64,000 bases of DNA from Mesorhizobium sp. CA14 (GTDB lineage: Bacteria > Pseudomonadota > Alphaproteobacteria > Rhizobiales > Rhizobiaceae), in NCBI RefSeq assembly GCF_020165195.1, contig NZ_JAIUHR010000005.1:1-64000 (forward strand). The letters run 5' to 3'. Shown piece by piece: positions 1-64,000 of the stretch. Each line of letters opens with the position of its first letter. The stretch's first letter is position 1. The position numbers and the translations under genes are program-made. The notes below the pieces were generated by a model, which saw only the letters and a program-made list of their open reading frames with translations, was not told the origin of the DNA and ran no database searches.

Positions 1-3000
1 GACTGCGAGGCCTTGTCGCCGTCGCCGTCGGTCACCGTCGCCGTCAGCTGGATCAGGTTGGCCGTCAGGCTGGTGGCGTCGTCGGGGGTGTTGGAGGCAT
101 TGTCCTCATGCACCGCCCGGTCGAGATCGAACGACACCTTGCCGTTGGCATCCACGCTGGCCGTGAACACCAGCGGGCCGCCGGCGCCGGCGTGGCCTTC
201 GACCACATTGCCGTTCATCGACAGCACCACCGTCTGGCCCGTCGCCGTGTCGATCAGGTTGGAGGGGCCGGCCGTCACGCTGAGCGCGTAGCTGGTCGTG
301 CCGCCGTCGGCGCCCGTCGTCACCGTGAAGGCGCCGCTGAAGGAGCCTTCCGCATGCGTCGAGCCGGCAGGGCCGGTGCCCGAGCCGTTGACGCCGCCGT
401 TGGTCGCCGCCGTCAGGTAGCTCTCGTCCACCGTCAGCGTCGGCGCGGCCGTGCCGCTCAATGTGATCGAGGGAACATCATCCGTGATATTGATAGAGAT
501 GGTCGAAGTGGATGTATTGCCGAAGCCGTCGGTTACCGTGAACGTGAACACGTCCTGCCCGGGCTGCACATTGGGGCCGTCGTTGCCCGCCGGCACATTC
601 GCTTCCGGATTGGTCAGCGTATAGCTGTAGGTTCCGTCCGCGTTGACGTGCAGGATGCCGTATGTGCCATTTATGTTCGTGCCGACATTGCCGCTCACGT
701 CGCTGCCGACATTGCCCGATGCAACGCCGGTCACGGTCGCCCCGTCAGGATCCGAGAAGGTCAGCGTGCCCGTCGTCGTCTCCGAGCCGTCGCCGGCATG
801 CGAGCCGTCCACCGTCCCGGGGCCAAGATCGCCGGCTGGCGGCGTCGTGTCGAGGCCCGCCTCATTCACCGCCGCAACCTCCGCCATCACACGCGGTTGG
901 CTGCCGGTCACGTCGATAGTCAACGTTGCCGGCGAGGTATCGCCGTCACCGTCAGTGATGGTGTAGTTGAAGACGTCGGTGCCAGTCGGCGTGTTCGGAT
1001 TGGCGTGATAGCTGTAATCGCCATTGGCGTAGACCGTCAGCACGCCATGCGCGCCGGTAACCGTCGTGACGCCGTTGTTCGTTACCGAACCCGTCCAGGC
1101 GATCGACGCGATCCCGTCGGCTCCGGCGGTATCCGCAGCGCCGACGCCTTGAGTGCTCGTGCCGGTCTCGACATTGCCGGTCACCGTTTCGCCCGACTGC
1201 GCTGCGTCCGTGTCGGCCTTGGCCGTCGGCACGTCGTCGATGACGTTGATGACCAGGTTGCCGGAAGCCGGCTGATTATCCAGGTCGGTTACCACGACCG
1301 CAAAGCTGGGTGCCGCTTCGGTATTGGCGCCATCGCCGCCCGTGGCGCTGGGGTAGTCGGCCGTCAGCTCGTAGCTGTAATGGATCGTGCCGGCGCCGGT
1401 GGCGCCGTTGTACTCGTACCACGCGCTCACTGTGCCGCCTGTGGTGGGGTCGATGAATGTCGTCGGATTGCCGGAATCGTTGGACACTGCATGGTTGCCC
1501 AGCGTCACCGAGTTCACACCGTCCTGCGAGGTGAAGCCGATCGTGCCGCTTACCGCATTCGAGCCGTCATGCAGCGTACCGCTCGCCAGTCCGGCCTCGT
1601 ACACGATCGCACCGTCGGCGCCTGCGGCCGGGATATCTCCCAGCTTCGGCGGCTCGTTGCCGATATTGATGGTCAGCGTGGTGCTCGACTGATCACCGTC
1701 GCCATCCGTCAGCGTGTAGTGGAACACGTCGTCCACGCCGCCGGGCGTGTTCGCCGCACGGGTGTAGGTGTAGCTGCCGTCCGAGTGCAAAAGCAGCGTG
1801 CCGTACTGGCCGGCGATCGAGACGCCGGCGTCCGTCACCGTCTGCACCGAACCGGCGCCATCCTTGCCATAGGCCGATGTCACACTAGCGTCGTCGGCGC
1901 CCTTGACGTCAGCGCCCGCGGCGTTGCCGTCGCTGCCGGCTCCGGTGATGACGTTGCCATCAATTGGCGTATGCGAGCCCGCAGTCACGGCATCGGTGTC
2001 GGCAATGGCCGTCGGCACATCGTCGACGATCTGCACCGAAAGCGTGCCGGGAAGCGAGACGTCGCCGTCGCTGTCGGTGACCGTCACCGTCATGTTATCG
2101 AAGATGGAATCGGTGCCCGTACCGGGATGCTGCTCGTTATGCTCCAGCGTATAGGTGTAGCTCACCTGGCCGGTGGCGGCGTTGTAGCCGTTGATGGTCA
2201 GAATGTTGCCGAACGGCGTCGTGATGTCGATCGGTGACGACGCGCTGTTTGCAAGGGCTGCGCCCGAGATCGACTGGCCGTTAATGGTCACCGAACCGAT
2301 GCCGTCGGGCGAGTTGATGGTGAAGGTACCGGTGTTGTGCTCGGAGGGGTCGTTGTCGACCGACGGGTTAGTGCCCGCTTCGCCGGACCCCGTCGCGCTG
2401 GCGGTCTCCAGGCCCTTCTCGTTGACGGTGGTGTCGCCGCCATCGACGGAAGGCGACAGATCGAGGATCGTCGGCGTATGGTTCGGTGCCAACCCCGGGA
2501 ACAGATCGCGATGTTCCGGCTGGCCGAACGCGAGGTCGGTCGGCGGCAGCAGAGCGGTGAGGCCGAAGCCGTCGCCGATCCCGCCTGCGGGATGTTCGAA
2601 ATTTCCGCCCGCGCTGCCCGGCGAGCCGTTGCCGCCGGCCGAGATCGAGCCGTCGGCGCCGAAGGCGACATCGACATGACTGGCCTCGAGCGCGGCGATC
2701 AGCGCCACGCGCGGCACCTCGACGTCGCCGAGGATGAAGGTCGGCACGTTCAGCGCGCCGTCCTTGATGACGATCTCGGATCCGTCGGGCTGCACCAGCA
2801 CCAGATTGTGGCCGTCGACCTTGATATTGTCGATCGAGACATTGGCCGGCAGCTTCACGACATTGCCGGCTTCGGCGTGGTATTCATGCGGAACGTTCGT
2901 AGCCGCGGCATTCGCCGCCGGCGCGGTTCCAGCCGGCGCGTTTCCTTGGGCGGCATTGGAAGCCGGGGCATTGGCAGGGGCATTGGCCGCCGGCTGGTTG

Positions 3001-3188
3001 GCTGCCGGCGTATTGGCCGCGCCCTGGGCCGGCGCGCCGCTGCCGACATCGACCGGCACCGGCTCGCTCGCCGCCTGGCCGGAGGTCGCCTGCGCGACCT
3101 GCACACCCGTCGAGATATGATTTTCACCAGCGCTCGTATGCTCGTCCCAGGAATTTGAAACGGCGTCGAATTCGATATTGGTCGTCAT
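1..3188 (-). CDS. Large VCBS/T1SS-143 repeat adhesin, N-terminal part (cut by window edge)
   Basis: The frame is open from an ATG at 3188 to base 1, about 1,062 codons without a stop, so the gene continues beyond the window. There is no Sec signal peptide, as expected for type I secretion. Residues 1-50 form a short start module. Residues 51-98 are an Ala/Pro/Asn-rich linker with repeated PAAN. Residues 99-165 form a small conserved-looking domain (NVVKLP...VDGHNLVLVQPDG). A T1SS-143-like repeat follows at about 230-395 (GIGSVTING, LTINGYNAATG, TLSVQIVDDVPTA). After it come three or more VCBS/Ig-like units with GT/VL..DGSYTY and DGDGD signatures. The start has GGAGGGG about 8 bases upstream. 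Neighbours encode a LapG-type protease and a type I exporter, so I infer a cell-surface biofilm adhesin. The C-terminal secretion signal lies outside the window. Confidence 0.88.
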   Translation of the reverse strand, partial: MTTNIEFDAVSNSWDEHTSAGENHISTGVQVAQATSGQAASEPVPVDVGSGAPAQGAANTPAANQPAANAPANAPASNAAQGNAPAGTAPAANAAATNVPHEYHAEAGNVVKLPANVSIDNIKVDGHNLVLVQPDGSEIVIKDGALNVPTFILGDVEVPRVALIAALEASHVDVAFGADGSISAGGNGSPGSAGGNFEHPAGGIGDGFGLTALLPPTDLAFGQPEHRDLFPGLAPNHTPTILDLSPSVDGGDTTVNEKGLETASATGSGEAGTNPSVDNDPSEHNTGTFTINSPDGIGSVTINGQSISGAALANSASSPIDITTPFGNILTINGYNAATGQVSYTYTLEHNEQHPGTGTDSIFDNMTVTVTDSDGDVSLPGTLSVQIVDDVPTAIADTDAVTAGSHTPIDGNVITGAGSDGNAAGADVKGADDASVTSAYGKDGAGSVQTVTDAGVSIAGQYGTLLLHSDGSYTYTRAANTPGGVDDVFHYTLTDGDGDQSSTTLTINIGNEPPKLGDIPAAGADGAIVYEAGLASGTLHDGSNAVSGTIGFTSQDGVNSVTLGNHAVSNDSGNPTTFIDPTTGGTVSAWYEYNGATGAGTIHYSYELTADYPSATGGDGANTEAAPSFAVVVTDLDNQPASGNLVINVIDDVPTAKADTDAAQSGETVTGNVETGTSTQGVGAADTAGADGIASIAWTGSVTNNGVTTVTGAHGVLTVYANGDYSYHANPNTPTGTDVFNYTITDGDGDTSPATLTIDVTGSQPRVMAEVAAVNEAGLDTTPPAGDLGPGTVDGSHAGDGSETTTGTLTFSDPDGATVTGVASGNVGSDVSGNVGTNINGTYGILHVNADGTYSYTLTNPEANVPAGNDGPNVQPGQDVFTFTVTDGFGNTSTSTISINITDDVPSITLSGTAAPTLTVDESYLTAATNGGVNGSGTGPAGSTHAEGSFSGAFTVTTGADGGTTSYALSVTAGPSNLIDTATGQTVVLSMNGNVVEGHAGAGGPLVFTASVDANGKVSFDLDRAVHEDNASNTPDDATSLTANLIQLTATVTDGDGDKASQ

Positions 3189-3512
3189 AGCTAAAGCCCC
3201 TCCGGCATTTCCCGGAAAGAGACATGGCAGGCCCGGGCTTTGCAACAGACATTCAATCTATTTCATATATTCGAATATGTAGAGAATCGCATTTTTTACA
3301 CTTGGTAAATTGCGATCATATATCTGGATATGCATGATCTTAACGAAGACGGGATTGACCGCGCCGCGCGCCTTCCGCCGTGGTAAATGGAAGTATAATT
3401 TTGAATAAAATTTGATGCAAAATAGAATAGCGTGATTCGCGGAAATTTACCCACCTTCATTTCCGATAATTTGAGACAAGATTGGTAGCGTCCACAGTCA
3501 AAGGTGGGCGTT
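3189..3512. promoter_or_regulatory. AT-rich divergent control region between adhesin and lapG-like gene
   Basis: This gap of about 320 bases separates two divergent genes and is clearly more AT-rich than its surroundings. It holds a perfect 12-bp palindrome ATATTCGAATAT at 3267-3278. It also holds an imperfect inverted repeat, GATCATATATC at 3314-3324 and GATATGCATGATC at 3327-3339. Both promoters must lie here, but I cannot assign -35/-10 boxes with confidence. AGGTGG at 3502-3507 is the ribosome binding site of the protease gene. The palindromes are candidate operators, possibly for the ribbon-helix-helix protein of the same locus; that link is inference. Confidence 0.5.
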
Positions 3513-4457
3513 ATGAAAATACAAAAAGCAGCCCCGACGGGGATCAAGGTACTCTTGCTGGCGATCGGCCTTGCCGTTCAGGCGAATCCGTCATCCGCCA
3601 GCGTGAATCCGGCCGTGGCTTCGATCCTGCAAAAGGTGCTTGCGCCGGCGAGCCTCGGCGGCGTTTCGCTGGCCCGGCCGCAGCCCTGGCAGCCGGCCGC
3701 CGCCTACCTGATCGCAGAGGTTTCGGCGGGCTATACAGCGTTCCGCAAGGTTGAAGCGCATTCGACCGTCACGGCCGATCCCGGCATCGACCCGATCCAG
3801 ACTGCCGCGATCATTCCCGGCGTCTTCGGCTCCGTCGCTTTGTCGATGCGCAACTTTCCGGTCGCGGCGCGCTGGGCTCCAGTCTACAGGGCCATCGTCG
3901 ATTGCACCGCCGGCAGCGTCTGCGACCACGAGAGCCCGGCTTTCGCCGAGATCGTCAATATCGCCGCCGACAAGGGCTTTCGCGAGAAGCTCTCCTTCGT
4001 CAACAGCAGCATCAATCGCCTGATCGCCTACAAGTCGGATACGGCCGTCTACGGCAAGCTCGACTATTGGGCGAAGCCTTCGGAAATCCTCGAGCATCGC
4101 GCCGGCGATTGCGAGGATTTCGCCATATTGAAGATGGCGGCGCTGCTCAGAGCCGGCATCCCGGCGCAGAGCATGTCGCTGGTGGTGCTCCAGGATCGCC
4201 GCCGCAAGTTCTTCCATGCCGTCCTGTCGGTGAGCACGGGAAGCGGCGCCTTCATCCTCGATAGCCTCGGCAACGCCGTCATGCGCGACAGCGATCTGCC
4301 CGACTATGTTCCGCTCTATTCCTTCAGCACCGATCGCGCCTGGATCCACGGGTCGAAGTCCGGCGCGCAGATCGCCGACGTTGCCGGCGGTTTCACGACC
4401 GTAGCGCCGGGCGAAGGATCGCCGGAACCATCAGAGGCTTCGAATCCGCGGCAGTAG
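3513..4457 (+). CDS. LapG-type periplasmic cysteine protease (transglutaminase-like, BTLCP family)
   Basis: The protein has 314 residues. An N-terminal signal peptide (MKIQKAAPTGIK then a hydrophobic run, cleavage near SSA) sends it to the periplasm. The catalytic triad of the bacterial transglutaminase-like cysteine protease family is visible: Cys in GDCEDFAILK, His in FFHAVLSV and Asp in FILDSLGN. In Pseudomonas, LapG cuts the surface adhesin LapA near its N terminus when LapD releases it at low c-di-GMP. Divergence from a giant type I-secreted adhesin fits that role. I chose ATG 3513 over GTG 3504 because AGGTGG sits five bases upstream. LapD (GGDEF-EAL receptor) is not in this window, so the control input is unknown. 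Confidence 0.85.
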   Translation: MKIQKAAPTGIKVLLLAIGLAVQANPSSASVNPAVASILQKVLAPASLGGVSLARPQPWQPAAAYLIAEVSAGYTAFRKVEAHSTVTADPGIDPIQTAAIIPGVFGSVALSMRNFPVAARWAPVYRAIVDCTAGSVCDHESPAFAEIVNIAADKGFREKLSFVNSSINRLIAYKSDTAVYGKLDYWAKPSEILEHRAGDCEDFAILKMAALLRAGIPAQSMSLVVLQDRRRKFFHAVLSVSTGSGAFILDSLGNAVMRDSDLPDYVPLYSFSTDRAWIHGSKSGAQIADVAGGFTTVAPGEGSPEPSEASNPRQ

Positions 4458-4479
4458 ACTACGTTCAGCGTTTCACAGA

Positions 4480-4500
4480 AACGGCAACCGTTCCTTTTTT
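4480..4500 (+). terminator. Probable rho-independent terminator of the lapG-like gene
   Basis: A short hairpin AACGG-CAA-CCGTT (4480-4492) is followed by CC and a run of six T (4495-4500), 23 bases after the stop codon. The stem is only five pairs, so strength is uncertain. Confidence 0.5.
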
Positions 4501-4547
4501 ACGCAAATTCCGGACGACAAAACCGGCCCGTGCTTTCTGGAATGGCC

Positions 4548-5189
4548 TCAGCCGTTGTAGACGAAAGCCATCAGCAGTTCCGGCTCGGTGACGGGTGCGC
4601 GCACGGCGCTGAGCTGGCCGCGATAGCGGCGCTCGCCGGCGCCGATGACGAAGCCGCTGGTCACGGGTGTTTCGCCATTGGCGTCGAGCCGGGCGAAGAT
4701 ATCGGGAACGTTGAGATCGAGCGCCAGCTTCAGGTCCTGGCGCCCATCCTCGCCGGGCGCGCTCGGCAATTGGCGCCTGACCAGTTGCTGGAACGGCGTG
4801 TTGAAGGCCAGGATCTTCTTCGACGAAGATAGCGCGAAGGCGGGCGAGGGGCAGGCGACCAGGATTGCGTTGATCGTGCGGATCGAAGCGAGCTTGCGCA
4901 GCTCCATGCTCTCCTCGGCAAGGCCGCGCATGCAGGCGACGCGAATTGCCGAGGTGAGATTGCCCTGATCGGGATGATGTTCGGCGATCTCCTCGACCAG
5001 CATGCCGATCGTGCATTTGCGGCTTTCGGCCATCTGCTTCAGCGACACCCAGAAGGCGCGCTCCAGCCGGATGCCGCGACGCACGCCGCCGCGCGCCACG
5101 ACGCGGAATTCCGGGCCGAAATCCTCGGCCGCGAGCGCCGGCAGCAGCCGTTCGCGCGAAGTGTCCGGATGGATGGCGCTACCGCTCAC
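4548..5189 (-). CDS. Ribbon-helix-helix (RHH_4-type) protein with PAS-like C-terminal half
   Basis: The protein has 213 residues. Residues 35-95 (RGGVRRGIRLERAFWVSLKQM...CTIGMLVEEIAEH...LTSAIRVACMRGL) match the RHH_4 pattern of small alphaproteobacterial DNA-binding proteins. Residues about 100-213 (RTINAILVACPSPAFALSSSKKILAFNTPFQQLV...GERRYRGQLSAV) read like a PAS-type sensor fold. The GTG start at 5189 overlaps the end of the HlyD-type gene by 11 bases, so it is the last gene of the exporter operon and probably translationally coupled. I infer a dedicated regulator of the adhesin locus. No ligand can be assigned. Confidence 0.7.
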   Translation of the reverse strand: MSGSAIHPDTSRERLLPALAAEDFGPEFRVVARGGVRRGIRLERAFWVSLKQMAESRKCTIGMLVEEIAEHHPDQGNLTSAIRVACMRGLAEESMELRKLASIRTINAILVACPSPAFALSSSKKILAFNTPFQQLVRRQLPSAPGEDGRQDLKLALDLNVPDIFARLDANGETPVTSGFVIGAGERRYRGQLSAVRAPVTEPELLMAFVYNG

Positions 5190-6474
5190 TCATTGCCTCC
5201 TGACGCGCCTTGTTGATGGGCTTCAAAAGATAGTTGAGGATCGTCTTGCGTCCGGTCTTGATGTCGACCGAGCAGATCATGCCAGGGATGATCGAATAGG
5301 TCTTGCCGTTCCTTGTAAGCGTCGATTTGTCGGTGGCGACCCGCACCTGGTAATAGGGCTCGCCCGTCTTCTGGTCGACGAGACTGTCGGCGGTGATGTT
5401 GGAGACCTTGCCCTCGATGCCGCCGAAGATCGAGAAGTCATAGGCCGTGACCTTGATCAGTGCCTCCTGGTTCGGCTGGATGAAGGCGACGTCGCGCGGC
5501 GAAACCCGGGCCTCGACCAGCAGCGTCTCGGAGGTCGGCACGATGCCGGCCACGACGGCGCCCGGCTGGACGAAGGAGCCGAGCGTGTTGACGTCGAGCG
5601 TGTTGACGATGCCGTCGACCGGCGAGCGGATGTCGGTGCGCGCCACCTTGTCGGTGGCGCCGCGGATGGTTTCGTCGACCACGGACAGATCGGCGAGCGC
5701 CTGCGTCAGGTCGCTCAATGCTTCCTGCTGCAATTGCAGCCCCAATTCGTTCACCTGAAGCTGCGCTTCTGTGATTGCCCCCTGGCTCTTCTTGATGGTC
5801 TCGCCGGCAAGGGTCAGCTGTCCGCGAAGGTCGGTCTGTTCCCGCTCGACGCGGATCTGTTCGGTCCTGGCCATCAGGCCTTTCTTGACCATGGGTTCGA
5901 CCAGCGCCGCTTCCTGGTCGGTGACGGCAAGGCTCTTGGACAGGCGGTCGGCATTGGCGGTGGCCTCGTCGAGTTCCTTCTCGCGCTGGTCGAGGCGTGA
6001 TTTGAGAACCGACAGCTTGACCTCGAAATTGTCGCGGCGCGCGACGAGCAGCTTTTGCTCGTTGTCGCAAATCTCCGGCGCGACCTTCTGGATTTCCGCC
6101 GGACAGGGAAACGACCCTTCGACACTGCCGCTCTGCTCGAACTGCAGCCTGGCGATGCGCGCCTGCAGCGCTCGCGCCTTGGCCTTCTCTTCGCCAAGGC
6201 TCGACGTGTTGCCCGAATTGTCGAGACGGATGATGAGGTCGTTCTTCTTGACGGTCTGGCCGATCTGGACGGCGATCTCCTGCACCACGCCGGCTTCGCT
6301 GGCCTGGATGATCTGCGTCTTCGAAGCGGGTATCACCTTGCCGTCGCCACGCGCGATCTCGTCGACCTCGGCAAAGGATGCCCAGGCCGTGAAGCACACG
6401 AACAGCGCTCCGACGATGTAGACGGAGGCCGAGGCGAATAGGGGTGGCCGGTCTTCCCTTGCTAGCATATCCAT
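5179..6474 (-). CDS. Type I secretion membrane fusion protein (HlyD/LapC family)
   Basis: The protein has 431 residues, usual for the family. A short cytoplasmic start is followed by one membrane segment at about residues 14-32 (ASVYIVGALFVCFTAWASF). A biotinyl-lipoyl-like half domain (GDGKVIPASKTQIIQASEAGVVQEI) comes next, then a long alpha-helical hairpin to about residue 290. The second lipoyl half is TDIRSPVDGIVNTL, and a beta-barrel domain ends the protein. It joins the inner-membrane ABC exporter to the TolC-type channel. Its start lies 9 bases after the ABC gene, and its end overlaps the RHH gene. Confidence 0.92.
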   Translation of the reverse strand: MDMLAREDRPPLFASASVYIVGALFVCFTAWASFAEVDEIARGDGKVIPASKTQIIQASEAGVVQEIAVQIGQTVKKNDLIIRLDNSGNTSSLGEEKAKARALQARIARLQFEQSGSVEGSFPCPAEIQKVAPEICDNEQKLLVARRDNFEVKLSVLKSRLDQREKELDEATANADRLSKSLAVTDQEAALVEPMVKKGLMARTEQIRVEREQTDLRGQLTLAGETIKKSQGAITEAQLQVNELGLQLQQEALSDLTQALADLSVVDETIRGATDKVARTDIRSPVDGIVNTLDVNTLGSFVQPGAVVAGIVPTSETLLVEARVSPRDVAFIQPNQEALIKVTAYDFSIFGGIEGKVSNITADSLVDQKTGEPYYQVRVATDKSTLTRNGKTYSIIPGMICSVDIKTGRKTILNYLLKPINKARQEAMSER

Positions 6475-6483
6475 ACGTTCCGG

Positions 6484-8616
6484 TCAGGCATTTGCCTTCT
6501 GCAGCGCCTGGATGACTTGTTCCTTCGGCCCGTCGGCGACGACGCGGCCCTGGTCGATGACGATGAGGCGGTCGGCAAGCTCCAGCATGCTGTAGCGATG
6601 GGTCGACACGATCAGCGTCGTGCTGCGGTCGAACGCCACCTTGAGCTGCTTGATCAACTGCCGTTCGGACGCGAGATCCATCGAACCCGACGGCTCGTCC
6701 AGGAACACGATCTTCGGTTTGGTCAAAAGCAGCCGCGCGATCGCCACCGCCTGCCTTTGCCCGCCCGACAGATTCGTGCCACGCTCGCCGACATTCATGT
6801 CGTAGCCGCGCGGATGCCGCGAGACGAAGTCGTCGACGCCGGCGGCTTTCGCCGCGTCGATGATCTCCTCGTCGGTCGCTTCCGGCGCCGCCATCAGGAG
6901 GTTCTCCTTGATGGTTCCCGAAAACAGGTCGCCGGCCTGCGCGACGATGCCGACCGCGGCGCGGACCTCCGAGGGGTGGTATTGGCGGATGTCGATGCCG
7001 TCGAACAGCAGTTCTCCCGACGTCGGCAGGAAGAGCCGGCCGATCAGCCGGCCCATCGTGGTCTTGCCGGAGCCGATGCGGCCGATGATGCCGACCCGTT
7101 CGCCGGGCCTGACCGCGATGTTGAGCCCGCTCAGAACCTCGTTTTCCGTGCCCGGATAGGCAAAGCCGACATTCTTGAAGACCAGCGCGCCGCTGCGGAT
7201 CGGCCGGTTGACGAAGCCGACCGTGTCGGGGCGGTCTTCCGGTTGCGACATGATCGTGTTGATGATCTTGAGCGACAGCATGGCCTGCCGGAACCGGGCA
7301 AGCGTGATGGCGATCTGACCGAGCGGCGCCACGGCGCGGCCGGCGAGCATCACGGTGCCGATGATGGCGCCGGTCGAGACCTGGCCTTCCGAGAACGCAT
7401 AGGCGCCGGCCACAACCAGGGCGACCGTCACGAATTGCTGGATGGCGCCGGTGATGTTGCCCGCCGCCGCCGAGAGCTCCTTGATTTTTTCCGACGTGTT
7501 GGCCGCGTTCTTCGAGTGCTCGCCCCATTTGCGCAGCAGATAGGCTTCGGCGCGCAGCGACTTGATCGTCTCCAGCGTCGAGATGGACTCGACCAGCAGG
7601 GCTTGGCGCTGCGACGCCTCGTTCATTGAGGCGGCGACCCGCTTGCCGATCCGCCGCTGCGTGATCAGCCCGACAATGACGGAGATGACGAAGGCCAGCG
7701 CCGGTATGATCACCAGCCAGCCGCCGATGGCGTAGATCACAGCCAGGAAGACGAAGACGAAGATCGTGTCGATGAAGACGCTGATCGTGTTTGAGGTGAA
7801 GAACTCGCGCACGAACTCATATTGCGTGACGCGGTTTGCATATTCGCCGGTCGACCCGGGCCGCGCTGAAAGCGAGGAATTCAGCACTTTCTCGAACAGC
7901 AGGTAGGAAATCCGCAGGTCCGCCTTGCGGCCGGCATAATCGATCAGCGACGCTCTGGCCGTCTTGAGAAGCAGGTCGAACAGGATGGCCGCGCCGATAC
8001 CGAGCGCCAGTACCCAGAGCGTCGAGATCGCCTTGTTGGGTAGGATGCGGTCGTACACGTTCATGGTGAAGATCGGCGAGGCGATCGCCAGCAGGTTGAT
8101 GAAGACCGCCGACAGCACCACCTTGGAGTAGGTGCGCCAGAACGCCCCCATGGTGCCGGTCAGCCAATGGCGCCTTTCGATCCGAGCGGCGGTGCCGACC
8201 GTCATCTCCTCGGCCTGGTTGGCATAGGTGATCGAGAAGGACGCGCCGCCGCTGATATAGCTTTCGGCGAGTTCCGGCCTGCCGATCGCGGTGCGGCCGT
8301 TTTCCTGCGGCGCGGTCAGATATTGCCCGCCCTCCATTTCCGCCAGGAGAGCGATCGGCAATTGGCTGGCGCGAAAGACGATCGCCGGAAGATCGAAGCG
8401 GCCGCGCAGGAAATCGCGATGGCTGAAATCCTGAACCTCCAGCCCGATGCGCTCGGCCAGATGGCGAATTTCGTCGGGCCCGATGCGCGTTTCCGAGATC
8501 GGCACGCCGGCGAACAGCACCGTTTCCGCGCTCGGCCTGCCGAGATAGGCCGCGACAGCGCAGAAGCAGGCCTTGAAAGCCTCCTTGGGCGATAGGATAT
8601 TAGGTTGCTGGTTCAC
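6484..8616 (-). CDS. Type I secretion ABC exporter with degenerate C39-like domain (LapB family)
   Basis: The protein has 710 residues. Residues 1-130 form a peptidase C39-like domain, but the ACFCAVAAYLGRP stretch lacks the usual Gln...AspCys-Gly active-site setting, so it is probably a non-cleaving docking domain as in HlyB and LapB. Six membrane segments follow at about 160-440. The ATPase domain shows Walker A GRIGSGKTT, Q-loop VAQAG, signature LSGGQRQ, Walker B IVFLDEP and H-loop STHR. The start is GTG at 8616 with a GGGGCGG stretch upstream. It should power export of the VCBS adhesin straight from cytoplasm to outside. It lies between the TolC and HlyD genes on the same strand. Confidence 0.93.
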   Translation of the reverse strand: MNQQPNILSPKEAFKACFCAVAAYLGRPSAETVLFAGVPISETRIGPDEIRHLAERIGLEVQDFSHRDFLRGRFDLPAIVFRASQLPIALLAEMEGGQYLTAPQENGRTAIGRPELAESYISGGASFSITYANQAEEMTVGTAARIERRHWLTGTMGAFWRTYSKVVLSAVFINLLAIASPIFTMNVYDRILPNKAISTLWVLALGIGAAILFDLLLKTARASLIDYAGRKADLRISYLLFEKVLNSSLSARPGSTGEYANRVTQYEFVREFFTSNTISVFIDTIFVFVFLAVIYAIGGWLVIIPALAFVISVIVGLITQRRIGKRVAASMNEASQRQALLVESISTLETIKSLRAEAYLLRKWGEHSKNAANTSEKIKELSAAAGNITGAIQQFVTVALVVAGAYAFSEGQVSTGAIIGTVMLAGRAVAPLGQIAITLARFRQAMLSLKIINTIMSQPEDRPDTVGFVNRPIRSGALVFKNVGFAYPGTENEVLSGLNIAVRPGERVGIIGRIGSGKTTMGRLIGRLFLPTSGELLFDGIDIRQYHPSEVRAAVGIVAQAGDLFSGTIKENLLMAAPEATDEEIIDAAKAAGVDDFVSRHPRGYDMNVGERGTNLSGGQRQAVAIARLLLTKPKIVFLDEPSGSMDLASERQLIKQLKVAFDRSTTLIVSTHRYSMLELADRLIVIDQGRVVADGPKEQVIQALQKANA

Positions 8617-8654
8617 GATCCGCCCCGAAGGACCGAAGATCGACGCTACATCGG

Positions 8655-10103
8655 CTACTTTTTCCTGACCGGCGCGAGGATGTCGAACGGCAGATCGTTC
8701 TTCTGCTCCGACGGCGCGCGCGCATAAGTCTCGGTATCGGCCGTAGCCGGCGCACCGAATTCCTCACGGGCGTAGGCCGCGGACTGCTTGGCCGGCTGGA
8801 TGTTGAGTGTCTTCAGCAATTCCCCGGTTGCGGCCAGCAGCCGGTATTCCGCGAACAGCGACGCATAGGACGATGTGTCGGCCAGCGTCGCGGTGTTGAA
8901 GCGCGTGTTCTGGGCATCAAGCACGTCGAGCAACGAGCGCTGCCCGACCTTGAACTGCTCGCGATAGGAAGCAACCAGCTTTTCATTGGTGGCTGCCTGC
9001 TGGCGCAACGTCTTTGCCAGTTCCGCCTGGCGGAAGCGGCGGTCCCACGAGGTGCGGACGGCTTCCTCGATCTCGCGCAGCACCTGGTGCAGCGCAAGGC
9101 GCTGCTCGCTGGTGCGGCGGATCTGTTCCTGTTCGTTGGCCTTGTCGATGCCGCCCCGATAGAGGTTCCAGCGCAGCACCACCCGGGCCTGCAGGTCGCT
9201 CGCATCGCCATTGTCGCCGTCTATGTCATACCCGCCCCGGGCAACACCCTCGGCGGTAATGGTCGGGCCGTATTTCGCCCGCGCTGCGTCGACCAGCGAA
9301 GCGGCGGCGTCGATGTCGCTGTTGGCCATGTGGACGCGTGGATTGTTCTGCCTGGCGAGCCCGATCGCATCGTCTAGCGACCGCGGCAGGGCGGCCGCGA
9401 CATCGGCCGGCCGCGATGCGTTGGTCAGCGGCTTGCCGACATTCTTGAAGAAGCGGATCTTGGCAGCTTCTAGTTCTTCGGTCGCTTCCTGCATCCGCGC
9501 CTTGGCGGCAAATAGACGTTCCTCGGCCTGCTGCCGGTCGGCGTCGTTGAGCGCGCCGCCCGCGATGCCTTGCCTGATGTCGCTGAGAATGGACTGATGG
9601 AAGCCGAGGTTCTTCTTGGCTTCGACCACGATCGAAGCCTGCAGCATGTATTCCAGATAGTCCTGGACGACTGCAAGTCCGATGAACTCGGACCGTTCCA
9701 GAACCCTGAAGGAAGCCCCATCGACGCGCGAGGCCTGGCGGTTCAGTTCGGCCCGCCTTGCGCCGCTGTCATAAAGCGTCTGCGAAACCGTGAGATCGGC
9801 CTCGTTCGGATAGAGGGCTTTGTGGTCCTCGTCGAGCGCGCGCCGTGTGTCGTTGTCCAGGCGCCGAACGCCGGTCGATGCCTCCAGATCGACGCTGGGA
9901 AGATAAAGGCCTTTGGCCTGTCTCAGCTCGAATTCAATTGCTTCGCGGTTCTCGATCGCCTGTCCAATCTCCGGATTGGATTCCACGGCGACGGCGACGG
10001 CTTCTTTGAGCGTGAGTGCGCTGGCGCTACCACAAGCCAGCATTGACACCGTAATGGCAAGCGCAACACGCCAGCCGACGGTAACTTTACCCGTCCTGGT
10101 CAT
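8655..10103 (-). CDS. TolC/LapE-family outer membrane channel protein
   Basis: The protein has 482 residues from ATG 10103. A signal peptide (WRVALAITVSMLACGSASA) precedes ALTLKEAVAVAVESNPEIG, the typical start of a mature TolC-family protein. Two repeats of the outer membrane efflux fold follow, with long coiled helices and the usual late motif VGQRSLLDVLDAQN. An upstream in-frame start at 10214 would add a 37-residue Arg/Lys-rich tail before the signal peptide, so I prefer the inner ATG. It is the first gene of the exporter operon and supplies the outer-membrane pore. Confidence 0.9.
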   Translation of the reverse strand: MTRTGKVTVGWRVALAITVSMLACGSASALTLKEAVAVAVESNPEIGQAIENREAIEFELRQAKGLYLPSVDLEASTGVRRLDNDTRRALDEDHKALYPNEADLTVSQTLYDSGARRAELNRQASRVDGASFRVLERSEFIGLAVVQDYLEYMLQASIVVEAKKNLGFHQSILSDIRQGIAGGALNDADRQQAEERLFAAKARMQEATEELEAAKIRFFKNVGKPLTNASRPADVAAALPRSLDDAIGLARQNNPRVHMANSDIDAAASLVDAARAKYGPTITAEGVARGGYDIDGDNGDASDLQARVVLRWNLYRGGIDKANEQEQIRRTSEQRLALHQVLREIEEAVRTSWDRRFRQAELAKTLRQQAATNEKLVASYREQFKVGQRSLLDVLDAQNTRFNTATLADTSSYASLFAEYRLLAATGELLKTLNIQPAKQSAAYAREEFGAPATADTETYARAPSEQKNDLPFDILAPVRKK

Positions 10104-10510
10104 TTCTACCCCGTAACTATCCCCGCGCCGTTTGTTTTTATGGCGCTTATTTGCCCAAGCCTGCCACCGGAGCTTTCGGCCAGTATCTATCAGATTTTTC
10201 GAGGGTGTGAGCATATAATGGATTAGACACCCGCTAAAATTGCGTTTTCCGGCATTAGGGTTAAAGCCTGTAGCAAAAATGGCACAGAAACCGGGCGCGC
10301 TCGTCGAGACTCCCTAGTTCAAAGCGCGTTGCGATGATTGTGGTCTGAAAGGAACTGCGAATCGTGCGGCGGCCATGCGCAAGTTCCCGCGAAATCTGCT
10401 GCGGCCTTGCAAAGCATGCGCAAGAAATCGCCATTTCAGCCTGGTTTGATTGGCAAACGCGGATCGTTCCCGGTATTGCGGGCCGAGCAAACAGCCTTGG
10501 ATTTTGTTGC
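10104..10510. other. Divergent intergenic region, tolC-like gene / SAF oxidoreductase
   Basis: About 400 bases lie between the two divergent starts. The part nearest the exporter operon is moderately AT-rich (10190-10260) and probably carries its promoter. I see no convincing further gene, repeat or RNA. Confidence 0.35.
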
Positions 10511-11851
10511 ATGACCAATATCGCCCTGACCGGGCTTGCCCGCGATCTTGCCCGACGCGCCGCCGAGGGCAGGCCGGTGCGGCTCGGTGTCATCGGCTCC
10601 GGCGAGATGGGGACCGATCTGGTGACGCAAGGCATGTTGATGCCGGGCATCTCGATCGCGGCCATCTCCACGCGCCGTCCGCACACCGCCCGTGACGCGA
10701 TCCGTATCGCCTATGGCGACGAGGCGATGGCGGTAGAGGCCGAAACCGCTTCCAAGGTCACGCGGGCGATCGAAGGCGGCAAGATCGCCATCACCTCGAA
10801 CGAGATGCTGGTCACCAACCCGCTCATCGACGTCGTCATCGACGCCACCGGCAAGCCGGGGGTCGCTGCCGATTTCGACCTGATGGCCATGCAGCATGGC
10901 AAGCATCTGGTGATGATGAATGTCGAGGCCGACGTGACCATCGGCTGCTACCTGAAGCAGCAGGCAGACCGGTTGGGAGTTGTCTACTCGGTCGGCGCCG
11001 GCGATGAACCTTCGAGCTGCATGGAGCTGATCGAGTTCGCCTCGGCGCTCGGGCTAAGCATCGTCGCGGCCGGCAAGGGCAAGAACAATCCGCTCAACCA
11101 CGACGCCGTTCCGGATGATTATCGGGAAGAGGCGGCGCGCCGCAACATGAACCCGCGCATGCTGGTCGAGTTCGTCGACGGCTCGAAGACCATGGTCGAG
11201 ATGTGCGCCATCGCCAATGCCACCGGCCTGGTCCCGGATGTTCCCGGCATGCACGGCCCCAAGGCCGACCGCGACGAACTGGCCAGGGTGCTGATCCCGA
11301 AAGAGGATGGCGGCCTCCTGTCGAGGAAAGGCGTCGTCGATTACACGATCGGCAAGGGTGTGGCGCCTGGCGTCTTCGTCATCGTCGAGGCGACACATCC
11401 GCGTGTTGTCGAGCGCATGGACGATCTCCATGTCGGCAAAGGCCCTTATTACGGCTTGTTTCGGCCCTATCACTTGACTTCGCTGGAGGTGCCGCTCACC
11501 GCCGCCCGCATCATGCTCTACGGCAAGCCCGACATGGTGCCTCTGCCGAGGCCGGTGGCGGAAGTCTGCGCGGTCGCCAAGCGCGACCTCGCCGCCGGGG
11601 AGATCTTCGATGCCATCGGCGAGACCTGCTACCGCTCCTGGACCATGACCGTCACTGACGCCCGCGCCAGTCGCGCCGTCCCGGTCGGCTTGCTCGAAGG
11701 CGGCAAGGTGCTGAAGCCGACGAAGAAGGGCGAGCTGTTGACTGAGGACAACGCCGTGCCGGACCGGACAACAAGGCTCCACGCCCTGCGCCGGCTTCAG
11801 GATGACATGCTCTATGGAACGAAGATCATTTCCCCAGCTCTATCGACCTAA
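10511..11851 (+). CDS. NAD(P)-dependent oxidoreductase with C-terminal SAF domain (homoserine dehydrogenase-like)
   Basis: The protein has 446 residues. The N-terminal Rossmann fold has the nucleotide loop RLGVIGSGEMGTDLV. The middle part resembles homoserine dehydrogenase and Gfo/Idh-type oxidoreductases (DVVIDATGKPGVAADFDLMAMQHGKHLVMMNVEADVTIG). The C-terminal region (about 350-420, VAKRDLAAGEIFDAIGE) is a SAF fold like those of sialic acid synthase and altronate dehydratase. Such proteins act in sugar-acid pathways in other bacteria, but the substrate cannot be read from the sequence. I chose ATG 10511; an upstream extension to 10364 lacks family-like sequence. Its end overlaps the end of convergent proC by 26 bases. 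Confidence 0.75.
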   Translation: MTNIALTGLARDLARRAAEGRPVRLGVIGSGEMGTDLVTQGMLMPGISIAAISTRRPHTARDAIRIAYGDEAMAVEAETASKVTRAIEGGKIAITSNEMLVTNPLIDVVIDATGKPGVAADFDLMAMQHGKHLVMMNVEADVTIGCYLKQQADRLGVVYSVGAGDEPSSCMELIEFASALGLSIVAAGKGKNNPLNHDAVPDDYREEAARRNMNPRMLVEFVDGSKTMVEMCAIANATGLVPDVPGMHGPKADRDELARVLIPKEDGGLLSRKGVVDYTIGKGVAPGVFVIVEATHPRVVERMDDLHVGKGPYYGLFRPYHLTSLEVPLTAARIMLYGKPDMVPLPRPVAEVCAVAKRDLAAGEIFDAIGETCYRSWTMTVTDARASRAVPVGLLEGGKVLKPTKKGELLTEDNAVPDRTTRLHALRRLQDDMLYGTKIISPALST

Positions 11852-12641
11852 GCCGCGCGGCCTCCACGGCTTCGGTGACCAGCTTCGTCAGGCGGTCCCC
11901 GCCCATCAGCACGGCCAAAGCCGCGGCGGTGGTGCCGTTGGGGCTGGTCACCTGCTGGCGCAGCACGCCCGGCTCCTCGTCCGATTCCGCGGCGAGCGAG
12001 GCGGCGCCGAAGACGGTCTGCATGGCAAGCAGCTTCGCGGTTTCGGCGGGAAGGCCGGCCTTCTCGGCTGCAACGGTCAGCGCCTCGATGAAGTGGAAGA
12101 TATAGGCCGGGCCGGAGCCGGAGACGGCCGTCACGGCGTCCATGAGCCCTTCGTCGTCGATCGTCGTCACGACGCCGCTCGCCGAAAGCAGCTCAAGGAC
12201 GAAGCGGCGGATGTCATCGGAGACCAGCGGGTTGGAGAACACCACCATCATCCCCTTGCCGATCGCCGCCGGTGTGTTCGGCATGCAGCGGATCACCGGC
12301 GCGAGCTCGCCCAGAATTTCTTCGAAGGTGGCGACCGGCGTGCCGGCCGCAATGCTGAGAAAGCTGGACCTGCCGTCGCCGAAGCGCTTGTACTGCGCCG
12401 TCACCTCGCGGATCACCTGTGGCTTTACCGCGATGACGACGAGATCAGGCACGGCGTCGGCCGGGATGGCTGCGGCGTCAGCTGCGGCGCGGCAGCCGAG
12501 ATGTTGGGCGCGCTGGCGCAATTCGGCATTGGGTTCGACCACGAACACTGACTGCGGCTCGAGCTTGGCGGATTTCAGCCAACCCGAGAGCATGGCGTAA
12601 CCCATATTGCCGCAACCGGCGAGAACGAGCCTGATCGTCAT
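11826..12641 (-). CDS. proC: Pyrroline-5-carboxylate reductase
   Basis: The protein has 271 residues, normal for ProC. It catalyses the last step of proline synthesis, NAD(P)H-dependent reduction of 1-pyrroline-5-carboxylate. The N-terminal Rossmann loop is LVLAGCGNMGYAML, followed by VIAVKPQ and CMPNTPAAIGKG. The family signature appears as AVSGSGPAYIFHFIEAL near residue 165, and the C-terminal substrate helix region is QVTSPNGTTAAAL. A GGAGG site lies upstream of the ATG at 12641. It stands alone on this strand, next to polysaccharide genes. Confidence 0.95.
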   Translation of the reverse strand: MTIRLVLAGCGNMGYAMLSGWLKSAKLEPQSVFVVEPNAELRQRAQHLGCRAAADAAAIPADAVPDLVVIAVKPQVIREVTAQYKRFGDGRSSFLSIAAGTPVATFEEILGELAPVIRCMPNTPAAIGKGMMVVFSNPLVSDDIRRFVLELLSASGVVTTIDDEGLMDAVTAVSGSGPAYIFHFIEALTVAAEKAGLPAETAKLLAMQTVFGAASLAAESDEEPGVLRQQVTSPNGTTAAALAVLMGGDRLTKLVTEAVEAARLRSIELGK

Positions 12642-12723
12642 GAAAGCCTCCGAAAAGAAGGCTCTCCTTAGACAATTGCGGAGCGCTGGAAAAGTCCAGT
12701 GGCGGGAGATCGACAGTCCCGGA

Positions 12724-14049
12724 TCAGCGGGGGAGGCGAACCGGGATCGGTCGCAGCGAGACTTGCCTTAAGCCGAGCACGCCCAGCACGAAGAACAGCC
12801 AGACGGGATCGCCGCGATGGAAGAAGAAGCTTTCCAGGAAACCGTTCAGCGCCGTGAACAGCACCACCATCATGAAGAAATCGCCGAGGAAGATGTTTTC
12901 CTTGCGCGCCGGGATGCGCATGTAGTCGCGCAAGGGGGCGATCAGGAAGGTGTAGGCAGCGACGCAGAGCGCCGGGATGCCCATCAGCACCGCGACGTCG
13001 AGATAGCCGTCATGGCCATGCACGATGGTGCGGATATCCCAGGGCCGATCGAAGGGCTGGTCCTGGTTGAGCAGCAGCGGCGTTCCCCAGAAACTTTCAT
13101 AGCCGTAGCCGGTCCACGGCTTCTTCGCCAGCATCTCGCCGGCGAACTCCCAAAGCGTCGTGCGTCCGGTATAGGTCAGGTCGGGGAAATAGATTGCCGC
13201 CAGATGTTTCACCGGCGGGATGAAGACGATGCCGAGCGTGCCGACGGCGGTCGCGATGATCGCCAGCGCGAACAGGATCGGCGTGCCCAGCCGCATGCCG
13301 ATGAGGCTCGGCAGCACGACGATCATGATCGAGAACGGGACGAGGCCAGCGGTCGTCTTGGAGCCGGTGTGGAGCATGAACACCATTGCCGCGCAGAAGA
13401 TGCCGGCGCCCCACCAGCGCTGGCCGCGCCGGAAGAGATAGAGTCCGGCGAAGCTGAAACAGGCCATGACCGGCCCGGCGATGTTCTTGTGCGTGAAGAC
13501 GCCGCGCCACAAGCCGGCATGCTCCGGCTCCTGCGAGTCGGCGGTGTGCAGCGCCTCATGCGGGAAGACGATCAGGCCGATATAGGAAAGGCCGATCACC
13601 ACCACGGCGGTGAAGATGACCACCCTGGCGAAGGAATCTGCATCGCGCGGCAGCACCAGGATGGTCGCCATGGTGATGATGCCGATCATGGTGAAGGAGG
13701 CCGCGCGCATTGCCGCGGGGGGATCGGTGGCGAGCACCACCGACAGGAAGAAGAAGCCCAGCATCAGCGCCCAGGAGAGACTCACCAGCGAGCGCACCAC
13801 GCGCGGATCGGCGAAGGCAAGCAGCGAGAAGATGGAGACCGCGCCGAGCGAGCCGAAGCCGAGCTGGTTGACGATGTCGCCGCCGTCGCCGGTCAGTTCT
13901 GCGCCCGCCGGCTGGAAAGGCCGGAACGAGACCATGATGACGGTGAACAGGAGCGCGGCGATAGCCGTCGCCACACCTTCCCTGGTGAAGGCGGCGCCGA
14001 GCGGCGCGCGCTCAATTCTTCTCAGGCTGCCGGTACTGCTCATTGGCAT
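12724..14049 (-). CDS. Polysaccharide polymerase, O-antigen ligase/ExoQ-like (Wzy_C family)
   Basis: About 441 residues with ten or more hydrophobic segments. The large periplasmic loop of the family is visible (YTGRTTLWEFAGEMLAKKPWTGYGYESFWG...HGHDGYLDVAVLMGIPAL), which resembles ExoQ-type exopolysaccharide polymerases. It would link repeat units on the periplasmic side of the inner membrane. The start is uncertain: ATG codons at 14049 and 14043 both overlap the end of the upstream glycosyltransferase by about 35 bases. The overlap implies one transcript with that gene. Confidence 0.82.
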   Translation of the reverse strand: MPMSSTGSLRRIERAPLGAAFTREGVATAIAALLFTVIMVSFRPFQPAGAELTGDGGDIVNQLGFGSLGAVSIFSLLAFADPRVVRSLVSLSWALMLGFFFLSVVLATDPPAAMRAASFTMIGIITMATILVLPRDADSFARVVIFTAVVVIGLSYIGLIVFPHEALHTADSQEPEHAGLWRGVFTHKNIAGPVMACFSFAGLYLFRRGQRWWGAGIFCAAMVFMLHTGSKTTAGLVPFSIMIVVLPSLIGMRLGTPILFALAIIATAVGTLGIVFIPPVKHLAAIYFPDLTYTGRTTLWEFAGEMLAKKPWTGYGYESFWGTPLLLNQDQPFDRPWDIRTIVHGHDGYLDVAVLMGIPALCVAAYTFLIAPLRDYMRIPARKENIFLGDFFMMVVLFTALNGFLESFFFHRGDPVWLFFVLGVLGLRQVSLRPIPVRLPR

Positions 14050-15010
14050 ATCCGAATTCGGCGAGCACCCGGCCGAGCGCGACATAGACCGGATAGAGGC
14101 TCGTCGTCAGCGAGCCGGTGCGCGCCAGCCGGACGGCGCCGCGCAGCGGCGAGGCTGCAAGCAGCGCCAGGCTCTTCAGGAAAACTTTGGCGCCGGCAAA
14201 CGGCGTGCCGGCCCGCTTCTTCTTTTCGACCAGCGTCGAGATCACGCCGTTGCGCAGGCTGCGGGCGCGGATCCAGTCGGCCTCGACGCGCCTGGCCGGC
14301 ACGGTCTCGTTGACCTTTGCCTCGGCGCACCAGCCGAGAACGAAGCCTTTCTGCGCCGACCGGCTGAGAAAGTCGGAATCGCCGCCGCCCATGAAATTGA
14401 ACCTGAGGTCGAGAAAGGGCGGTCCCATGGACTTAAGCACGTTGCGCCCCACCAGCAGGTTGCCGGATGAATAAAGCGCCGGGACGCGACCCGTTTCACG
14501 ATAGGGCGGTGCAAAGACCGGATGCTCGGCCCATCGGGCATGCGAGGCATCGGCGAAGATGGGTATCTGCGGACCGCCGACAATGTCGGCGCCAAGGGTC
14601 TCGGCGGCTTTGCACATGCGCTCCAGCCAGTCTGGCTCGGCGATCTCGTCGTCATCGATGACCAGCAGGTGGCGAAAATTGGGAAACTGCAGCATCGCCG
14701 TCTGCCAGCCGGCATTGTAGGCGCTGCAATTGCCGCGCTCATGCGCGATGATGACCAGGCCGGGTATCTCGCCGCGTTCGAACAGCGGCAGCACCGCGGC
14801 TGCGCCCTCGCGCGCTTCGGCCTCGTTTTCCATGACGATGACGGCGAAGCGCCGGTCCGTCCGCTGCGCCTTGAGCGAAGCCAGGGTTTCCAGCACCTGC
14901 TTGGGCCGCTTGAAAGTCGGCAGCGTCACGATCGCTTCGACGGTCTCGGCGGCGAGCCCCGGCGACCGTCCCGCGATCGATACAGAAGCGTCGGACGGCA
15001 AAGGGATCAT
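14012..15010 (-). CDS. Glycosyltransferase family 2 (ExoM-like)
   Basis: The protein has 332 residues. The GT-A fold begins with EAIVTLPTFKRPKQVLETLASL. The metal/nucleotide-sugar DxD motif is HLLVIDDDEIAEPDWLERM, and an acceptor-side motif FMGGGDSDFLSR follows. This is a typical inverting GT2 that adds a sugar to the lipid-linked repeat unit on the cytoplasmic face. It is upstream of, and overlaps, the polymerase gene, so the two form an operon. The sugar cannot be predicted. Confidence 0.85.
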   Translation of the reverse strand: MIPLPSDASVSIAGRSPGLAAETVEAIVTLPTFKRPKQVLETLASLKAQRTDRRFAVIVMENEAEAREGAAAVLPLFERGEIPGLVIIAHERGNCSAYNAGWQTAMLQFPNFRHLLVIDDDEIAEPDWLERMCKAAETLGADIVGGPQIPIFADASHARWAEHPVFAPPYRETGRVPALYSSGNLLVGRNVLKSMGPPFLDLRFNFMGGGDSDFLSRSAQKGFVLGWCAEAKVNETVPARRVEADWIRARSLRNGVISTLVEKKKRAGTPFAGAKVFLKSLALLAASPLRGAVRLARTGSLTTSLYPVYVALGRVLAEFGYANEQYRQPEKN

Positions 15011-15179
15011 CCGTTTCCAGCGGCGTGAGTTTGAGCCCTCGATAGCATCGCGGTGATAACGTTTCGTTAATCACCTTCCCGCCGGTCTGTCGGAAAAGTC
15101 GGGTCTTCGGCCTTTGACAATGCCATTTAATCAAGGCTTCACCGCGTTTTGCTACCGGATGCAGCCAAGGATAGGTGAG

Positions 15180-16352
15180 ATGCATCTGCTGTTTGCCACA
15201 TCGATCGTGCCCGACGGCGCTCTCGCCTCGGGCTACGAGATTGCCAATGCCGCGATCATCGATGCGCTGCGGCGCGCCGGCGTGCGCGTGACGGTGATCG
15301 GCTTCATCTGGCCGGGGAAGACGCCGTCCGATCCGCAAAACACCATCGTGCTTGACGCCGTCGAGGTCCGCACCGAAAGCGCTCCGCCGCTGCAAAAGCT
15401 TGCCTGGCTGGGCAAGGCGGTTCTCTCCGGCCTTACCTTCTCCTCGGTCAAGCTGCGCGTCGTTTCCGACGCGCAAGTCCGCGACGCCATCGAGCGCGCC
15501 GGTCCCTTCGACGGCTATGTCCTGAACTCCGTGCAGTTCGCCGGCGCCTTCGAGACGGTGCTCACCGACCGTCCATTCGTCTTCGTCGCGCACAATGTCG
15601 AGCATCGCTCGGCCGAGGAAAATGCGGCCGCGGCCGGCAACGCGCTTCAGCGTTGGATGTTCCGCCGCGAAGCCAGACTCCTCAAGGTCATGGAGGAGCG
15701 CCTGTGCGGCGCCGCCCGCTTTGTGTTCACGCTGGCCGAGGAAGACCGCGCGGCACTTGGCGTCGCCTCCGACAGACGCTCGGCGGTGCTGCCGCTGGTG
15801 ACCTGTGCGCAGGCGCCGATAGGCAAGGCGAAGCGCCATATCGATTGCGACGCCGCGCTGATCGGCACCTGGACCTGGCAGCCGAACCGCATCGGCCTCG
15901 ACTGGTTCCTGACGAAGGTCGTGCCGCATCTGAAGCCGGATTTCCGCATCAGGATCGCGGGCAACCTGCCTTCCGGCATCAGCTCGCCCCATCCCGGCGT
16001 CTCCTTCGTCGGCAGGGTTCCGGATGCGCAGGCCTTTGTGCGCAGCGCTGCCGTCATCCCCTTGATCAGCACCGCCGGCAGCGGCGTACAGCTGAAGACG
16101 ATCGAGACCTTCGAGCTCGGCCTGCCGTCCGTCGCCACCAGTCGCTCGCTGCGCGGCATCGGCTATCGTCCCGACAATTGCGTCGTGACCGACGACCCGA
16201 TTGCTTTCGCGACGGCGCTGCAGGCGGCAGCGGCCAATGTCCGGGACGTCGATGGCAGCGCCTTCCACCGCCGCCAGTTGAAGGCGCTCGACGCCGCGAT
16301 CGGCCTTGGTCTGGAGAAGCTCGGCGCCGTCATGCAGGAGGCCGCCGCATGA
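15180..16352 (+). CDS. Glycosyltransferase, GT4/GT-B type
   Basis: The protein has 390 residues from ATG 15180, which has AGGTGAG directly upstream; an upstream ATG at 15114 has no such site. The N-terminal half has the GT-B look (LLFATSIVPDGALASGYEIANAAIIDALRRAGVRVTVIG, then FVFVAHNVEHRSAEEN). The C-terminal half carries IAGNLPSG, VSFVGRVPDAQAFVRSAAVIPL and STAGSGVQLKTIETFELGLPSVAT, the family 4 donor-binding region. Its stop overlaps the next start (ATGA), so the three genes 15180-18066 are one operon. Confidence 0.85.
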   Translation: MHLLFATSIVPDGALASGYEIANAAIIDALRRAGVRVTVIGFIWPGKTPSDPQNTIVLDAVEVRTESAPPLQKLAWLGKAVLSGLTFSSVKLRVVSDAQVRDAIERAGPFDGYVLNSVQFAGAFETVLTDRPFVFVAHNVEHRSAEENAAAAGNALQRWMFRREARLLKVMEERLCGAARFVFTLAEEDRAALGVASDRRSAVLPLVTCAQAPIGKAKRHIDCDAALIGTWTWQPNRIGLDWFLTKVVPHLKPDFRIRIAGNLPSGISSPHPGVSFVGRVPDAQAFVRSAAVIPLISTAGSGVQLKTIETFELGLPSVATSRSLRGIGYRPDNCVVTDDPIAFATALQAAAANVRDVDGSAFHRRQLKALDAAIGLGLEKLGAVMQEAAA

Positions 16353-17143
16353 ACATGCACAGAGCGCGCGCCGCCTTCGGCTTCGATACGCTGAAGACCA
16401 TTTTGGGCATTCCGGTGCTGGCCATCGGCTGGGAAGAGGCCATCGCTCTGCTCACAAGGCTGATCGACGAGCGCCGCTTCACCAAGGTGAGCTTCCTCAA
16501 CGCCCACAACGCCAACCTTGCCTGCACCGACCCGGTGTTTGCCGAGGCGCTGGAAAACTTCCTCATCCTCCCAGACGGTGTCGGCGTCGACATGGCGGCA
16601 AAGCTGCTTTACGGCGCGCCTTTCCCCAGCAATCTCAACGGCACCGATTTCATTCCGGCCTTCCTGCAGGCCTCGTCGCATCCGCTGACCGTGGCGCTGC
16701 TCGGCACGACGCGCGCCAATGCCGAAGCCGCATCCGCGAAGCTCTCGACACTGGCTATGCAGCACAAATTCGTCGTCGTCCATGACGGCTTCTTCTCCGC
16801 CTCCGAGGAGCCGGAGATCCTCGAGCGCATTGCCAGGCTGCGGCCGGATGTGCTGCTCGTCGCCATGGGCGTGCCGCGCCAGGAATTGTGGATCGAGCGC
16901 CACATCGACAGCCGCCATTGCACGCTGCCGGTCGCCGTCGGCGCGCTGCTCGATTTCATGAGCGGCTCTGTGCCGCGCGCGCCGCGATGGCTGCGCCGGC
17001 TGCGGCTCGAATGGCTGTTCCGCCTGTGGATCGAACCCGGCCGCCTGTGGCGCCGTTATATCGTCGGCAATCCGCTCTTCCTGTGGCGCGTCGTCAGGCA
17101 GAAGCTGTCGCTCGGCCCGCGCCGGCTGGAGGCGCGCCGGTGA
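16349..17143 (+). CDS. WecG/TagA/CpsF-family glycosyltransferase (GT26)
   Basis: The protein has 264 residues, the family size. Key motifs are VSFLNAHNANLACTDP, LILPDGVGVDMAAKLL, NGTDFIPAF, DVLLVAMGVPRQELWIERH and the C-terminal basic tail LRRLRLEWLFRLWIEPGRLWRRY. Family members transfer N-acetylmannosamine(uronic acid)-type sugars to lipid-linked GlcNAc in antigen or teichoic acid synthesis. The exact sugar here is unknown. ATG 16349 overlaps the previous stop by four bases, a sign of translational coupling. Confidence 0.9.
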   Translation: MNMHRARAAFGFDTLKTILGIPVLAIGWEEAIALLTRLIDERRFTKVSFLNAHNANLACTDPVFAEALENFLILPDGVGVDMAAKLLYGAPFPSNLNGTDFIPAFLQASSHPLTVALLGTTRANAEAASAKLSTLAMQHKFVVVHDGFFSASEEPEILERIARLRPDVLLVAMGVPRQELWIERHIDSRHCTLPVAVGALLDFMSGSVPRAPRWLRRLRLEWLFRLWIEPGRLWRRYIVGNPLFLWRVVRQKLSLGPRRLEARR

Positions 17144-18066
17144 ACAGCCGCTTCGTGCCGGATACCGCCACCGCTATAGAACCGCTGCCGCGTGCTCCCC
17201 TGGCAGCGATCGTCACCGCGAGCTACGCCCCCGATTTCGAGCGCTGCCGGTTGTTGTGCGAGACCATCGACCGCCACCTCACCGGCATGACGCATCATTA
17301 CATCCTCACCGAGCACCGCGACGTCGCGCTGTTTCGCCAGCTGGAAGGCAGCCGCCGCAGCGTTGTCGACGAGCGGGACCTGTTGCCGCGCTGGCTGCAT
17401 GTCTTCGACGATCCGCTGAGCGGCTTTCGCCGCCGCGTCTGGCTGAGCCTCAAAACGCAGCCGCTGCGCGGCTGGCATGTGCAGCAGCTGCGCCGCATCG
17501 CCATTGCCGGGCAGGCAAGCGAAGACGTGCTGATCTTCTGCGATTCCGATGTCGCCTTCCTGAAACCGTTCGACACCGGCGCCTTCTGGCGCGACGGCAA
17601 GGTGCGGCTGTTCCGGCGCGACGGCGTGCTGTCGAACGATGGTCATGACGAGCATCGCATCTGGTCGCGCAACGCTGGCGCCGCGCTCGGCATCGATCCC
17701 GCCAATGCATCGAGCCACGACTATATCTCGACGCTGATCGCCTGGCGCCGCGAGACGGTCAACGCGATGTGCGAGCGCATCGAGAAGGTGCATGGTCGCG
17801 ACTGGGTTGGCGTCGTCGGTTCGGCGCGCCGGTTCTCCGAATGCATGATCTATGGCCGCTACATCGACGACCTGCTTCAAGGTGCTGGCCATTTCCACGG
17901 TTCGGAGGAGTTTTGCCGCGTCCACTGGAATGGCGAACCGCTCTCGGATGACGAATTCCGCCGCTTCGTCGACACCATGGCGCCGGAACAGGTGGCGATC
18001 GGCATGCAGTCCTTCATCGGCACCGATATCGGCCGCATCCGCCGCCTGATCGGTCTTACCGCGTAA
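17140..18066 (+). CDS. Glycosyltransferase-like protein, probable DUF6492 family
   Basis: The protein has 308 residues from a GTG start at 17140 that overlaps the previous TGA (GTGA). After a short leader the sequence AAIVTASYAPDFERCRLLCETIDRH begins a GT-A-like fold, and EDVLIFCDSDVAFLKPF supplies a DxD motif. Other marked stretches are HDYISTLIAWRRETV and RRFSECMIYGRYID. From memory this resembles DUF6492 proteins of rhizobial polysaccharide clusters; function is inferred from the DxD motif and the operon. It is the third gene of a tight operon and converges with the flippase, four bases away. Confidence 0.7.
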   Translation: MNSRFVPDTATAIEPLPRAPLAAIVTASYAPDFERCRLLCETIDRHLTGMTHHYILTEHRDVALFRQLEGSRRSVVDERDLLPRWLHVFDDPLSGFRRRVWLSLKTQPLRGWHVQQLRRIAIAGQASEDVLIFCDSDVAFLKPFDTGAFWRDGKVRLFRRDGVLSNDGHDEHRIWSRNAGAALGIDPANASSHDYISTLIAWRRETVNAMCERIEKVHGRDWVGVVGSARRFSECMIYGRYIDDLLQGAGHFHGSEEFCRVHWNGEPLSDDEFRRFVDTMAPEQVAIGMQSFIGTDIGRIRRLIGLTA

Positions 18067-18069
18067 GGC

Positions 18070-19365
18070 TCAGATAGCTTTCGCGGGCCGGCGCATTGCC
18101 GAATAGGTCAGCAGCATCGAGGCGAGATAAAGCAGCAAAAAGACGATGTTGAGCGACGATACCAGGTTGGGCGTGTCGGGGATCGTCGTCAGCACATAGG
18201 TCAAGAGCACCGCCTTCAAGCCGGCGAGCAGACCGAGATTGATCGCCCGCACCGCCGTCTGGCCGCGCGCGAAGAGCAGCTCTGCCTGGTATTCGACGAG
18301 GTTGCGCAGGCCGGGAACGCAGACCGCGAGAGCCACCAGCGGCGCTGCCTCGGCAACATTCTTGCCAAGCGCGTTCGGGAAGAAATGCAGCACGATGCCG
18401 AGCGATGCCAGCGCCAGCGTCGAGACCAGGAACACGCCGCCTTCGATACCGCTCTTCACCGCCAGCCGCGACAGAAGCTCCGGCGCACGCATCATGCGCT
18501 GCACCAGCATCATCGAGAAGGTGCGGATCGGGATCGCGGTGAGATCGACCAGCCGCATGATGATGGCATAGATGCCGGCCAGATGCGGTCCGCCGATCGA
18601 CAGCACCAGCAGCTTGTCGAACTCCATCTGCAGATAGAACAGCACTTCGGATCCGGCGACATAGACGGAATCGGCGAGCCGGCGGAAATAGAGCTCGGCG
18701 CGCAGCCTCAGCCGCTGGCGCGGATAGAAGAAGACGAAGGCGACGACGAGCGAGGCGGCATTGGCGCCGATATAGAACAGCGACCAGACGCCGATCGTGT
18801 GCCGCGCGCCAAGCATGAACAGGATCGCGCCGACTGCCCTGAGCGCCGTCGCCAGGATGGCGAGCACGGCCGCCCGCCCGAACTTGCCGAGCCCGTTGTT
18901 GACGATCAGCGCCACTTCGACAGGTCGCCACAAAAGCGCCTCGGCGAAGACGACCGCGGCGAAGGCCGATAGCGGCACGGTGCCGGCAAAGAAGATCAGA
19001 TAGACGCCATAGGATGCGGCGGCGAGGAACGGCAGCGACAACACGCCCAGAAGCAGGAAACCGGCCGTGAACGTGCCGATCAGGTTGGGACGGATCGTGG
19101 CGGTGCGGTAGAGCGCCGAGATGAAGCCGAAGGCCAGGATGCGCGACAGCATGATGCCGGCGGCCGAGGCGGTCGCGAACATGCCGAATTCGGCGATCGA
19201 AAGCGTGTTGGCCAAAGCAATGAAATAGGCGAGCGAAAACACCAGCCGGCCGCCGGCGCCGCTGATCGCCGAGAAATAATCGAATACCAGTTTCCGGCGG
19301 GTGGCCACGAAGTGGCCGATCCGCGCGAAGCTCCGCCTTTGCGGCATGTCGCTGGCCTGGGTCAT
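18070..19365 (-). CDS. Polysaccharide flippase (Wzx/MATE-type lipopolysaccharide biosynthesis protein)
   Basis: The protein has 431 residues and about twelve to fourteen hydrophobic segments with few charged loops, typical of oligosaccharide flippases. The N-terminal part DYFSAISGAGGRLVFSLAYFIALANTLSIAEFGMFATASA fits the Polysacc_synt pattern. It would move lipid-linked repeat units across the inner membrane for the polymerase at 12724-14049. It is divergent from the chain-length gene and convergent with the DUF6492-like gene. Confidence 0.85.
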   Translation of the reverse strand: MTQASDMPQRRSFARIGHFVATRRKLVFDYFSAISGAGGRLVFSLAYFIALANTLSIAEFGMFATASAAGIMLSRILAFGFISALYRTATIRPNLIGTFTAGFLLLGVLSLPFLAAASYGVYLIFFAGTVPLSAFAAVVFAEALLWRPVEVALIVNNGLGKFGRAAVLAILATALRAVGAILFMLGARHTIGVWSLFYIGANAASLVVAFVFFYPRQRLRLRAELYFRRLADSVYVAGSEVLFYLQMEFDKLLVLSIGGPHLAGIYAIIMRLVDLTAIPIRTFSMMLVQRMMRAPELLSRLAVKSGIEGGVFLVSTLALASLGIVLHFFPNALGKNVAEAAPLVALAVCVPGLRNLVEYQAELLFARGQTAVRAINLGLLAGLKAVLLTYVLTTIPDTPNLVSSLNIVFLLLYLASMLLTYSAMRRPAKAI

Positions 19366-19566
19366 ATCCGGGGCGATAGATAGGCTGGAAAAGTTTAACG
19401 CGGCGTTCTGGCGCCCGTCCGGCGGCGCCGAAATGCCGCGAACAGGGCGAGAAACCGTGCGGACCCGGATGCAAAATTAACCGTTTGTTTCCTATGCCCG
19501 TTTAGCGTGACTTAACGATTGGCCGATCCGCCGCGCGCAAGCCGCCAGAGAGCAAGTTCCAGGACA

Positions 19567-22059
19567 ATGGTCGACAGGGATAACCGTGATGACTGGAAGC
19601 GCGAGCGTTCTCTGCTCGCACTCGGCCAAGCCATGCGTGGCGACGACAACACGGTTTCGATCGGCGACCGGGCCAATTCCTCCTGGCGCGAGGACGCCGC
19701 CGCGCGCCACCGCGCCGCGCGTTCTGAGCGCGAAGAAAAGCTGAATCCGCGGCCCGGCGATACCGAAGGCTTTGGCCCCGACCAGGTGCAAGCGGAATCG
19801 GAGCCGGTCGAAACCGAACATGACTGGCGCGGAAGAAATCGGTCCCCTTCATCCGGGCCCTTCTATGAATCCCCGTCGGGGAGCCATCAGCCGCAAGCCG
19901 CTTCCGAACCTCATACGCGCCGGCCGCCGGCCAGCGGCGATACCGAGGAATGGAAGCCGCTGATCGACCCGATGCAGGTCGTTCACGGTATCACGCGATC
20001 CAAGGCGCTGATCCTGTCGACGACCATTCTTGGTGCCGCGCTCGGCGTCGCCATCGCGCTGTCGACACCAAAGAAATATGAAGCTACCACCGACGTCATC
20101 GTCGACCCGCGCGACCTCAAGCTCACCGATCGCGACCTGACGCAGAACGTGGTCGCCTCGGATGCGACGCTCGCCATCGTCGAGAACCAGGTCCGCATCC
20201 TGACCTCGGGAACCGTTCTCAACAAGGTCGTCACCGACCTCAACCTAACCAACGATCCTGAGTTCAACGGCCAGGGCGAGGGCGGCTTTGGCCTGATGTC
20301 GACGCTCCGCTCGCTCCTGTCGCGGCAGGACGCGGGCGCCGCCGATGAGGCGCGTAAGCGCGCGCTGGCGGTTGGCAATCTGTATGAAAGCCTCGACGTC
20401 GAGCGTGGCGGCAAGACCTTTGTGGTCTCGGTCAGCGCCACGACGCAGAACGCGGAGAAATCCGCCCTGATCGCCAACACCATGGTCAAGGCCTTCAGGC
20501 AGATATCCAGCGAGATCCAGTCCAGCACGGCGGGCCGCGCCAATGACGAGCTCACCGCCAGGCTCGACGAATTGCGCAAGGGCGTCGAGACCGCCGAACG
20601 CAACGTCGAGGATTTCAGGGCCACGCACGACCTCGTCGATGCGCAGGGCCACCTGATCAGCGACGACCAGATGCTCAAGCTCAACGAGCAGCTTTCCGTC
20701 GCCCGCGCCCGCACGCTCGAGCTCAACGCCCGCGCCGCGTCGGCGCGCTCGTTGAACGTCAATTCGGTCCTCAGCGGCACTTTGCCGGAAGAGATCAACT
20801 CCAATATGATGAGCGAGCTGCGCTCGCAATACGCGGCGCTGAAGCAGGAAGCCGACCGCGCCGAGGTCAAGCTCGGACCGCGGCATCCGGAAATCGGGGC
20901 GCTCAACGCCCAGCTCGCCGGCGCGCGTGAGCGCATCGGCGCCGAGCTGCAGCGCATCGCGTCCTCGCTGCAGGTCGACCTGAAGCGCTCCGTCCAGCTC
21001 GAGCAGGACCTGTCCTCGCGCTTGGCGCAAGCCAAGGTGCAGAGCGGCGATGTCAACAACAATCTGGTCTCGCTACGCGAACTGGAGCGCGAGGCCGCCG
21101 CCAAGCGTTCGGTCTACGAACAGTTCCTGCTGCGCGCCAAGGAAACCGGCGAGCAGAAGGACATCAACACCGCCAACATCAGCGTCATTTCGGATGCCTA
21201 TGCGCCGCTGCAGGCCAAGGGGCCGTCGCGCGCGGTGGTGGCCTTGGCAGGCCTGTTCGGCGGCCTGTTCGCCGGCATCGGCCTCGGCGGGCTGCGCGGC
21301 ATCTATGCGAGCCTGCGCGAGACGGCCGACAACCGCTCGCGGCGCGGGATCGATGAGCGTGGTCCCAGGGTGGAGAGCAATTCCAACCGAGCCGCTCCGC
21401 CGCCGGCGCCGCCGCCGCTCGTGACGCCGCCGCCGGCTCCACCTGTTGCTCCGCCTCCGGTTCGGTCATTCACGCCGCCGCCAGCTCCGTCATTCGCGCC
21501 GCCCTCAGCGGCGGCATCTTATGCACCGCCCTCAGCCGCTTCGTTTACGCCGCCGCCTGCCTCACCCCCGGCCCCTCCGCCGGTGTCGGCCGCCGGGCCG
21601 GCTCCGGCGCAATCCGTCACGCCGCCACCGACGCCCGACAACGACGCCGGCCGTGCAGGGCTCTTCGGCTCGCTGGCCTCGGCGGTTCGCTATTTCGTGC
21701 GGCGCGAGCCGGCTGAAACGGCCGATCTGGATTCTGTCCCGCCCGAAAGCGCCTGGCGCGCGCCCGATCGTGAAGAGCGCCATACCGGGGCCGAGACACA
21801 GGAGCGGGCGAATTTCCGGCTGCCTTACGAGCAGGGCTATTCCTATTCGTATCGGCCGGACCATGGCCGGACCGATCCGTACGAGGATCATCATTCGGCA
21901 TCGCCCGCCTCTTACCATCTGCAGTCTCCTGCCGGTAGCGAGCTCGGCCGGCCACCTGCCGACCAGCAAGGCGAGATCGACGAGATCCGCGCCAGCCTGC
22001 GCGAATTCCGCGAGGCGGTGCGCGAGCTGACCGAAAGCCGCGCGCGCCGCTATTTCTAA
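19567..22059 (+). CDS. Wzz/GumC-type polysaccharide co-polymerase with Pro-rich C-terminal tail, no kinase domain
   Basis: The protein has 830 residues. After a 130-residue charged leader, a Wzz domain begins (VVHGITRSKALILSTTILGAALGVAIAL, first membrane segment, then DPRDLKL). A long periplasmic coiled-coil region follows (about 300-520), then the GumC-type motif GPSRAVVALAGLFGGLFAGIGLGGL, the second membrane segment. The C-terminal 250 residues are a Pro/Ala-rich tract (about 21390-21640) and a Tyr/Asp-rich tail that ends in a short coiled coil. No Walker A is present, so the usual tyrosine kinase half is absent. I chose ATG 19567; an upstream TTG at 19519 is possible. It should set chain length and link to export. 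Confidence 0.85.
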   Translation: MVDRDNRDDWKRERSLLALGQAMRGDDNTVSIGDRANSSWREDAAARHRAARSEREEKLNPRPGDTEGFGPDQVQAESEPVETEHDWRGRNRSPSSGPFYESPSGSHQPQAASEPHTRRPPASGDTEEWKPLIDPMQVVHGITRSKALILSTTILGAALGVAIALSTPKKYEATTDVIVDPRDLKLTDRDLTQNVVASDATLAIVENQVRILTSGTVLNKVVTDLNLTNDPEFNGQGEGGFGLMSTLRSLLSRQDAGAADEARKRALAVGNLYESLDVERGGKTFVVSVSATTQNAEKSALIANTMVKAFRQISSEIQSSTAGRANDELTARLDELRKGVETAERNVEDFRATHDLVDAQGHLISDDQMLKLNEQLSVARARTLELNARAASARSLNVNSVLSGTLPEEINSNMMSELRSQYAALKQEADRAEVKLGPRHPEIGALNAQLAGARERIGAELQRIASSLQVDLKRSVQLEQDLSSRLAQAKVQSGDVNNNLVSLRELEREAAAKRSVYEQFLLRAKETGEQKDINTANISVISDAYAPLQAKGPSRAVVALAGLFGGLFAGIGLGGLRGIYASLRETADNRSRRGIDERGPRVESNSNRAAPPPAPPPLVTPPPAPPVAPPPVRSFTPPPAPSFAPPSAAASYAPPSAASFTPPPASPPAPPPVSAAGPAPAQSVTPPPTPDNDAGRAGLFGSLASAVRYFVRREPAETADLDSVPPESAWRAPDREERHTGAETQERANFRLPYEQGYSYSYRPDHGRTDPYEDHHSASPASYHLQSPAGSELGRPPADQQGEIDEIRASLREFREAVRELTESRARRYF

Positions 22060-22284
22060 GGCGCCGCATTTCCAGATCGCCGTATTTCTAAGCCGCTTGC
22101 GGTTCGATAAAAGCAGCCGGTTTCGGGTTTACGGCATCCGACGACGCTTTGACGGGATTGCCTTGTCGAATTTTCGTGAAAATGCCGCGCTGCATTCCGG
22201 CGGATTGCGCTTGGCGTCGGCGGATCGGAATGCGGGATTGAGACAGGGCATGCATCGATGCGGCCTCAAAACGGAGAGTTCGTG

Positions 22285-23184
22285 ATGACCGAAGTGATCG
22301 ACGGAAAGCGTGTCGCCGAGGATGTGGTTTCGAAGGTTAAGGCGCTGACGTCGGAGCTTTCGGCCAAAGGCGCCACCAAGCCCGGCCTTGCGGTGGTGAT
22401 CGTCGGCGAGGATCCGGCAAGCCAGGTCTATGTCGCCTCGAAATCGCGCACCGCCAAGGAATGCGGCTTCCATTCGCTCCAGCATACGCTGCCGGCAGAC
22501 ACCACCGAGGAGCAATTGCTGAAGATCATCGGCGACTTGAATGCCGATAACTCGATCCACGGCATCCTCGTGCAACTGCCGCTTCCCGGCCACATCGACG
22601 CCGGCAAGGTGATTCAAACGATCGCGCCGGAGAAGGATGTCGACGGCTTCCACTTCATCAATGTCGGCAAGCTCGGCACCGGCGAGCTCGAAACGGCATT
22701 CGTGCCCTGCACGCCGGCGGGCTCCATGCTTTTGATCGAGCGCGTGCGCGGCAAGGACCTGTCCGGCCTCAGCGCCGTCGTCGTCGGCCGCTCCAACATC
22801 GTCGGCAAGCCGATGGCCAATCTGCTGCTCGCCGCCAACTGCACCGTCACCATTGCCCACAGCCGCACCCGGGATCTGCCGGCGCTTGCCCGCACCGCCG
22901 ACATCTTGGTCGCCGCCGTCGGCCGCCCGGAGATGGTCAAGGGCGACTGGGTGAAGCCCGGCGCGACCGTCATCGACGTCGGCATCAACCGCATCCCGGC
23001 GCCCGAGAAGGGCGAAGGCAAGAGCCGCCTGGTCGGCGACGTCGCCTATGCCGAAGCGGCCAAGGCTGCGGGCGCCATCACGCCGGTGCCCGGCGGCGTC
23101 GGGCCGATGACCATTGCCATGCTGATGGCGAACACTGTAGCTTCCGCCTACCTCGCGGCCGGACTGAAGCGGCCGTCCTTCTGA
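22285..23184 (+). CDS. folD: Bifunctional methylenetetrahydrofolate dehydrogenase/cyclohydrolase
   Basis: The protein has 299 residues. FolD interconverts 5,10-methylene-, methenyl- and 10-formyl-tetrahydrofolate in the cytosol. Signatures are [19 protein letters not shown] with the catalytic Tyr and Lys, [11 protein letters not shown], the nucleotide motif [18 protein letters not shown], and [14 protein letters not shown] near the end. ATG 22285 has GGAG eight bases upstream. It is followed by a GlxA-type regulator on the same strand. Confidence 0.97.
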
Positions 23185-23236
23185 TTTTGAGAAAGCCTTT
23201 GCGTTGCCGAACCTGACTGTTCCCCAGCATTTAGCA

Positions 23237-23256
23237 GCCAAGTGGAACCACTTGGC
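23237..23256. promoter_or_regulatory. Perfect 20-bp inverted repeat upstream of the GlxA-type gene
   Basis: GCCAAGTGG (23237-23245), AA, then CCACTTGGC (23248-23256) form a perfect palindrome with nine-base arms. It ends 39 bases before the regulator start. No T-run follows, so it is not a terminator. It is a strong candidate operator, possibly for autoregulation. Confidence 0.5.
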
Positions 23257-23294
23257 GTTGCACAAATGCGGCTGAAATAAAGGGACAGAGCAGG

Positions 23295-24302
23295 ATGCCC
23301 CACTCGACCCAGTCGCATCCCGCTCTCGAGCGGCCGATCACGAACGATCCCGTTCAGGGCGGCCGTCAATTCGGCTTCCTGCTGGTCGATAAATTCTCGA
23401 TGTTCTCGCTGGCTGCGGCCATCGACTGCTTCCGTTCGGCGAACCGTCTGCTCGGCCGCGACTTCTATGGCTGGACGACGATTTCGGCCGACGGCGACGC
23501 GGTCATGGCCTCCAACGGCCTGCCGCTGAAGATTGACTATTCCGTCGCCGACATGCCGCCGGTCGACATCCTGTTCGTCTCGGTAGGGCTCACCACTGAA
23601 TTCCCCGGCAAGAGCAAGGTGCTGGCGGCGCTGCGCAGCTGGGGCCGGCGCGGCAATGCGCTCGGAGCGTTGTCGGTCGGCTCCTATCTGCTTGCCGAAG
23701 CCGGGCAGCTCGACGGCTATCGCTGCACCATCCATTGGGAGAACCGCGCCGGCTTCATGGAGCGCTTCCCTGACATCAACTGCACCGGCAATGTCTTCGA
23801 GATCGACCGCAAGCGCTACACCTGCGCCGGCGGCACCACCTCGATCGACCTGATGCTGGAGATCGTGCGCGGCGATTTCGGCTCCAACCTTGCCAACGGC
23901 GTCGCCAACCAGTTCCAGCACGAGCGCATCCGCTCGGCCGGCGACCGCCAGCGCGTCGGACCGGAGCGGGACCTCACCGGCAAGTCGGAAAAGCTCAGGC
24001 GCATCGTCGAATTGATGGCCGACCATCTCGACGAGCCGCTGTCGGCGGTGCAACTTGCCAAGTCGGCTGGACTTTCGGTGCGCCAGGTCGAGCGCCTGTT
24101 CCTGCGTCATTTGAGCGTGACGCCCGGCCGCTACTATATGCGGCTGCGGCTCGAACGCGCGCGCGAGTTGCTGCGCCAGACCAACATGCCGATCCTCGAC
24201 GTGGCGATCGCCACCGGCTTCACCTCGCATTCCTATTTCGCGCAGAGCTACCGGCTGCAGTTCGGTCGCCCGCCCTCGGAAGAGCGGCGCACCACGTATT
24301 AA
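23295..24302 (+). CDS. GlxA/CdhR-family transcriptional regulator (DJ-1/PfpI-like plus AraC HTH)
   Basis: The protein has 335 residues. Residues 25-195 form a class I glutamine amidotransferase-like (DJ-1/PfpI) domain (FGFLLVDKFSMFSLAAAIDCFRSANRLLGRDFYGW). Residues 230-330 form two AraC-type helix-turn-helix units (LSAVQLAKSAGLSVRQVERLFLRHLSVTPGRYY and ILDVAIATGFTSHSYFAQSYRLQFGRPPSE). At the nucleophile elbow the protein reads ALSVGSYLLAEAG where active relatives have Cys, so the domain is probably a ligand sensor. Relatives such as GbdR, CdhR and ArgR control glycine betaine, carnitine or arginine catabolism; folD nearby would suit one-carbon release, but that is only a hint. Confidence 0.85.
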   Translation: MPHSTQSHPALERPITNDPVQGGRQFGFLLVDKFSMFSLAAAIDCFRSANRLLGRDFYGWTTISADGDAVMASNGLPLKIDYSVADMPPVDILFVSVGLTTEFPGKSKVLAALRSWGRRGNALGALSVGSYLLAEAGQLDGYRCTIHWENRAGFMERFPDINCTGNVFEIDRKRYTCAGGTTSIDLMLEIVRGDFGSNLANGVANQFQHERIRSAGDRQRVGPERDLTGKSEKLRRIVELMADHLDEPLSAVQLAKSAGLSVRQVERLFLRHLSVTPGRYYMRLRLERARELLRQTNMPILDVAIATGFTSHSYFAQSYRLQFGRPPSEERRTTY

Positions 24303-24676
24303 TTTAAGGCCGGTAATTAAGATCTGCGTTCTCCATCCGCCGAACCGCGCGGATGTTCGATAGCATCGGCTCTCGGAGCGCTCAGCCGGTTTGCGTGGAC
24401 AACCGCGTGCAATGAAGACGAGGCGGGTCAGGGCTTTGACGAAGAACGGTTTGCGCCGCTACCTCCAATGCTCGCGCATCTGCCTGACGCTGGTGCTTGC
24501 TTGCTTGCCCGGAGGGGCTTTTTTTGTGACTGAGGCCCAGCCCGTGAAGCAAACGGCCCCTTTGACCGGTGCATCCTCAGATCACCATTCTAGGTCATCC
24601 CCTGGCGCACGGAGTCGGCGTGAGTAGCCAGATTCCGCTGTCCTATCGTCACTCCCAGGGTCGAACCGGCAAGGCG
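24303..24676. other. Intergenic region at the edge of an accessory patch
   Basis: About 370 bases without a gene I can support. GCCC-ggag-GGGC followed by seven T at 24503-24521 is a weak terminator-like element on the + strand. A 66-78 codon open frame with a hydrophobic stretch covers 24391-24627 but has no ribosome binding site or recognisable sequence, so I do not call it. Confidence 0.3.
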
Positions 24677-25492
24677 CTATTTGAAGCGGGCGCTCTCAAG
24701 TCGGTTGGGCAATGCGGCTGGTTTGGTAGCCACAACAACGAAGTTTTCTGCAAATCGCGAAGGGATCCGAAGCGCCCTGCTCACTGTCTCCGCGGGCGCC
24801 ACCAAAGCCTCGCAAAGGCCGGGCGCGAACCGGCCAGGTCGAGGAAGGAAGCCGTACGGGATGACTTTCTCGACAAGGAAGCCGGCATCAACCAGTAGCT
24901 CTTTCATCTGGTCGAGGCTGATCGTATTATATTTTGTACGACGAAGCACTGAATTTAAGTATCTTGAGGCCACGCCGGCTGGTGAGCTTGCGTTGGCGTG
25001 AATATTGCAGACGATCCGGCCACCCTCGACAAGATGCTCGTGTATTGCAAGCAACGCTTGGCGCCTTAGGCTATCTTCCGCATTCAAAAAGAACCGAAAT
25101 GCCGATACGACATCGAATGAATCTCTGAGCGGTTCTTTGGTTATGTCCATGAGGAGGAGGCGGACGTTGTCGCGAGGTGCGGCGCAGGCTAGCATGGGTT
25201 CGGAAACATCGACCCCAACGACCGTTCCAAAAAATCTCGCGGCCACGCTCGTTATCCGGCCTGTCCCACAGGCAAAATCGAGGCAACTACGATCTGGCCC
25301 ACCTAGTGAGCGAAAGATCTCTTCAACAAGGGGTCTCTCAACCTTTTCCCATAGCGCAGCGTAATAGCCCGATTGAAAGGTCTGAATGTATTTGGCGCCG
25401 CACCCTTGGGCAACATGACTCAAACGGTAATCACGTGAGAGCACGTCGCCTGGACGCGAAGAGGCTGAGGCGGCCGTGGATTGCTTCGGCAT
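24677..25492 (-). CDS. Class I SAM-dependent methyltransferase
   Basis: The protein has 271 residues. Motif I is SCLDFACGTGRITSVAARFFG with the acidic motif II loop VVGVDVSEPMLACA; FDVVSAFRFFLNAED and EGGRIVCNIHANA are motifs III-V. The substrate is not readable; the C-terminal part (MKELLVDAGFLVEKVIPYGFLPRPGRFAPG) looks like the lid of small-molecule or sugar methyltransferases. Base composition is less GC-rich than its flanks, and it sits alone in an accessory patch, divergent from a P-loop protein. Transfer is likely. Confidence 0.75.
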   Translation of the reverse strand: MPKQSTAASASSRPGDVLSRDYRLSHVAQGCGAKYIQTFQSGYYAALWEKVERPLVEEIFRSLGGPDRSCLDFACGTGRITSVAARFFGTVVGVDVSEPMLACAAPRDNVRLLLMDITKEPLRDSFDVVSAFRFFLNAEDSLRRQALLAIHEHLVEGGRIVCNIHANASSPAGVASRYLNSVLRRTKYNTISLDQMKELLVDAGFLVEKVIPYGFLPRPGRFAPGLCEALVAPAETVSRALRIPSRFAENFVVVATKPAALPNRLESARFK

Positions 25493-25929
25493 ATAGGTCT
25501 CAAGCTTTGATTTGTGCCCGGCCGCTCTCGGTTAGTCCTTCCTCTCAATAGCCGCATCCTCTGAATGTACGACGTTAATAAGACACACGCGGCTGTCTGG
25601 ATGGACGGGACGAACGGGTCAGAATGAATTCATGAGCTAGCTTCTTGCGAGCCAACCGGACGAGTTCTCGCCGGGCTGGAGCTTCAACACGAATGTCTAA
25701 GTGGACCACCTGCCTGCCGAGCGGCCCCCAGGTTCATCCGCTGCTAGTCTAGTGAACCAAATGTACGGGAATCCGCGGATCTACAACTCATGACCCGAGG
25801 CAAGTCTGCGGGACACCGCCATCATGTCTTCTGCAGAACCCACAATCATCCAAATGAATGTTGGCGCCGTTCGTGTCCTTGCTAGGTTCTGCGGGCAAAT
25901 GACGGCTTTGCCAGGGGATGCTTGCCGAC
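25493..25929. other. Divergent intergenic region, methyltransferase / P-loop gene
   Basis: About 430 bases of lower GC. I see no gene, RNA or clear repeat. It may contain decayed mobile DNA and both promoters. Confidence 0.3.
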
Positions 25930-26667
25930 ATGATCATCGAATTATTCGGGCCGCCTGGTGCGGGCAAGACTACATTTCTTCGCCGCCTCTGTTTGGCCAT
26001 GGCGGAACGAGGCGTTCGCGTAAAGACCGTGAACGGCTATCGGCTAATTGAATACGCGTCGACTCTGCAGGAGGGTCCGGAAACGCGCCATGGCATTGGT
26101 CGGATTGGACGAAAAATTGCGACCTGTGCTCCTATCCTGCTATCCACCTTGCCAAAGGACAGTGTCGCGGGGCGTCTCCTAGCGTCAATCCCACTGCGAA
26201 GCCGAACATGGTCCTGGCGCATGAAGGTTGACATCGCTCAGCTGTGCGAATCTTGGCATAAGGCGCAGGAATCGGAAGGCTACTTCGTTTTTGAAGAAGG
26301 GCTAATTCAGGCAGTATGTGCGATGATCGTGTTTGCGCGCAATCCCAACATTGACGCGATACGCGACAGCCTAACGTTCCTGCCGCGACCGGATCTCCTA
26401 GTTCAACTGGATGCGCCCCCCGAAACAGTGCGCCGTCGCCTTGTGGATCGGTATGCGCGGCAGCCATTGATTGAGGTTCTGCTGTTCGAACTCGGGGTAG
26501 AAAGAGCATTGAAGCAAGCTGACATCTCAAGGAAGATCGGCGACTGCCTGTACCAGGACGGATGGCCTTTGATAAAAGTAAACGGCGGTGATCCCCACAA
26601 TTTCGAAAACGTCATCGCGCGAGTGTTCGGAGAACACACTAAAGAGACCTCCTTGGCACAACCATAA
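25930..26667 (+). CDS. P-loop NTPase/kinase-like protein of unknown substrate
   Basis: The protein has 245 residues from ATG 25930. Walker A lies at the very start: MIIELFGPPGAGKTTFLRRL. A second conserved block is GYFVFEEGLIQAVCAMIVF, and a kinase-like LID region follows (DLLVQLDAPPETVRRRLVDRYARQP), as in nucleoside or thymidylate kinases. A frameshifted relative lies at 62802-63615 with the matching block VTFDQGFIQAVCSLGLF. I infer a small-molecule or sugar kinase; nothing shows the substrate. Lower GC and a methyltransferase neighbour suggest acquired DNA. Confidence 0.65.
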   Translation: MIIELFGPPGAGKTTFLRRLCLAMAERGVRVKTVNGYRLIEYASTLQEGPETRHGIGRIGRKIATCAPILLSTLPKDSVAGRLLASIPLRSRTWSWRMKVDIAQLCESWHKAQESEGYFVFEEGLIQAVCAMIVFARNPNIDAIRDSLTFLPRPDLLVQLDAPPETVRRRLVDRYARQPLIEVLLFELGVERALKQADISRKIGDCLYQDGWPLIKVNGGDPHNFENVIARVFGEHTKETSLAQP

Positions 26668-26872
26668 TGATGTTGAACAGCTGGACTTGCTGACGCCTGC
26701 GCATCGTTGGTAAATGACCCATCCAGCAATACTGAACTCCTATTGCCACCCATAGGCCCGACCTCCCGGTCTTGTGCGGTCACAATGGTCACACCGATCA
26801 CAAGCTGCTGGCCTGTCGGGCCTAAGGACCCGGATCGGGGCTAGATCTATAGGTTAACGGTTGGTAGCAGAG

Positions 26873-27043
26873 CTATCGCCGAGATTGGGGGCTGTTTGGT
26901 GCCGCACCTTGTCGAGCGCGGCATTGGCCTGTGGCCAGTTTCGACTGGTTGCCCTTGGTGGCGATCAACGGGTGCTGCGCGGTCAAGTCCCGCGGATCCG
27001 GGACCTCGCTGAATACATCCACAAACACCATCGCGAGCTCCAT
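26873..27043 (-). pseudogene. Transposase scrap, ISAs1-like N terminus with internal deletion
   Basis: On the minus strand MELAMVFVDVFSEVPDPRDLTAQHPL resembles the start of ISAs1-family transposases, which begin with an F..(I/V)PDPR..HPL block. It is joined directly to ATKGNQSKLATGQ, which looks like the later ...KGNQ... block of the same family. The middle would be missing. The match is from memory and the fragment is only about 57 codons. Confidence 0.4.
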
Positions 27044-27256
27044 CCAGAGGTCTCTCAGAATCGGTTTCCACATGCGCACAAGAGTCCTTTTCTACTCATG
27101 TGCTACCGTTGCGGGGAGATGGCTGGTCTACCCTCATCAACTGCGACGCGACAAACCTTAGACGGAGCCGCCCTTCATTCTCGGGCGGGCTTGTCTCCAG
27201 GGGCCGCGTCAAATAGCTTTCGCAGCGCGGACGAGGGTTGCTCTCAGGAGATTTTC

Positions 27257-28918
27257 ATGGCGGGACTGATGCGGAGCGCCGCTGCGGCGATCCTCCTTTT
27301 TTCGATGACCAGTTTCGGCTTTGCCGCCAACAAGGTCATCATCATCCTCGATGCATCAGGCTCGATGTGGGCCCAGATCGACGGCAAGCCGAAGCTGGAG
27401 ATCGCGCGTGAATCGCTGCGCACGGTGCTGCAGTCGGTTCCGGCCGACGACGAGATCGGCTTCATGGCCTATGGCCATCGCACCAAGGGCAGCTGCGACG
27501 ACATCGAGTTGATCGTGCCGCCGCAGGCCGGCTCCGCCAGCGCTATTTCGGCGGCGGCCGACAGCATGAAATTCCTGGGCAAGACGCCACTCACGGCCGC
27601 CGTGAAACAGGCCGCCGAGGCGCTGAAGTACACCGAGGACAAGGCAACCGTGGTGCTGATCACCGACGGGCTTGAGACCTGCGGCGGCGATCCCTGCGCG
27701 CTCGGCAGGGAGCTGAAGCAAAGTGGCGTCGATTTCACCGCCGATGTCGTCGGCTTCGGCTTGACCGCCGACGAGGGCAAGCAGATCGCCTGCCTCGCCG
27801 AAAACACCGGCGGCAAATATATCCAGGCCTCCGATGAAAAGGCGCTTCAGGAAGCGCTGGTCGAGACCGTTGCGACTCCCGCGCCGGCCCCTGCGCCAGC
27901 TCCCGAACCGGCGCCGGCTCCCGCGCCCGAGCCGGCCAAGCCTGAATTCAATTTCACACCGAGCATGGTTATGGCCGAGGACGGCGATCCGATCACCGAT
28001 GGCAATGCCTGGGAGATTTATAAAGCCGCGGCCGACGGCTCGCGCGGCGACCAAGTTACGACCGAGTATGGCGTGCTCAAGACCAATCTCGAGCCGGGCG
28101 ACTACATCGTCGTCGGCCGCGACGACGAGGCAAGGAGCGAGCAGAAGATCAAGATAGAGGCTGGCAAGACCTACAGCCCGCTGTTCACGCTGAACGCCGG
28201 CACTTTGGTCATCCACCCGCATGCTAGCCAGGGCTCGGAGATCAGCGGCGAAGCGCGTGTCGACTCCGCCTATCCAGGCGGCAGCACCACGCACTACGGC
28301 GACACCAAGGCCACGCTACCCGCCGGCGAACAGAAGGTGACGGTGCAGATCGGCGCCGGCACCGTGACCGAGACCGTCCAGCTTGCCGCCGGGCAGACCG
28401 TCGAGAAGGACATCGTCGTCGGCGTCGGCCATGCCGTGCTCAATGCCTACTACACCGCCGGCGGCGACAAGGCCGACAATTCCGGCATCGGCTTCGAGAT
28501 CGTCAAGGCGAAGAAGAAGATCGACGGCTCGCGTGAAAGCGTGGAGCACTCCTACGGTCCGGACAGTAAGTTCTGGCTGCCGCCGGACGACTATGTCGCG
28601 CTCACCACGCTCGATCTCGCCGTCGTCGAACAGCCCTTCAGCATCAAGGCCGGTGACAATCAGGACGTGAAGGTGGCTCTCGATGCCGGCGTGCTGGCGA
28701 TGTCGGCGCCCGGCGCCTATTCGATCGAGGTGCTCTCGTCGAAGAAGGACATCGAAGGCAAACGCAAGTCGCTGGGCTTAAGCTATGGCGACAGCTGGCA
28801 GCAGACGATTCCCGCCGGCGACTATGTGGTAGTGCGCCACATGTCCGCTGAGGGCCAGGAGAAGGAAACGCCGGTGACGATCAAGGCCGGCGAACGGGCC
28901 GAGATCACCGTTCAGTAG
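27257..28918 (+). CDS. Secreted von Willebrand factor A domain protein
   Basis: The protein has 553 residues. ATG 27257 has AGGAG seven bases upstream and starts a signal peptide (MAGLMRSAAAAILLFSMTSFGFA). A VWA domain occupies about 27-200: the MIDAS motif is DASGSMW, with further metal residues in GKTPLTAA and LITDGLETCGGD. A Pro-Ala-Glu linker (about 212-232) follows. The C-terminal 320 residues are beta-rich repeats with EPGDYIVV / PPDDYVALTT / PAGDYVVVRH units, each closed by an IKAG-type strand. It probably acts in the periplasm or at the surface in metal-dependent protein binding. A strong terminator follows. Confidence 0.82.
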   Translation: MAGLMRSAAAAILLFSMTSFGFAANKVIIILDASGSMWAQIDGKPKLEIARESLRTVLQSVPADDEIGFMAYGHRTKGSCDDIELIVPPQAGSASAISAAADSMKFLGKTPLTAAVKQAAEALKYTEDKATVVLITDGLETCGGDPCALGRELKQSGVDFTADVVGFGLTADEGKQIACLAENTGGKYIQASDEKALQEALVETVATPAPAPAPAPEPAPAPAPEPAKPEFNFTPSMVMAEDGDPITDGNAWEIYKAAADGSRGDQVTTEYGVLKTNLEPGDYIVVGRDDEARSEQKIKIEAGKTYSPLFTLNAGTLVIHPHASQGSEISGEARVDSAYPGGSTTHYGDTKATLPAGEQKVTVQIGAGTVTETVQLAAGQTVEKDIVVGVGHAVLNAYYTAGGDKADNSGIGFEIVKAKKKIDGSRESVEHSYGPDSKFWLPPDDYVALTTLDLAVVEQPFSIKAGDNQDVKVALDAGVLAMSAPGAYSIEVLSSKKDIEGKRKSLGLSYGDSWQQTIPAGDYVVVRHMSAEGQEKETPVTIKAGERAEITVQ

Positions 28919-28941
28919 GCGTTGCGGTTAGCGAACGAACG

Positions 28942-28972
28942 AAAAAGGGCGGCTCCGAGCCGCCCTTTTTTT
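28942..28972. terminator. Bidirectional rho-independent terminator between VWA gene and edd
   Basis: AAAAA then GGGCGGCT (28947-28954), loop CCG, AGCCGCCC (28958-28965), then seven T. The A-tract on one side and T-tract on the other let it serve both convergent genes. Confidence 0.9.
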
Positions 28973-28994
28973 GTAAGGCACATTGGGGAAGAGA

Positions 28995-30818
28995 TCAGGC
29001 GTTGCCGAATGCCGCCGCGCCATGATCGGCCCGCCCGACCAACTGCCGGAAGCCTGCGAACAGCTCGCGGCCGAAGCCGAACTCGTTGCCGATGAGGTCG
29101 GCCTCCGCCGTGCGGCGCAGCGCGAATTCCGTCCCCGGCACCAGCACCTCCAGCGTGCCGGCATCCGCATCGAGGCGGATGATATCGCCGTCATGGATCC
29201 TGGCGATCGGCCCCTCCTCGACCGCCTCCGGCGTCACATGGATCGCCGCCGGCACCTTGCCGGAAGCGCCCGACATGCGCCCGTCGGTGACCAGCGCCAC
29301 GCGCTGGCCGCGATCCTGCAGGATGCCGAGCACGGTGGTCAGCTTGTGCAGTTCCGGCATGCCGTTGGCCTTCGGCCCCTGAAAGCGGATCACGGCGACG
29401 AAGTCGCCGGTAAGCTGGCCGGCCTTGAAAGCATCATTCAGGCCCTGCTGGCTGTCGAACACCTTGGCCGGCGCCTCAATGACGCGCCGTTCGGGCTTGA
29501 CCGCAGAGGTTTTGATCACGGCGTGGCCGAGATTACCCGCAAGCACCTTTAGTCCGCCTGTCGGCTGGAACGCTTTCTTGACCGGGGCCAGCACCTTCTC
29601 GTCGCCGCTGTTGAGCGGCGCCGCTTCGCGCAGCACGCTGCCGTCGTCGCCAAGCCTCGCCTCGACCGCATAGGGCCGCAGGCCTTCGCCCCACACCGTC
29701 TGCACATCCTCGTGCAACAGGCCTTCGTCGAGCAACTCGCGGATCATGAAGCCGAGCCCGCCTGCCGCGTGGAAGTGGTTCACGTCGGCAAGCCCGTTCG
29801 GGTAGACGCGCGCGAGCAGCGGCACGGCCTCCGACAGGTCGGAAATGTCCTGCCAGGTCAGCGCAATGCCGGCGGCGGCGGCCATGGCGATGAGGTGGAT
29901 CGTGTGGTTGGTCGAGCCGCCGGTGGCATGCAGGCCGACGACGCCGTTGACGATCGAGCGTTCGTCGATCATGCGCCCGACCGGCGTATAGGCGTTGCCG
30001 AGCGCGGTGATCGCCAGCGCGCGCTTCGCCGCTTCCCTGGTCAGCGCGTCGCGCAGCGGCGTGCCCGGATTGACGAAGGAGGCGCCGGGCGTATGCAGGC
30101 CCATGATCTCCATCAGCATCTGGTTGGAATTGGCGGTGCCGTAGAAGGTGCAGGTGCCCGGCCCGTGATAGGACTTGGACTCCGCTTCCAGCAGTTCGGC
30201 GCGGCCGACCTTGCCTTCGGCATAGAGCTGGCGGACCTTGGCCTTCTCGTCGTTCGCGAGACCGGTCGTCATCGGCCCGGCCGGGATGAAGACGGCAGGC
30301 AGATGTCCGAAGGTGAGCGCAGCGATCACAAGCCCGGGCACGATCTTGTCGCAGACGCCGAGGAAGACGGCCGCGTCGAACATGTTGTGCGACAGGCCGA
30401 TCGCCGCCGCCATGGCGATCACGTCGCGCGAGAACAGCGAAAGCTCCATGCCGGGCTGGCCTTGGGTGACGCCGTCGCACATCGCCGGCACGCCGCCGGC
30501 GACCTGAGCGATGCCGCCCGCTTCGCGCGCGGCTTCCTTGATCAGCGCCGGGAACGTCTCGAAGGGCTGATGCGCCGACAGCATGTCATTGTAGGAGGTG
30601 ATGATGCCGAGGTTCGGCACGCGGTCGCCGCCGAGCGCGACCTTTTCGGCGGGGCTGCACACGGCAAAGCCATGGGCAAGGTTGCCGCAGCCCAGCACCG
30701 CGCGGTTCGCGGTCCGGCTGGAAGCCTCCGTGATGCGGCCGAGATAGGCTTCGCGGCCGGCTTTCGAACGGTGGCGGATGCGTTCGGTGATGGCTTCGAT
30801 ATCGCGTCTGGCTGTCAT
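28995..30818 (-). CDS. edd: Phosphogluconate dehydratase
   Basis: The protein has 607 residues, normal for Edd. It dehydrates 6-phosphogluconate to 2-keto-3-deoxy-6-phosphogluconate in the Entner-Doudoroff route. The dehydratase (IlvD/Edd) family shows iron-sulfur cluster cysteines in [30 protein letters not shown] and [15 protein letters not shown]. The later block [25 protein letters not shown] is the family signature. It is the last gene of zwf-pgl-edd, the usual rhizobial order; the aldolase gene eda is not in the window. Confidence 0.97.
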
Positions 30819-30880
30819 GGTCCGTCCTTTCGAGCCCGGCGACGTCCTCCCTCTGCCACCGGACTGTCCTCATCTGAAAA

Positions 30881-31597
30881 TCAAGGTGCCCAGAACACCT
30901 CTATCGGTCTCGGCGCCGCCTCGAGCACTCTGCGGATGGGCTTTTTCGCGCCGGGACCCATCGCGCCATTGAACGCGGCGCGCTTGTCCTCGCCTTCGAT
31001 GTGGAGCGCTACGAAACCAGCGGCGATGATGCGCGCCATCGACAGCGTGAGCCGCGGCTCGCCGCCGCTCTGCGCATGCACCGGCAGCACGATCCGCTGC
31101 GAGGCCGGGTCGAGCAAGTCCTCGAGATTGCCGGCATCCGGGAAGAATGATGCCGTATGGCCGTCGCCGCCCATGCCGAGGATCACCACGTCAAGCGGCC
31201 AGGGCAGCGATCTGAGCGCCTCGCTGTCGGTTGCCGCCGCATCCTCAATGCTTGCCGCCTCATGATAGAGCGGGACGAAGCGCGCCGCTGCCGCCTTGTT
31301 CTGGAGCAGGTTCGCCGCCACCAGCCCGGCATTCGAGCGCGGCGAGGACGGCGGCACGAAACGCTCGTCGACCAGCGTCACGGTGACCTTGTCCCAGGCG
31401 ATCGGCGTGGTCGACAGCGCCGCGAACAGCTTTGCCGGCGTGGTGCCGCCGGACACCGCGAGCAGCGCCGTGCCGCGTTCCGCGATGGCGCTGGTCAACC
31501 GGTCTGCGATCTCACCGGCAAGTGCCATCGCCAGGTCTTGGCGGTCGGCAAAGCCGTTCCAGCCGTAGCGGACTTCGCTCAATTGCTCTCGTGCCAT
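30881..31597 (-). CDS. pgl: 6-phosphogluconolactonase (DevB-type)
   Basis: The protein has 238 residues. It hydrolyses 6-phosphogluconolactone to 6-phosphogluconate. The glucosamine-6-phosphate isomerase-like fold shows LLAVSGGTTPAKLFAAL, VTLVDERFVPPSSPRSNAGLV and VILGMGGDGHTASFFPDA, all family signatures. Its start overlaps the end of zwf by 19 bases, so the two are translationally coupled. Confidence 0.96.
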   Translation of the reverse strand: MAREQLSEVRYGWNGFADRQDLAMALAGEIADRLTSAIAERGTALLAVSGGTTPAKLFAALSTTPIAWDKVTVTLVDERFVPPSSPRSNAGLVAANLLQNKAAAARFVPLYHEAASIEDAAATDSEALRSLPWPLDVVILGMGGDGHTASFFPDAGNLEDLLDPASQRIVLPVHAQSGGEPRLTLSMARIIAAGFVALHIEGEDKRAAFNGAMGPGAKKPIRRVLEAAPRPIEVFWAP

Positions 31598-33048
31598 GTC
31601 CGTCCGTCACGTTCGATAAGAGCGATCGAGGCCGACGGTCCCCAGGTTCCGGCCGTATAGCCCTGAGCCTCCTGCCTGGCGCTTTCCCAGGCGTTCTGGA
31701 TCGGGTCGATCCATTTCCAGGCCGCCTCGACTTCGTCGCGGCGCATGAACAGCGTCTGGTTGCCGCGCACCACATCCATGATCAGCCGCTCGTAAGCGTC
31801 CGGCGCACGGCCTTGGAAGGACTGCGCGAAGCTCATGTCGAGCGAGATCTGCCGCAGCCGCATGCCGCCTGGCCCCGGATCCTTGATCATGATGAACTGC
31901 TTCACCCCCTCGTCCGGCTGCAGGCGGATGACCAACTGGTTGGGGAAGATCGGCCCGGCGCTGTCGCCGAAGATGGAATAGGGGATCGGCTTGAACTCGA
32001 TGACGATTTCCGAGACGCGGGTGGCGAGCCGCTTGCCGGTCCTCAGATAGAAGGGAACGCCGGCCCAGCGCCAGTTGCCGATCTCGGCCTTTACAGCGAC
32101 GAAGGTCTCGGTGTTGCTGTCCTTGCCGAGCTCCTCGACGTAACCCTTGACCGGCCCGCCGGCCGAAGCGCCGGCTCGATACTGGCCGCGCACAGTGTGC
32201 TTCGGCGCCTCGTTGCCGTTGATGCGCTTCAGTGCCCTCAGCACCTTCAGTTTCTCGTCGCGCACCGCGTCCGCGTCCATTGACGACGGCGTTTCCATGG
32301 CTACCAGACAGAGCAGCTGCAGGATGTGGTTCTGCACCATGTCGCGCAACGCGCCTGCCTTGTCGTAGTAGGTGACGCGATCCTCGAGACCAACAGTCTC
32401 GGCCACCGTGATCTGAACATGGTCGATCTGGGCGGAGTTCCACAACGGCTCGTAGAGCGCATTGGCAAAGCGCAGCGCCATCAGGTTCTGCACCGTTTCC
32501 TTGCCGAGATAGTGGTCGATGCGGAAGATCTGGCTTTCGTGGAAATCGTCACCGACCGCGTCATTGAGCGCCCGCGCCGAGGGGAGGTCGCGGCCGATCG
32601 GCTTTTCCAGCACGATGCGCGAGTTCGGCGTGATCAGCTTGTGTTCCTTGAGCTGGTGCGAAATGTCGCCGAACAGCGCCGGCGCCACCGCAAGGTAGAA
32701 GGCGCGGATGCGGTCGCTGTCGCCGATTGCCTTCTTCAACTTGTCGAAGCCGGCGCCAGTCGTGGCGTCCGCCGACACGTAGGAGAGCCTTGCCAGGAAT
32801 ATCTCCAACTCCTTCGGATCGATATCGGCAGGCTTGACATGGTCTGATATCGCCTTCTTGGCGAAGGCCTGGAATTCGGCATCGGTCATCTTGGCGCGCG
32901 AGGTGCCGATGATGCGCGTCGGCTCGGAGAACTGGTGGCCGCACTGGCGATAGTAGAGCGACGGCAGGAGCTTGCGTTCCGACAAGTCGCCGGTGCCGCC
33001 GAAGATGATGAAATCGAAAGGATCGACAGGGATGATCTGGCTGGTCAT
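31579..33048 (-). CDS. zwf: Glucose-6-phosphate 1-dehydrogenase
   Basis: The protein has 489 residues. It oxidises glucose-6-phosphate to 6-phosphogluconolactone with NADP+ or NAD+. The nucleotide loop is FIIFGGTGDLSERKLLPSLYY, the substrate/catalytic motif is RIDHYLGKETVQN, and the EKPIGRDLPSA block is also typical. It heads the zwf-pgl-edd operon, transcribed away from the SDR gene; about 280 bases upstream hold the promoter. No operator can be assigned. Confidence 0.97.
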   Translation of the reverse strand: MTSQIIPVDPFDFIIFGGTGDLSERKLLPSLYYRQCGHQFSEPTRIIGTSRAKMTDAEFQAFAKKAISDHVKPADIDPKELEIFLARLSYVSADATTGAGFDKLKKAIGDSDRIRAFYLAVAPALFGDISHQLKEHKLITPNSRIVLEKPIGRDLPSARALNDAVGDDFHESQIFRIDHYLGKETVQNLMALRFANALYEPLWNSAQIDHVQITVAETVGLEDRVTYYDKAGALRDMVQNHILQLLCLVAMETPSSMDADAVRDEKLKVLRALKRINGNEAPKHTVRGQYRAGASAGGPVKGYVEELGKDSNTETFVAVKAEIGNWRWAGVPFYLRTGKRLATRVSEIVIEFKPIPYSIFGDSAGPIFPNQLVIRLQPDEGVKQFIMIKDPGPGGMRLRQISLDMSFAQSFQGRAPDAYERLIMDVVRGNQTLFMRRDEVEAAWKWIDPIQNAWESARQEAQGYTAGTWGPSASIALIERDGRTWHESN

Positions 33049-33325
33049 GGTCAGTCCGATTTGATGCCGATGCCGGCAGCATGGTTGGTATTATGCTAAT
33101 CGATTTAAATTTTCCAGTGCCATGGTGTCCCAGGCAGGACCAATCGCTTGCTGTTGCATCGGTCCACCTGTTTGCCGACACTTGCGCTGCCGACAGGCCC
33201 TGTCGGTAAAACCATGGCTTCCGGCAACGTTCGCGACTGCAGCATAGAACGCGAATGTGACGAAAGCTAAGGGAGATGTAGCCTGACGCGCGTGCAGGTG
33301 GAAAAGTCACGTCAAGCTGGAATCC

Positions 33326-34087
33326 ATGAGCGGGAAAACCATGCGTCTGGAAAACAAGGTCGCCGTCATTACGGGTGCCGCGTCGGGCTTCGGTGAAGGC
33401 ATGGCCAAGCGCTTCGCCGAAGAGGGCGCGCGCGTTGTCGTCGCCGACCTCAACGCCAAGGGCGCCGAGCGGGTGGCCGAAGAGATCGGCGAGAGCGCCA
33501 TCTGGACCCAGACCGACGTTTCCTTGCGCTCCGAATTCGACGAGATGATCTATGCCGCCAAGAGCGCTTTCGGTCGCATCGACATCATGGTCAACAATGC
33601 GGGTTTCACCCATCGCAACGGCGATATGCTCGGCGTCGACGAGGAAACCTTCGACCTGATCACCGCGGTCAACATGAAGGCGATCTATCACGCGGCGCTC
33701 GGCGTCGTGCCGATCATGGACCGGCAGGGCGGCGGCGTCATCCTGACCACGGCCTCGACTGCCGGCATCAGGCCGCGGCCGGGCCTGACCTGGTACAACG
33801 CCTCCAAGGGCTGGGCGATCACCGCCACCAAGTCGATGGCGGTCGAACTGGCGCCGAAGAACATCCGCGTCAACTGCCTCTGCCCGGTCGCCGGCGAAAC
33901 CGGCATGCTGGAGAAGTTCATGGGCGCCGACACCCCTGAAATCCGCGAAAAGTTCCGCGCCTCGATCCCGCTCGGCCGGCTCTCGACGCCGCTCGATATT
34001 GCCAACGCGGCGCTTTGGCTGGCCTCGGACGAAGCCGCCTTCATCACCGGCGTGGCGTTGGAGGTCGATGGCGGCCGCTGCATCTGA
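33326..34087 (+). CDS. Short-chain dehydrogenase/reductase
   Basis: The protein has 253 residues (ATG 33326; ATG 33341, giving MRLENKVAVITGA, is equally likely). Classical SDR motifs are present: TGAASGFGEG for the cofactor, DIMVNNAGF, catalytic Ser in TTASTAG, and YNASK with Tyr and Lys. The C terminus DEAAFITGVALEVDGGRCI is standard. An acidic residue after the second strand (VVVADLN) favours NAD(H). The substrate is unknown. It is divergent from zwf. Confidence 0.88.
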   Translation: MSGKTMRLENKVAVITGAASGFGEGMAKRFAEEGARVVVADLNAKGAERVAEEIGESAIWTQTDVSLRSEFDEMIYAAKSAFGRIDIMVNNAGFTHRNGDMLGVDEETFDLITAVNMKAIYHAALGVVPIMDRQGGGVILTTASTAGIRPRPGLTWYNASKGWAITATKSMAVELAPKNIRVNCLCPVAGETGMLEKFMGADTPEIREKFRASIPLGRLSTPLDIANAALWLASDEAAFITGVALEVDGGRCI

Positions 34088-34110
34088 GCCGCTTCAGGTG
34101 GCGCATGCGG

Positions 34111-34995
34111 TCAGGCGCCGGTCTTGACGTAGCTTTTGTAGACCCAGCCGTGCTTGCCGTTATAGACGATCTCGCACCATTTCTTGCAATTCACCACCTG
34201 CACCGATGCCTTGGCCGGCACCGTGATGATTGCTGCGGCGCCTTTCTTCGGGCCTGAGCGCATGGTCACAGCCCTCAAGACGTGCCCGTTTGCGGCCGCG
34301 CTGGCCTTTTGAGCTTTCGGCTCAGGCTGCGCCGAGCTGTCCGTCGCTGCCGGCTGCGGATCTGGGACCTGCGGGTTGGCTTCGGGAATGGCGGCGGTTT
34401 GGGCGCCATCCATTTTGTCGCCCGGCTTCTTCGCTGCTGTCTCGCTGGCGGAACCGGCGACTTGCGACAGCGCGTTCGCGGCGTCGTTCTCGGCATCGGC
34501 CTCGGCAAAGGCCGTATCGGTCAATTGCGCGGGGGCCGTGTCGGCGGCCTGCTTGGATGGAGCTGGCTGGTTCTCGGCCGGGGCAGGTGGCGTCTTGGCG
34601 TCGGAAGCCGTCCAGCGAGGGTTGTTTGATGCCAAGGCCGGAATGTTGGCTTCGCGGGCCGCCGTCGTGGGCGTTACCGCATCCCCCTTGCGCGCGGCCT
34701 GCGGCGCCGTCGCCACGGTGACCGCCGCTGCCGCCGGAGCGACTTTCGTGGTTTTCACCGGAATTGTCGGAACGATCTGCGCGGCATTTGCCGCAGTCAC
34801 TTGCCGGTCAGTGCCCGGAACGCACAGCCACAGCGCCACCGCGGCCACGCCGAGCAGCGCGGCGGTACCGACCGCTGCAATGACCAGATGCGCGTTCGAC
34901 TGAACCTTCTGCCAGAAGGATGGCCGTACGTTATAGCCGAACTGCATTGTAAAGCGCTGCCGTTCCGGCGCGCCGAAACTGAAGGGCTCGTTCAC
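34111..34995 (-). CDS. Membrane-anchored protein with C-terminal bacterial SH3 domain
   Basis: The protein has 294 residues. A single membrane segment at about 37-58 (HLVIAAVGTAALLGVAAVALWLCV) anchors it in the inner membrane. A long Ala/Pro/Asp-rich periplasmic stretch (60-235) follows. The last 60 residues (GHVLRAVTMRSGPKKGAAAIITVPAKASVQVVNCKKWCEIVYNGKHGWVYKSYV) form an SH3b domain, which often binds cell-wall peptides. It converges with the SDR gene. Confidence 0.75.
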   Translation of the reverse strand: MNEPFSFGAPERQRFTMQFGYNVRPSFWQKVQSNAHLVIAAVGTAALLGVAAVALWLCVPGTDRQVTAANAAQIVPTIPVKTTKVAPAAAAVTVATAPQAARKGDAVTPTTAAREANIPALASNNPRWTASDAKTPPAPAENQPAPSKQAADTAPAQLTDTAFAEADAENDAANALSQVAGSASETAAKKPGDKMDGAQTAAIPEANPQVPDPQPAATDSSAQPEPKAQKASAAANGHVLRAVTMRSGPKKGAAAIITVPAKASVQVVNCKKWCEIVYNGKHGWVYKSYVKTGA

Positions 34996-35243
34996 TCAAA
35001 CCACCTCCAACAAGCGGGCCGACGTTCTTTCGATCATTGCCGTAAGGATCGGCATCGGTCCCTAAATCACTGCGGACAAGGCCCGCTAAATCCCCGGATT
35101 TTCGCCCATGATTGCACCTTTTACTGCTGATTATGGCATGAGTGAGCCAAATTGCGAAATTCTGCGTGCCTGTTAAGGCTTCCACAACCTGCCGCGTGGA
35201 AGCCGCCGGCGCCGAATCGGTGGCTTCGGCTGGGCAGCCAGCT

Positions 35244-36530
35244 TCAAATCCTGTCACGCAACGCGAACCAGTTGAGCGCAAGAAACAAGAGCGGCGCGCG
35301 GAATCGGCGGCCGCCGGGGAAGGCGGGGATTTTCAGATCCTCGATGAGTTCCAGCCGGTCGCGGTTGCCGGCAACGGTCTCGGCATAGAGCTTGCCGAAG
35401 AAGTTCGACAGTATGACGCCGTGGCCGGAATAGCCGCCTATCGAAATCACCTTCGGCATCACCTCGCGCACGAACGGCTTTCTCGGCACCGTGATGCCGA
35501 CATAGCCGCCCCAGCCATGCGTGATCTCGATATCCTTCAGGTCCGGGTAGAGCTCGGCGATTTGCCTGCGGATGTGGATATGGATGTCCTTCGGGTCGTT
35601 GACGGCATAGACCTCGCGGCCGCCGAACAGGAGCCGTCCGTCTTTCGACTTGCGGAAATAGCGCACCACGAAGCGGGAATCGTCGACAGACTCGCCGCCC
35701 GGCAGCACTTTGGAGGCCGCGCCGAGCGGCACGGTCGCACCGATGAAGGAACCGATGGGCATGATGTGCGCCGCGCTCACCGGCTCCAGATTGCCGCCAT
35801 AGGCATTGACCCCGATCAGGCATCTGTCGGCCGTGATCGTGCCTTTGGGCGTCGTGACCGTCACCTTGCCGCCATTGGACACGATGCCGGTGGAGGGCGT
35901 CTGCTCGAAGAGATGCGCGCCGGCGGCGGCCGCCACTTTCGCCGTGCCGATCACCAGCTTCAGCGGGTGGATGTGGCCAGTGCCGGTGTCGCGGGTGCCG
36001 CCGAAATAGCGCGTCGAGCCCAGCCGTTCCGCCGTCTCCGCCGCGTCCATGAAGCTTATATGCGGGTATCCGAAGCGGCTCGCCATGATCTCGGCGTGGC
36101 GCCTGTAGTCGTCGACGTAGCGCCGCTTGTGCGCGACCGAAAGCTGACCCGGCATATAGTCGATGTCGATTGCATTGGCGGCGGCGAAGTCGAACAGATG
36201 CGCCTTGGCTTCTTCGGCCATGTCGAACAGCGCCTTGGCGCGGGAGAGGCCGTACTCGGCCTCCAATTCTTCCGCCCAGGCGCGCTGCCCGGTGCCGAGC
36301 TGGCCGCCATTGCGCCCCGAAGCGCCGTCGCCGAAACGATGGGCTTCGATGAGGACGACATTTGCGCCTGTCTTCGCCAAGTGCGCGGCTGCCGACAAGC
36401 CAGTGAAGCCGCCGCCAATAATGACGACGTCACATTGGCGATCACCATCTAGCGAAGGGTATTCGGGTCGAGGCCCGGCCGTGTCTTCGTACCACGAACG
36501 GCCGGGAGAGATGGGGGATTGGTAGGGCAT
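35244..36530 (-). CDS. FAD-dependent oxidoreductase, gamma-glutamylputrescine oxidase (PuuB)-like
   Basis: The protein has 428 residues of the DAO family. The FAD-binding loop is CDVVIIGGGFTGLSAAAHLAKTGANVVLIEA, and the flavin region GASGRNGGQLGTGQ follows. The C-terminal block ISIGGYSGHGVILSNFFGKLYAE closes the fold. PuuB/OrdL enzymes oxidise gamma-glutamylputrescine. The glutamine synthetase-like gene upstream and the polyamine transporter at 45.8-49.9 kb support that use. Its start is only a few bases from an 8-bp repeat array that reads CCCTACT on this strand, so no purine-rich ribosome binding site is visible. Confidence 0.85.
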   Translation of the reverse strand: MPYQSPISPGRSWYEDTAGPRPEYPSLDGDRQCDVVIIGGGFTGLSAAAHLAKTGANVVLIEAHRFGDGASGRNGGQLGTGQRAWAEELEAEYGLSRAKALFDMAEEAKAHLFDFAAANAIDIDYMPGQLSVAHKRRYVDDYRRHAEIMASRFGYPHISFMDAAETAERLGSTRYFGGTRDTGTGHIHPLKLVIGTAKVAAAAGAHLFEQTPSTGIVSNGGKVTVTTPKGTITADRCLIGVNAYGGNLEPVSAAHIMPIGSFIGATVPLGAASKVLPGGESVDDSRFVVRYFRKSKDGRLLFGGREVYAVNDPKDIHIHIRRQIAELYPDLKDIEITHGWGGYVGITVPRKPFVREVMPKVISIGGYSGHGVILSNFFGKLYAETVAGNRDRLELIEDLKIPAFPGGRRFRAPLLFLALNWFALRDRI

Positions 36531-36540
36531 GATGCTCGGG

Positions 36541-36604
36541 AGTAGGGGAGTAGGGGAGTAGGGGAGTAGGGCAGTAGGGCAGTAGGGCAGTAGGGCAGTA
36601 GGGC
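36541..36604. repeat. Tandem array, eight copies of an 8-bp unit (AGTAGGGG x3, AGTAGGGC x5)
   Basis: Read on the + strand, the eight perfect units run without a gap. They lie between the four-helix-bundle stop codon (36607-36609) and the FAD oxidoreductase start (36530). The switch from G to C at the eighth base occurs once, so the array has two homogenised blocks. Confidence 0.97.
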
Positions 36605-36606
36605 AG

Positions 36607-36972
36607 CTATTCGGGTGACAATTTACGGATCAGAAGCCGCAAGAGTGTTCCCACGCTCTCACTACGTGTCATCAATTGTTGGGCTGCTTCGCTGGACGTG
36701 ATTCCGACGCGCTGTGCGATCAGTAAGTGAGTTTCCAACTCTTTGAGTGATCCCTGGGCAATTCTAAGAAACTGTTGATAGGAGGCCCGACTTTCTCGTC
36801 CATAGCCCTCAGCAATATTGGCGGGTACGGACGCGGCCGCCCTGCGTAGCTGGGTTGTCAATCCATAGAGCTCTTCTTTCGGCCACGCTCTTGTCGTTTC
36901 GTAAATCAAAACTGCGAGGTCCATCGCCTGCTGCCCGGAGACTAAATCTCTGTACGATTCGATCTTCGCCAT
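36607..36972 (-). CDS. Four-helix-bundle protein (23S rRNA intervening-sequence / S23 family)
   Basis: The protein has 121 residues, the family size. Motifs are YRDLVSGQQAMDLAVLIYETT, FGLT-like LYGLTTQLRRAAASVPANIAEGYGRESRASYQQFLRIAQGSLKELETHLLIAQRVG and a C-terminal helix. This matches proteins first seen inside 23S rRNA intervening sequences and related to the Avd accessory protein of diversity-generating retroelements. The molecular role is unknown; pentameric nucleic-acid binding is known for Avd. Its ribosome binding site, AGGGGG just before the ATG at 36972, is formed by the flanking repeat itself. Confidence 0.88.
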   Translation of the reverse strand: MAKIESYRDLVSGQQAMDLAVLIYETTRAWPKEELYGLTTQLRRAAASVPANIAEGYGRESRASYQQFLRIAQGSLKELETHLLIAQRVGITSSEAAQQLMTRSESVGTLLRLLIRKLSPE

Positions 36973-37020
36973 CGCCCCCTACTGCCCTACTGCCTTACTC
37001 CCTTACTCCCTACTCCCCTA
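36973..37020. repeat. Degenerate inverted copy of the 8-bp array
   Basis: On the minus strand this reads GTAGGGG, AGTAGGG, AGTAAGGG, AGTAAGGC, AGTAGGGC, AGTAGGGGG. Units vary in base 5 and one is a base short, unlike the clean array at 36541-36604. It runs from the glutamine synthetase stop codon to the start of the four-helix-bundle gene and is inverted relative to the other array. Confidence 0.92.
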
Positions 37021-38454
37021 CACGTTGAGCAGCAGATACTCCCGCTCCCACGGGCTGATCACTTCCATGAAGGTCTCGAACTCGGCGCGCTTGATCGCGG
37101 TGTAGGTGGCGGCGAAGGATTTGCCGAGGATGGCCCCGAGTTCCTTGTCGTCCTCGAACAGGCCTACGGCCTCCAGAAGCCCGCGCGGCAGGTCGATCTC
37201 ATCCGCGTTGGCGGTCGTCAGGACCGGCGGTTCCGCCTTGATCTTCTTGTTTATGCCGACCAGCCCGCAGGCAAGCGACGCCGCCAGCGCCAGGTAGGGG
37301 TTGGCGTCGGAGGAGGGGATGCGGTTTTCGACGCGTCGCGCCGCCGGATCCGAGCGCGGCACACGGAAGGCGGTGGTGCGGTTGTCATAGCCCCATTTGT
37401 TGTTGACAGGCGCCGACGCCTGCTGGGTCAGCCGGCGGTAGGAATTGACGTAGGGCGCGAACATCACCAGCGCGTTCGGCACATGCTTCTGCATGCCGCC
37501 GATAAAATGGAAGAACGCGTCGGTCTCCGAGCCGTCCTCGGCCGAAAAGATGTTTTTGCCGGTCTTCTTGTCGATCACCGACTGGTGGATGTGCATGGCC
37601 GAGCCCGGCTGCCCCTGGATCGGCTTGGCCATGAAGGTGGCGTAGATCTCGTGCTTCAGCGCCGCCTCGCGGATGGTGCGCTTGAACATGAAGACCTGGT
37701 CGGCGAGCTCGATCGGATTGCCGTGGCGCAGATTGATCTCGAGCTGGCCGGCGCCCTCCTCATGGATCAGCGTGTCGATCTCCAGGCCCTGCCGTTCCGA
37801 GAAGTGGTAGATATCGTCGATCAGTTCGTCGAATTCGTTGACGCCGGCAATAGAGTAGCCGGCGCCGCCGCCGATCGGCCGGCCCGAACGCCCGACGGGC
37901 GGCGTCAGCGGATAGTCCGGATCGGGGTTCTTGCGCACCAGATAGAATTCGATCTCGGGCGCCACCACCGGCTTCAGCCCGCGCTCGTCATAGGCCGCGA
38001 GCACGCGCTTCAGCACGTTGCGCGGCGTGAACTCGACCGAGCGGCCGTCCTGGTGAACGAGATCGCAGATCACCGCAGCCGTCGGGTCCTCTTCCCAGGG
38101 CACGACGGTCAGCGTCGAAAGATCGGGCAGAAGCTTCAGGTCGCCGTCGTCCTCGGGATAGTGGAACCCGTTGCCGTCCTCGGGATAGCCGCCGGAGATC
38201 GTCGTCATGAAGACGGCCGAAGGCAGCGCCAGCGAGGTGTTGGAGGTGAATTTCTTCGACGGCATCATCTTGCCGCGGGCGACGCCCGCCTGGTCGGGCG
38301 TGATGCACTCGATGTCCTCGATACCGCGCCATTCGAGCCAGGCGCTGGCTTCCTTCCAGTTCTTCACACCGCGTTGGTTCTTCAGAAAGGCAGGCGTGCG
38401 GGCGCGTCCCCCCCGGCTCGACGGACGGACTTCCTTTTTTTCAGGCGGCATCAT
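37018..38454 (-). CDS. Glutamine synthetase family protein, gamma-glutamylpolyamine synthetase (PuuA)-like
   Basis: The protein has 478 residues. Glutamine synthetase metal and substrate motifs are present: VAPEIEFYLV, HEEGAGQLEINLRHGNPIELAD, GSAMHIHQS, and NRIPSSDANPYLALAASLACG. It lacks the typical GlnB-controlled adenylylation tail sequence and resembles GlnT/PuuA-type enzymes that glutamylate amines. With the FAD oxidoreductase downstream it would start putrescine breakdown. The two genes are interrupted by the repeat cassette. The first 25 residues are basic and poorly conserved-looking. Confidence 0.88.
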   Translation of the reverse strand: MMPPEKKEVRPSSRGGRARTPAFLKNQRGVKNWKEASAWLEWRGIEDIECITPDQAGVARGKMMPSKKFTSNTSLALPSAVFMTTISGGYPEDGNGFHYPEDDGDLKLLPDLSTLTVVPWEEDPTAAVICDLVHQDGRSVEFTPRNVLKRVLAAYDERGLKPVVAPEIEFYLVRKNPDPDYPLTPPVGRSGRPIGGGAGYSIAGVNEFDELIDDIYHFSERQGLEIDTLIHEEGAGQLEINLRHGNPIELADQVFMFKRTIREAALKHEIYATFMAKPIQGQPGSAMHIHQSVIDKKTGKNIFSAEDGSETDAFFHFIGGMQKHVPNALVMFAPYVNSYRRLTQQASAPVNNKWGYDNRTTAFRVPRSDPAARRVENRIPSSDANPYLALAASLACGLVGINKKIKAEPPVLTTANADEIDLPRGLLEAVGLFEDDKELGAILGKSFAATYTAIKRAEFETFMEVISPWEREYLLLNV

Positions 38455-38600
38455 TCACCAGATTGTGTTGCGGATTTCGGACTATAGCCGGGGGCCACGG
38501 CGGAAGGGAAGGGGAGGCGCAAGGCGCACGCCCGTCTTCAGGCTGGCGGCGGGCCGTAACAACGGCTAAACCGGCCGTCCATGAAGAACGGTGTCCGCAT

Positions 38601-39314
38601 ATGCCCGCCTCTCATCTGACGACGATAGGCTTCGATGCCGACGACACGCTGTGGCAGAACGAGCAGTTCTTCCGCATGACCGAACAGCGCTTTATCGCCA
38701 TGCTTGCCGAGCACGGCGACGCAAGCCGGATTTCCGCGAACCTGCTGGAAGCGGCAAAGCGCAATCTCGGCGTCTACGGCTTCGGTATTAAGAGCTTCAC
38801 GCTGTCGATGATCGAGACCGCGATCGAGGTTACCGAAGGCCGTGTCCCGGCCTCGACCATCGCGGAAATCCTGGCTGCCGGGCGCGACATGCTCAGCCAT
38901 CCGATCGAGCCGCTGCCGCATGTGCGTGAGACGGTCGAGAAGCTCGCCGGCAGCTATCGCCTGGTGCTGATCACCAAGGGTGACCTCATGGACCAGGAGC
39001 GCAAGCTGGCGCAATCGGGATTGGGCGAGCTTTTCGACGCCGTCGAGATCGTCAGCGACAAGAGCGCCGCTACCTATGCCCGCATCTTCAGCCGCCATGG
39101 CGACGGACCACAAAAAAGCATGATGGTCGGCAACTCGCTGAAGTCGGATGTCGTCCCTGCCATCGATGCCGGCGGCTGGGGCATCTATGTCCCGCATGAA
39201 CTGACCTGGGCGGCCGAGCATGCCGAGGCGCCTGTCGCGGCGCCGCGTTTCCGCCAGATCGCCGACTTGAGCGAATTGCCGGCGCTGATCGAACGCATCG
39301 CCACGGCGGATTGA
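38601..39314 (+). CDS. HAD-superfamily hydrolase
   Basis: The protein has 237 residues from ATG 38601. HAD motif I is GFDADDTLWQNEQFF, motif II VLITKGD, motif III the Lys in SDKSAATYARIF, and motif IV VGNSLKSDVVPAIDAG. A helical cap lies between I and II (about 20-85). It should be a cytosolic phosphatase of unknown substrate. It is divergent from the glutamine synthetase-like gene. Confidence 0.88.
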   Translation: MPASHLTTIGFDADDTLWQNEQFFRMTEQRFIAMLAEHGDASRISANLLEAAKRNLGVYGFGIKSFTLSMIETAIEVTEGRVPASTIAEILAAGRDMLSHPIEPLPHVRETVEKLAGSYRLVLITKGDLMDQERKLAQSGLGELFDAVEIVSDKSAATYARIFSRHGDGPQKSMMVGNSLKSDVVPAIDAGGWGIYVPHELTWAAEHAEAPVAAPRFRQIADLSELPALIERIATAD

Positions 39315-39503
39315 TGACGGTGGTTGTTCCCCAGCCTCCACAAAAAGCCCGGTGGCGGCATAGCTCCGCGGCGTCGCTGAAGCCGACGCGCTGAACGTCG
39401 GCTTCAGGTGAGCGGCCGGCGCGAACGAACCGGCCGACGAGCTCTTGCATCGGACCTTGGGGCCGCTCTTACAAAAGCGAGGGTCCGGAACGGAAGGTCG
39501 GTC

Positions 39504-40307
39504 ATGAGCGGCGAAAAGGAGCAATGGTTCGGTCCAGGCGAGACAGCTCGACGGGTCGGCGTCACCACCAAGGCGCTCAGGGTCTATGAGCGGGAGGGCC
39601 TCGTTGTGCCTCATCGCGCCGAATCGAGATGGCGCCTGTACGGCCCAACCCAAATCGCCCGCTTGCACCAGATCGTCGTGCTTCGTGATCTCGGCCTGTC
39701 TCTCAAATCGATCAAGAAGCTTGTCGGGGATCATCCCCGGCTTCGGGACATTCTGCGGCTGCAACGCGAAACGCTGGAGTCCCAACAAGACAAGATCAAG
39801 CGCGCGATCGCCATTATAGACGTGGCGCTATGTCAGATCCACGAGGGGCGGGACCTTTCCCTGGACGAGTTGGCAATCCTCACCAAGGAGACTCTCATGC
39901 AACAACCCGCCGATAAAAAGAAATTCCTCGCAAGGTTCGAAGCTCTGATCGCGGAGCAGGACCCGACAGGGCAGGCAAGCCGCACCTTTGACGAGATAAA
40001 GAAAGAATATGACGGAGACGCTCATAAGGTTGCGCTGAAGGCCCTCATGGAGGAAGCCAGCCGACTGAAGGAGGTGGGCGACGTCAATTCCGAAGCCGCC
40101 AAAGAATTCGTTCGGCGTGTGCGATCCCGTACCGCTGGCATCAGGCGTTCCACCTCGCAGGCTGAGCAAGAGCTTATACGCGACGCGTATACCAAAACGC
40201 TCGCCGAGGCGCAGGCGAGATCCGAGTCCCTCTGGTTCGATCCGGCGGTCCTCGAATTTTTCCGGCAGGTCGCGCAAGGAATGAAGGAACGCGGCGAGCT
40301 GAACTGA
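39504..40307 (+). CDS. MerR-family transcriptional regulator with long helical C-terminal domain
   Basis: The protein has 267 residues. ATG 39504 has GGAAGG seven bases upstream. Residues 5-75 are the MerR winged helix (WFGPGETARRVGVTTKALRVYEREGLVVPHR...RLYGPTQIARLHQIVVLRDLGLSLKSIKKLV), then a dimerisation coiled coil to about 120. The remaining 145 residues are helical and have no cysteines in a metal-binding arrangement, so an organic ligand or TipA-like domain is more likely than metal sensing. Function unknown. Confidence 0.85.
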   Translation: MSGEKEQWFGPGETARRVGVTTKALRVYEREGLVVPHRAESRWRLYGPTQIARLHQIVVLRDLGLSLKSIKKLVGDHPRLRDILRLQRETLESQQDKIKRAIAIIDVALCQIHEGRDLSLDELAILTKETLMQQPADKKKFLARFEALIAEQDPTGQASRTFDEIKKEYDGDAHKVALKALMEEASRLKEVGDVNSEAAKEFVRRVRSRTAGIRRSTSQAEQELIRDAYTKTLAEAQARSESLWFDPAVLEFFRQVAQGMKERGELN

Positions 40308-40367
40308 CCCAGCCTCACGAGAACAGTTTCCGGAATCTCGCCTTAACGGCCCAATCTCCCGAACGCC

Positions 40368-40817
40368 TTAGCCGCGGCCCATGAGGCGATCGACCACGGG
40401 TTGCAGCCTCTCGGGCGTGATCGGCTTGGCAACCACCGCATCGACCATGCTCGACAGGCCCAGGCTCTCCGGCGTGCCATTCCTGGTTGAAAGCAGGATC
40501 ACCGCCGGCAGCGGCTTGCCGGAGGCGCGCCGCAGCGCGTCGATTGCAGACATCAGCCGGTCGCAATCCTTGTTGTCCGGGCCGCCGTCCAGGATGACGG
40601 CGCCGGGCAACTGGCCAGTGAGCGTCTTCTCGGCGGTTTCGGGCGTTTCCGAGATCGGTTTCAGTCCCGATTTCTCGACGATTTTCGATACCACGACCCG
40701 GTTGATCGATGATTTTCCGACGACGAGCACCTTGGAAAAATTCGCCGCGATCGCGCCGTTCCGGGCTGCCGGTTTCGGATGTTTTTCGGAGTGGTCGTCA
40801 TGGTTGGCGGGACACAT
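40368..40817 (-). CDS. Degenerate response-regulator receiver protein
   Basis: About 149 residues. The receiver fold is seen in SKVLVVGKSSINRVVVSKIVEKSG, GAVILDGGPDNKDCDRLMSAI, LPAVILLST and VVAKPITPERLQPVVDRL. The phospho-acceptor Asp (ILDG) and the late Lys (AKP) remain. The acidic pair usual after strand 1 is replaced by GKS, so Mg-dependent phosphorylation may be impaired. The start is uncertain: ATG 40817 has no clear ribosome binding site, and a TTG lies at 40892. Confidence 0.65.
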   Translation of the reverse strand: MCPANHDDHSEKHPKPAARNGAIAANFSKVLVVGKSSINRVVVSKIVEKSGLKPISETPETAEKTLTGQLPGAVILDGGPDNKDCDRLMSAIDALRRASGKPLPAVILLSTRNGTPESLGLSSMVDAVVAKPITPERLQPVVDRLMGRG

Positions 40818-41042
40818 CGGCGGGCAGGCACTCTGGTTCAATGCAGGGTTGAAACCTGAGGCACAATTGGGTGAGATCGCGGCCGGTGTCAAGCTGAAAC
40901 GGTCGAGGTCGAAAATATAGCAAGAAATTCCGGAATTCAGCGCAAGTCGTACCTCTTGGCGACGAAGGCAAACCGAAAAAATGCGATAGTCTCCCGAACG
41001 TATAGCGCACGGAAGACTATCGCCGAAACTGTTGACGTTACG

Positions 41043-41285
41043 TCAAGTATGGCTCTGCTGGGTAACGATCACCGGGATCAAAAGGTCTCCCCAGTTGCCG
41101 TCGCCGCCATGGTGCCTGGCCGAACGCACCAACTCCACCGAGACGCCGGCCTCGACTGCCTTCATGACCGACTGGTTGAGCCTGTGCAGATCGTTGGCGA
41201 GCATGCGGATCGTCGCCTGCTGGTCGACGCTCATCGCGCTCGATTGCTCTTCTGCCCTTTCCTTGACGCGGCTTATCGATGCCAT
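41043..41285 (-). CDS. Small conserved-type hypothetical protein downstream of aceA
   Basis: The protein has 80 residues, starting MASISRVKERAEEQSSAMSVDQQATIRMLANDLHRLNQSVMKAVEAG and ending in a short beta-like stretch. A strong GAGGAG site lies 7-9 bases before the ATG at 41285. It starts 55 bases after the aceA stop on the same strand, so it is probably co-transcribed. I do not recognise a function. The N-terminal half is a predicted amphipathic helix. Confidence 0.65.
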   Translation of the reverse strand: MASISRVKERAEEQSSAMSVDQQATIRMLANDLHRLNQSVMKAVEAGVSVELVRSARHHGGDGNWGDLLIPVIVTQQSHT

Positions 41286-41339
41286 CGCTCTTCTCCTCGA
41301 TGTAGATGCCCTGCGGGCGCTTCCTCTGGTTGTTATCCG

Positions 41340-42629
41340 TTACTCGGCCGCCGGCCTGAATTGGGCGTGCTCGGTCGATTCATGCATGGCGGTGGTCGAG
41401 GACTGGCCGCCGGTGATCGCCATCGACACGGCGTCGAAATAGCCGGTGCCGACCTCGCGCTGGTGCTTGGTCGCGGTATAGCCGTGGGCCTCGGCCGCGA
41501 ACTCGGCCTCCTGCAGTTCCGAATAGGCGGCCATCTGGCGATCCTTGTAGCCGCGCGCCAGCTCGAACATGCCGAAGTTCAACTGGTGGAAGCCGGCGAG
41601 CGTGATGAATTGGAACTTGTAGCCCATCGCGCCGAGCTCCTTCTGGAACTTCGCGATCGTCGCGTCGTCGAGGTTCTTCTTCCAGTTGAAGGACGGCGAA
41701 CAATTGTAGGCGAGCAGCTTGCCCGGATGGTGCCTATGCACGCCCTCGGCGAATTTCCTGGCCTGCGCCAGATCCGGCTTCGAGGTCTCGCACCAGATCA
41801 GGTCGGCATGCGGCGCATAGGCCACGGCGCGCGCGATGCAAGGCTCGATGCCGTTCCGCACATTGTAGAAGCCCTCGACCGTGCGGCCTGCGTCGTAGTC
41901 GACGAAGGGCCGGTCGCGCTCGTCGATATCGGAGGTCAACAGCTTCGCCGCCTCGGCGTCCGTGCGCGCCACGACCAGCGTCGGCGTACCCATCACGTCG
42001 GCCGCAAGGCGTGCCGCGTTGAGGTTGCGGATATGCGCCGCCGTCGGGATCAGCACCTTGCCGCCGAGATGGCCGCACTTCTTTTCCGACGCCAGCTGGT
42101 CCTCATAGTGGACGCCCGCGGCGCCGGCCTCGATGAAGGCCTTCATGATCTCGAAGGCGTTGAGCGGGCCGCCGAAGCCGGCTTCGGCATCGGCCACGAT
42201 CGGCGCGAACCAGGTCTCGACCGACAGCCCGCCGCCTTCGGACGTCTCGATCTGGTCAGCGCGCTGCAAGGTGCGATTGATGCGCTTGACGAGTTCCGGT
42301 GCGGCATTGGCCGGGTAGAGCGACTGGTCCGGATACATCGCCGAGGCGGTGTTGGCATCCGCGGCGACCTGCCAGCCGGAGAGATAGATCGCCTTCAGCC
42401 CGGCCCGAACCTGCTGCATGGCCTGGTTGCCCGACATGGCGCCCAGCGCGTTGACGAAATCCTCCTCGTGGATGAGCTTCCACAGCCGGTTCGCGCCCAT
42501 CTCGGCCAGCGTCTGGCGAATTTGCACGGAGCCCCGCAACCGCTTCACGTCCTCCGGCGAATAGGGGCGCTCGATGCCGTCGAAACGGCCTTCCGGCGCG
42601 CAGGGGACGAGGTTGTAAAAATCGGTCAT
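41340..42629 (-). CDS. aceA: Isocitrate lyase
   Basis: The protein has 429 residues. It splits isocitrate to succinate and glyoxylate, the first glyoxylate-shunt step. The catalytic loop is [16 protein letters not shown], with metal and substrate stretches [25 protein letters not shown] and [11 protein letters not shown]. It is divergent from a RamB/ScfR-type regulator, a conserved pairing that implies control by acetyl- or short-chain acyl-CoA status. Confidence 0.97.
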
Positions 42630-42664
42630 TGGTCACTCCGGGTCACTTGGCAACTGTGTCAGGC

Positions 42665-42722
42665 GCTGCGCTGCAAAGACATATTCTGCGACGTCTGCGT
42701 ATGACATCGTTTACATCGCAGC
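42665..42722. promoter_or_regulatory. Inverted repeat in the aceA / ramB-like divergent region, candidate operator
   Basis: GCTGCGCTGCAAA (42665-42677) and TTTACATCGCAGC (42710-42722) are inverted copies that match at 11 of 13 positions. They lie 36-93 bases upstream of aceA. I infer binding sites of the neighbouring regulator; RamB sites in actinobacteria also contain TGCAAA-type cores, which is only a loose analogy. Confidence 0.45.
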
Positions 42723-42881
42723 GCGAAAGGCACCTAGAAAAACCGGCAAACCCTTCGAAAAATAAGGGAAAAGCTGTGTTGTCATTGACAAGTTAGCTCT
42801 GTAAATTTGTCACGATTGTAAAAGCGGCGAAGCGGGCACCGCACTCGACGTTCATGTAAATTCTTGTCAAGGATGGCAGAG

Positions 42882-44324
42882 ATGGCCGACCAGAAGATCT
42901 TTGCCGGGCCGCGGCTGCGCCGGCTGCGCAACGCCAGGAGCCTGACCCAGACGGCGATGGCCGAGGGGCTGGGCATCTCGCCTTCCTATCTCAACCTGAT
43001 CGAGCGCAACCAGCGGCCGCTGACGGTGCAGCTCATTCTCAAGCTCGCCTCCGTCTACAAGGTCGATCCGCACGAACTGCAGGGTGAGACAAAAGGCTCG
43101 ATCGCGGCATTGCGCGAGGCCTTCAGCGATCCGCTTCTTGCTGGCGAGCTGCCCGGCGATCAGGAACTGATCGACCTCGCCGAGACGGCGCCGAATGCTT
43201 CGGCGGCGATGGTGAAGCTCTTTCGCGCCTATCGCGAGCAGGCTGAGCGCTTGTCTGATCTCAACCAGCTTCTGGCCAAGGAGGGCAAGGCAACCGCGCT
43301 GTCCGGCGCGCGCCTGCCAGCCGACGAAGTCCACGAAGTGTTCGAGCGCCGGCCGAACCACTTCGCATCTCTGGAGGAGGAGGCGGAGGCTTTCACATCG
43401 GTCCTCGATCCCGGCGACGACCTGTCCGGCGCGCTGAAGGCCTGGCTGAGGCGTGAGCATGGCATTGTCGTCAAAGTGTTGCCGGTCGCCACCATGCCCA
43501 ACTGGCGCCGCCGCTACGATCGCCATTCGCAGCGTCTGTTCCTGTCCGAGCGGCTGTCGCCTTTCGACCAACTGCGCGAAGTCGCCATGGAGGCGAGCCT
43601 CATGCGCATGTCGGTGGCCATCGCCGGCGAAATCCAGGCGCTGAAGCTCGGCACCGACGAGGCGCGCCGGCTCGCCCGCTTCGAGCTCGGCCGCTACGCC
43701 GCGCATGCGCTGATGATGCCCTATCAGGCTTTTCACGCCGTCGCCGTTCGCGCTCGCTATGACATCGACGTCTTGCGCTCCCGCTTCGGCGTCTCTTTTG
43801 AGCAGGCGGCCAACCGGCTGACCATGCTGCAGCGGCAGGGTGCGTCGGGCGTGCCGTTCTTCATGCTGGAAGTCGACAATGCCGGAAACCGCTTCCGCAA
43901 GGCCGGCAGCCAGGGCTATCCGCAGAGCCGCTTCGGCGGCGGCTGCCCCAAGCTTCCCATCCATGCGGCCTTCTCGCAGCCGGGTCAGATCCTGGTCGAG
44001 GCGGTGGAAATGCCCGACGGCGCCGAGTTCCTTTGCATCGCCCGCACGCTGGAAGGCCCGCAAGGCGCTTTCTCCGAACGGCCGCGTCGCACCGCGCTTC
44101 TGCTCGGCTGCGATATCGGCTTCCGCGACGAGATCGTCTATGGCGCGGCGCTGCCGGTCGGAGCCGCCGGCAAATCCGGGCAAGGCTCCGCCACGCCGGT
44201 AGGCCCCGCCTGCAGGCTCTGCGAGCGGGTCGGCTGTCTTGCGCGCGCCGAGCCGCCGGTGACGCGCCCGCTCGGCCTCGACGAGATGGTGACGGGCCTC
44301 AGCGCCTTCGATTTCCAGGGATGA
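42882..44324 (+). CDS. RamB/ScfR-type regulator: XRE HTH with ImmA/IrrE-like and DUF2083 domains
   Basis: The protein has 480 residues from ATG 42882, which has AAGGA at about nine bases. An XRE helix-turn-helix occupies 5-62 (LRRLRNARSLTQTAMAEGLGISPSYLNLIERNQRPLTVQLILKLA). An ImmA/IrrE-like region follows at about 180-300; its HEXXH-type motif is not intact (REVAMEASLM). A C-terminal DUF2083-like domain has GGGCPKLPIHAAF and a Cys cluster CRLCERVGCLARAEPP. Homologues control glyoxylate shunt or propionate genes in response to acyl-CoA. Divergence from aceA supports that role. Confidence 0.88.
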   Translation: MADQKIFAGPRLRRLRNARSLTQTAMAEGLGISPSYLNLIERNQRPLTVQLILKLASVYKVDPHELQGETKGSIAALREAFSDPLLAGELPGDQELIDLAETAPNASAAMVKLFRAYREQAERLSDLNQLLAKEGKATALSGARLPADEVHEVFERRPNHFASLEEEAEAFTSVLDPGDDLSGALKAWLRREHGIVVKVLPVATMPNWRRRYDRHSQRLFLSERLSPFDQLREVAMEASLMRMSVAIAGEIQALKLGTDEARRLARFELGRYAAHALMMPYQAFHAVAVRARYDIDVLRSRFGVSFEQAANRLTMLQRQGASGVPFFMLEVDNAGNRFRKAGSQGYPQSRFGGGCPKLPIHAAFSQPGQILVEAVEMPDGAEFLCIARTLEGPQGAFSERPRRTALLLGCDIGFRDEIVYGAALPVGAAGKSGQGSATPVGPACRLCERVGCLARAEPPVTRPLGLDEMVTGLSAFDFQG

Positions 44325-44461
44325 CAGCGCCGGATGTGCCCCAAGCTTCGCCGGACGCTGGATCACGCCGGTTTTACGCTTTTGCGCTACGCGATTGAGA
44401 CGCAGTTCTTTGTCGTCCCTGGTGCATCGTGTCGAACGCAACTCGCTGACGGTCATCCGAC

Positions 44462-45427
44462 ATGACCGATACCGCCTCGTCCCCCGCCGCCCCGTCCTCC
44501 ACCGCCTTGCCGGCCGTCTCGCCGCGCGAGGAGCGGATCGGCATGCTCCTGGTCTTCCTTTCGGCGCTGATGTGGAGTTTCGGCGGCACCATCGCCCGTT
44601 TCATCCATATCGGCGACAGCTGGACCGTGGTGTTCTGGCGTTCGCTATGGGCCGTGGCCTTTCTCATCGCATTCATGCTTTGGCGCGACGGTTGGCGCGG
44701 CACCTTGAACCTCTTTCGGCACATGGGACTGCCCGGCCTTGGCGTCGCCTTCTGCTTCGCCACCGCCTCGACCAGCTTCGTGGTGGCGCTTGCCTACACC
44801 ACGGTCGCCAACATCCTCCTGATGCAGGCCGGCGTGCCGCTGCTTGCGGCTCTCCTTGCCTGGCTCCTGTTTCGCGAGCGGGTCGGTCCGGCGACCTGGA
44901 TCGCGATTGCCGCCGTCATCGCCGGCGTCGCCATCATGGTCTCCGAATCCCTGGGCGGAGCCGTGTCGCCGATCGGCGACGGCCTGGCGCTAATGATCGC
45001 GGTGATGTTTTCGCTGGCGACGGTGATCACCCGTCGCTTTGCCCATGTACGCATGGTGCCGGCCACCTGTCTCGGCGCGCTGCTTGCCGGTGCGTTCGCC
45101 GCTTCCCAGGCCTCGGCATTCGCGGTCCCGGGGCGCGACATGGGCTTCCTCTTCGCCTTTGGCGTCATCAACCTTGGCGTCGGCCTCGCCTTTTTCGCCA
45201 TGGGCGCGCGCCTGGTGCCGGCGGCGATCGCGGCGCTGCTCGGCACCTTCGAGCCGATCCTTGGGCCGATCTGGGTCTGGCTGGTCCATTCCGAAGTGCC
45301 GTCGATGCGCACCATCATCGGCGGCACGGTCGTGGTCACGGCGCTGCTGATCCACATAGGCCTGGAGTTCAAGCGCCAGACGCGGCCGACACGTCCCGGC
45401 GTCACCGGCCTGCCGTCGCCCAATTGA
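44462..45427 (+). CDS. EamA/DMT-family transporter
   Basis: The protein has 321 residues with ten hydrophobic segments in two EamA repeats (first from LLVFLSALMWSFGGTIARF, second from GLALMIAVMFSLATVITRRF). The C-terminal repeat ends with LLGTFEPILGPIWVWLVHSE, typical for the family. It is an inner-membrane metabolite exporter or importer of unknown substrate. No close partner gene. Confidence 0.88.
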   Translation: MTDTASSPAAPSSTALPAVSPREERIGMLLVFLSALMWSFGGTIARFIHIGDSWTVVFWRSLWAVAFLIAFMLWRDGWRGTLNLFRHMGLPGLGVAFCFATASTSFVVALAYTTVANILLMQAGVPLLAALLAWLLFRERVGPATWIAIAAVIAGVAIMVSESLGGAVSPIGDGLALMIAVMFSLATVITRRFAHVRMVPATCLGALLAGAFAASQASAFAVPGRDMGFLFAFGVINLGVGLAFFAMGARLVPAAIAALLGTFEPILGPIWVWLVHSEVPSMRTIIGGTVVVTALLIHIGLEFKRQTRPTRPGVTGLPSPN

Positions 45428-45765
45428 CGACCGGCAGCCGTCCCCCATTGACAACCCAGTTGCCGGGCGGGCAGGCTGCAGCTACGGCAACAACAAGACA
45501 GGCGTATCTTGCCAAGTGTCTCCGCCGGCCCGCTCGGGACCGGACAGCATCGTCATAGCTCTCAATACGCCACGGTGAATGCCGTTGACGCCGCCCGGGT
45601 GCCTCGCCGGGGCGGCCAAAATGTCTCGAACCCTGATGCCGTTACTGGGCCTTGCGTGAAGAGTTCACGCCTGTCGCTCTCCAGAAAGCTCAATACTCTC
45701 AAACCAAAGCCGCCCCGCCATATCGCGACGAGCCGGCAAGGGAACACTCACCAAAGGAGAACAAC
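45428..45765. other. Intergenic region upstream of potF-like gene
   Basis: About 340 bases without a supported gene. GTTGCCG at 45459-45465 and CGGCAAC at 45485-45491 are inverted, with a 19-base spacer and no T-run; this could be an operator or chance. The ribosome binding site AAAGGAG lies just before 45766. Confidence 0.3.
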
Positions 45766-46863
45766 ATGATCCGCAAAGCGCTTTGGCTTTCGGCGACGTC
45801 GGCATTTCTGACGCTTTTCACAATAAGCGGCCACGCCGAAGACCGCGTCGTCAACGTCTACAACTGGTCGGACTATATCGACAGCTCGATCATCGACGAC
45901 TTCACCAAGAAGACGGGCATCAAGGTCGTTTATGACACCTTCGATTCCAACGAGATCCTGGAGACGAAACTGCTTGCCGGCGGCAGTGGTTATGACGTGG
46001 TCGTGCCGAGCGCCAACTTCCTGGCGCGCCAGGTCCAGGCAGGCGTGTTCCAGAAGCTCGACAAGTCGAAGCTGCCCAACATCTCCAACATGTGGGACGT
46101 CATTTCCGAGCGTACTGCCAAATACGATCCTGGCAACGAATATTCGGTCAACTACATGTGGGGCACGGTCGGCCTCGGCTATAACGTCAAGAAGGTGCAG
46201 GCCGCGCTCGGCACCGACAAGATCGACAGCTGGGACGTCTTCTTCAATCCGGACAAGCTGGCCAAGCTGAAGGATTGCGGCGTCTATGTGCTGGACTCTC
46301 CCACCGACGTCATTCCGGCGGCGCTTAAATATCTCGGCCTCGACCCCAACAGCACCTCTCCCGATGACATTTCCAAGGCCGAGGAGGCGTTGCTGAAGGT
46401 GCGGCCCTATGTCCGCAAGTTCCATTCGTCCGAATACATCAACGCCTTGGCCAACGGCGACATCTGCCTGGCGATCGGCTGGTCGGGCGACGTCTTCCAG
46501 GCGCGCAACCGCGCCGTGGAAGCCAAGCAGGGCGTCGAGATCGGCTATTCGGTGCCCAAGGAAGGCGCCGAGATGTGGTTCGACCAGATGGCGATCCCCG
46601 CGGACGCGCCCCATGCCGCCGACGCGCTCGAATTCATCAACTACATGATGACGCCCGAAGTCATCGCCAAATCGTCGAATTACGTGCTCTATGCCAACGG
46701 CAACAAAGCCTCGCAGCAATTCGTCGATAAGGCGATCCTGGGAGATCCTTCGGTCTATCCGGACGAAGAGACGATGAAGAAGCTGTATACGGTTGCGCCA
46801 TACGATCCCAAGACGCAGCGCATCATCACGCGCACCTGGACCAAGATAGTCACCGGCCAGTGA
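45766..46863 (+). CDS. Polyamine ABC transporter, periplasmic binding protein (PotF/PotD-like)
   Basis: The protein has 365 residues with a signal peptide (MIRKALWLSATSAFLTLFTISGHA). The mature start DRVVNVYNWSDYIDSSIIDDFTKKTGIKVVYDTFDSNEILETKLLAGGSGYDVVVPS is the hallmark of putrescine/spermidine binding proteins; Trp and Asp in NWSDYI and the acidic D/E residues hold the amine. A textbook AAAGGAG precedes ATG 45766. It is the first gene of a four-gene transporter operon. Confidence 0.95.
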   Translation: MIRKALWLSATSAFLTLFTISGHAEDRVVNVYNWSDYIDSSIIDDFTKKTGIKVVYDTFDSNEILETKLLAGGSGYDVVVPSANFLARQVQAGVFQKLDKSKLPNISNMWDVISERTAKYDPGNEYSVNYMWGTVGLGYNVKKVQAALGTDKIDSWDVFFNPDKLAKLKDCGVYVLDSPTDVIPAALKYLGLDPNSTSPDDISKAEEALLKVRPYVRKFHSSEYINALANGDICLAIGWSGDVFQARNRAVEAKQGVEIGYSVPKEGAEMWFDQMAIPADAPHAADALEFINYMMTPEVIAKSSNYVLYANGNKASQQFVDKAILGDPSVYPDEETMKKLYTVAPYDPKTQRIITRTWTKIVTGQ

Positions 46864-46877
46864 GCATTGCGACACGG

Positions 46878-46899
46878 CCCCGGCAGCCAACTGCCGGGG
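46878..46899 (+). terminator. Intercistronic hairpin between binding-protein and ATPase genes
   Basis: CCCCGGCAG (46878-46886), loop CCAA, CTGCCGGGG (46891-46899), then a mixed T/C tract rather than a clean T-run. It probably stabilises the binding-protein mRNA or partially terminates, giving the usual excess of binding protein over membrane parts. Confidence 0.6.
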
Positions 46900-46945
46900 T
46901 CGCTTTCTTTTGGGGATTTTTTAAGAAAGTAACGGAGTGGAGATC

Positions 46946-48085
<1,140 letters not shown>

Positions 48086-48094
48086 GAGCGGGTC

Positions 48095-49060
48095 ATGACC
48101 AACATCGCCGCTGCCGCATCCTCGTCGACCGAAACCGCCGCAGCCCCGCCGATGACATTGGCGAAGGGCTTCGTCGACCGCCTCGTCATCATCATTCCCT
48201 ATCTCTGGCTGCTGTTCTTCTTTCTCGTTCCCTTCATCATCGTCTTCAAGATTTCGCTGTCGCAGACCGCAATCTCGATGCCGCCCTATACGCCCGTGCT
48301 CGACTTCAAGGATGGCGTCGCGGGATTCTTCGCCGGCTTCCGCGAGCTCAACTTCGACAACTACACCTGGCTCACTCAGGATGCGCTCTACTTCAACGCC
48401 TATGTGACGAGCCTGATCATCGCGGGAATCTCGACGATACTCACGCTGATCGTTGGCTATCCGATCGCCTACGGCATGGCCCGCGCGCCGGCCACGATCC
48501 GCCCGACATTGCTGATGCTGGTGATCCTGCCTTTCTGGACCTCGTTCCTGATCCGCGTCTATGCCTGGATCGGCATCCTGAAGCCCGAGGGGCTGCTCAA
48601 TCAGGTCCTGCTCGCCACCGGCCTGATCAGCCAGCCTCTGGTCATCCTCAACACCTACACCGCAATCTTCATCGGCATCGTCTATTCCTATCTGCCCTTC
48701 ATGGTGCTGCCGCTCTATTCCTCGCTTGAGAAGATGGATTATTCGCTGATCGAGGCGGCGCAGGACCTCGGCTGCCCGCCGACCGGCGCCTTCTGGAAGA
48801 TCACCTTCCCGCTGTCGCTGCCCGGCGTCGTCGCCGGCTGCCTGCTGGTGTTCATCCCGGCAGTCGGCGAGTTCGTCATCCCCGACCTCCTCGGCGGCTC
48901 GCAGACGCTGATGATCGGCAAGACGCTCTGGAACGAGTTCTTCTCGAACCGAGATTGGCCGGTGTCGTCGGCGGTGGCCGTCATCCTGCTTCTGGTGCTG
49001 ACCATTCCGATCATGTTCTTCCAGCAGGCGCAGGCAAAGGCACAGGAGCAGGGCAGATGA
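48095..49060 (+). CDS. Polyamine ABC transporter permease (PotH/PotB-like)
   Basis: The protein has 321 residues with six membrane segments. The coupling EAA loop is DYSLIEAAQDLGCPPTGAFWKITFPLSLPGVVAGCLLVFIPAVGEFVIPDLLGG. It forms the inner-membrane channel with the next gene product. Its stop overlaps the next start (ATGA). Confidence 0.95.
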   Translation: MTNIAAAASSSTETAAAPPMTLAKGFVDRLVIIIPYLWLLFFFLVPFIIVFKISLSQTAISMPPYTPVLDFKDGVAGFFAGFRELNFDNYTWLTQDALYFNAYVTSLIIAGISTILTLIVGYPIAYGMARAPATIRPTLLMLVILPFWTSFLIRVYAWIGILKPEGLLNQVLLATGLISQPLVILNTYTAIFIGIVYSYLPFMVLPLYSSLEKMDYSLIEAAQDLGCPPTGAFWKITFPLSLPGVVAGCLLVFIPAVGEFVIPDLLGGSQTLMIGKTLWNEFFSNRDWPVSSAVAVILLLVLTIPIMFFQQAQAKAQEQGR

Positions 49061-49875
49061 ACTCGACCTGGAGCCGCTTCAACATCACCTCGATCGTGCT
49101 GGGCTTTGCCTTCCTCTATCTGCCGATCGTGCTTCTGATCGTCTTTTCCTTCAACGAATCCAAGCTCGTCACCGTCTGGGGCGGCTTCTCGACCAAATGG
49201 TATGTGTCGCTGTTTCACAACCAGGGCCTGATGGACGCGACCTGGGTGACGGCGCGCGTCGGCGTCATCTCGGCAACGGTCGCGACCGTGCTCGGCACGC
49301 TCGCCGCCATCACGCTGACGCGCTACACGCGCTTTAAGGGGCGGGTGCTCTTCTCGGGCATGGTCTTTGCCCCGCTGGTCATGCCGGAAGTCATCACCGG
49401 CCTCTCGCTGCTCTTGCTCTTCGTCGCCGTCGGGCTCGACCGCGGCTTTGTCACGGTGACGCTCGCCCATATCACCTTCACCATGTGCTTCGTCGCCGTC
49501 GTCGTGCAGTCGCGACTGGTGACGTTCGACCGCTCGCTGGAGGAGGCGGCGATGGACCTCGGCGCTCCGCCGGTGAAGACCTTCTTCCAGATCACCTTGC
49601 CGGTGATCCTGCCGGCGATCATCTCCGGCTGGATGCTGGCTTTCACGCTTTCGCTGGACGATCTGGTGATCGCGAGCTTTACCTCAGGTCCCGGCGCCAC
49701 CACGCTGCCGATGAAGATCTACAGCCAGGTGCGTCTCGGCGTGACCCCGGAAATCAACGCCGCCTGCACCATCCTGATCGCGGTGGTGGCGATCGGCGTC
49801 ATCATAGCCTCGATCGCCAACAAGCGCCGCGAGATCCAACGCCAGCTCGACGAACAGGCCGCGCAGCGCGGTTGA
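49057..49875 (+). CDS. Polyamine ABC transporter permease (PotI/PotC-like)
   Basis: The protein has 272 residues from ATG 49057, which overlaps the previous stop by four bases and has AGGAGCAGGG upstream. Six membrane segments are seen, with the EAA loop SLEEAAMDLGAPPVKTFFQITLPVILPAIISGWMLAFTLSLDDLVIASFTSGPG. It completes the transporter; the gene converges with the AsmA gene. Confidence 0.95.
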   Translation: MNSTWSRFNITSIVLGFAFLYLPIVLLIVFSFNESKLVTVWGGFSTKWYVSLFHNQGLMDATWVTARVGVISATVATVLGTLAAITLTRYTRFKGRVLFSGMVFAPLVMPEVITGLSLLLLFVAVGLDRGFVTVTLAHITFTMCFVAVVVQSRLVTFDRSLEEAAMDLGAPPVKTFFQITLPVILPAIISGWMLAFTLSLDDLVIASFTSGPGATTLPMKIYSQVRLGVTPEINAACTILIAVVAIGVIIASIANKRREIQRQLDEQAAQRG

Positions 49876-49901
49876 GCGACGGGGGCGGGCGCCCCCCGCA
49901 T

Positions 49902-51782
49902 TTACTGGCCTGAAATGCCGGGCGCGATCGGCGAGATGAACGGCGCGCTCCAGTTGCCGCCGACGAAGAACAGCGACTGGTTCGGCGGAGGGGGCGGCGG
50001 ACTGGCCGCCTGGCCGTTGGCCTGCTGAGGCTGCTGCGCCGGCTGTCCGCTGGGCACCACTCCGCCCGAGAGCGCCAGCCCACGTCCGACATAGGAGGCA
50101 ATGCCCGACAGCCAGATCTTGTATTTCTGGGCATTGATCTCGGCCTTGTCCAGGCGGGCCACGCCCTTCGAAATGCTCGCCTTGATCTCGGCCCCTTCGA
50201 TCGGCAGCGAACCGTTGGCGACGTCGTCAAGCGCGAAGAAGCCGCCTTGCTGGTTGCGCTTGAGGAAGGCCGGCAGGTCGAGCCCTTTGAGCATGCCCGG
50301 CCCGAACGTCGCCGAGAACGATCCGTCGGCATTCTCGAAGATGGAATTCCAGGCCTTGCCCGGCCCCTTGAGGATGACCGATACCGTGCCCGTGCCGGCC
50401 GGCACCAGCCGCGTCATTCCGGCTGCTGTGGCGAAGGCTCCCGTATCCACATCCGATGCCAGGAGCCGCATCTCGACCTGCGTGCCTTCCGGCTTGCGGT
50501 CGAAGCGCAGGCTGCTCTGGATGGTGCCGTTGAAAGCCGACGCGTCGGATATGTCGAACACGGCAAGGCCGTTCTTGACCTGCGCGGTGGCAGCGACGTC
50601 GGCAAGTTGGACTGCTCCTACCGTGGCATGGGCCGCCGACAGCCTGAGGTCGAGGTTGATGCGGTCGGCGAAGCTGGTGTCGATGTCGCCGGGGCCGTCC
50701 TCGCCGGCGGGCGCGACAGGCGTGAAAGCCGACAGGAAAGATCTCAGATCCAGCGTATCGAAGGCGAGCGTGCCGGCAATCACCGGGCGCCCATCGGCGA
50801 AGGAGAAATCCAGCGCTCCCATGCCCGGATTGTTGTTGAGCGTGACTGTGGTGTTCTCGAACTTCGCGCGCCCCGCAGAGGCATTCACCTTGCTGCTGAC
50901 CGAGACGGCGCCGATCGCAGCACCCGGCGCGATGCCGGCCTGCGACCACTCCAGCACGCGCCGCAGCGACGGCGCGGCGAACTTCGCCTGGCCGTCCAGA
51001 TAGGCGTTGTCCGACATCGAGGCTGTTCCCTCGAAGGAGAATGTCGCGGGCGCCGCCTTGAAGGAGAGGGTGACGGGAGCTGCCCCTCCGGCAAACAGCA
51101 CCAGCGGTTTCACCGAGGAGAAATCGAGCTGCACGCTTTCGCCGCGCCAGATTCCGGTCGCGGTCAGCGATGCATCGCTGTTCATCGCTTCCCAATTGAC
51201 CTGGCCGTTCAGGCTGCTCAGGATTTCGGCCTCCTTGCCGTCAACCGAAGTCACAACGCGGCCATCGCGGAATTCGACGGTGCCGAACGGATCGGACGGC
51301 AATTTGCCGAGATCCGGCTTCTGCGGGTTGGCGGTGACCACACCGCGCGCGGTGTCGATCGAGCGCGTGATGCGCCCCCCGGTCGGAAGCGGCGGCAGAT
51401 AGAAGCCGCTCGCCGTGCGCTGCACCCTGATCGTCGGGCGCACCAGCCTTGCGGTCGAGAAGGCGACGTTGCCCTGCAAGGCCGCCATGGCGGAGAGATC
51501 GACTTCCACCCGGTCGGCCTCGACCACCGGCGGTGTTTCGGTCTCGGTCCACTGCGACAGCGTCACGTCGCTGAGGATGGCCCGGAACTTTGGCCACACC
51601 TCGATGCGCGGCGAGCCGTCGATCGTGACCCTGAAGCCGCTCCAGGCACTCAACTCCCAGGCGATGCGGTCGCGTACGATGCGGGTCGAGGCAATCAGCG
51701 GCAGCGCCGCGACCGCGAGCGCGATGACGAGCACGGCAACGCCGATCGCCCACACCCCGCGCCGGATCAGAGATGATGGCAT
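49902..51782 (-). CDS. AsmA-family protein
   Basis: The protein has 626 residues. An N-terminal membrane segment (VWAIGVAVLVIALAVAALPLIAS) is followed by the AsmA start GFRVTIDGSPRIEVWPKFRAILSDVTLSQW. A long beta-strand-rich periplasmic body follows, with the late AsmA_2-type block DGSFSATFGPGMLKGLDLPAFLKRN. The tail is Pro/Gln-rich. AsmA-like proteins are implicated in phospholipid or envelope traffic between membranes. It stands alone, divergent from the acetoacetyl-CoA synthetase gene. Confidence 0.88.
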   Translation of the reverse strand: MPSSLIRRGVWAIGVAVLVIALAVAALPLIASTRIVRDRIAWELSAWSGFRVTIDGSPRIEVWPKFRAILSDVTLSQWTETETPPVVEADRVEVDLSAMAALQGNVAFSTARLVRPTIRVQRTASGFYLPPLPTGGRITRSIDTARGVVTANPQKPDLGKLPSDPFGTVEFRDGRVVTSVDGKEAEILSSLNGQVNWEAMNSDASLTATGIWRGESVQLDFSSVKPLVLFAGGAAPVTLSFKAAPATFSFEGTASMSDNAYLDGQAKFAAPSLRRVLEWSQAGIAPGAAIGAVSVSSKVNASAGRAKFENTTVTLNNNPGMGALDFSFADGRPVIAGTLAFDTLDLRSFLSAFTPVAPAGEDGPGDIDTSFADRINLDLRLSAAHATVGAVQLADVAATAQVKNGLAVFDISDASAFNGTIQSSLRFDRKPEGTQVEMRLLASDVDTGAFATAAGMTRLVPAGTGTVSVILKGPGKAWNSIFENADGSFSATFGPGMLKGLDLPAFLKRNQQGGFFALDDVANGSLPIEGAEIKASISKGVARLDKAEINAQKYKIWLSGIASYVGRGLALSGGVVPSGQPAQQPQQANGQAASPPPPPPNQSLFFVGGNWSAPFISPIAPGISGQ

Positions 51783-52045
51783 GTCGCCCCGTATGCTTTC
51801 ATTGCCGACAAATCGCCCGACGGGTGTAACCGAGCGCCGACGCTTTTCAAGTCTTTATGGCCTTGCGATGGCATTTGCGCAGCGGCAGCCACGGCTCGTC
51901 CGAACAAAATCTTGCTCTGCTGCGCTGCAATATGCATAAGCGGGCTGCACGATCCCGATCCGCAATCGCGCGCCGTTTCTGGGACGATGGCACAGGCGAC
52001 GATGAGCTTAACTGGCTCGAACGCGACGCTTTGGGAGGAGCGATG

Positions 52046-54004
<1,959 letters not shown>

Positions 54005-54127
54005 CCGATGTGGTTAACGAAATCTATCCGGCGAATTTACCTAGATTTCACGGGTGGTACACATTCGTAAATTTTTTCGCGGCCCGGTAAGGAGTTGTTA
54101 AGGGACGACCCCGATAGTCGCGTGTAA

Positions 54128-54226
54128 CTTGAGGGAGAAATCCCGTTCCTCATCCCCTGAGGTTCAGCTCAAGCCCCCGTTGTGACAGCATCCCATTTCT
54201 CAAGGCGTCCTCTTGGACGCCTTTTT
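54128..54226 (+). ncRNA. Candidate structured small RNA or 3' UTR element
   Basis: CTTGAG (54128-54133) pairs with CTCAAG (54168-54173). Inside this helix lie a GGA-GAAA-TCC hairpin (54134-54143) and CCTCA-TCCCC-TGAGG (54148-54162), giving a compact three-way junction. A terminator at 54204-54226 ends the unit. It lies 120 bases after the acetoacetyl-CoA synthetase stop, so it may be a separate sRNA or a 3' UTR. The 5' end and family are unknown. Confidence 0.45.
54204..54226 (+). terminator. Rho-independent terminator
   Basis: GGCGTCC (54204-54210), loop TCTT, GGACGCC (54215-54221), then five T and more pyrimidines. It ends transcription from the acetoacetyl-CoA synthetase gene and/or the candidate RNA, 26 bases before the convergent sensor kinase stop. 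Confidence 0.85.
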
Positions 54227-54251
54227 CTTTGGCCGAACCTTTCCTGTAAAG

Positions 54252-57200
54252 TTATTCGGCGAGCACGCGCGTCGAGGGGAAGCCGACCTCGACCAGGGTT
54301 CCTTCGCCTGGTGTGGAGGTGATGGCGAAACGGGCGCGGTTCGCCTCCACCATGGCCTTGGTGAGGGGCAGGCCAAGGCCGGTGCCGTCGCCGCGTCCGC
54401 GCTTCAACGCATTGATCTGCTTGAACGGCTTCAGCGCCTGCTCGATCTCGGCCTGGGTCATGCCGATACCGGTGTCGCGCACGCGCATGACGACGTCGCC
54501 CGAGGCTTCGTAAGCGGTCGAGACGATCACCTGGCCGCCGGCCTGGGTGTAGCGGATGGCGTTGGACAGGATGTTGAGGGCGATCTGGCGCACGCTTCTC
54601 AGATCCGCCACCACTTCCGGGAGCCGCGAGGCGAAACTGGAGCGGATGATGACCCGTTCGCGATTGGCCTGCGGCTGCATCATCGCCACCGTCTCGGCCA
54701 GCGTATCGTTGAGCGACACCGCCTCGTAATCCATCTCCTGCTGGCCGGCCTCGATCTTGGAGATGTCCAGCAGGTCGTTGACAAGGTCGAGCACATGATT
54801 GCCCGAGCGGTTGATGTCGCGCAGATAGTCGCGGTAGCGGTCGTTGGTGATCGGACCGAATTTCTCGTCCACCATCAGCTCGGAAAAGCCGATGATGGCG
54901 TTGAGCGGAGTGCGGATCTCGTGGCTGATGCGGGCCAGGAAATCCGTCTTCTGCGAGGAGGCGCGCTCTGCCACCGCGCGTGCCTGCGTCAGGTCTTCCT
55001 CGGCCCGCTTCCATTGCGTGATGTCGCGCACGACGGCGCAGAAGCCGCTGTCGTTGGGCAGCCGACCGATGGTCATGAACAGCGGGATGAAACGCCCCTG
55101 CGCCTCGCGGCCGATGACCTCGCGGCCGTCATTCAAGACGCTCGCGACACCCGGCTCCGAAAGGCCGGCGAGATAGTCGCGCGCCGCGCGCTGGCTTTCT
55201 ATGGCAAACAGCGAGGCGAACGGCTTGCCCGCGACCTCGTCGCTGTCGAAACCGAACAGCGCTTCCGCCGGCCGGCTGATCGAGCGGATGTTGCCGTCGC
55301 GGCCGATCAGCACGACCCCGTCCGTAGCGGTGTCGATGATGGTGCGCATCTCGGCGATGCGCGATTTCAGTTCCGGCACGTCCGGCTGCAGCGCCGGTTC
55401 GTCATTGGCGGCGGTGAAATGCGCCGCCGCGTCGTCCTCGCCGGAGCGCCGCACCACCAGCATCAGCGCCCTGCCGCCGCGCCACGGTACGGAACGCAGC
55501 AGCGCGTCGATCGGGAATTCCTGGCCCTGGCGGGTCTTGAGCTTCAGCGAGTGGTCGCTTTCGTCCGCCGCGGTGTCCTCGGCATAGGGATCGGCAAAGA
55601 GCGCGCCCAGGCCTCCCGCATCCGCGAGATCGTCCAGCGCGTCGTAGCCGGTGAGTTCGAGGAAAGCGTCATTGGCATAGTGCAGCACATCGCCCGAATG
55701 GATGAGCAGCGGCACCGGCAGCCTGGCGATGATGGATGTATCGGGTGCCTTGGCTTCCTCTCCGGTCGAAAACGCGGACGGCACGAAACCCGACGGTTTG
55801 AGGGGCGGCACGTCGAGGCGCGGCCGCGCCTCTTCCGGCTGTTCTTCCGCTGCCTTGGCGGCATCCACGTCGGAGCCTGCCCAATCCTCATTGTCCTGCG
55901 CATCGCGGAAATCGTCGGCAGTCATGCTGTCGTCGTCGGCCGTCGCCTCGGAGACGGGCTGCCCGGTAGCGACCGGCTGCTGCGGCTCCACGGCAGCCTG
56001 CCGGGCGTCCTCTGCCTGTTCGGGCTGGGAAACCGGCGCGCCTCCAATTTCCTCGGCAGATTTTTCCTCTTCAGCGTAGTGGAGCAGCGAGCCGGAACCG
56101 GCCGAGCTCCCGGTTTGGCCGGCGGCGCCCATCTCGGCGGCGTCCTCGATGCCGTTGAGCCGCGCCAGGTCTTCCTGGTCCTCCGCCTCGGTCTGCGCCT
56201 CCGCGGTTTCCGCATCGGCCTTCGCGTCATCGGCTTCCGACGCTTCCGGTGCGGATGCCGGGCTTGCTTGCCGCGCGGAATCGTCGTGCTTCGCCGCGTC
56301 AGGCGGAAGCGGTTGGTTTGCGTCGGCCCTCGCTTCGTTGGCCGGTTTCTTCACCGCCGCCGTGTCCTCGCCGGCGGCCGCCGCATCGGGCCGTTTGTCG
56401 GCTTCGGGGGCATTCGGCTCGGCAGGGGCAGAGCTGTCCTTGCGCAGCCGCTCGCCGATCTCGCGGAAGGCGCTGCGCTCGAGGACCGACAGGCTCTTCT
56501 GATTTGCCGGCGTGTCGGTTCCCGGCTGCTTGTCGTTGGCCGGATGGCGATGCTCGGCCAGCCTTATCACCTTGTCGGCGAAGCGCCGCTCCGGCTTCGG
56601 CACGATGCTCAGCGCCGGCACTTCGCCCTGGAACGGGTCTTGGGGCTTCGGCTGTTCCGGCGGCGTCCGCTCCGCCGGCTGCTCGGCTGGCGGTTCGGTC
56701 CCGCCGGAGGCGGCCTCAGTCCGGGCGGCATTCGGCACCAGGGCCATCCCCAGCGCTTCGGGATCGACCACGGCGTCAGCGCTGCGCGCAACGCCAAAGC
56801 CGCGAAAACCTTCGAAGGCGCGGCTGCGGCCATAGACGGGCAGCGCCGCCAGATCGACGGGGATCTTCAGACCGGTTCCGGCCACCGGCCACAGCACCGA
56901 GCGGCCGGACCAGGTATCGCGCCGGTCGAGCAGGCCGGCGATCTCGCCCGAGGCGTCGAGACCGAAAGTGGCGGCGACATCCCTGAAGCGGCGGCCGATC
57001 ACATCGGCGGCAGGCTGGCCGACGATGTCGGCGAATTCCGGCGACAGCGCGCTGAACCTGCCTTCGGCGTCGGTGCGCCAGACGAAGCGCAGCGGCGGCG
57101 CGGAGCGATCGATGTCGCGGGGCGGGGCCGGCCGGGCTGATTTGGCGGTTTCGGCTTCGGCGGCTTCGGCGCCGTCCTGTCCTTGGCCTTCGGCCGTGGC

Positions 57201-58214
57201 GGCGCCCTCCGGTTCGTCCTTCGCCGGCGCTGCCGGTTGAGCATGCCCGGCGCCGTCGTCGCCGGCATTGAAATACCAATGGTCGTGCTGGCCGGCTCCG
57301 GCATCGGCGGGCTCCCGGCTGGAGTCGGTGGCGTCGGCCTGACGGCCGGGCTGAATGGGCCGCTGCTCGGCCAAGCTACGGCTTTCAGCGTCCGGCCGTG
57401 CGTCTGGGGCCGGCTCTGCCTTTTCACCGGCAGCCGCGGCCGGCACAGGGCTGTCCGGGGCGGACTGGGACTCGGGCGCAACCTTTAGATCGCTGGTCTG
57501 ATCGCCCTGGTCGGTGGTCGATCGATCTCCTTGGCCGCCATCGAAGTCGTCGAGCTGATCCTCGTCGATCACCACCAGCAGATGGCGCGTGTCGGTGAGC
57601 CGCGCAAAACCGGCCGGGTAGGCGGTATCGGCGCCAGGCACGAGGCGCTTGACGATGCGGTCGCCGCTGCTTGCCACATCCGCAACCAGGGCCGCCAGCG
57701 TCCGCGGCTCGATGCCGAGCGCCGCGAAGCCGTCCGAGGCTGCTTCGACCTCGCCTTGAGCGTCGACGAAGGCGATGAAATGCCCGGCCTCGGTGAAACC
57801 GCCGATGGCGCGGCCGGCGATTTCGCCGGCGCTACGCGAGCTCGTCCGCGCCGCCGGTACCGCGAGCAGGATTGCCTTCTCGCCGTCCGGCATCGTTACG
57901 GCGCTGGCCAGGAAGCCGACGGCGCGGCTCACCATGCCGGTGGCCAGCCTCACCGTGATGGCGCGGTCGCTGCCGATATCCGGAAAACCGCTGGTCGCCA
58001 TGATCTGCCGCCGGGCGACCAGCGGCAGCTGCGCCGAGGTGCCGATAATGGCTTCGATATCCGGATAACCGAACACCGACGCCCCCGGACCGTTCGCCCA
58101 GATCACCTGTTCGAGGTCGGCTGAAAAAATGGCCAAGGCATCGCCCGCGGCAAAGCGCTGGCGCACCGCGTCGAGCACGGCGACGTCGAGGAAGGAGTAG
58201 TTTTCAGGCGGCAT
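54252..58214 (-). CDS. PdhS/DivJ-type PAS sensor histidine kinase with long low-complexity inserts
   Basis: The protein has 1,320 residues. PAS-like domains lie at about 10-110, 375-490, 850-960 and 960-1080. The HisKA domain (about 1085-1155) reads SSQKTDFLARISHEIRTPLNAIIGFSELMVDEKFGPI, with the phospho-His in SHEIRTP. HATPase motifs follow: NILSNAIRYT, VRDTGIGMT and GDGTGLGLPLTKAMVE. The HisKA resembles the DivK-binding kinases PdhS, DivJ and PleC that control the alphaproteobacterial cell cycle. No membrane segment is seen, so it is probably cytoplasmic or polar. Two acidic, Ala/Pro/Glu/Asp-rich stretches (about 232-375 and 495-845) are unusual in length. Exact paralogue uncertain. Confidence 0.85.
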   Translation of the reverse strand: MPPENYSFLDVAVLDAVRQRFAAGDALAIFSADLEQVIWANGPGASVFGYPDIEAIIGTSAQLPLVARRQIMATSGFPDIGSDRAITVRLATGMVSRAVGFLASAVTMPDGEKAILLAVPAARTSSRSAGEIAGRAIGGFTEAGHFIAFVDAQGEVEAASDGFAALGIEPRTLAALVADVASSGDRIVKRLVPGADTAYPAGFARLTDTRHLLVVIDEDQLDDFDGGQGDRSTTDQGDQTSDLKVAPESQSAPDSPVPAAAAGEKAEPAPDARPDAESRSLAEQRPIQPGRQADATDSSREPADAGAGQHDHWYFNAGDDGAGHAQPAAPAKDEPEGAATAEGQGQDGAEAAEAETAKSARPAPPRDIDRSAPPLRFVWRTDAEGRFSALSPEFADIVGQPAADVIGRRFRDVAATFGLDASGEIAGLLDRRDTWSGRSVLWPVAGTGLKIPVDLAALPVYGRSRAFEGFRGFGVARSADAVVDPEALGMALVPNAARTEAASGGTEPPAEQPAERTPPEQPKPQDPFQGEVPALSIVPKPERRFADKVIRLAEHRHPANDKQPGTDTPANQKSLSVLERSAFREIGERLRKDSSAPAEPNAPEADKRPDAAAAGEDTAAVKKPANEARADANQPLPPDAAKHDDSARQASPASAPEASEADDAKADAETAEAQTEAEDQEDLARLNGIEDAAEMGAAGQTGSSAGSGSLLHYAEEEKSAEEIGGAPVSQPEQAEDARQAAVEPQQPVATGQPVSEATADDDSMTADDFRDAQDNEDWAGSDVDAAKAAEEQPEEARPRLDVPPLKPSGFVPSAFSTGEEAKAPDTSIIARLPVPLLIHSGDVLHYANDAFLELTGYDALDDLADAGGLGALFADPYAEDTAADESDHSLKLKTRQGQEFPIDALLRSVPWRGGRALMLVVRRSGEDDAAAHFTAANDEPALQPDVPELKSRIAEMRTIIDTATDGVVLIGRDGNIRSISRPAEALFGFDSDEVAGKPFASLFAIESQRAARDYLAGLSEPGVASVLNDGREVIGREAQGRFIPLFMTIGRLPNDSGFCAVVRDITQWKRAEEDLTQARAVAERASSQKTDFLARISHEIRTPLNAIIGFSELMVDEKFGPITNDRYRDYLRDINRSGNHVLDLVNDLLDISKIEAGQQEMDYEAVSLNDTLAETVAMMQPQANRERVIIRSSFASRLPEVVADLRSVRQIALNILSNAIRYTQAGGQVIVSTAYEASGDVVMRVRDTGIGMTQAEIEQALKPFKQINALKRGRGDGTGLGLPLTKAMVEANRARFAITSTPGEGTLVEVGFPSTRVLAE

Positions 58215-58370
58215 GCGCTGGCCGACCCTCCAGAGCGGGCATTTTCAGTTAACGCTTTGTTAATAAAAGCCCATGGCCTTGAGGTCCACAAGCCTAGGCT
58301 TGCATCGGTCGAAATCTCTGGGCTCGTGGTTAACGGCACTTACGGCTGACGTACGGGAAGATTTTTATGG

Positions 58371-58398
58371 TGCACTGCAACAAAGATATTGCAACGCA
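58371..58398. promoter_or_regulatory. Twin PhaR-type sites upstream of the phasin gene
   Basis: TGCACTGCA (58371-58379) and TGCAACGCA (58390-58398) both fit TGC-N3-GCA, the core of PhaR sites that repress phasin genes in other PHB-making alphaproteobacteria. Their starts are 19 bases apart, about two helical turns. An AT-rich stretch (58399-58418, CTATATATT) that may hold the -10 box follows. Phasin derepression when PhaR moves onto PHB granules is the expected logic. Confidence 0.65.
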
Positions 58399-58476
58399 CA
58401 AAAAAATCTATATATTGCTACCATACATGAACGAGACGGCTTTCTGTCAAAGCCGCTATCCTGAAAAGGTTGGAAA

Positions 58477-58941
58477 ATGTCCAAGACCACTGCCAAGACC
58501 GCAGAGACCATCGAAAACGTCGAATTCCCGAGCTTCGACGCTTCCAAGGCCACCGACCAGATCCGCGCCTTCGCCGAGAAGGGCGTCGAGCAGTCGAAGG
58601 AAGCCTACGCCAAGCTGAAGACCGGCGCCGAGGAGACCCAGAAGGTTCTGGAGTCGACCTACGAGACCGCCAAGACCGTTTCCAGCGACGTTTCGCTGAA
58701 GGCCATCGCCGCGCTGCGTGCCAATGCCGAGGCCAATTTCTCGCACCTCGAAGCCCTTGTCGGCGCCAAGACCCTTTCGGAAGTCGTCGAACTGCAGACT
58801 GCGTTCCTGCGCAAGCGCGTCGAAATGGCCGTCGAGCAGGCCAAGGAGTTCCAGACCGTTGCCACCAAGGCGGTCGAGGATGTCTCCAAGCCGGTCAAGA
58901 CCGCCTTCGAGAAGGCGATAAAGGACGTCAAGGCTGCCTGA
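58477..58941 (+). CDS. Phasin (PHB granule-associated protein)
   Basis: The protein has 154 residues, almost wholly amphipathic helix, with no signal peptide. The phasin_2-like core reads IRAFAEKGVEQSKEAYAKLKTGAEETQKVLESTYETAKT, ending with a Lys/Ala-rich tail. It coats polyhydroxybutyrate granules in the cytoplasm. Upstream PhaR-type sites support granule-linked regulation. A small RNA gene follows. Confidence 0.92.
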   Translation: MSKTTAKTAETIENVEFPSFDASKATDQIRAFAEKGVEQSKEAYAKLKTGAEETQKVLESTYETAKTVSSDVSLKAIAALRANAEANFSHLEALVGAKTLSEVVELQTAFLRKRVEMAVEQAKEFQTVATKAVEDVSKPVKTAFEKAIKDVKAA

Positions 58942-59014
58942 TTTCGGCGCGCAACCCTGCGATGCATCAAAACGTCGCATTTCGTCAGACAAATAGTCGT
59001 GCGATAGGGTTGAA

Positions 59015-59131
59015 TAACCAGATACCCGGGGATGGAACCTCCTCCCTCCGTCTCCGGGGTGACCAGCCAGCACCTCCTCCCGCTGGCTCGGAACAGGAAA
59101 AGGCCGGCACCTCCTCCCGCCGGCCTTTTCT
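59015..59131 (+). ncRNA. Alpha-r14/NfeR1-type ('cuckoo') small RNA with three anti-Shine-Dalgarno loops
   Basis: Three hairpins each show CCTCCTCCC in the loop: 59038-59046, 59073-59081 and 59110-59118. Stem 1 is CCGGGGA/TCTCCGG plus GGA/TCC; stem 2 AGCCAGC/GCTGGCT; stem 3 AAAAGGCCGGC/GCCGGCCTTTT, which with its T-run is the terminator. This design is known for alpha-r14 sRNAs of rhizobia (NfeR1 in Sinorhizobium) and related cuckoo RNAs, which pair with ribosome binding sites of many mRNAs, often transporters. The 5' end near 59015 is estimated from the first hairpin. Confidence 0.85.
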
Positions 59132-59281
59132 TTGCCTTGAACTAGGCGGATGAGGAAACCCGTCCTTTACCTCATCAAGGCCCTTGAATTAGAATCCGAT
59201 AGCCCGTATTTGACGCATCGCCGAACGACAGGGCGGATCACGGAGAAAGACGCTTCACCTCGATCCAGCTCAGTCACGCGT

Positions 59282-59358
59282 GCCGTTGTAGCTCAGTTGG
59301 TTAGAGCACCAGATTGTGGATCTGGGGGTCGCTGGTTCGAGCCCAGCCAACGGTACCA
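59282..59358 (+). tRNA. tRNA-His (GTG anticodon)
   Basis: Cloverleaf: acceptor GCCGTTG/CAACGGT, D arm GCTC...GAGC, anticodon arm CCAGA-TTGTGGA-TCTGG with anticodon GTG, T arm GCTGG-TTCGAGC-CCAGC, then A73 and encoded CCA. A73 and the lack of a typical G-1:C73 pair fit the alphaproteobacterial tRNA-His type. An integrase gene starts 128 bases downstream, so the 3' half is the probable attachment site. Confidence 0.95.
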
Positions 59359-59486
59359 TCGGCTTTTCCCGTAAGCCGTTGAGTTTCCTTCGTTAAATGC
59401 TTAAACGCAAGCGCCATGCTTGCTCCAAACGCAGTTTTGTGTCACAAATTGTGCTACCTATTGTGATACAAAAACAATCTGAACCC

Positions 59487-60848
59487 ATGGGACGACGGCG
59501 AGAAGGCGACGATCCTGACCGCTACCTGCATCTGAGGGGCGGCTATTTCCATTACAGGCGGAGGGTACCCACCGAACTCCGGGGCCTTGATGATCGTGGG
59601 CAGTTCGTGCGTCGATCGCTCGACACGCGGGACAGATCAAAGGCTAGAACCGCGCGCGACCTCCACGAAGCAGCGGATAACGGGCTCTGGGCGGCATTGC
59701 TGCTCGGGGAAAACCCTCAAGCGGCGCGAGCCCGCTACAAGCTGGCGGTGAAGCGAGCGGAATCGCTAGGATTCGTTTATCGCCCACTCGGCGAGATCCT
59801 CGCCTCCGAACCGCTCGAGACCATCATGCGGCGTGTCGAGAGCACTGTCCCGGAACCGGCGAAATCTGCCATCGTTGACGCGGTCACAGGCATGGTGGCG
59901 CCTCCAGACGACAAGATATCCGATGCGCTTCAGCTGTACTTCACCGAAATAGTCCGAGACGAGCTGCGTACGAAAAGCCCTGATCAGCGCAAGCGCTGGA
60001 AGGCCAAGCGCAAGATGAGCGTCGACGTGTTCATCGAATTGGTCGAAGACAAGCCCATGAGCCGGATCACTCGTGAGGACGCGCGCAAGGTCCACAAATA
60101 CTGGCTGGACCGGGTCGCGCCGGAGGAGGGACCGGGCGACCGTTCGGCGTCGACCGGCAACCGCAACATGGGCAACCTCCGAACGCTGTATGGCGACTAC
60201 TACCGCCATCTTGGCTTTCCCGAACAGAAGAACCCGTTTGCGGACCTCTCGTTCAAGGATAAATCAAAACGCACCCGGCCGCCGTTCCCGACCGACTGGA
60301 TCAAGGACACGATTCTGGCGCCCGGCGCTTTGGCGCAGCTCAACGATCAGGCTAGAGGTATCGTCCTGGCGTTCGTCGAGACAGGATGCCGGCCGAGCGA
60401 ACTCGCAAACCTGCATGCCGGTGTCATCCATCTCGATCACGAAGTGCCTCATATCTCTGTCGAGCCTAGGGAGGACCCTGAGGACCCGCGGGAGATCAAG
60501 ACGGAATCGTCTGTGCGCAGGGTACCCTTGGTCGGCGTAGCGCTTGAGGTATTCAAGAGGCATCCGGAAGGCTTTCCCCGATACAAGGATCGCGAAGCTC
60601 AGCTGTCGGCCGCGGTGAACAAACATTTCAAGAAGCACGGTCTGTTTCCGACGAACGAGCACACCCTCTACTCGCTGCGCCACTCATTTGAAGACCGGAT
60701 GAAAAACGCCCGGCTGGATGAAGAGCTTCGCCGTATGCTGATGGGGCATACGATCGATCGCCCGAGATACGGCGAGGGTGGCGACATGAAGATGTGGCAG
60801 GAGGAACTCATGAAGATCGCACTGCCGTTCGATCCCGCGATCGTATGA
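59487..60848 (+). CDS. Tyrosine-type site-specific integrase
   Basis: The protein has 453 residues from ATG 59487; an earlier in-frame start at 59397 is possible. The N-terminal YLHLRGGYFHYRRRVPTELRG resembles the DUF6538 arm-binding segment of alphaproteobacterial island integrases. The catalytic region shows Arg in FVETGCRPSELANLHAG, the H-x-x-R box as YSLRHSFEDRM, and MLMGHTIDRPRYGEGG with the His and the Tyr nucleophile region. It should recombine at the adjacent tRNA-His. Confidence 0.93.
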   Translation: MGRRREGDDPDRYLHLRGGYFHYRRRVPTELRGLDDRGQFVRRSLDTRDRSKARTARDLHEAADNGLWAALLLGENPQAARARYKLAVKRAESLGFVYRPLGEILASEPLETIMRRVESTVPEPAKSAIVDAVTGMVAPPDDKISDALQLYFTEIVRDELRTKSPDQRKRWKAKRKMSVDVFIELVEDKPMSRITREDARKVHKYWLDRVAPEEGPGDRSASTGNRNMGNLRTLYGDYYRHLGFPEQKNPFADLSFKDKSKRTRPPFPTDWIKDTILAPGALAQLNDQARGIVLAFVETGCRPSELANLHAGVIHLDHEVPHISVEPREDPEDPREIKTESSVRRVPLVGVALEVFKRHPEGFPRYKDREAQLSAAVNKHFKKHGLFPTNEHTLYSLRHSFEDRMKNARLDEELRRMLMGHTIDRPRYGEGGDMKMWQEELMKIALPFDPAIV

Positions 60849-61029
60849 CGCGCTGGCGCACCGCTGCGAGACGTTGTTCCTTGGCCTGGTGATCCTGCAG
60901 GGCTCGTTCCAGATGGTCGTATAGTGGAAGCAACACCTCACCCTGTTGGCCTCGCGCAACGATGATTTCCGCCACCCGGTCGAGCGCACGCTCAATGCGT
61001 TCTGCAGTAATTTCCTGACGAATGGGCAC
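60808..61029 (-). CDS. Small hypothetical protein next to the integrase
   Basis: The protein has 73 residues from GTG 61029 (VPIRQEITAERIERALDRVAEII...YDHLERALQ...). It is highly helical and charged. AGGCGG lies upstream. It converges with the integrase and overlaps its end by 41 bases. A longer reading to 61407 looks non-coding. I do not recognise it; excisionase-like control is possible but not supported by a motif. Confidence 0.45.
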   Translation of the reverse strand: MPIRQEITAERIERALDRVAEIIVARGQQGEVLLPLYDHLERALQDHQAKEQRLAAVRQRVIRSRDRTAVRSS

Positions 61030-61699
61030 GGGCCGCCTCACGGCTCGATCTTCCGGTGAAGCTACGAACTCAGCATAGGTTCTGCGTAGGCGGATTTTTA
61101 TCAGGAAGGAAAGGTGTAGCTTTAGCTCGGCCGGCGAACGGCGGCGATGGCGTGCACTTAGGACGGGGTGCACGCACGGACGATCCAGGTCGAAATGTGG
61201 CAGCAGGCGTCCGACAGTATACTCAGGCACGCACCAAAGATATGTCACGATGTGGAATGGCCATTCACAGGCCTCATGCCGACCACCGCGGGCGGGAACA
61301 GTCGGTCCCGCGTCCCGTCCTGCGGCCGGCGCTATGCTGACGCTCCTACGGCTGTCCTGATCACCGCCCGCGGCGGAGGCGAATTTCCTCCGTCCTGCGC
61401 GCGACAATCGTCATTGTCAGGGACGCGCACAGGACTGCGGTTTATACGCCGTTATTCTTGGGCGCCGTCTTTCGGCAAGTGGACTGTCAATCAAAAGTGA
61501 CGATCGGCGGCGCTCGGCTGCTTCTCGCACCGGTCTCCGCCACGCGACCGCGTGGTGAGCCGAACCGCCCCACAGTGCCAAATTAGTCTAGCCTCGCAGG
61601 ACGTTCCAGAGGGTAATGCTGACCGCGCCCAGGATCTTTGGGCACCGAGTGAGAAAAGGCAGCTCACTCCTTACCTCTTCGCCAGCATTTGGAGATTTC
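61030..61699. other. Island DNA without a supported gene
   Basis: About 670 bases. Open frames exist on both strands (for example 61168-61500 +) but none has a clear ribosome binding site or family-like sequence. Probably decayed or non-coding island DNA. Confidence 0.3.
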
Positions 61700-61960
61700 A
61701 TGTCCACCGGACCTAAAGGCCAGAAGCGACCAGCCGATGTGATCGGCAATGCCGTCCGCGTCATGCGCATTGCGCGCGGCGAAGAAAGCGACGACGCGCC
61801 AGACGGCAAGAGCGCCGCCGCCAAAGAAGTTGGTTCGAAGGGCGGGAAGGCCCGCGCTCGCAATGTTACAGCGAGAGAACGCAAGGAAATTGCAAAAAAG
61901 GCCGCCGCTATCCGTTGGGGAAAAGGTCAAGCTGCTCCGGGTAGGGAAGAGCGCGTTTAG
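61700..61960 (+). CDS. Small basic KGG-type hypothetical protein
   Basis: The protein has 86 residues from ATG 61700, with GGAG six bases upstream. It reads MSTGPKGQKRPADVIGNAVRVMRIARGEE, then a central GSKGGKARARNVTARERKEIAKKAAAIRW. Similar small basic proteins with a (L/V)G.KGG.AR block are common on rhizobial plasmids and islands; nucleic-acid binding is plausible but unproven. Confidence 0.7.
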   Translation: MSTGPKGQKRPADVIGNAVRVMRIARGEESDDAPDGKSAAAKEVGSKGGKARARNVTARERKEIAKKAAAIRWGKGQAAPGREERV

Positions 61961-61961
61961 C

Positions 61962-62123
61962 GTTCTTATCGAGCAACCCTTCGGTAAGCTGAAAATGACG
62001 CCGGCAATGGCTGCTGGCGTGTCCAAGACGCGCTGGTCTATGGATGACCTTTGCGAGAAGATGGACGCCCTTGCGCCGAAACCGGGGCCGCGCGGGCCGT
62101 ATAAAAAGCGCAGCACTCAATGA
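61962..62123 (+). pseudogene. Transposase C-terminal remnant
   Basis: After the end of the previous gene, another frame gives FGKLKMTPAMAAGVSKTRWSMDDLCEKMDALAPKPGPRGPYKKRS. The TPAMAAG...W(S/T)..DL pattern is the usual C terminus of IS1-like DDE transposases in rhizobia. Only about 50 residues remain, with no catalytic part, so it is a scrap. Confidence 0.6.
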
Positions 62124-62413
62124 ACATCTTTGTTCCATTATTGTCTCTTATCGGCCCAATTTATTTCGCTGCCAGTGGCTGGCCCCTTGATTTCGTTGTT
62201 GCATGGGCCGCTCTTTGGACAGGGCTACGCTTCATCGCTACTTGGAAATCGGTTTTCGAAAAACTCCGAGAGAACGATGGTGATGAGCCGATGATGACCT
62301 GGTATCCCTACCTCGCTTTCATCGGAGTCTTTTTCGCCACGTTCGCCATGTTCGGAGCTACCCACCTGGTGGTCTATTGGACGATTTGTCGATCGATTCA
62401 AATTTCAAACTGA
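62120..62413 (+). CDS. Small membrane protein, unknown
   Basis: The protein has 97 residues with two to three hydrophobic segments (FVPLLSLIGPIYFAASGW, FVVAWAALWTGLRF and YLAFIGVFFATFAMFGATHLVVYW). ATG 62120 overlaps the stop of the transposase remnant by four bases, and no strong ribosome binding site is seen. I do not recognise a family. Confidence 0.5.
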   Translation: MNIFVPLLSLIGPIYFAASGWPLDFVVAWAALWTGLRFIATWKSVFEKLRENDGDEPMMTWYPYLAFIGVFFATFAMFGATHLVVYWTICRSIQISN

Positions 62414-62801
62414 GACACTATCCAAGCTCGGCTTTCTAGACCAGCCCGGCCGTCCCGGAGGCGGTCCGACCGCTTACGGGCCCAAGACACGTGATTGGAT
62501 ATTCGCGCCAGCGATGGTCGCCAATGATCTAAATCAGCTGCGGGATCATGCGGACGATACGGGAAGGTTTCTGATTTTGGCCCACGAAGAGGCCAATGGA
62601 ATTAATGCTCTGGATACATCCTCTGGGCCCACCCCATTATAAATATCATCAGCCGTGGTGTACGCTTTTGTAAAAAAGTTTAGCCGGCACCACGTTTCAT
62701 GCGAACGTATGAGATATGGCACCCTGATGTGATTGAAAGCTTTACGGGCGCAGGTGGGGCGAGGGTGTCTAGGTCTGGAACGTATCTCGGAGCCAGATTA
62801 C
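62414..62801. other. Island intergenic DNA with an orphan open frame
   Basis: A frame open across 62403-62642 reads GGGPTAYGPKTRDWIFAPAMVANDLNQL... and ends at TAA 62640-62642, but has no start codon of its own. It looks like the end of a truncated gene. The rest (62643-62801) is AT-rich and probably holds a promoter. Confidence 0.3.
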
Positions 62802-63615
62802 GTGATTATCGAGCTATTCGGCCCTCGGGCTCGGGCAAGACAACTTTGGCGCGTGCGCTTGCGAGCCGTCTCCAGGCTCGGGTTATGCTGCGAAGGTCGT
62901 GCTTTCTTATCAACCCGGCGTTCATGCCTCGATTGATCCTGGTGGGCTTTGGTATGCTCTCCAGCGTATCGGCGGGGCGACGATACGAACGGCCGCCTTC
63001 GCTCATCATCCCTTGGACAACGCTGATGGGTTCAGGCTAACGGTCAGGTTAGTCCGAATTCTAGCACCGAGAAATCCGATCTGGTTGATCAGGTTCAGCC
63101 AGTATATCCTGAATCTATCTAGGGTTTGGCGCCAGTCACTCAGTAGTCGCCAAATTGTAACCTTCGATCAGGGTTTCATTCAGGCCGTCTGCTCTCTTGG
63201 CCTGTTTAGCGGCACTGCGGATGCGGAGTCATTAGAAGCGGCCCTGGATTTGATCCCCTTTTCGGACCTTGCTGTAAGTTTGGATGCCACCGAGCCTTTG
63301 TTGTCGGAACGTTTGAGAGACCGGCTCTTTCATCAGAGCTATATGGAGCGGCTGTTTGAGGCAGATCCCACGACGAATTTGCAATCGATGCCGATCATCA
63401 ACCGGATCAAAAGCCTCCTTCTCAGCAAAGGGAGATCAATACTGACCGTCGACACGTCGGATGAACGCAGTCTTCAGGAAGCTATATTCCGCATTGAAAC
63501 AGAGATTGGCAAATTCTCGCGCAATATGTGCGTCGAGCGCGCCAAGGCCAACGAACTTATCGAGAGTAGACGGATCCGGCGCGACCTCGAGGGGGAATGG
63601 TATGATCGGGGGTAA
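62802..63615 (+). pseudogene. P-loop NTPase/kinase-like gene broken by two single-base deletions
   Basis: GTG 62802 begins VIIELFGP, the same start as the P-loop protein at 25930. A shift at about 62822-62825 then gives GSGKTTLARALASRLQAR. A second shift at about 62878-62882 restores GYAAKVVLSYQPG and the long frame to 63615, which contains VTFDQGFIQAVCSLGLF and LDATEPLLSERLRDRLF. With one base added at each point the reading frame would be intact and about 271 residues long. Each break sits at a short run (CCC, GGG), so sequencing error is an alternative to decay. Confidence 0.7.
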
Positions 63616-64000
63616 GTCCGCGAGCGTTCGCAAAACGAGGTCGCCAAGCGCGCCGCCACCAAAGGGCTCGGCAGCAAAAAGCCGAATGGCTGAAGCCTGG
63701 TCTCTGCTGCGCGCTAGACCAGTGGTGTCGAGGAATTGACGCGAGGGTCAAAGGCAAAAAGCGTTTATGGCGCGACATTTACGGTGTTGGCGACTTGCTG
63801 TTCAGGGCGGCCCGCGAACACCTGGTTCGACTGCCGTACAGCTCGCTGGTCCGGCGCAATGCCTCGATCGCGACTAGCGCGCCTGCACGACGCCATAGAA
63901 CTTACACCGCCTGTGCATCCGACAGGGCAGCTGTTTGATCCCGGGCTTAATGGCGCATCCTTGTCATGCGAATCAAAGGATGTGCTATGGGAATAGTTCT
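63616..64000. other. End of window: island DNA with an orphan open frame
   Basis: A + strand frame is open from 63606 to the stop at 63936-63938 and contains a protein-like stretch, KGKKRLWRDIYGVGDLLFRA, but has no ATG/GTG/TTG start in the open stretch. It may be a gene fragment. I cannot assign a family. Confidence 0.3.

What the first reader, a model, noticed from the sequence alone, without database searches (positions are those of the whole stretch)
36537..37021. Cassette of inverted 8-bp repeat arrays around a four-helix-bundle gene
Eight perfect AGTAGGGG/C units lie on one side and six degenerate units in opposite orientation on the other, enclosing only a 23S-intervening-sequence-type four-helix-bundle ORF. 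Short GTAGGGG-like arrays recall the short tandem repeats of cyanobacteria, and this protein family is related to Avd of diversity-generating retroelements. A small non-autonomous element whose repeats supply both ends and the ORF's ribosome binding site would be a little-described unit.
Basis: partly seen in the sequence, partly recalled or inferred. Interest (0 to 1): 0.78.

Follow-up and report, generated by a model that had tools for sequence, protein, structure and literature searches.

The report
Inverted-heptamer-array elements carrying S23 genes
A small gene of the 'S23' family sits between two mirror-image arrays of a 7-8-letter repeat, an arrangement found here at most S23-family genes examined from many bacterial phyla, in gaps between genes and in one genome inside ribosomal RNA, and it is likely a small parasitic element whose RNA would fold into a long hairpin.

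Summary
The cassette (36541-37021) is an S23/IVP gene (PF05635) between inverted AGTAGGG[G/C] arrays. In the genus, 118 of 146 genomes have the gene and 114 of 146 the triple unit (reversed control 0). Matching inverted arms flank 41 of 42 congener S23 loci, 32 of 54 loci from other genera of the phylum, and 57 of 78 from a named multi-phylum scan; cross-locus controls for the last two are 2.4% and 3.4%. The unit differs between loci but matches on both arms; its period is 7 in 35 of 40 periodic junctions. In one genome copies lie in a 23S rRNA hairpin loop, tying the family to classical intervening sequences. The GS-oxidoreductase junction is empty, S23-bearing or ORF-less with other units in different species. 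The own genome holds ORF-less hairpins with the same units. Median dN/dS is 0.07-0.19. The protein folds like Avd, but S23 genomes are not richer in reverse transcriptases (21/62 versus 124/335). Mobility is inferred and looks old or rare: no target duplication or recent copy was seen. Best reading: a widespread IVS-like hairpin element of operon gaps, not described as one class in the papers searched.

The parts
36541..36606 (.). Array downstream of the S23 ORF: AGTAGGGG x3 then AGTAGGGC x5 on the + strand (outer units end in G, inner units in C)
36607..36972 (-). S23/IVP (four-helix-bundle) gene, 121 aa
36976..37021 (.). Array upstream of the S23 ORF: inverted, degenerate copies of the same unit; holds the likely ribosome binding site and the glutamine synthetase stop codon
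37018..37020 (-). TAG stop codon of the glutamine synthetase gene, inside the array
37018..38454 (-). Upstream host gene, glutamine synthetase family (codirectional)
35244..36530 (-). Downstream host gene, FAD-dependent (DAO) oxidoreductase (codirectional)

Best explanation
The cassette is one member of a family of small elements, found in many bacterial phyla, in which an S23/IVP gene is enclosed by two inverted arrays of a locus-specific 7-8-nt unit, and it likely persists as a selfish, rarely mobile element of transcribed gaps whose RNA is predicted to fold into a long hairpin with the S23 gene in the loop. Shown: the anatomy; its recurrence across phyla; the same unit on both arms; co-orientation with the upstream neighbour in nearly all recurrent junction clusters; an upstream array that starts near the neighbour's stop codon in 35 of 49 junctions; presence/absence and different units at one junction; ORF-less relatives with the same units; purifying selection on the protein; copies inside a 23S rRNA hairpin in one genome. 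Predicted: pairing of the arms in RNA, which would also cover the S23 ribosome binding site. Inferred: the hairpin makes insertion harmless to the host transcript, as the RNase III-cut stem does for 23S intervening sequences; the basic, Avd-like S23 protein binds its own array hairpin and helps the element copy itself or keep its arms matched; ORF-less hairpins are deletion derivatives. How new DNA copies are made is unknown.
For: Arms: 41/42 congener loci and 32/54 loci of other genera of the phylum exceed the shuffle 99% level; cross-locus pairs among the latter 2.4%. 57/78 loci of a named scan, cross-locus 3.4%. Six of 8 plasmid loci score 14 or more, without a shuffle control of their own. 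Period 7 in 35 and 8 in 5 of 55 junction representatives. Arm similarity follows S23 similarity between junctions (Mantel r 0.103, 69 of 5000 permutations as high; partial r 0.11 with GC removed, 12 of 1000). 23S copy: L165 insert in a terminal loop of the LSU model. Predicted hairpin: cassette -203 kcal/mol, z -6.8; eight ORF-less elements z -3.5 to -8.5. Upstream neighbour on the S23 strand in 98/102; its stop within -15..+60 of the arm start in 35/49. GS junction in 70 genomes: 19 empty, 14 S23, 30 ORF-less, 7 unclassified; four starred sister pairs of different state. Two unit families in the own genome, each with one S23 copy. L001 and L134: same unit, 76% identical S23, different junctions. 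dN/dS medians 0.066-0.186. Arrays in 99/118 congeners with S23, 15/28 without (not corrected for relatedness).
Against: No target-site duplication seen by eye at the junctions compared. Among armed loci the highest S23 identity between pairs not labelled as one junction was 84% (L180/L181, which share a flank cluster), then 76%: no recent copying seen. At the L001 junction none of the 30 genomes read was empty, so that occupancy is old. 22 of 54 and 21 of 78 S23 loci show no arms above the shuffle level. With congeners included, cross-locus pairs pass in 13.6%, because congeners share units. One plasmid locus has arrays in direct orientation (L348) and one S23 gene is antisense to its neighbours (L344). 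In 13 orthologous ORF-less elements only 2 of 29 pairs change on both sides and the covariation term is slightly unfavourable. In-register mirroring of unit variants was marginal: 25 of 1000 shuffles as high, 17 parsed elements. Homologous recombination between species could move junction states.
Confidence: 0.6

Rival explanations
1. A host-serving regulatory module: the arrays act as mRNA-stabilising or processing hairpins between operon genes and the S23 protein is a host RNA chaperone for them, without selfish spread.
For: Purifying selection on S23; old occupancy of several junctions; position next to the stop of a codirectional neighbour; stable predicted hairpins.
Against: Patchy presence in the genus (118/146), empty junctions in relatives, different units and ORF loss at one junction, and many different partner genes.
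Confidence: 0.25
2. An Avd-like accessory of a retroelement: S23 recruits a reverse transcriptase supplied in trans, and the heptamer arrays are made by repeated copying of a short template.
Against: Reverse transcriptases occur in 21 of 62 genomes with S23 and 124 of 335 without, Fisher p 0.67 (both calls drew 397 genomes with the same settings and I take them as the same set). Seven S23-bearing congeners in that sample have none.
Confidence: 0.08
3. Ordinary slippage-prone simple repeats that happen to lie beside an S23 gene.
For: Array lengths vary freely between species, as slippage would give.
Against: Matching inverted arms at most S23 loci examined across phyla, against 2.4-3.4% in cross-locus pairs; the reversed pattern is absent from the genus.
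Confidence: 0.02

Closest known systems
23S rRNA intervening sequences with an S23/IVP ORF (Coxiella, Leptospira)
   Same: S23-family ORF enclosed by complementary ends that form a stem; Coxiella's has GACAGAT heptamers upstream of the ORF (PMC4990558, passages, one section); L165 here is such a copy
   Different: The window cassette lies between protein genes, has inverted arrays at both ends, and its ORF family is under purifying selection, whereas that paper judges the Coxiella ORF expendable
GGGAATC and GGGGA(C/T)T heptamer repeats of Xanthomonas and Nostoc (Rehm et al. 2015, PMC4692102)
   Same: Period-7 G-rich arrays; 70 and 75 inverted pairs in two Xanthomonas genomes (passages); Xanthomonas S23 loci here carry GGGAATC arms (L192, L200, L216)
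   Different: The main text has no occurrence of 'S23', 'four helix' or 'intervening'. It treats the arrays as G-quadruplex repeats, finds them not generally associated with mobile elements, and finds only a few inverted pairs in Nostoc
Cyanobacterial short tandemly repeated sequences (STRR)
   Same: Short G-rich tandem repeats; plasmid S23 loci of Nostoc and Calothrix have inverted GGGAGTA and GGGTGTA arrays
   Different: STRRs are recalled as single arrays; cyanobacterial chromosomes were not surveyed here
Avd of diversity-generating retroelements
   Same: Same fold
   Different: About 10% sequence identity; the two neighbours are not reverse transcriptases and no association with reverse transcriptases was found

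Membership tests
23S rRNA intervening sequence | S23/IVP ORF | tested here: met
   PF05635, 119 bits
23S rRNA intervening sequence | Complementary ends that form a stem around the ORF | tested here: met
   Inverted arrays; predicted stem, z -6.8
23S rRNA intervening sequence | Location inside a 23S rRNA gene | tested here: not met
   The window copy lies between two protein genes; the relative L165 does lie in LSU rRNA
23S rRNA intervening sequence | Excision by RNase III | not testable with these tools
   No RNA data
Diversity-generating retroelement | Reverse transcriptase beside the Avd-like gene | tested here: not met
   The two neighbours are glutamine synthetase and a DAO oxidoreductase; no association across genomes
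Diversity-generating retroelement | Avd fold | tested here: met
Diversity-generating retroelement | Template and variable repeats | not tested
   No search made
MITE-like non-autonomous element (ORF-less relatives) | Terminal inverted repeats shared with an ORF-bearing element | tested here: met
   Two unit families in the own genome, each with one S23 copy and several ORF-less copies
MITE-like non-autonomous element (ORF-less relatives) | Target-site duplication | tested here: inconclusive
   None seen by eye, but the flanks of filled and empty sites differ
CRISPR array | Repeats separated by unique spacers | tested here: not met
   Units are head to tail

The most novel reading that the evidence does not exclude
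S23/IVP genes across bacteria define a so far unrecognised class of mobile element whose ends are not a fixed sequence but two inverted heptamer arrays that are rewritten in concert; 23S rRNA intervening sequences and the G-rich heptamer repeats of Xanthomonas and cyanobacteria are members or relics, and the S23 protein reads or rebuilds the array hairpin by a mechanism unlike any known transposase.
Probability: 0.4. Interest if true: 0.92.

Novelty: new variant of a known kind. Interest (0 to 1): 0.8.

Why it matters
S23 genes, 23S intervening sequences and G-rich heptamer repeats have been described apart. Treating them as one element class would explain why these repeats often come in inverted pairs, gives S23 proteins a candidate substrate (their own arrays), and makes the old proposal that intervening sequences are mobile testable with ordinary bacterial genetics.

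Tried and rejected
Covariation in one orthologous set of 13 ORF-less elements: 2 of 29 pairs changed on both sides, no support at that scale. In-register mirroring of unit variants: only 17 elements could be parsed, marginal signal. Reverse-transcriptase association over 397 genomes: none. A first arm score started the downstream flank after the stop codon and missed arrays that overlap the ORF end; one search replaced it. L173 gave no S23 match and was dropped; L204 and L231 were too short. In one search, 7 of 70 GS junctions were not classified by the script; by eye G058 looks empty and G070 S23-bearing, and the others are cut by contig ends or lack the anchor. Of the 14 counted as S23-bearing, G118 is truncated and G026 has an internal deletion. 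The first Mantel test was dominated by two orthologous sets; one search uses one representative per junction. The unit-pattern test gave the real set 80 starts and the 12 shuffled sets 15 each, so its small excess is not safe. Cyanobacterial chromosomes were not surveyed. Sampling: congener loci are mainly the 30 best S23 scores and the named scan keeps the best 80 of 588 found with one conserved motif, so the arm rates are for well-conserved S23 genes.

Full report
The observation. Two arrays of AGTAGGG[G/C] units lie in opposite orientation at 36541-36606 and 36976-37021. The ORF between them is a 121-aa gene on the minus strand of PF05635/TIGR02436. The cassette sits between a glutamine synthetase gene and a DAO-family oxidoreductase gene, both on the strand of the S23 gene. 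The glutamine synthetase stop codon lies inside the array. The genus is Mesorhizobium, judged from the names of the nearest proteins.

It is not alone in its genome. PF05635 has a second copy on another contig, between inverted GCGAATAG/GAGTAGC-type arrays. AGTAGGGNAGTAGGG occurs 24 times in 8 places, reversed control 0. CGAATAGCGAATAG with up to one mismatch occurs 32 times, control 0. Read out, six of the other seven AGTAGGG places are ORF-less pairs of inverted arrays around a short spacer, and one is cut by a contig end. Of eleven further CGAATAG places, nine have both arms, one (L390) a decayed arm, and one (L387) is probably a chance match. The genome thus holds two unit families, each with one S23 copy and several ORF-less copies.

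In the genus, 118 of 146 genomes have PF05635 and 114 of 146 have the unit three times in a row, with 0 hits for the reversed pattern. The arrays occur in 99 of 118 genomes with the gene and 15 of 28 without it (not corrected for relatedness).

Across bacteria. I scored the best inverted match between the two flanks of each S23 ORF against shuffles and against flanks from different loci. Of 42 congener loci 41, and of 54 loci from other genera of the phylum 32, exceed the 99% shuffle level. Flanks from different loci do so in 2.4% among the latter, and in 13.6% when congeners, which share units, are included. A scan of named genomes (best 80 of 588 confirmed) gave 57 of 78 usable loci, cross-locus 3.4%, with members titled Bacteroidetes, Acidobacteria, Nitrospira, Clostridia, KSB1 and others. 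Xanthomonas loci carry GGGAATC arms. Eight of 36 plasmid records with a hit were read, seven of them cyanobacterial; six have arm scores of 14 or more. Among 55 junction representatives the period is 7 in 35 and 8 in 5; the upstream arm is G-rich (37%) and C-poor (11%); 47 of 55 contain a stop trinucleotide. Aligned heptamers share at most a weak TGAGTAG-like pattern (see Tried and rejected).

The unit goes with the element. It differs between loci and matches on both arms. Between junctions, arm similarity rises with S23 similarity (Mantel r 0.103, 69 of 5000 permutations as high; partial r 0.11 after GC, 12 of 1000). The own second copy L001 and the nuoC-nuoD copy L134 of another genome have the same unit and 76% identical proteins at different junctions; the tree node that joins them is starred but also holds the truncated row L172.

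The link to 23S intervening sequences. L165 and L166, two S23 copies of one genome with the same flanks, lie in rRNA. cmscan of L165 shows the insert at position 1218 of the LSU model, in a terminal hairpin loop; L166 was not scanned. Their arms match. Two other S23 copies of that genome have other flanks. That the loop is helix 45 is from memory; Coxiella's intervening sequence is described as lying in helix 45, with heptamers upstream of its S23 ORF (PMC4990558; passages, one section).

Natural history of junctions. At the glutamine synthetase-oxidoreductase junction, 70 genomes (of 144 with a match) sort into 19 empty, 14 S23 with AGTAGGG arrays, 30 ORF-less elements with three other unit types, and 7 not classified. 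On a tree of the downstream gene for 63 of them at least 28 changes are needed; the tree is weak (22 of 60 inner branches open). Four starred sister pairs differ in state: G000/G128, G009/G053, G117/G026 and G109/G010. At the acyl-CoA dehydrogenase-HIBADH junction (gene names are my reading of the translations), of the 30 genomes listed 20 are empty, 8 carry S23 arrays, 1 an ORF-less element and 1 was not found (by eye). At the L001 junction 8 of 30 carry S23, 22 are ORF-less and none is empty. Five ORF-less forms (G118, G079, G004, G125, G128) keep a GAATAGC-type 3' arm and short remnants resembling leader and tail, which suggests internal deletion (by eye).

Orientation and position. In 18 recurrent upstream-neighbour clusters, 98 of 102 loci have the neighbour on the S23 strand; two of the four exceptions are spurious ORFs in rRNA. 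The neighbour's stop lies within -15 to +60 of the arm start in 35 of 49 junctions with such a neighbour.

RNA. The cassette RNA is predicted to fold with the arms paired along their length (-203 kcal/mol, z -6.8), covering the likely ribosome binding site. Six ORF-less elements of the own genome and two of congeners give z -3.5 to -8.5.

Mechanism. The simplest account is an IVS-like element: a conserved gene carried in the loop of a hairpin that lets it sit in transcribed gaps without harm. Spread is inferred from patchy presence, unit families with several ORF-less copies, and unit plus gene at different junctions. Copying must be rare: no target duplication and no near-identical S23 proteins at clearly different junctions were seen. 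A reverse transcriptase in trans is not supported: 21 of 62 genomes with S23 have one against 124 of 335 others.

Literature. Searches (open-licence PMC papers, no preprints; listings of 5 to 40 papers each, most seen as listing only) showed no paper that links S23 genes to inverted heptamer arrays. Rehm et al. 2015 (PMC4692102, passages) describe the Xanthomonas inverted pairs and do not mention S23. MacGregor 2015 (PMC4679880, passages) describes TAACTGA repeats and considers that a repeat-binding protein might be the mobile element. Altae-Tran et al. 2023 (PMC10910872, one figure-legend passage) list '23S rRNA IVP' among the abbreviations of a figure on CRISPR association; S23 genes inside cas operons of cyanobacterial plasmids may be why.

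Noticed in passing
L345, L348, L351 (plasmids of Anabaena sp. 90, Pseudanabaena galeata, Picosynechococcus PCC 7003): S23 genes sit inside CRISPR operons (between cas6 and cas4, or cas10 and a cmr3-family gene), which may explain why S23/IVP appears among CRISPR-associated proteins.
   Followed up: partly
L348 (Pseudanabaena galeata plasmid), both sides of the S23 gene at 698-1057: Long GCTAAAA-type arrays flank the S23 gene in direct, not inverted, orientation.
   Followed up: no
L344 (Nostoc edaphicum plasmid): The S23 element lies antisense between two ribonucleotide reductase genes.
   Followed up: no
L062 and L063, around the AGTAGGGG arrays: The spacer between AGTAGGGG arms holds remnants of arms with other units (CATTCGC, TATTCAC), as if one element had replaced or entered another.
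   Followed up: no
L390 (G000:C51:5650-6050): A decayed CGAATAG element lies beside what looks like a 5S rRNA gene (recognised from memory, not searched).
   Followed up: no
GS-oxidoreductase junction in G128, G102, G106, G039, G084: 'Empty' sites of species near array-bearing ones keep TAGGGCA, about one unit, which may be an excision footprint or the original seed.
   Followed up: no
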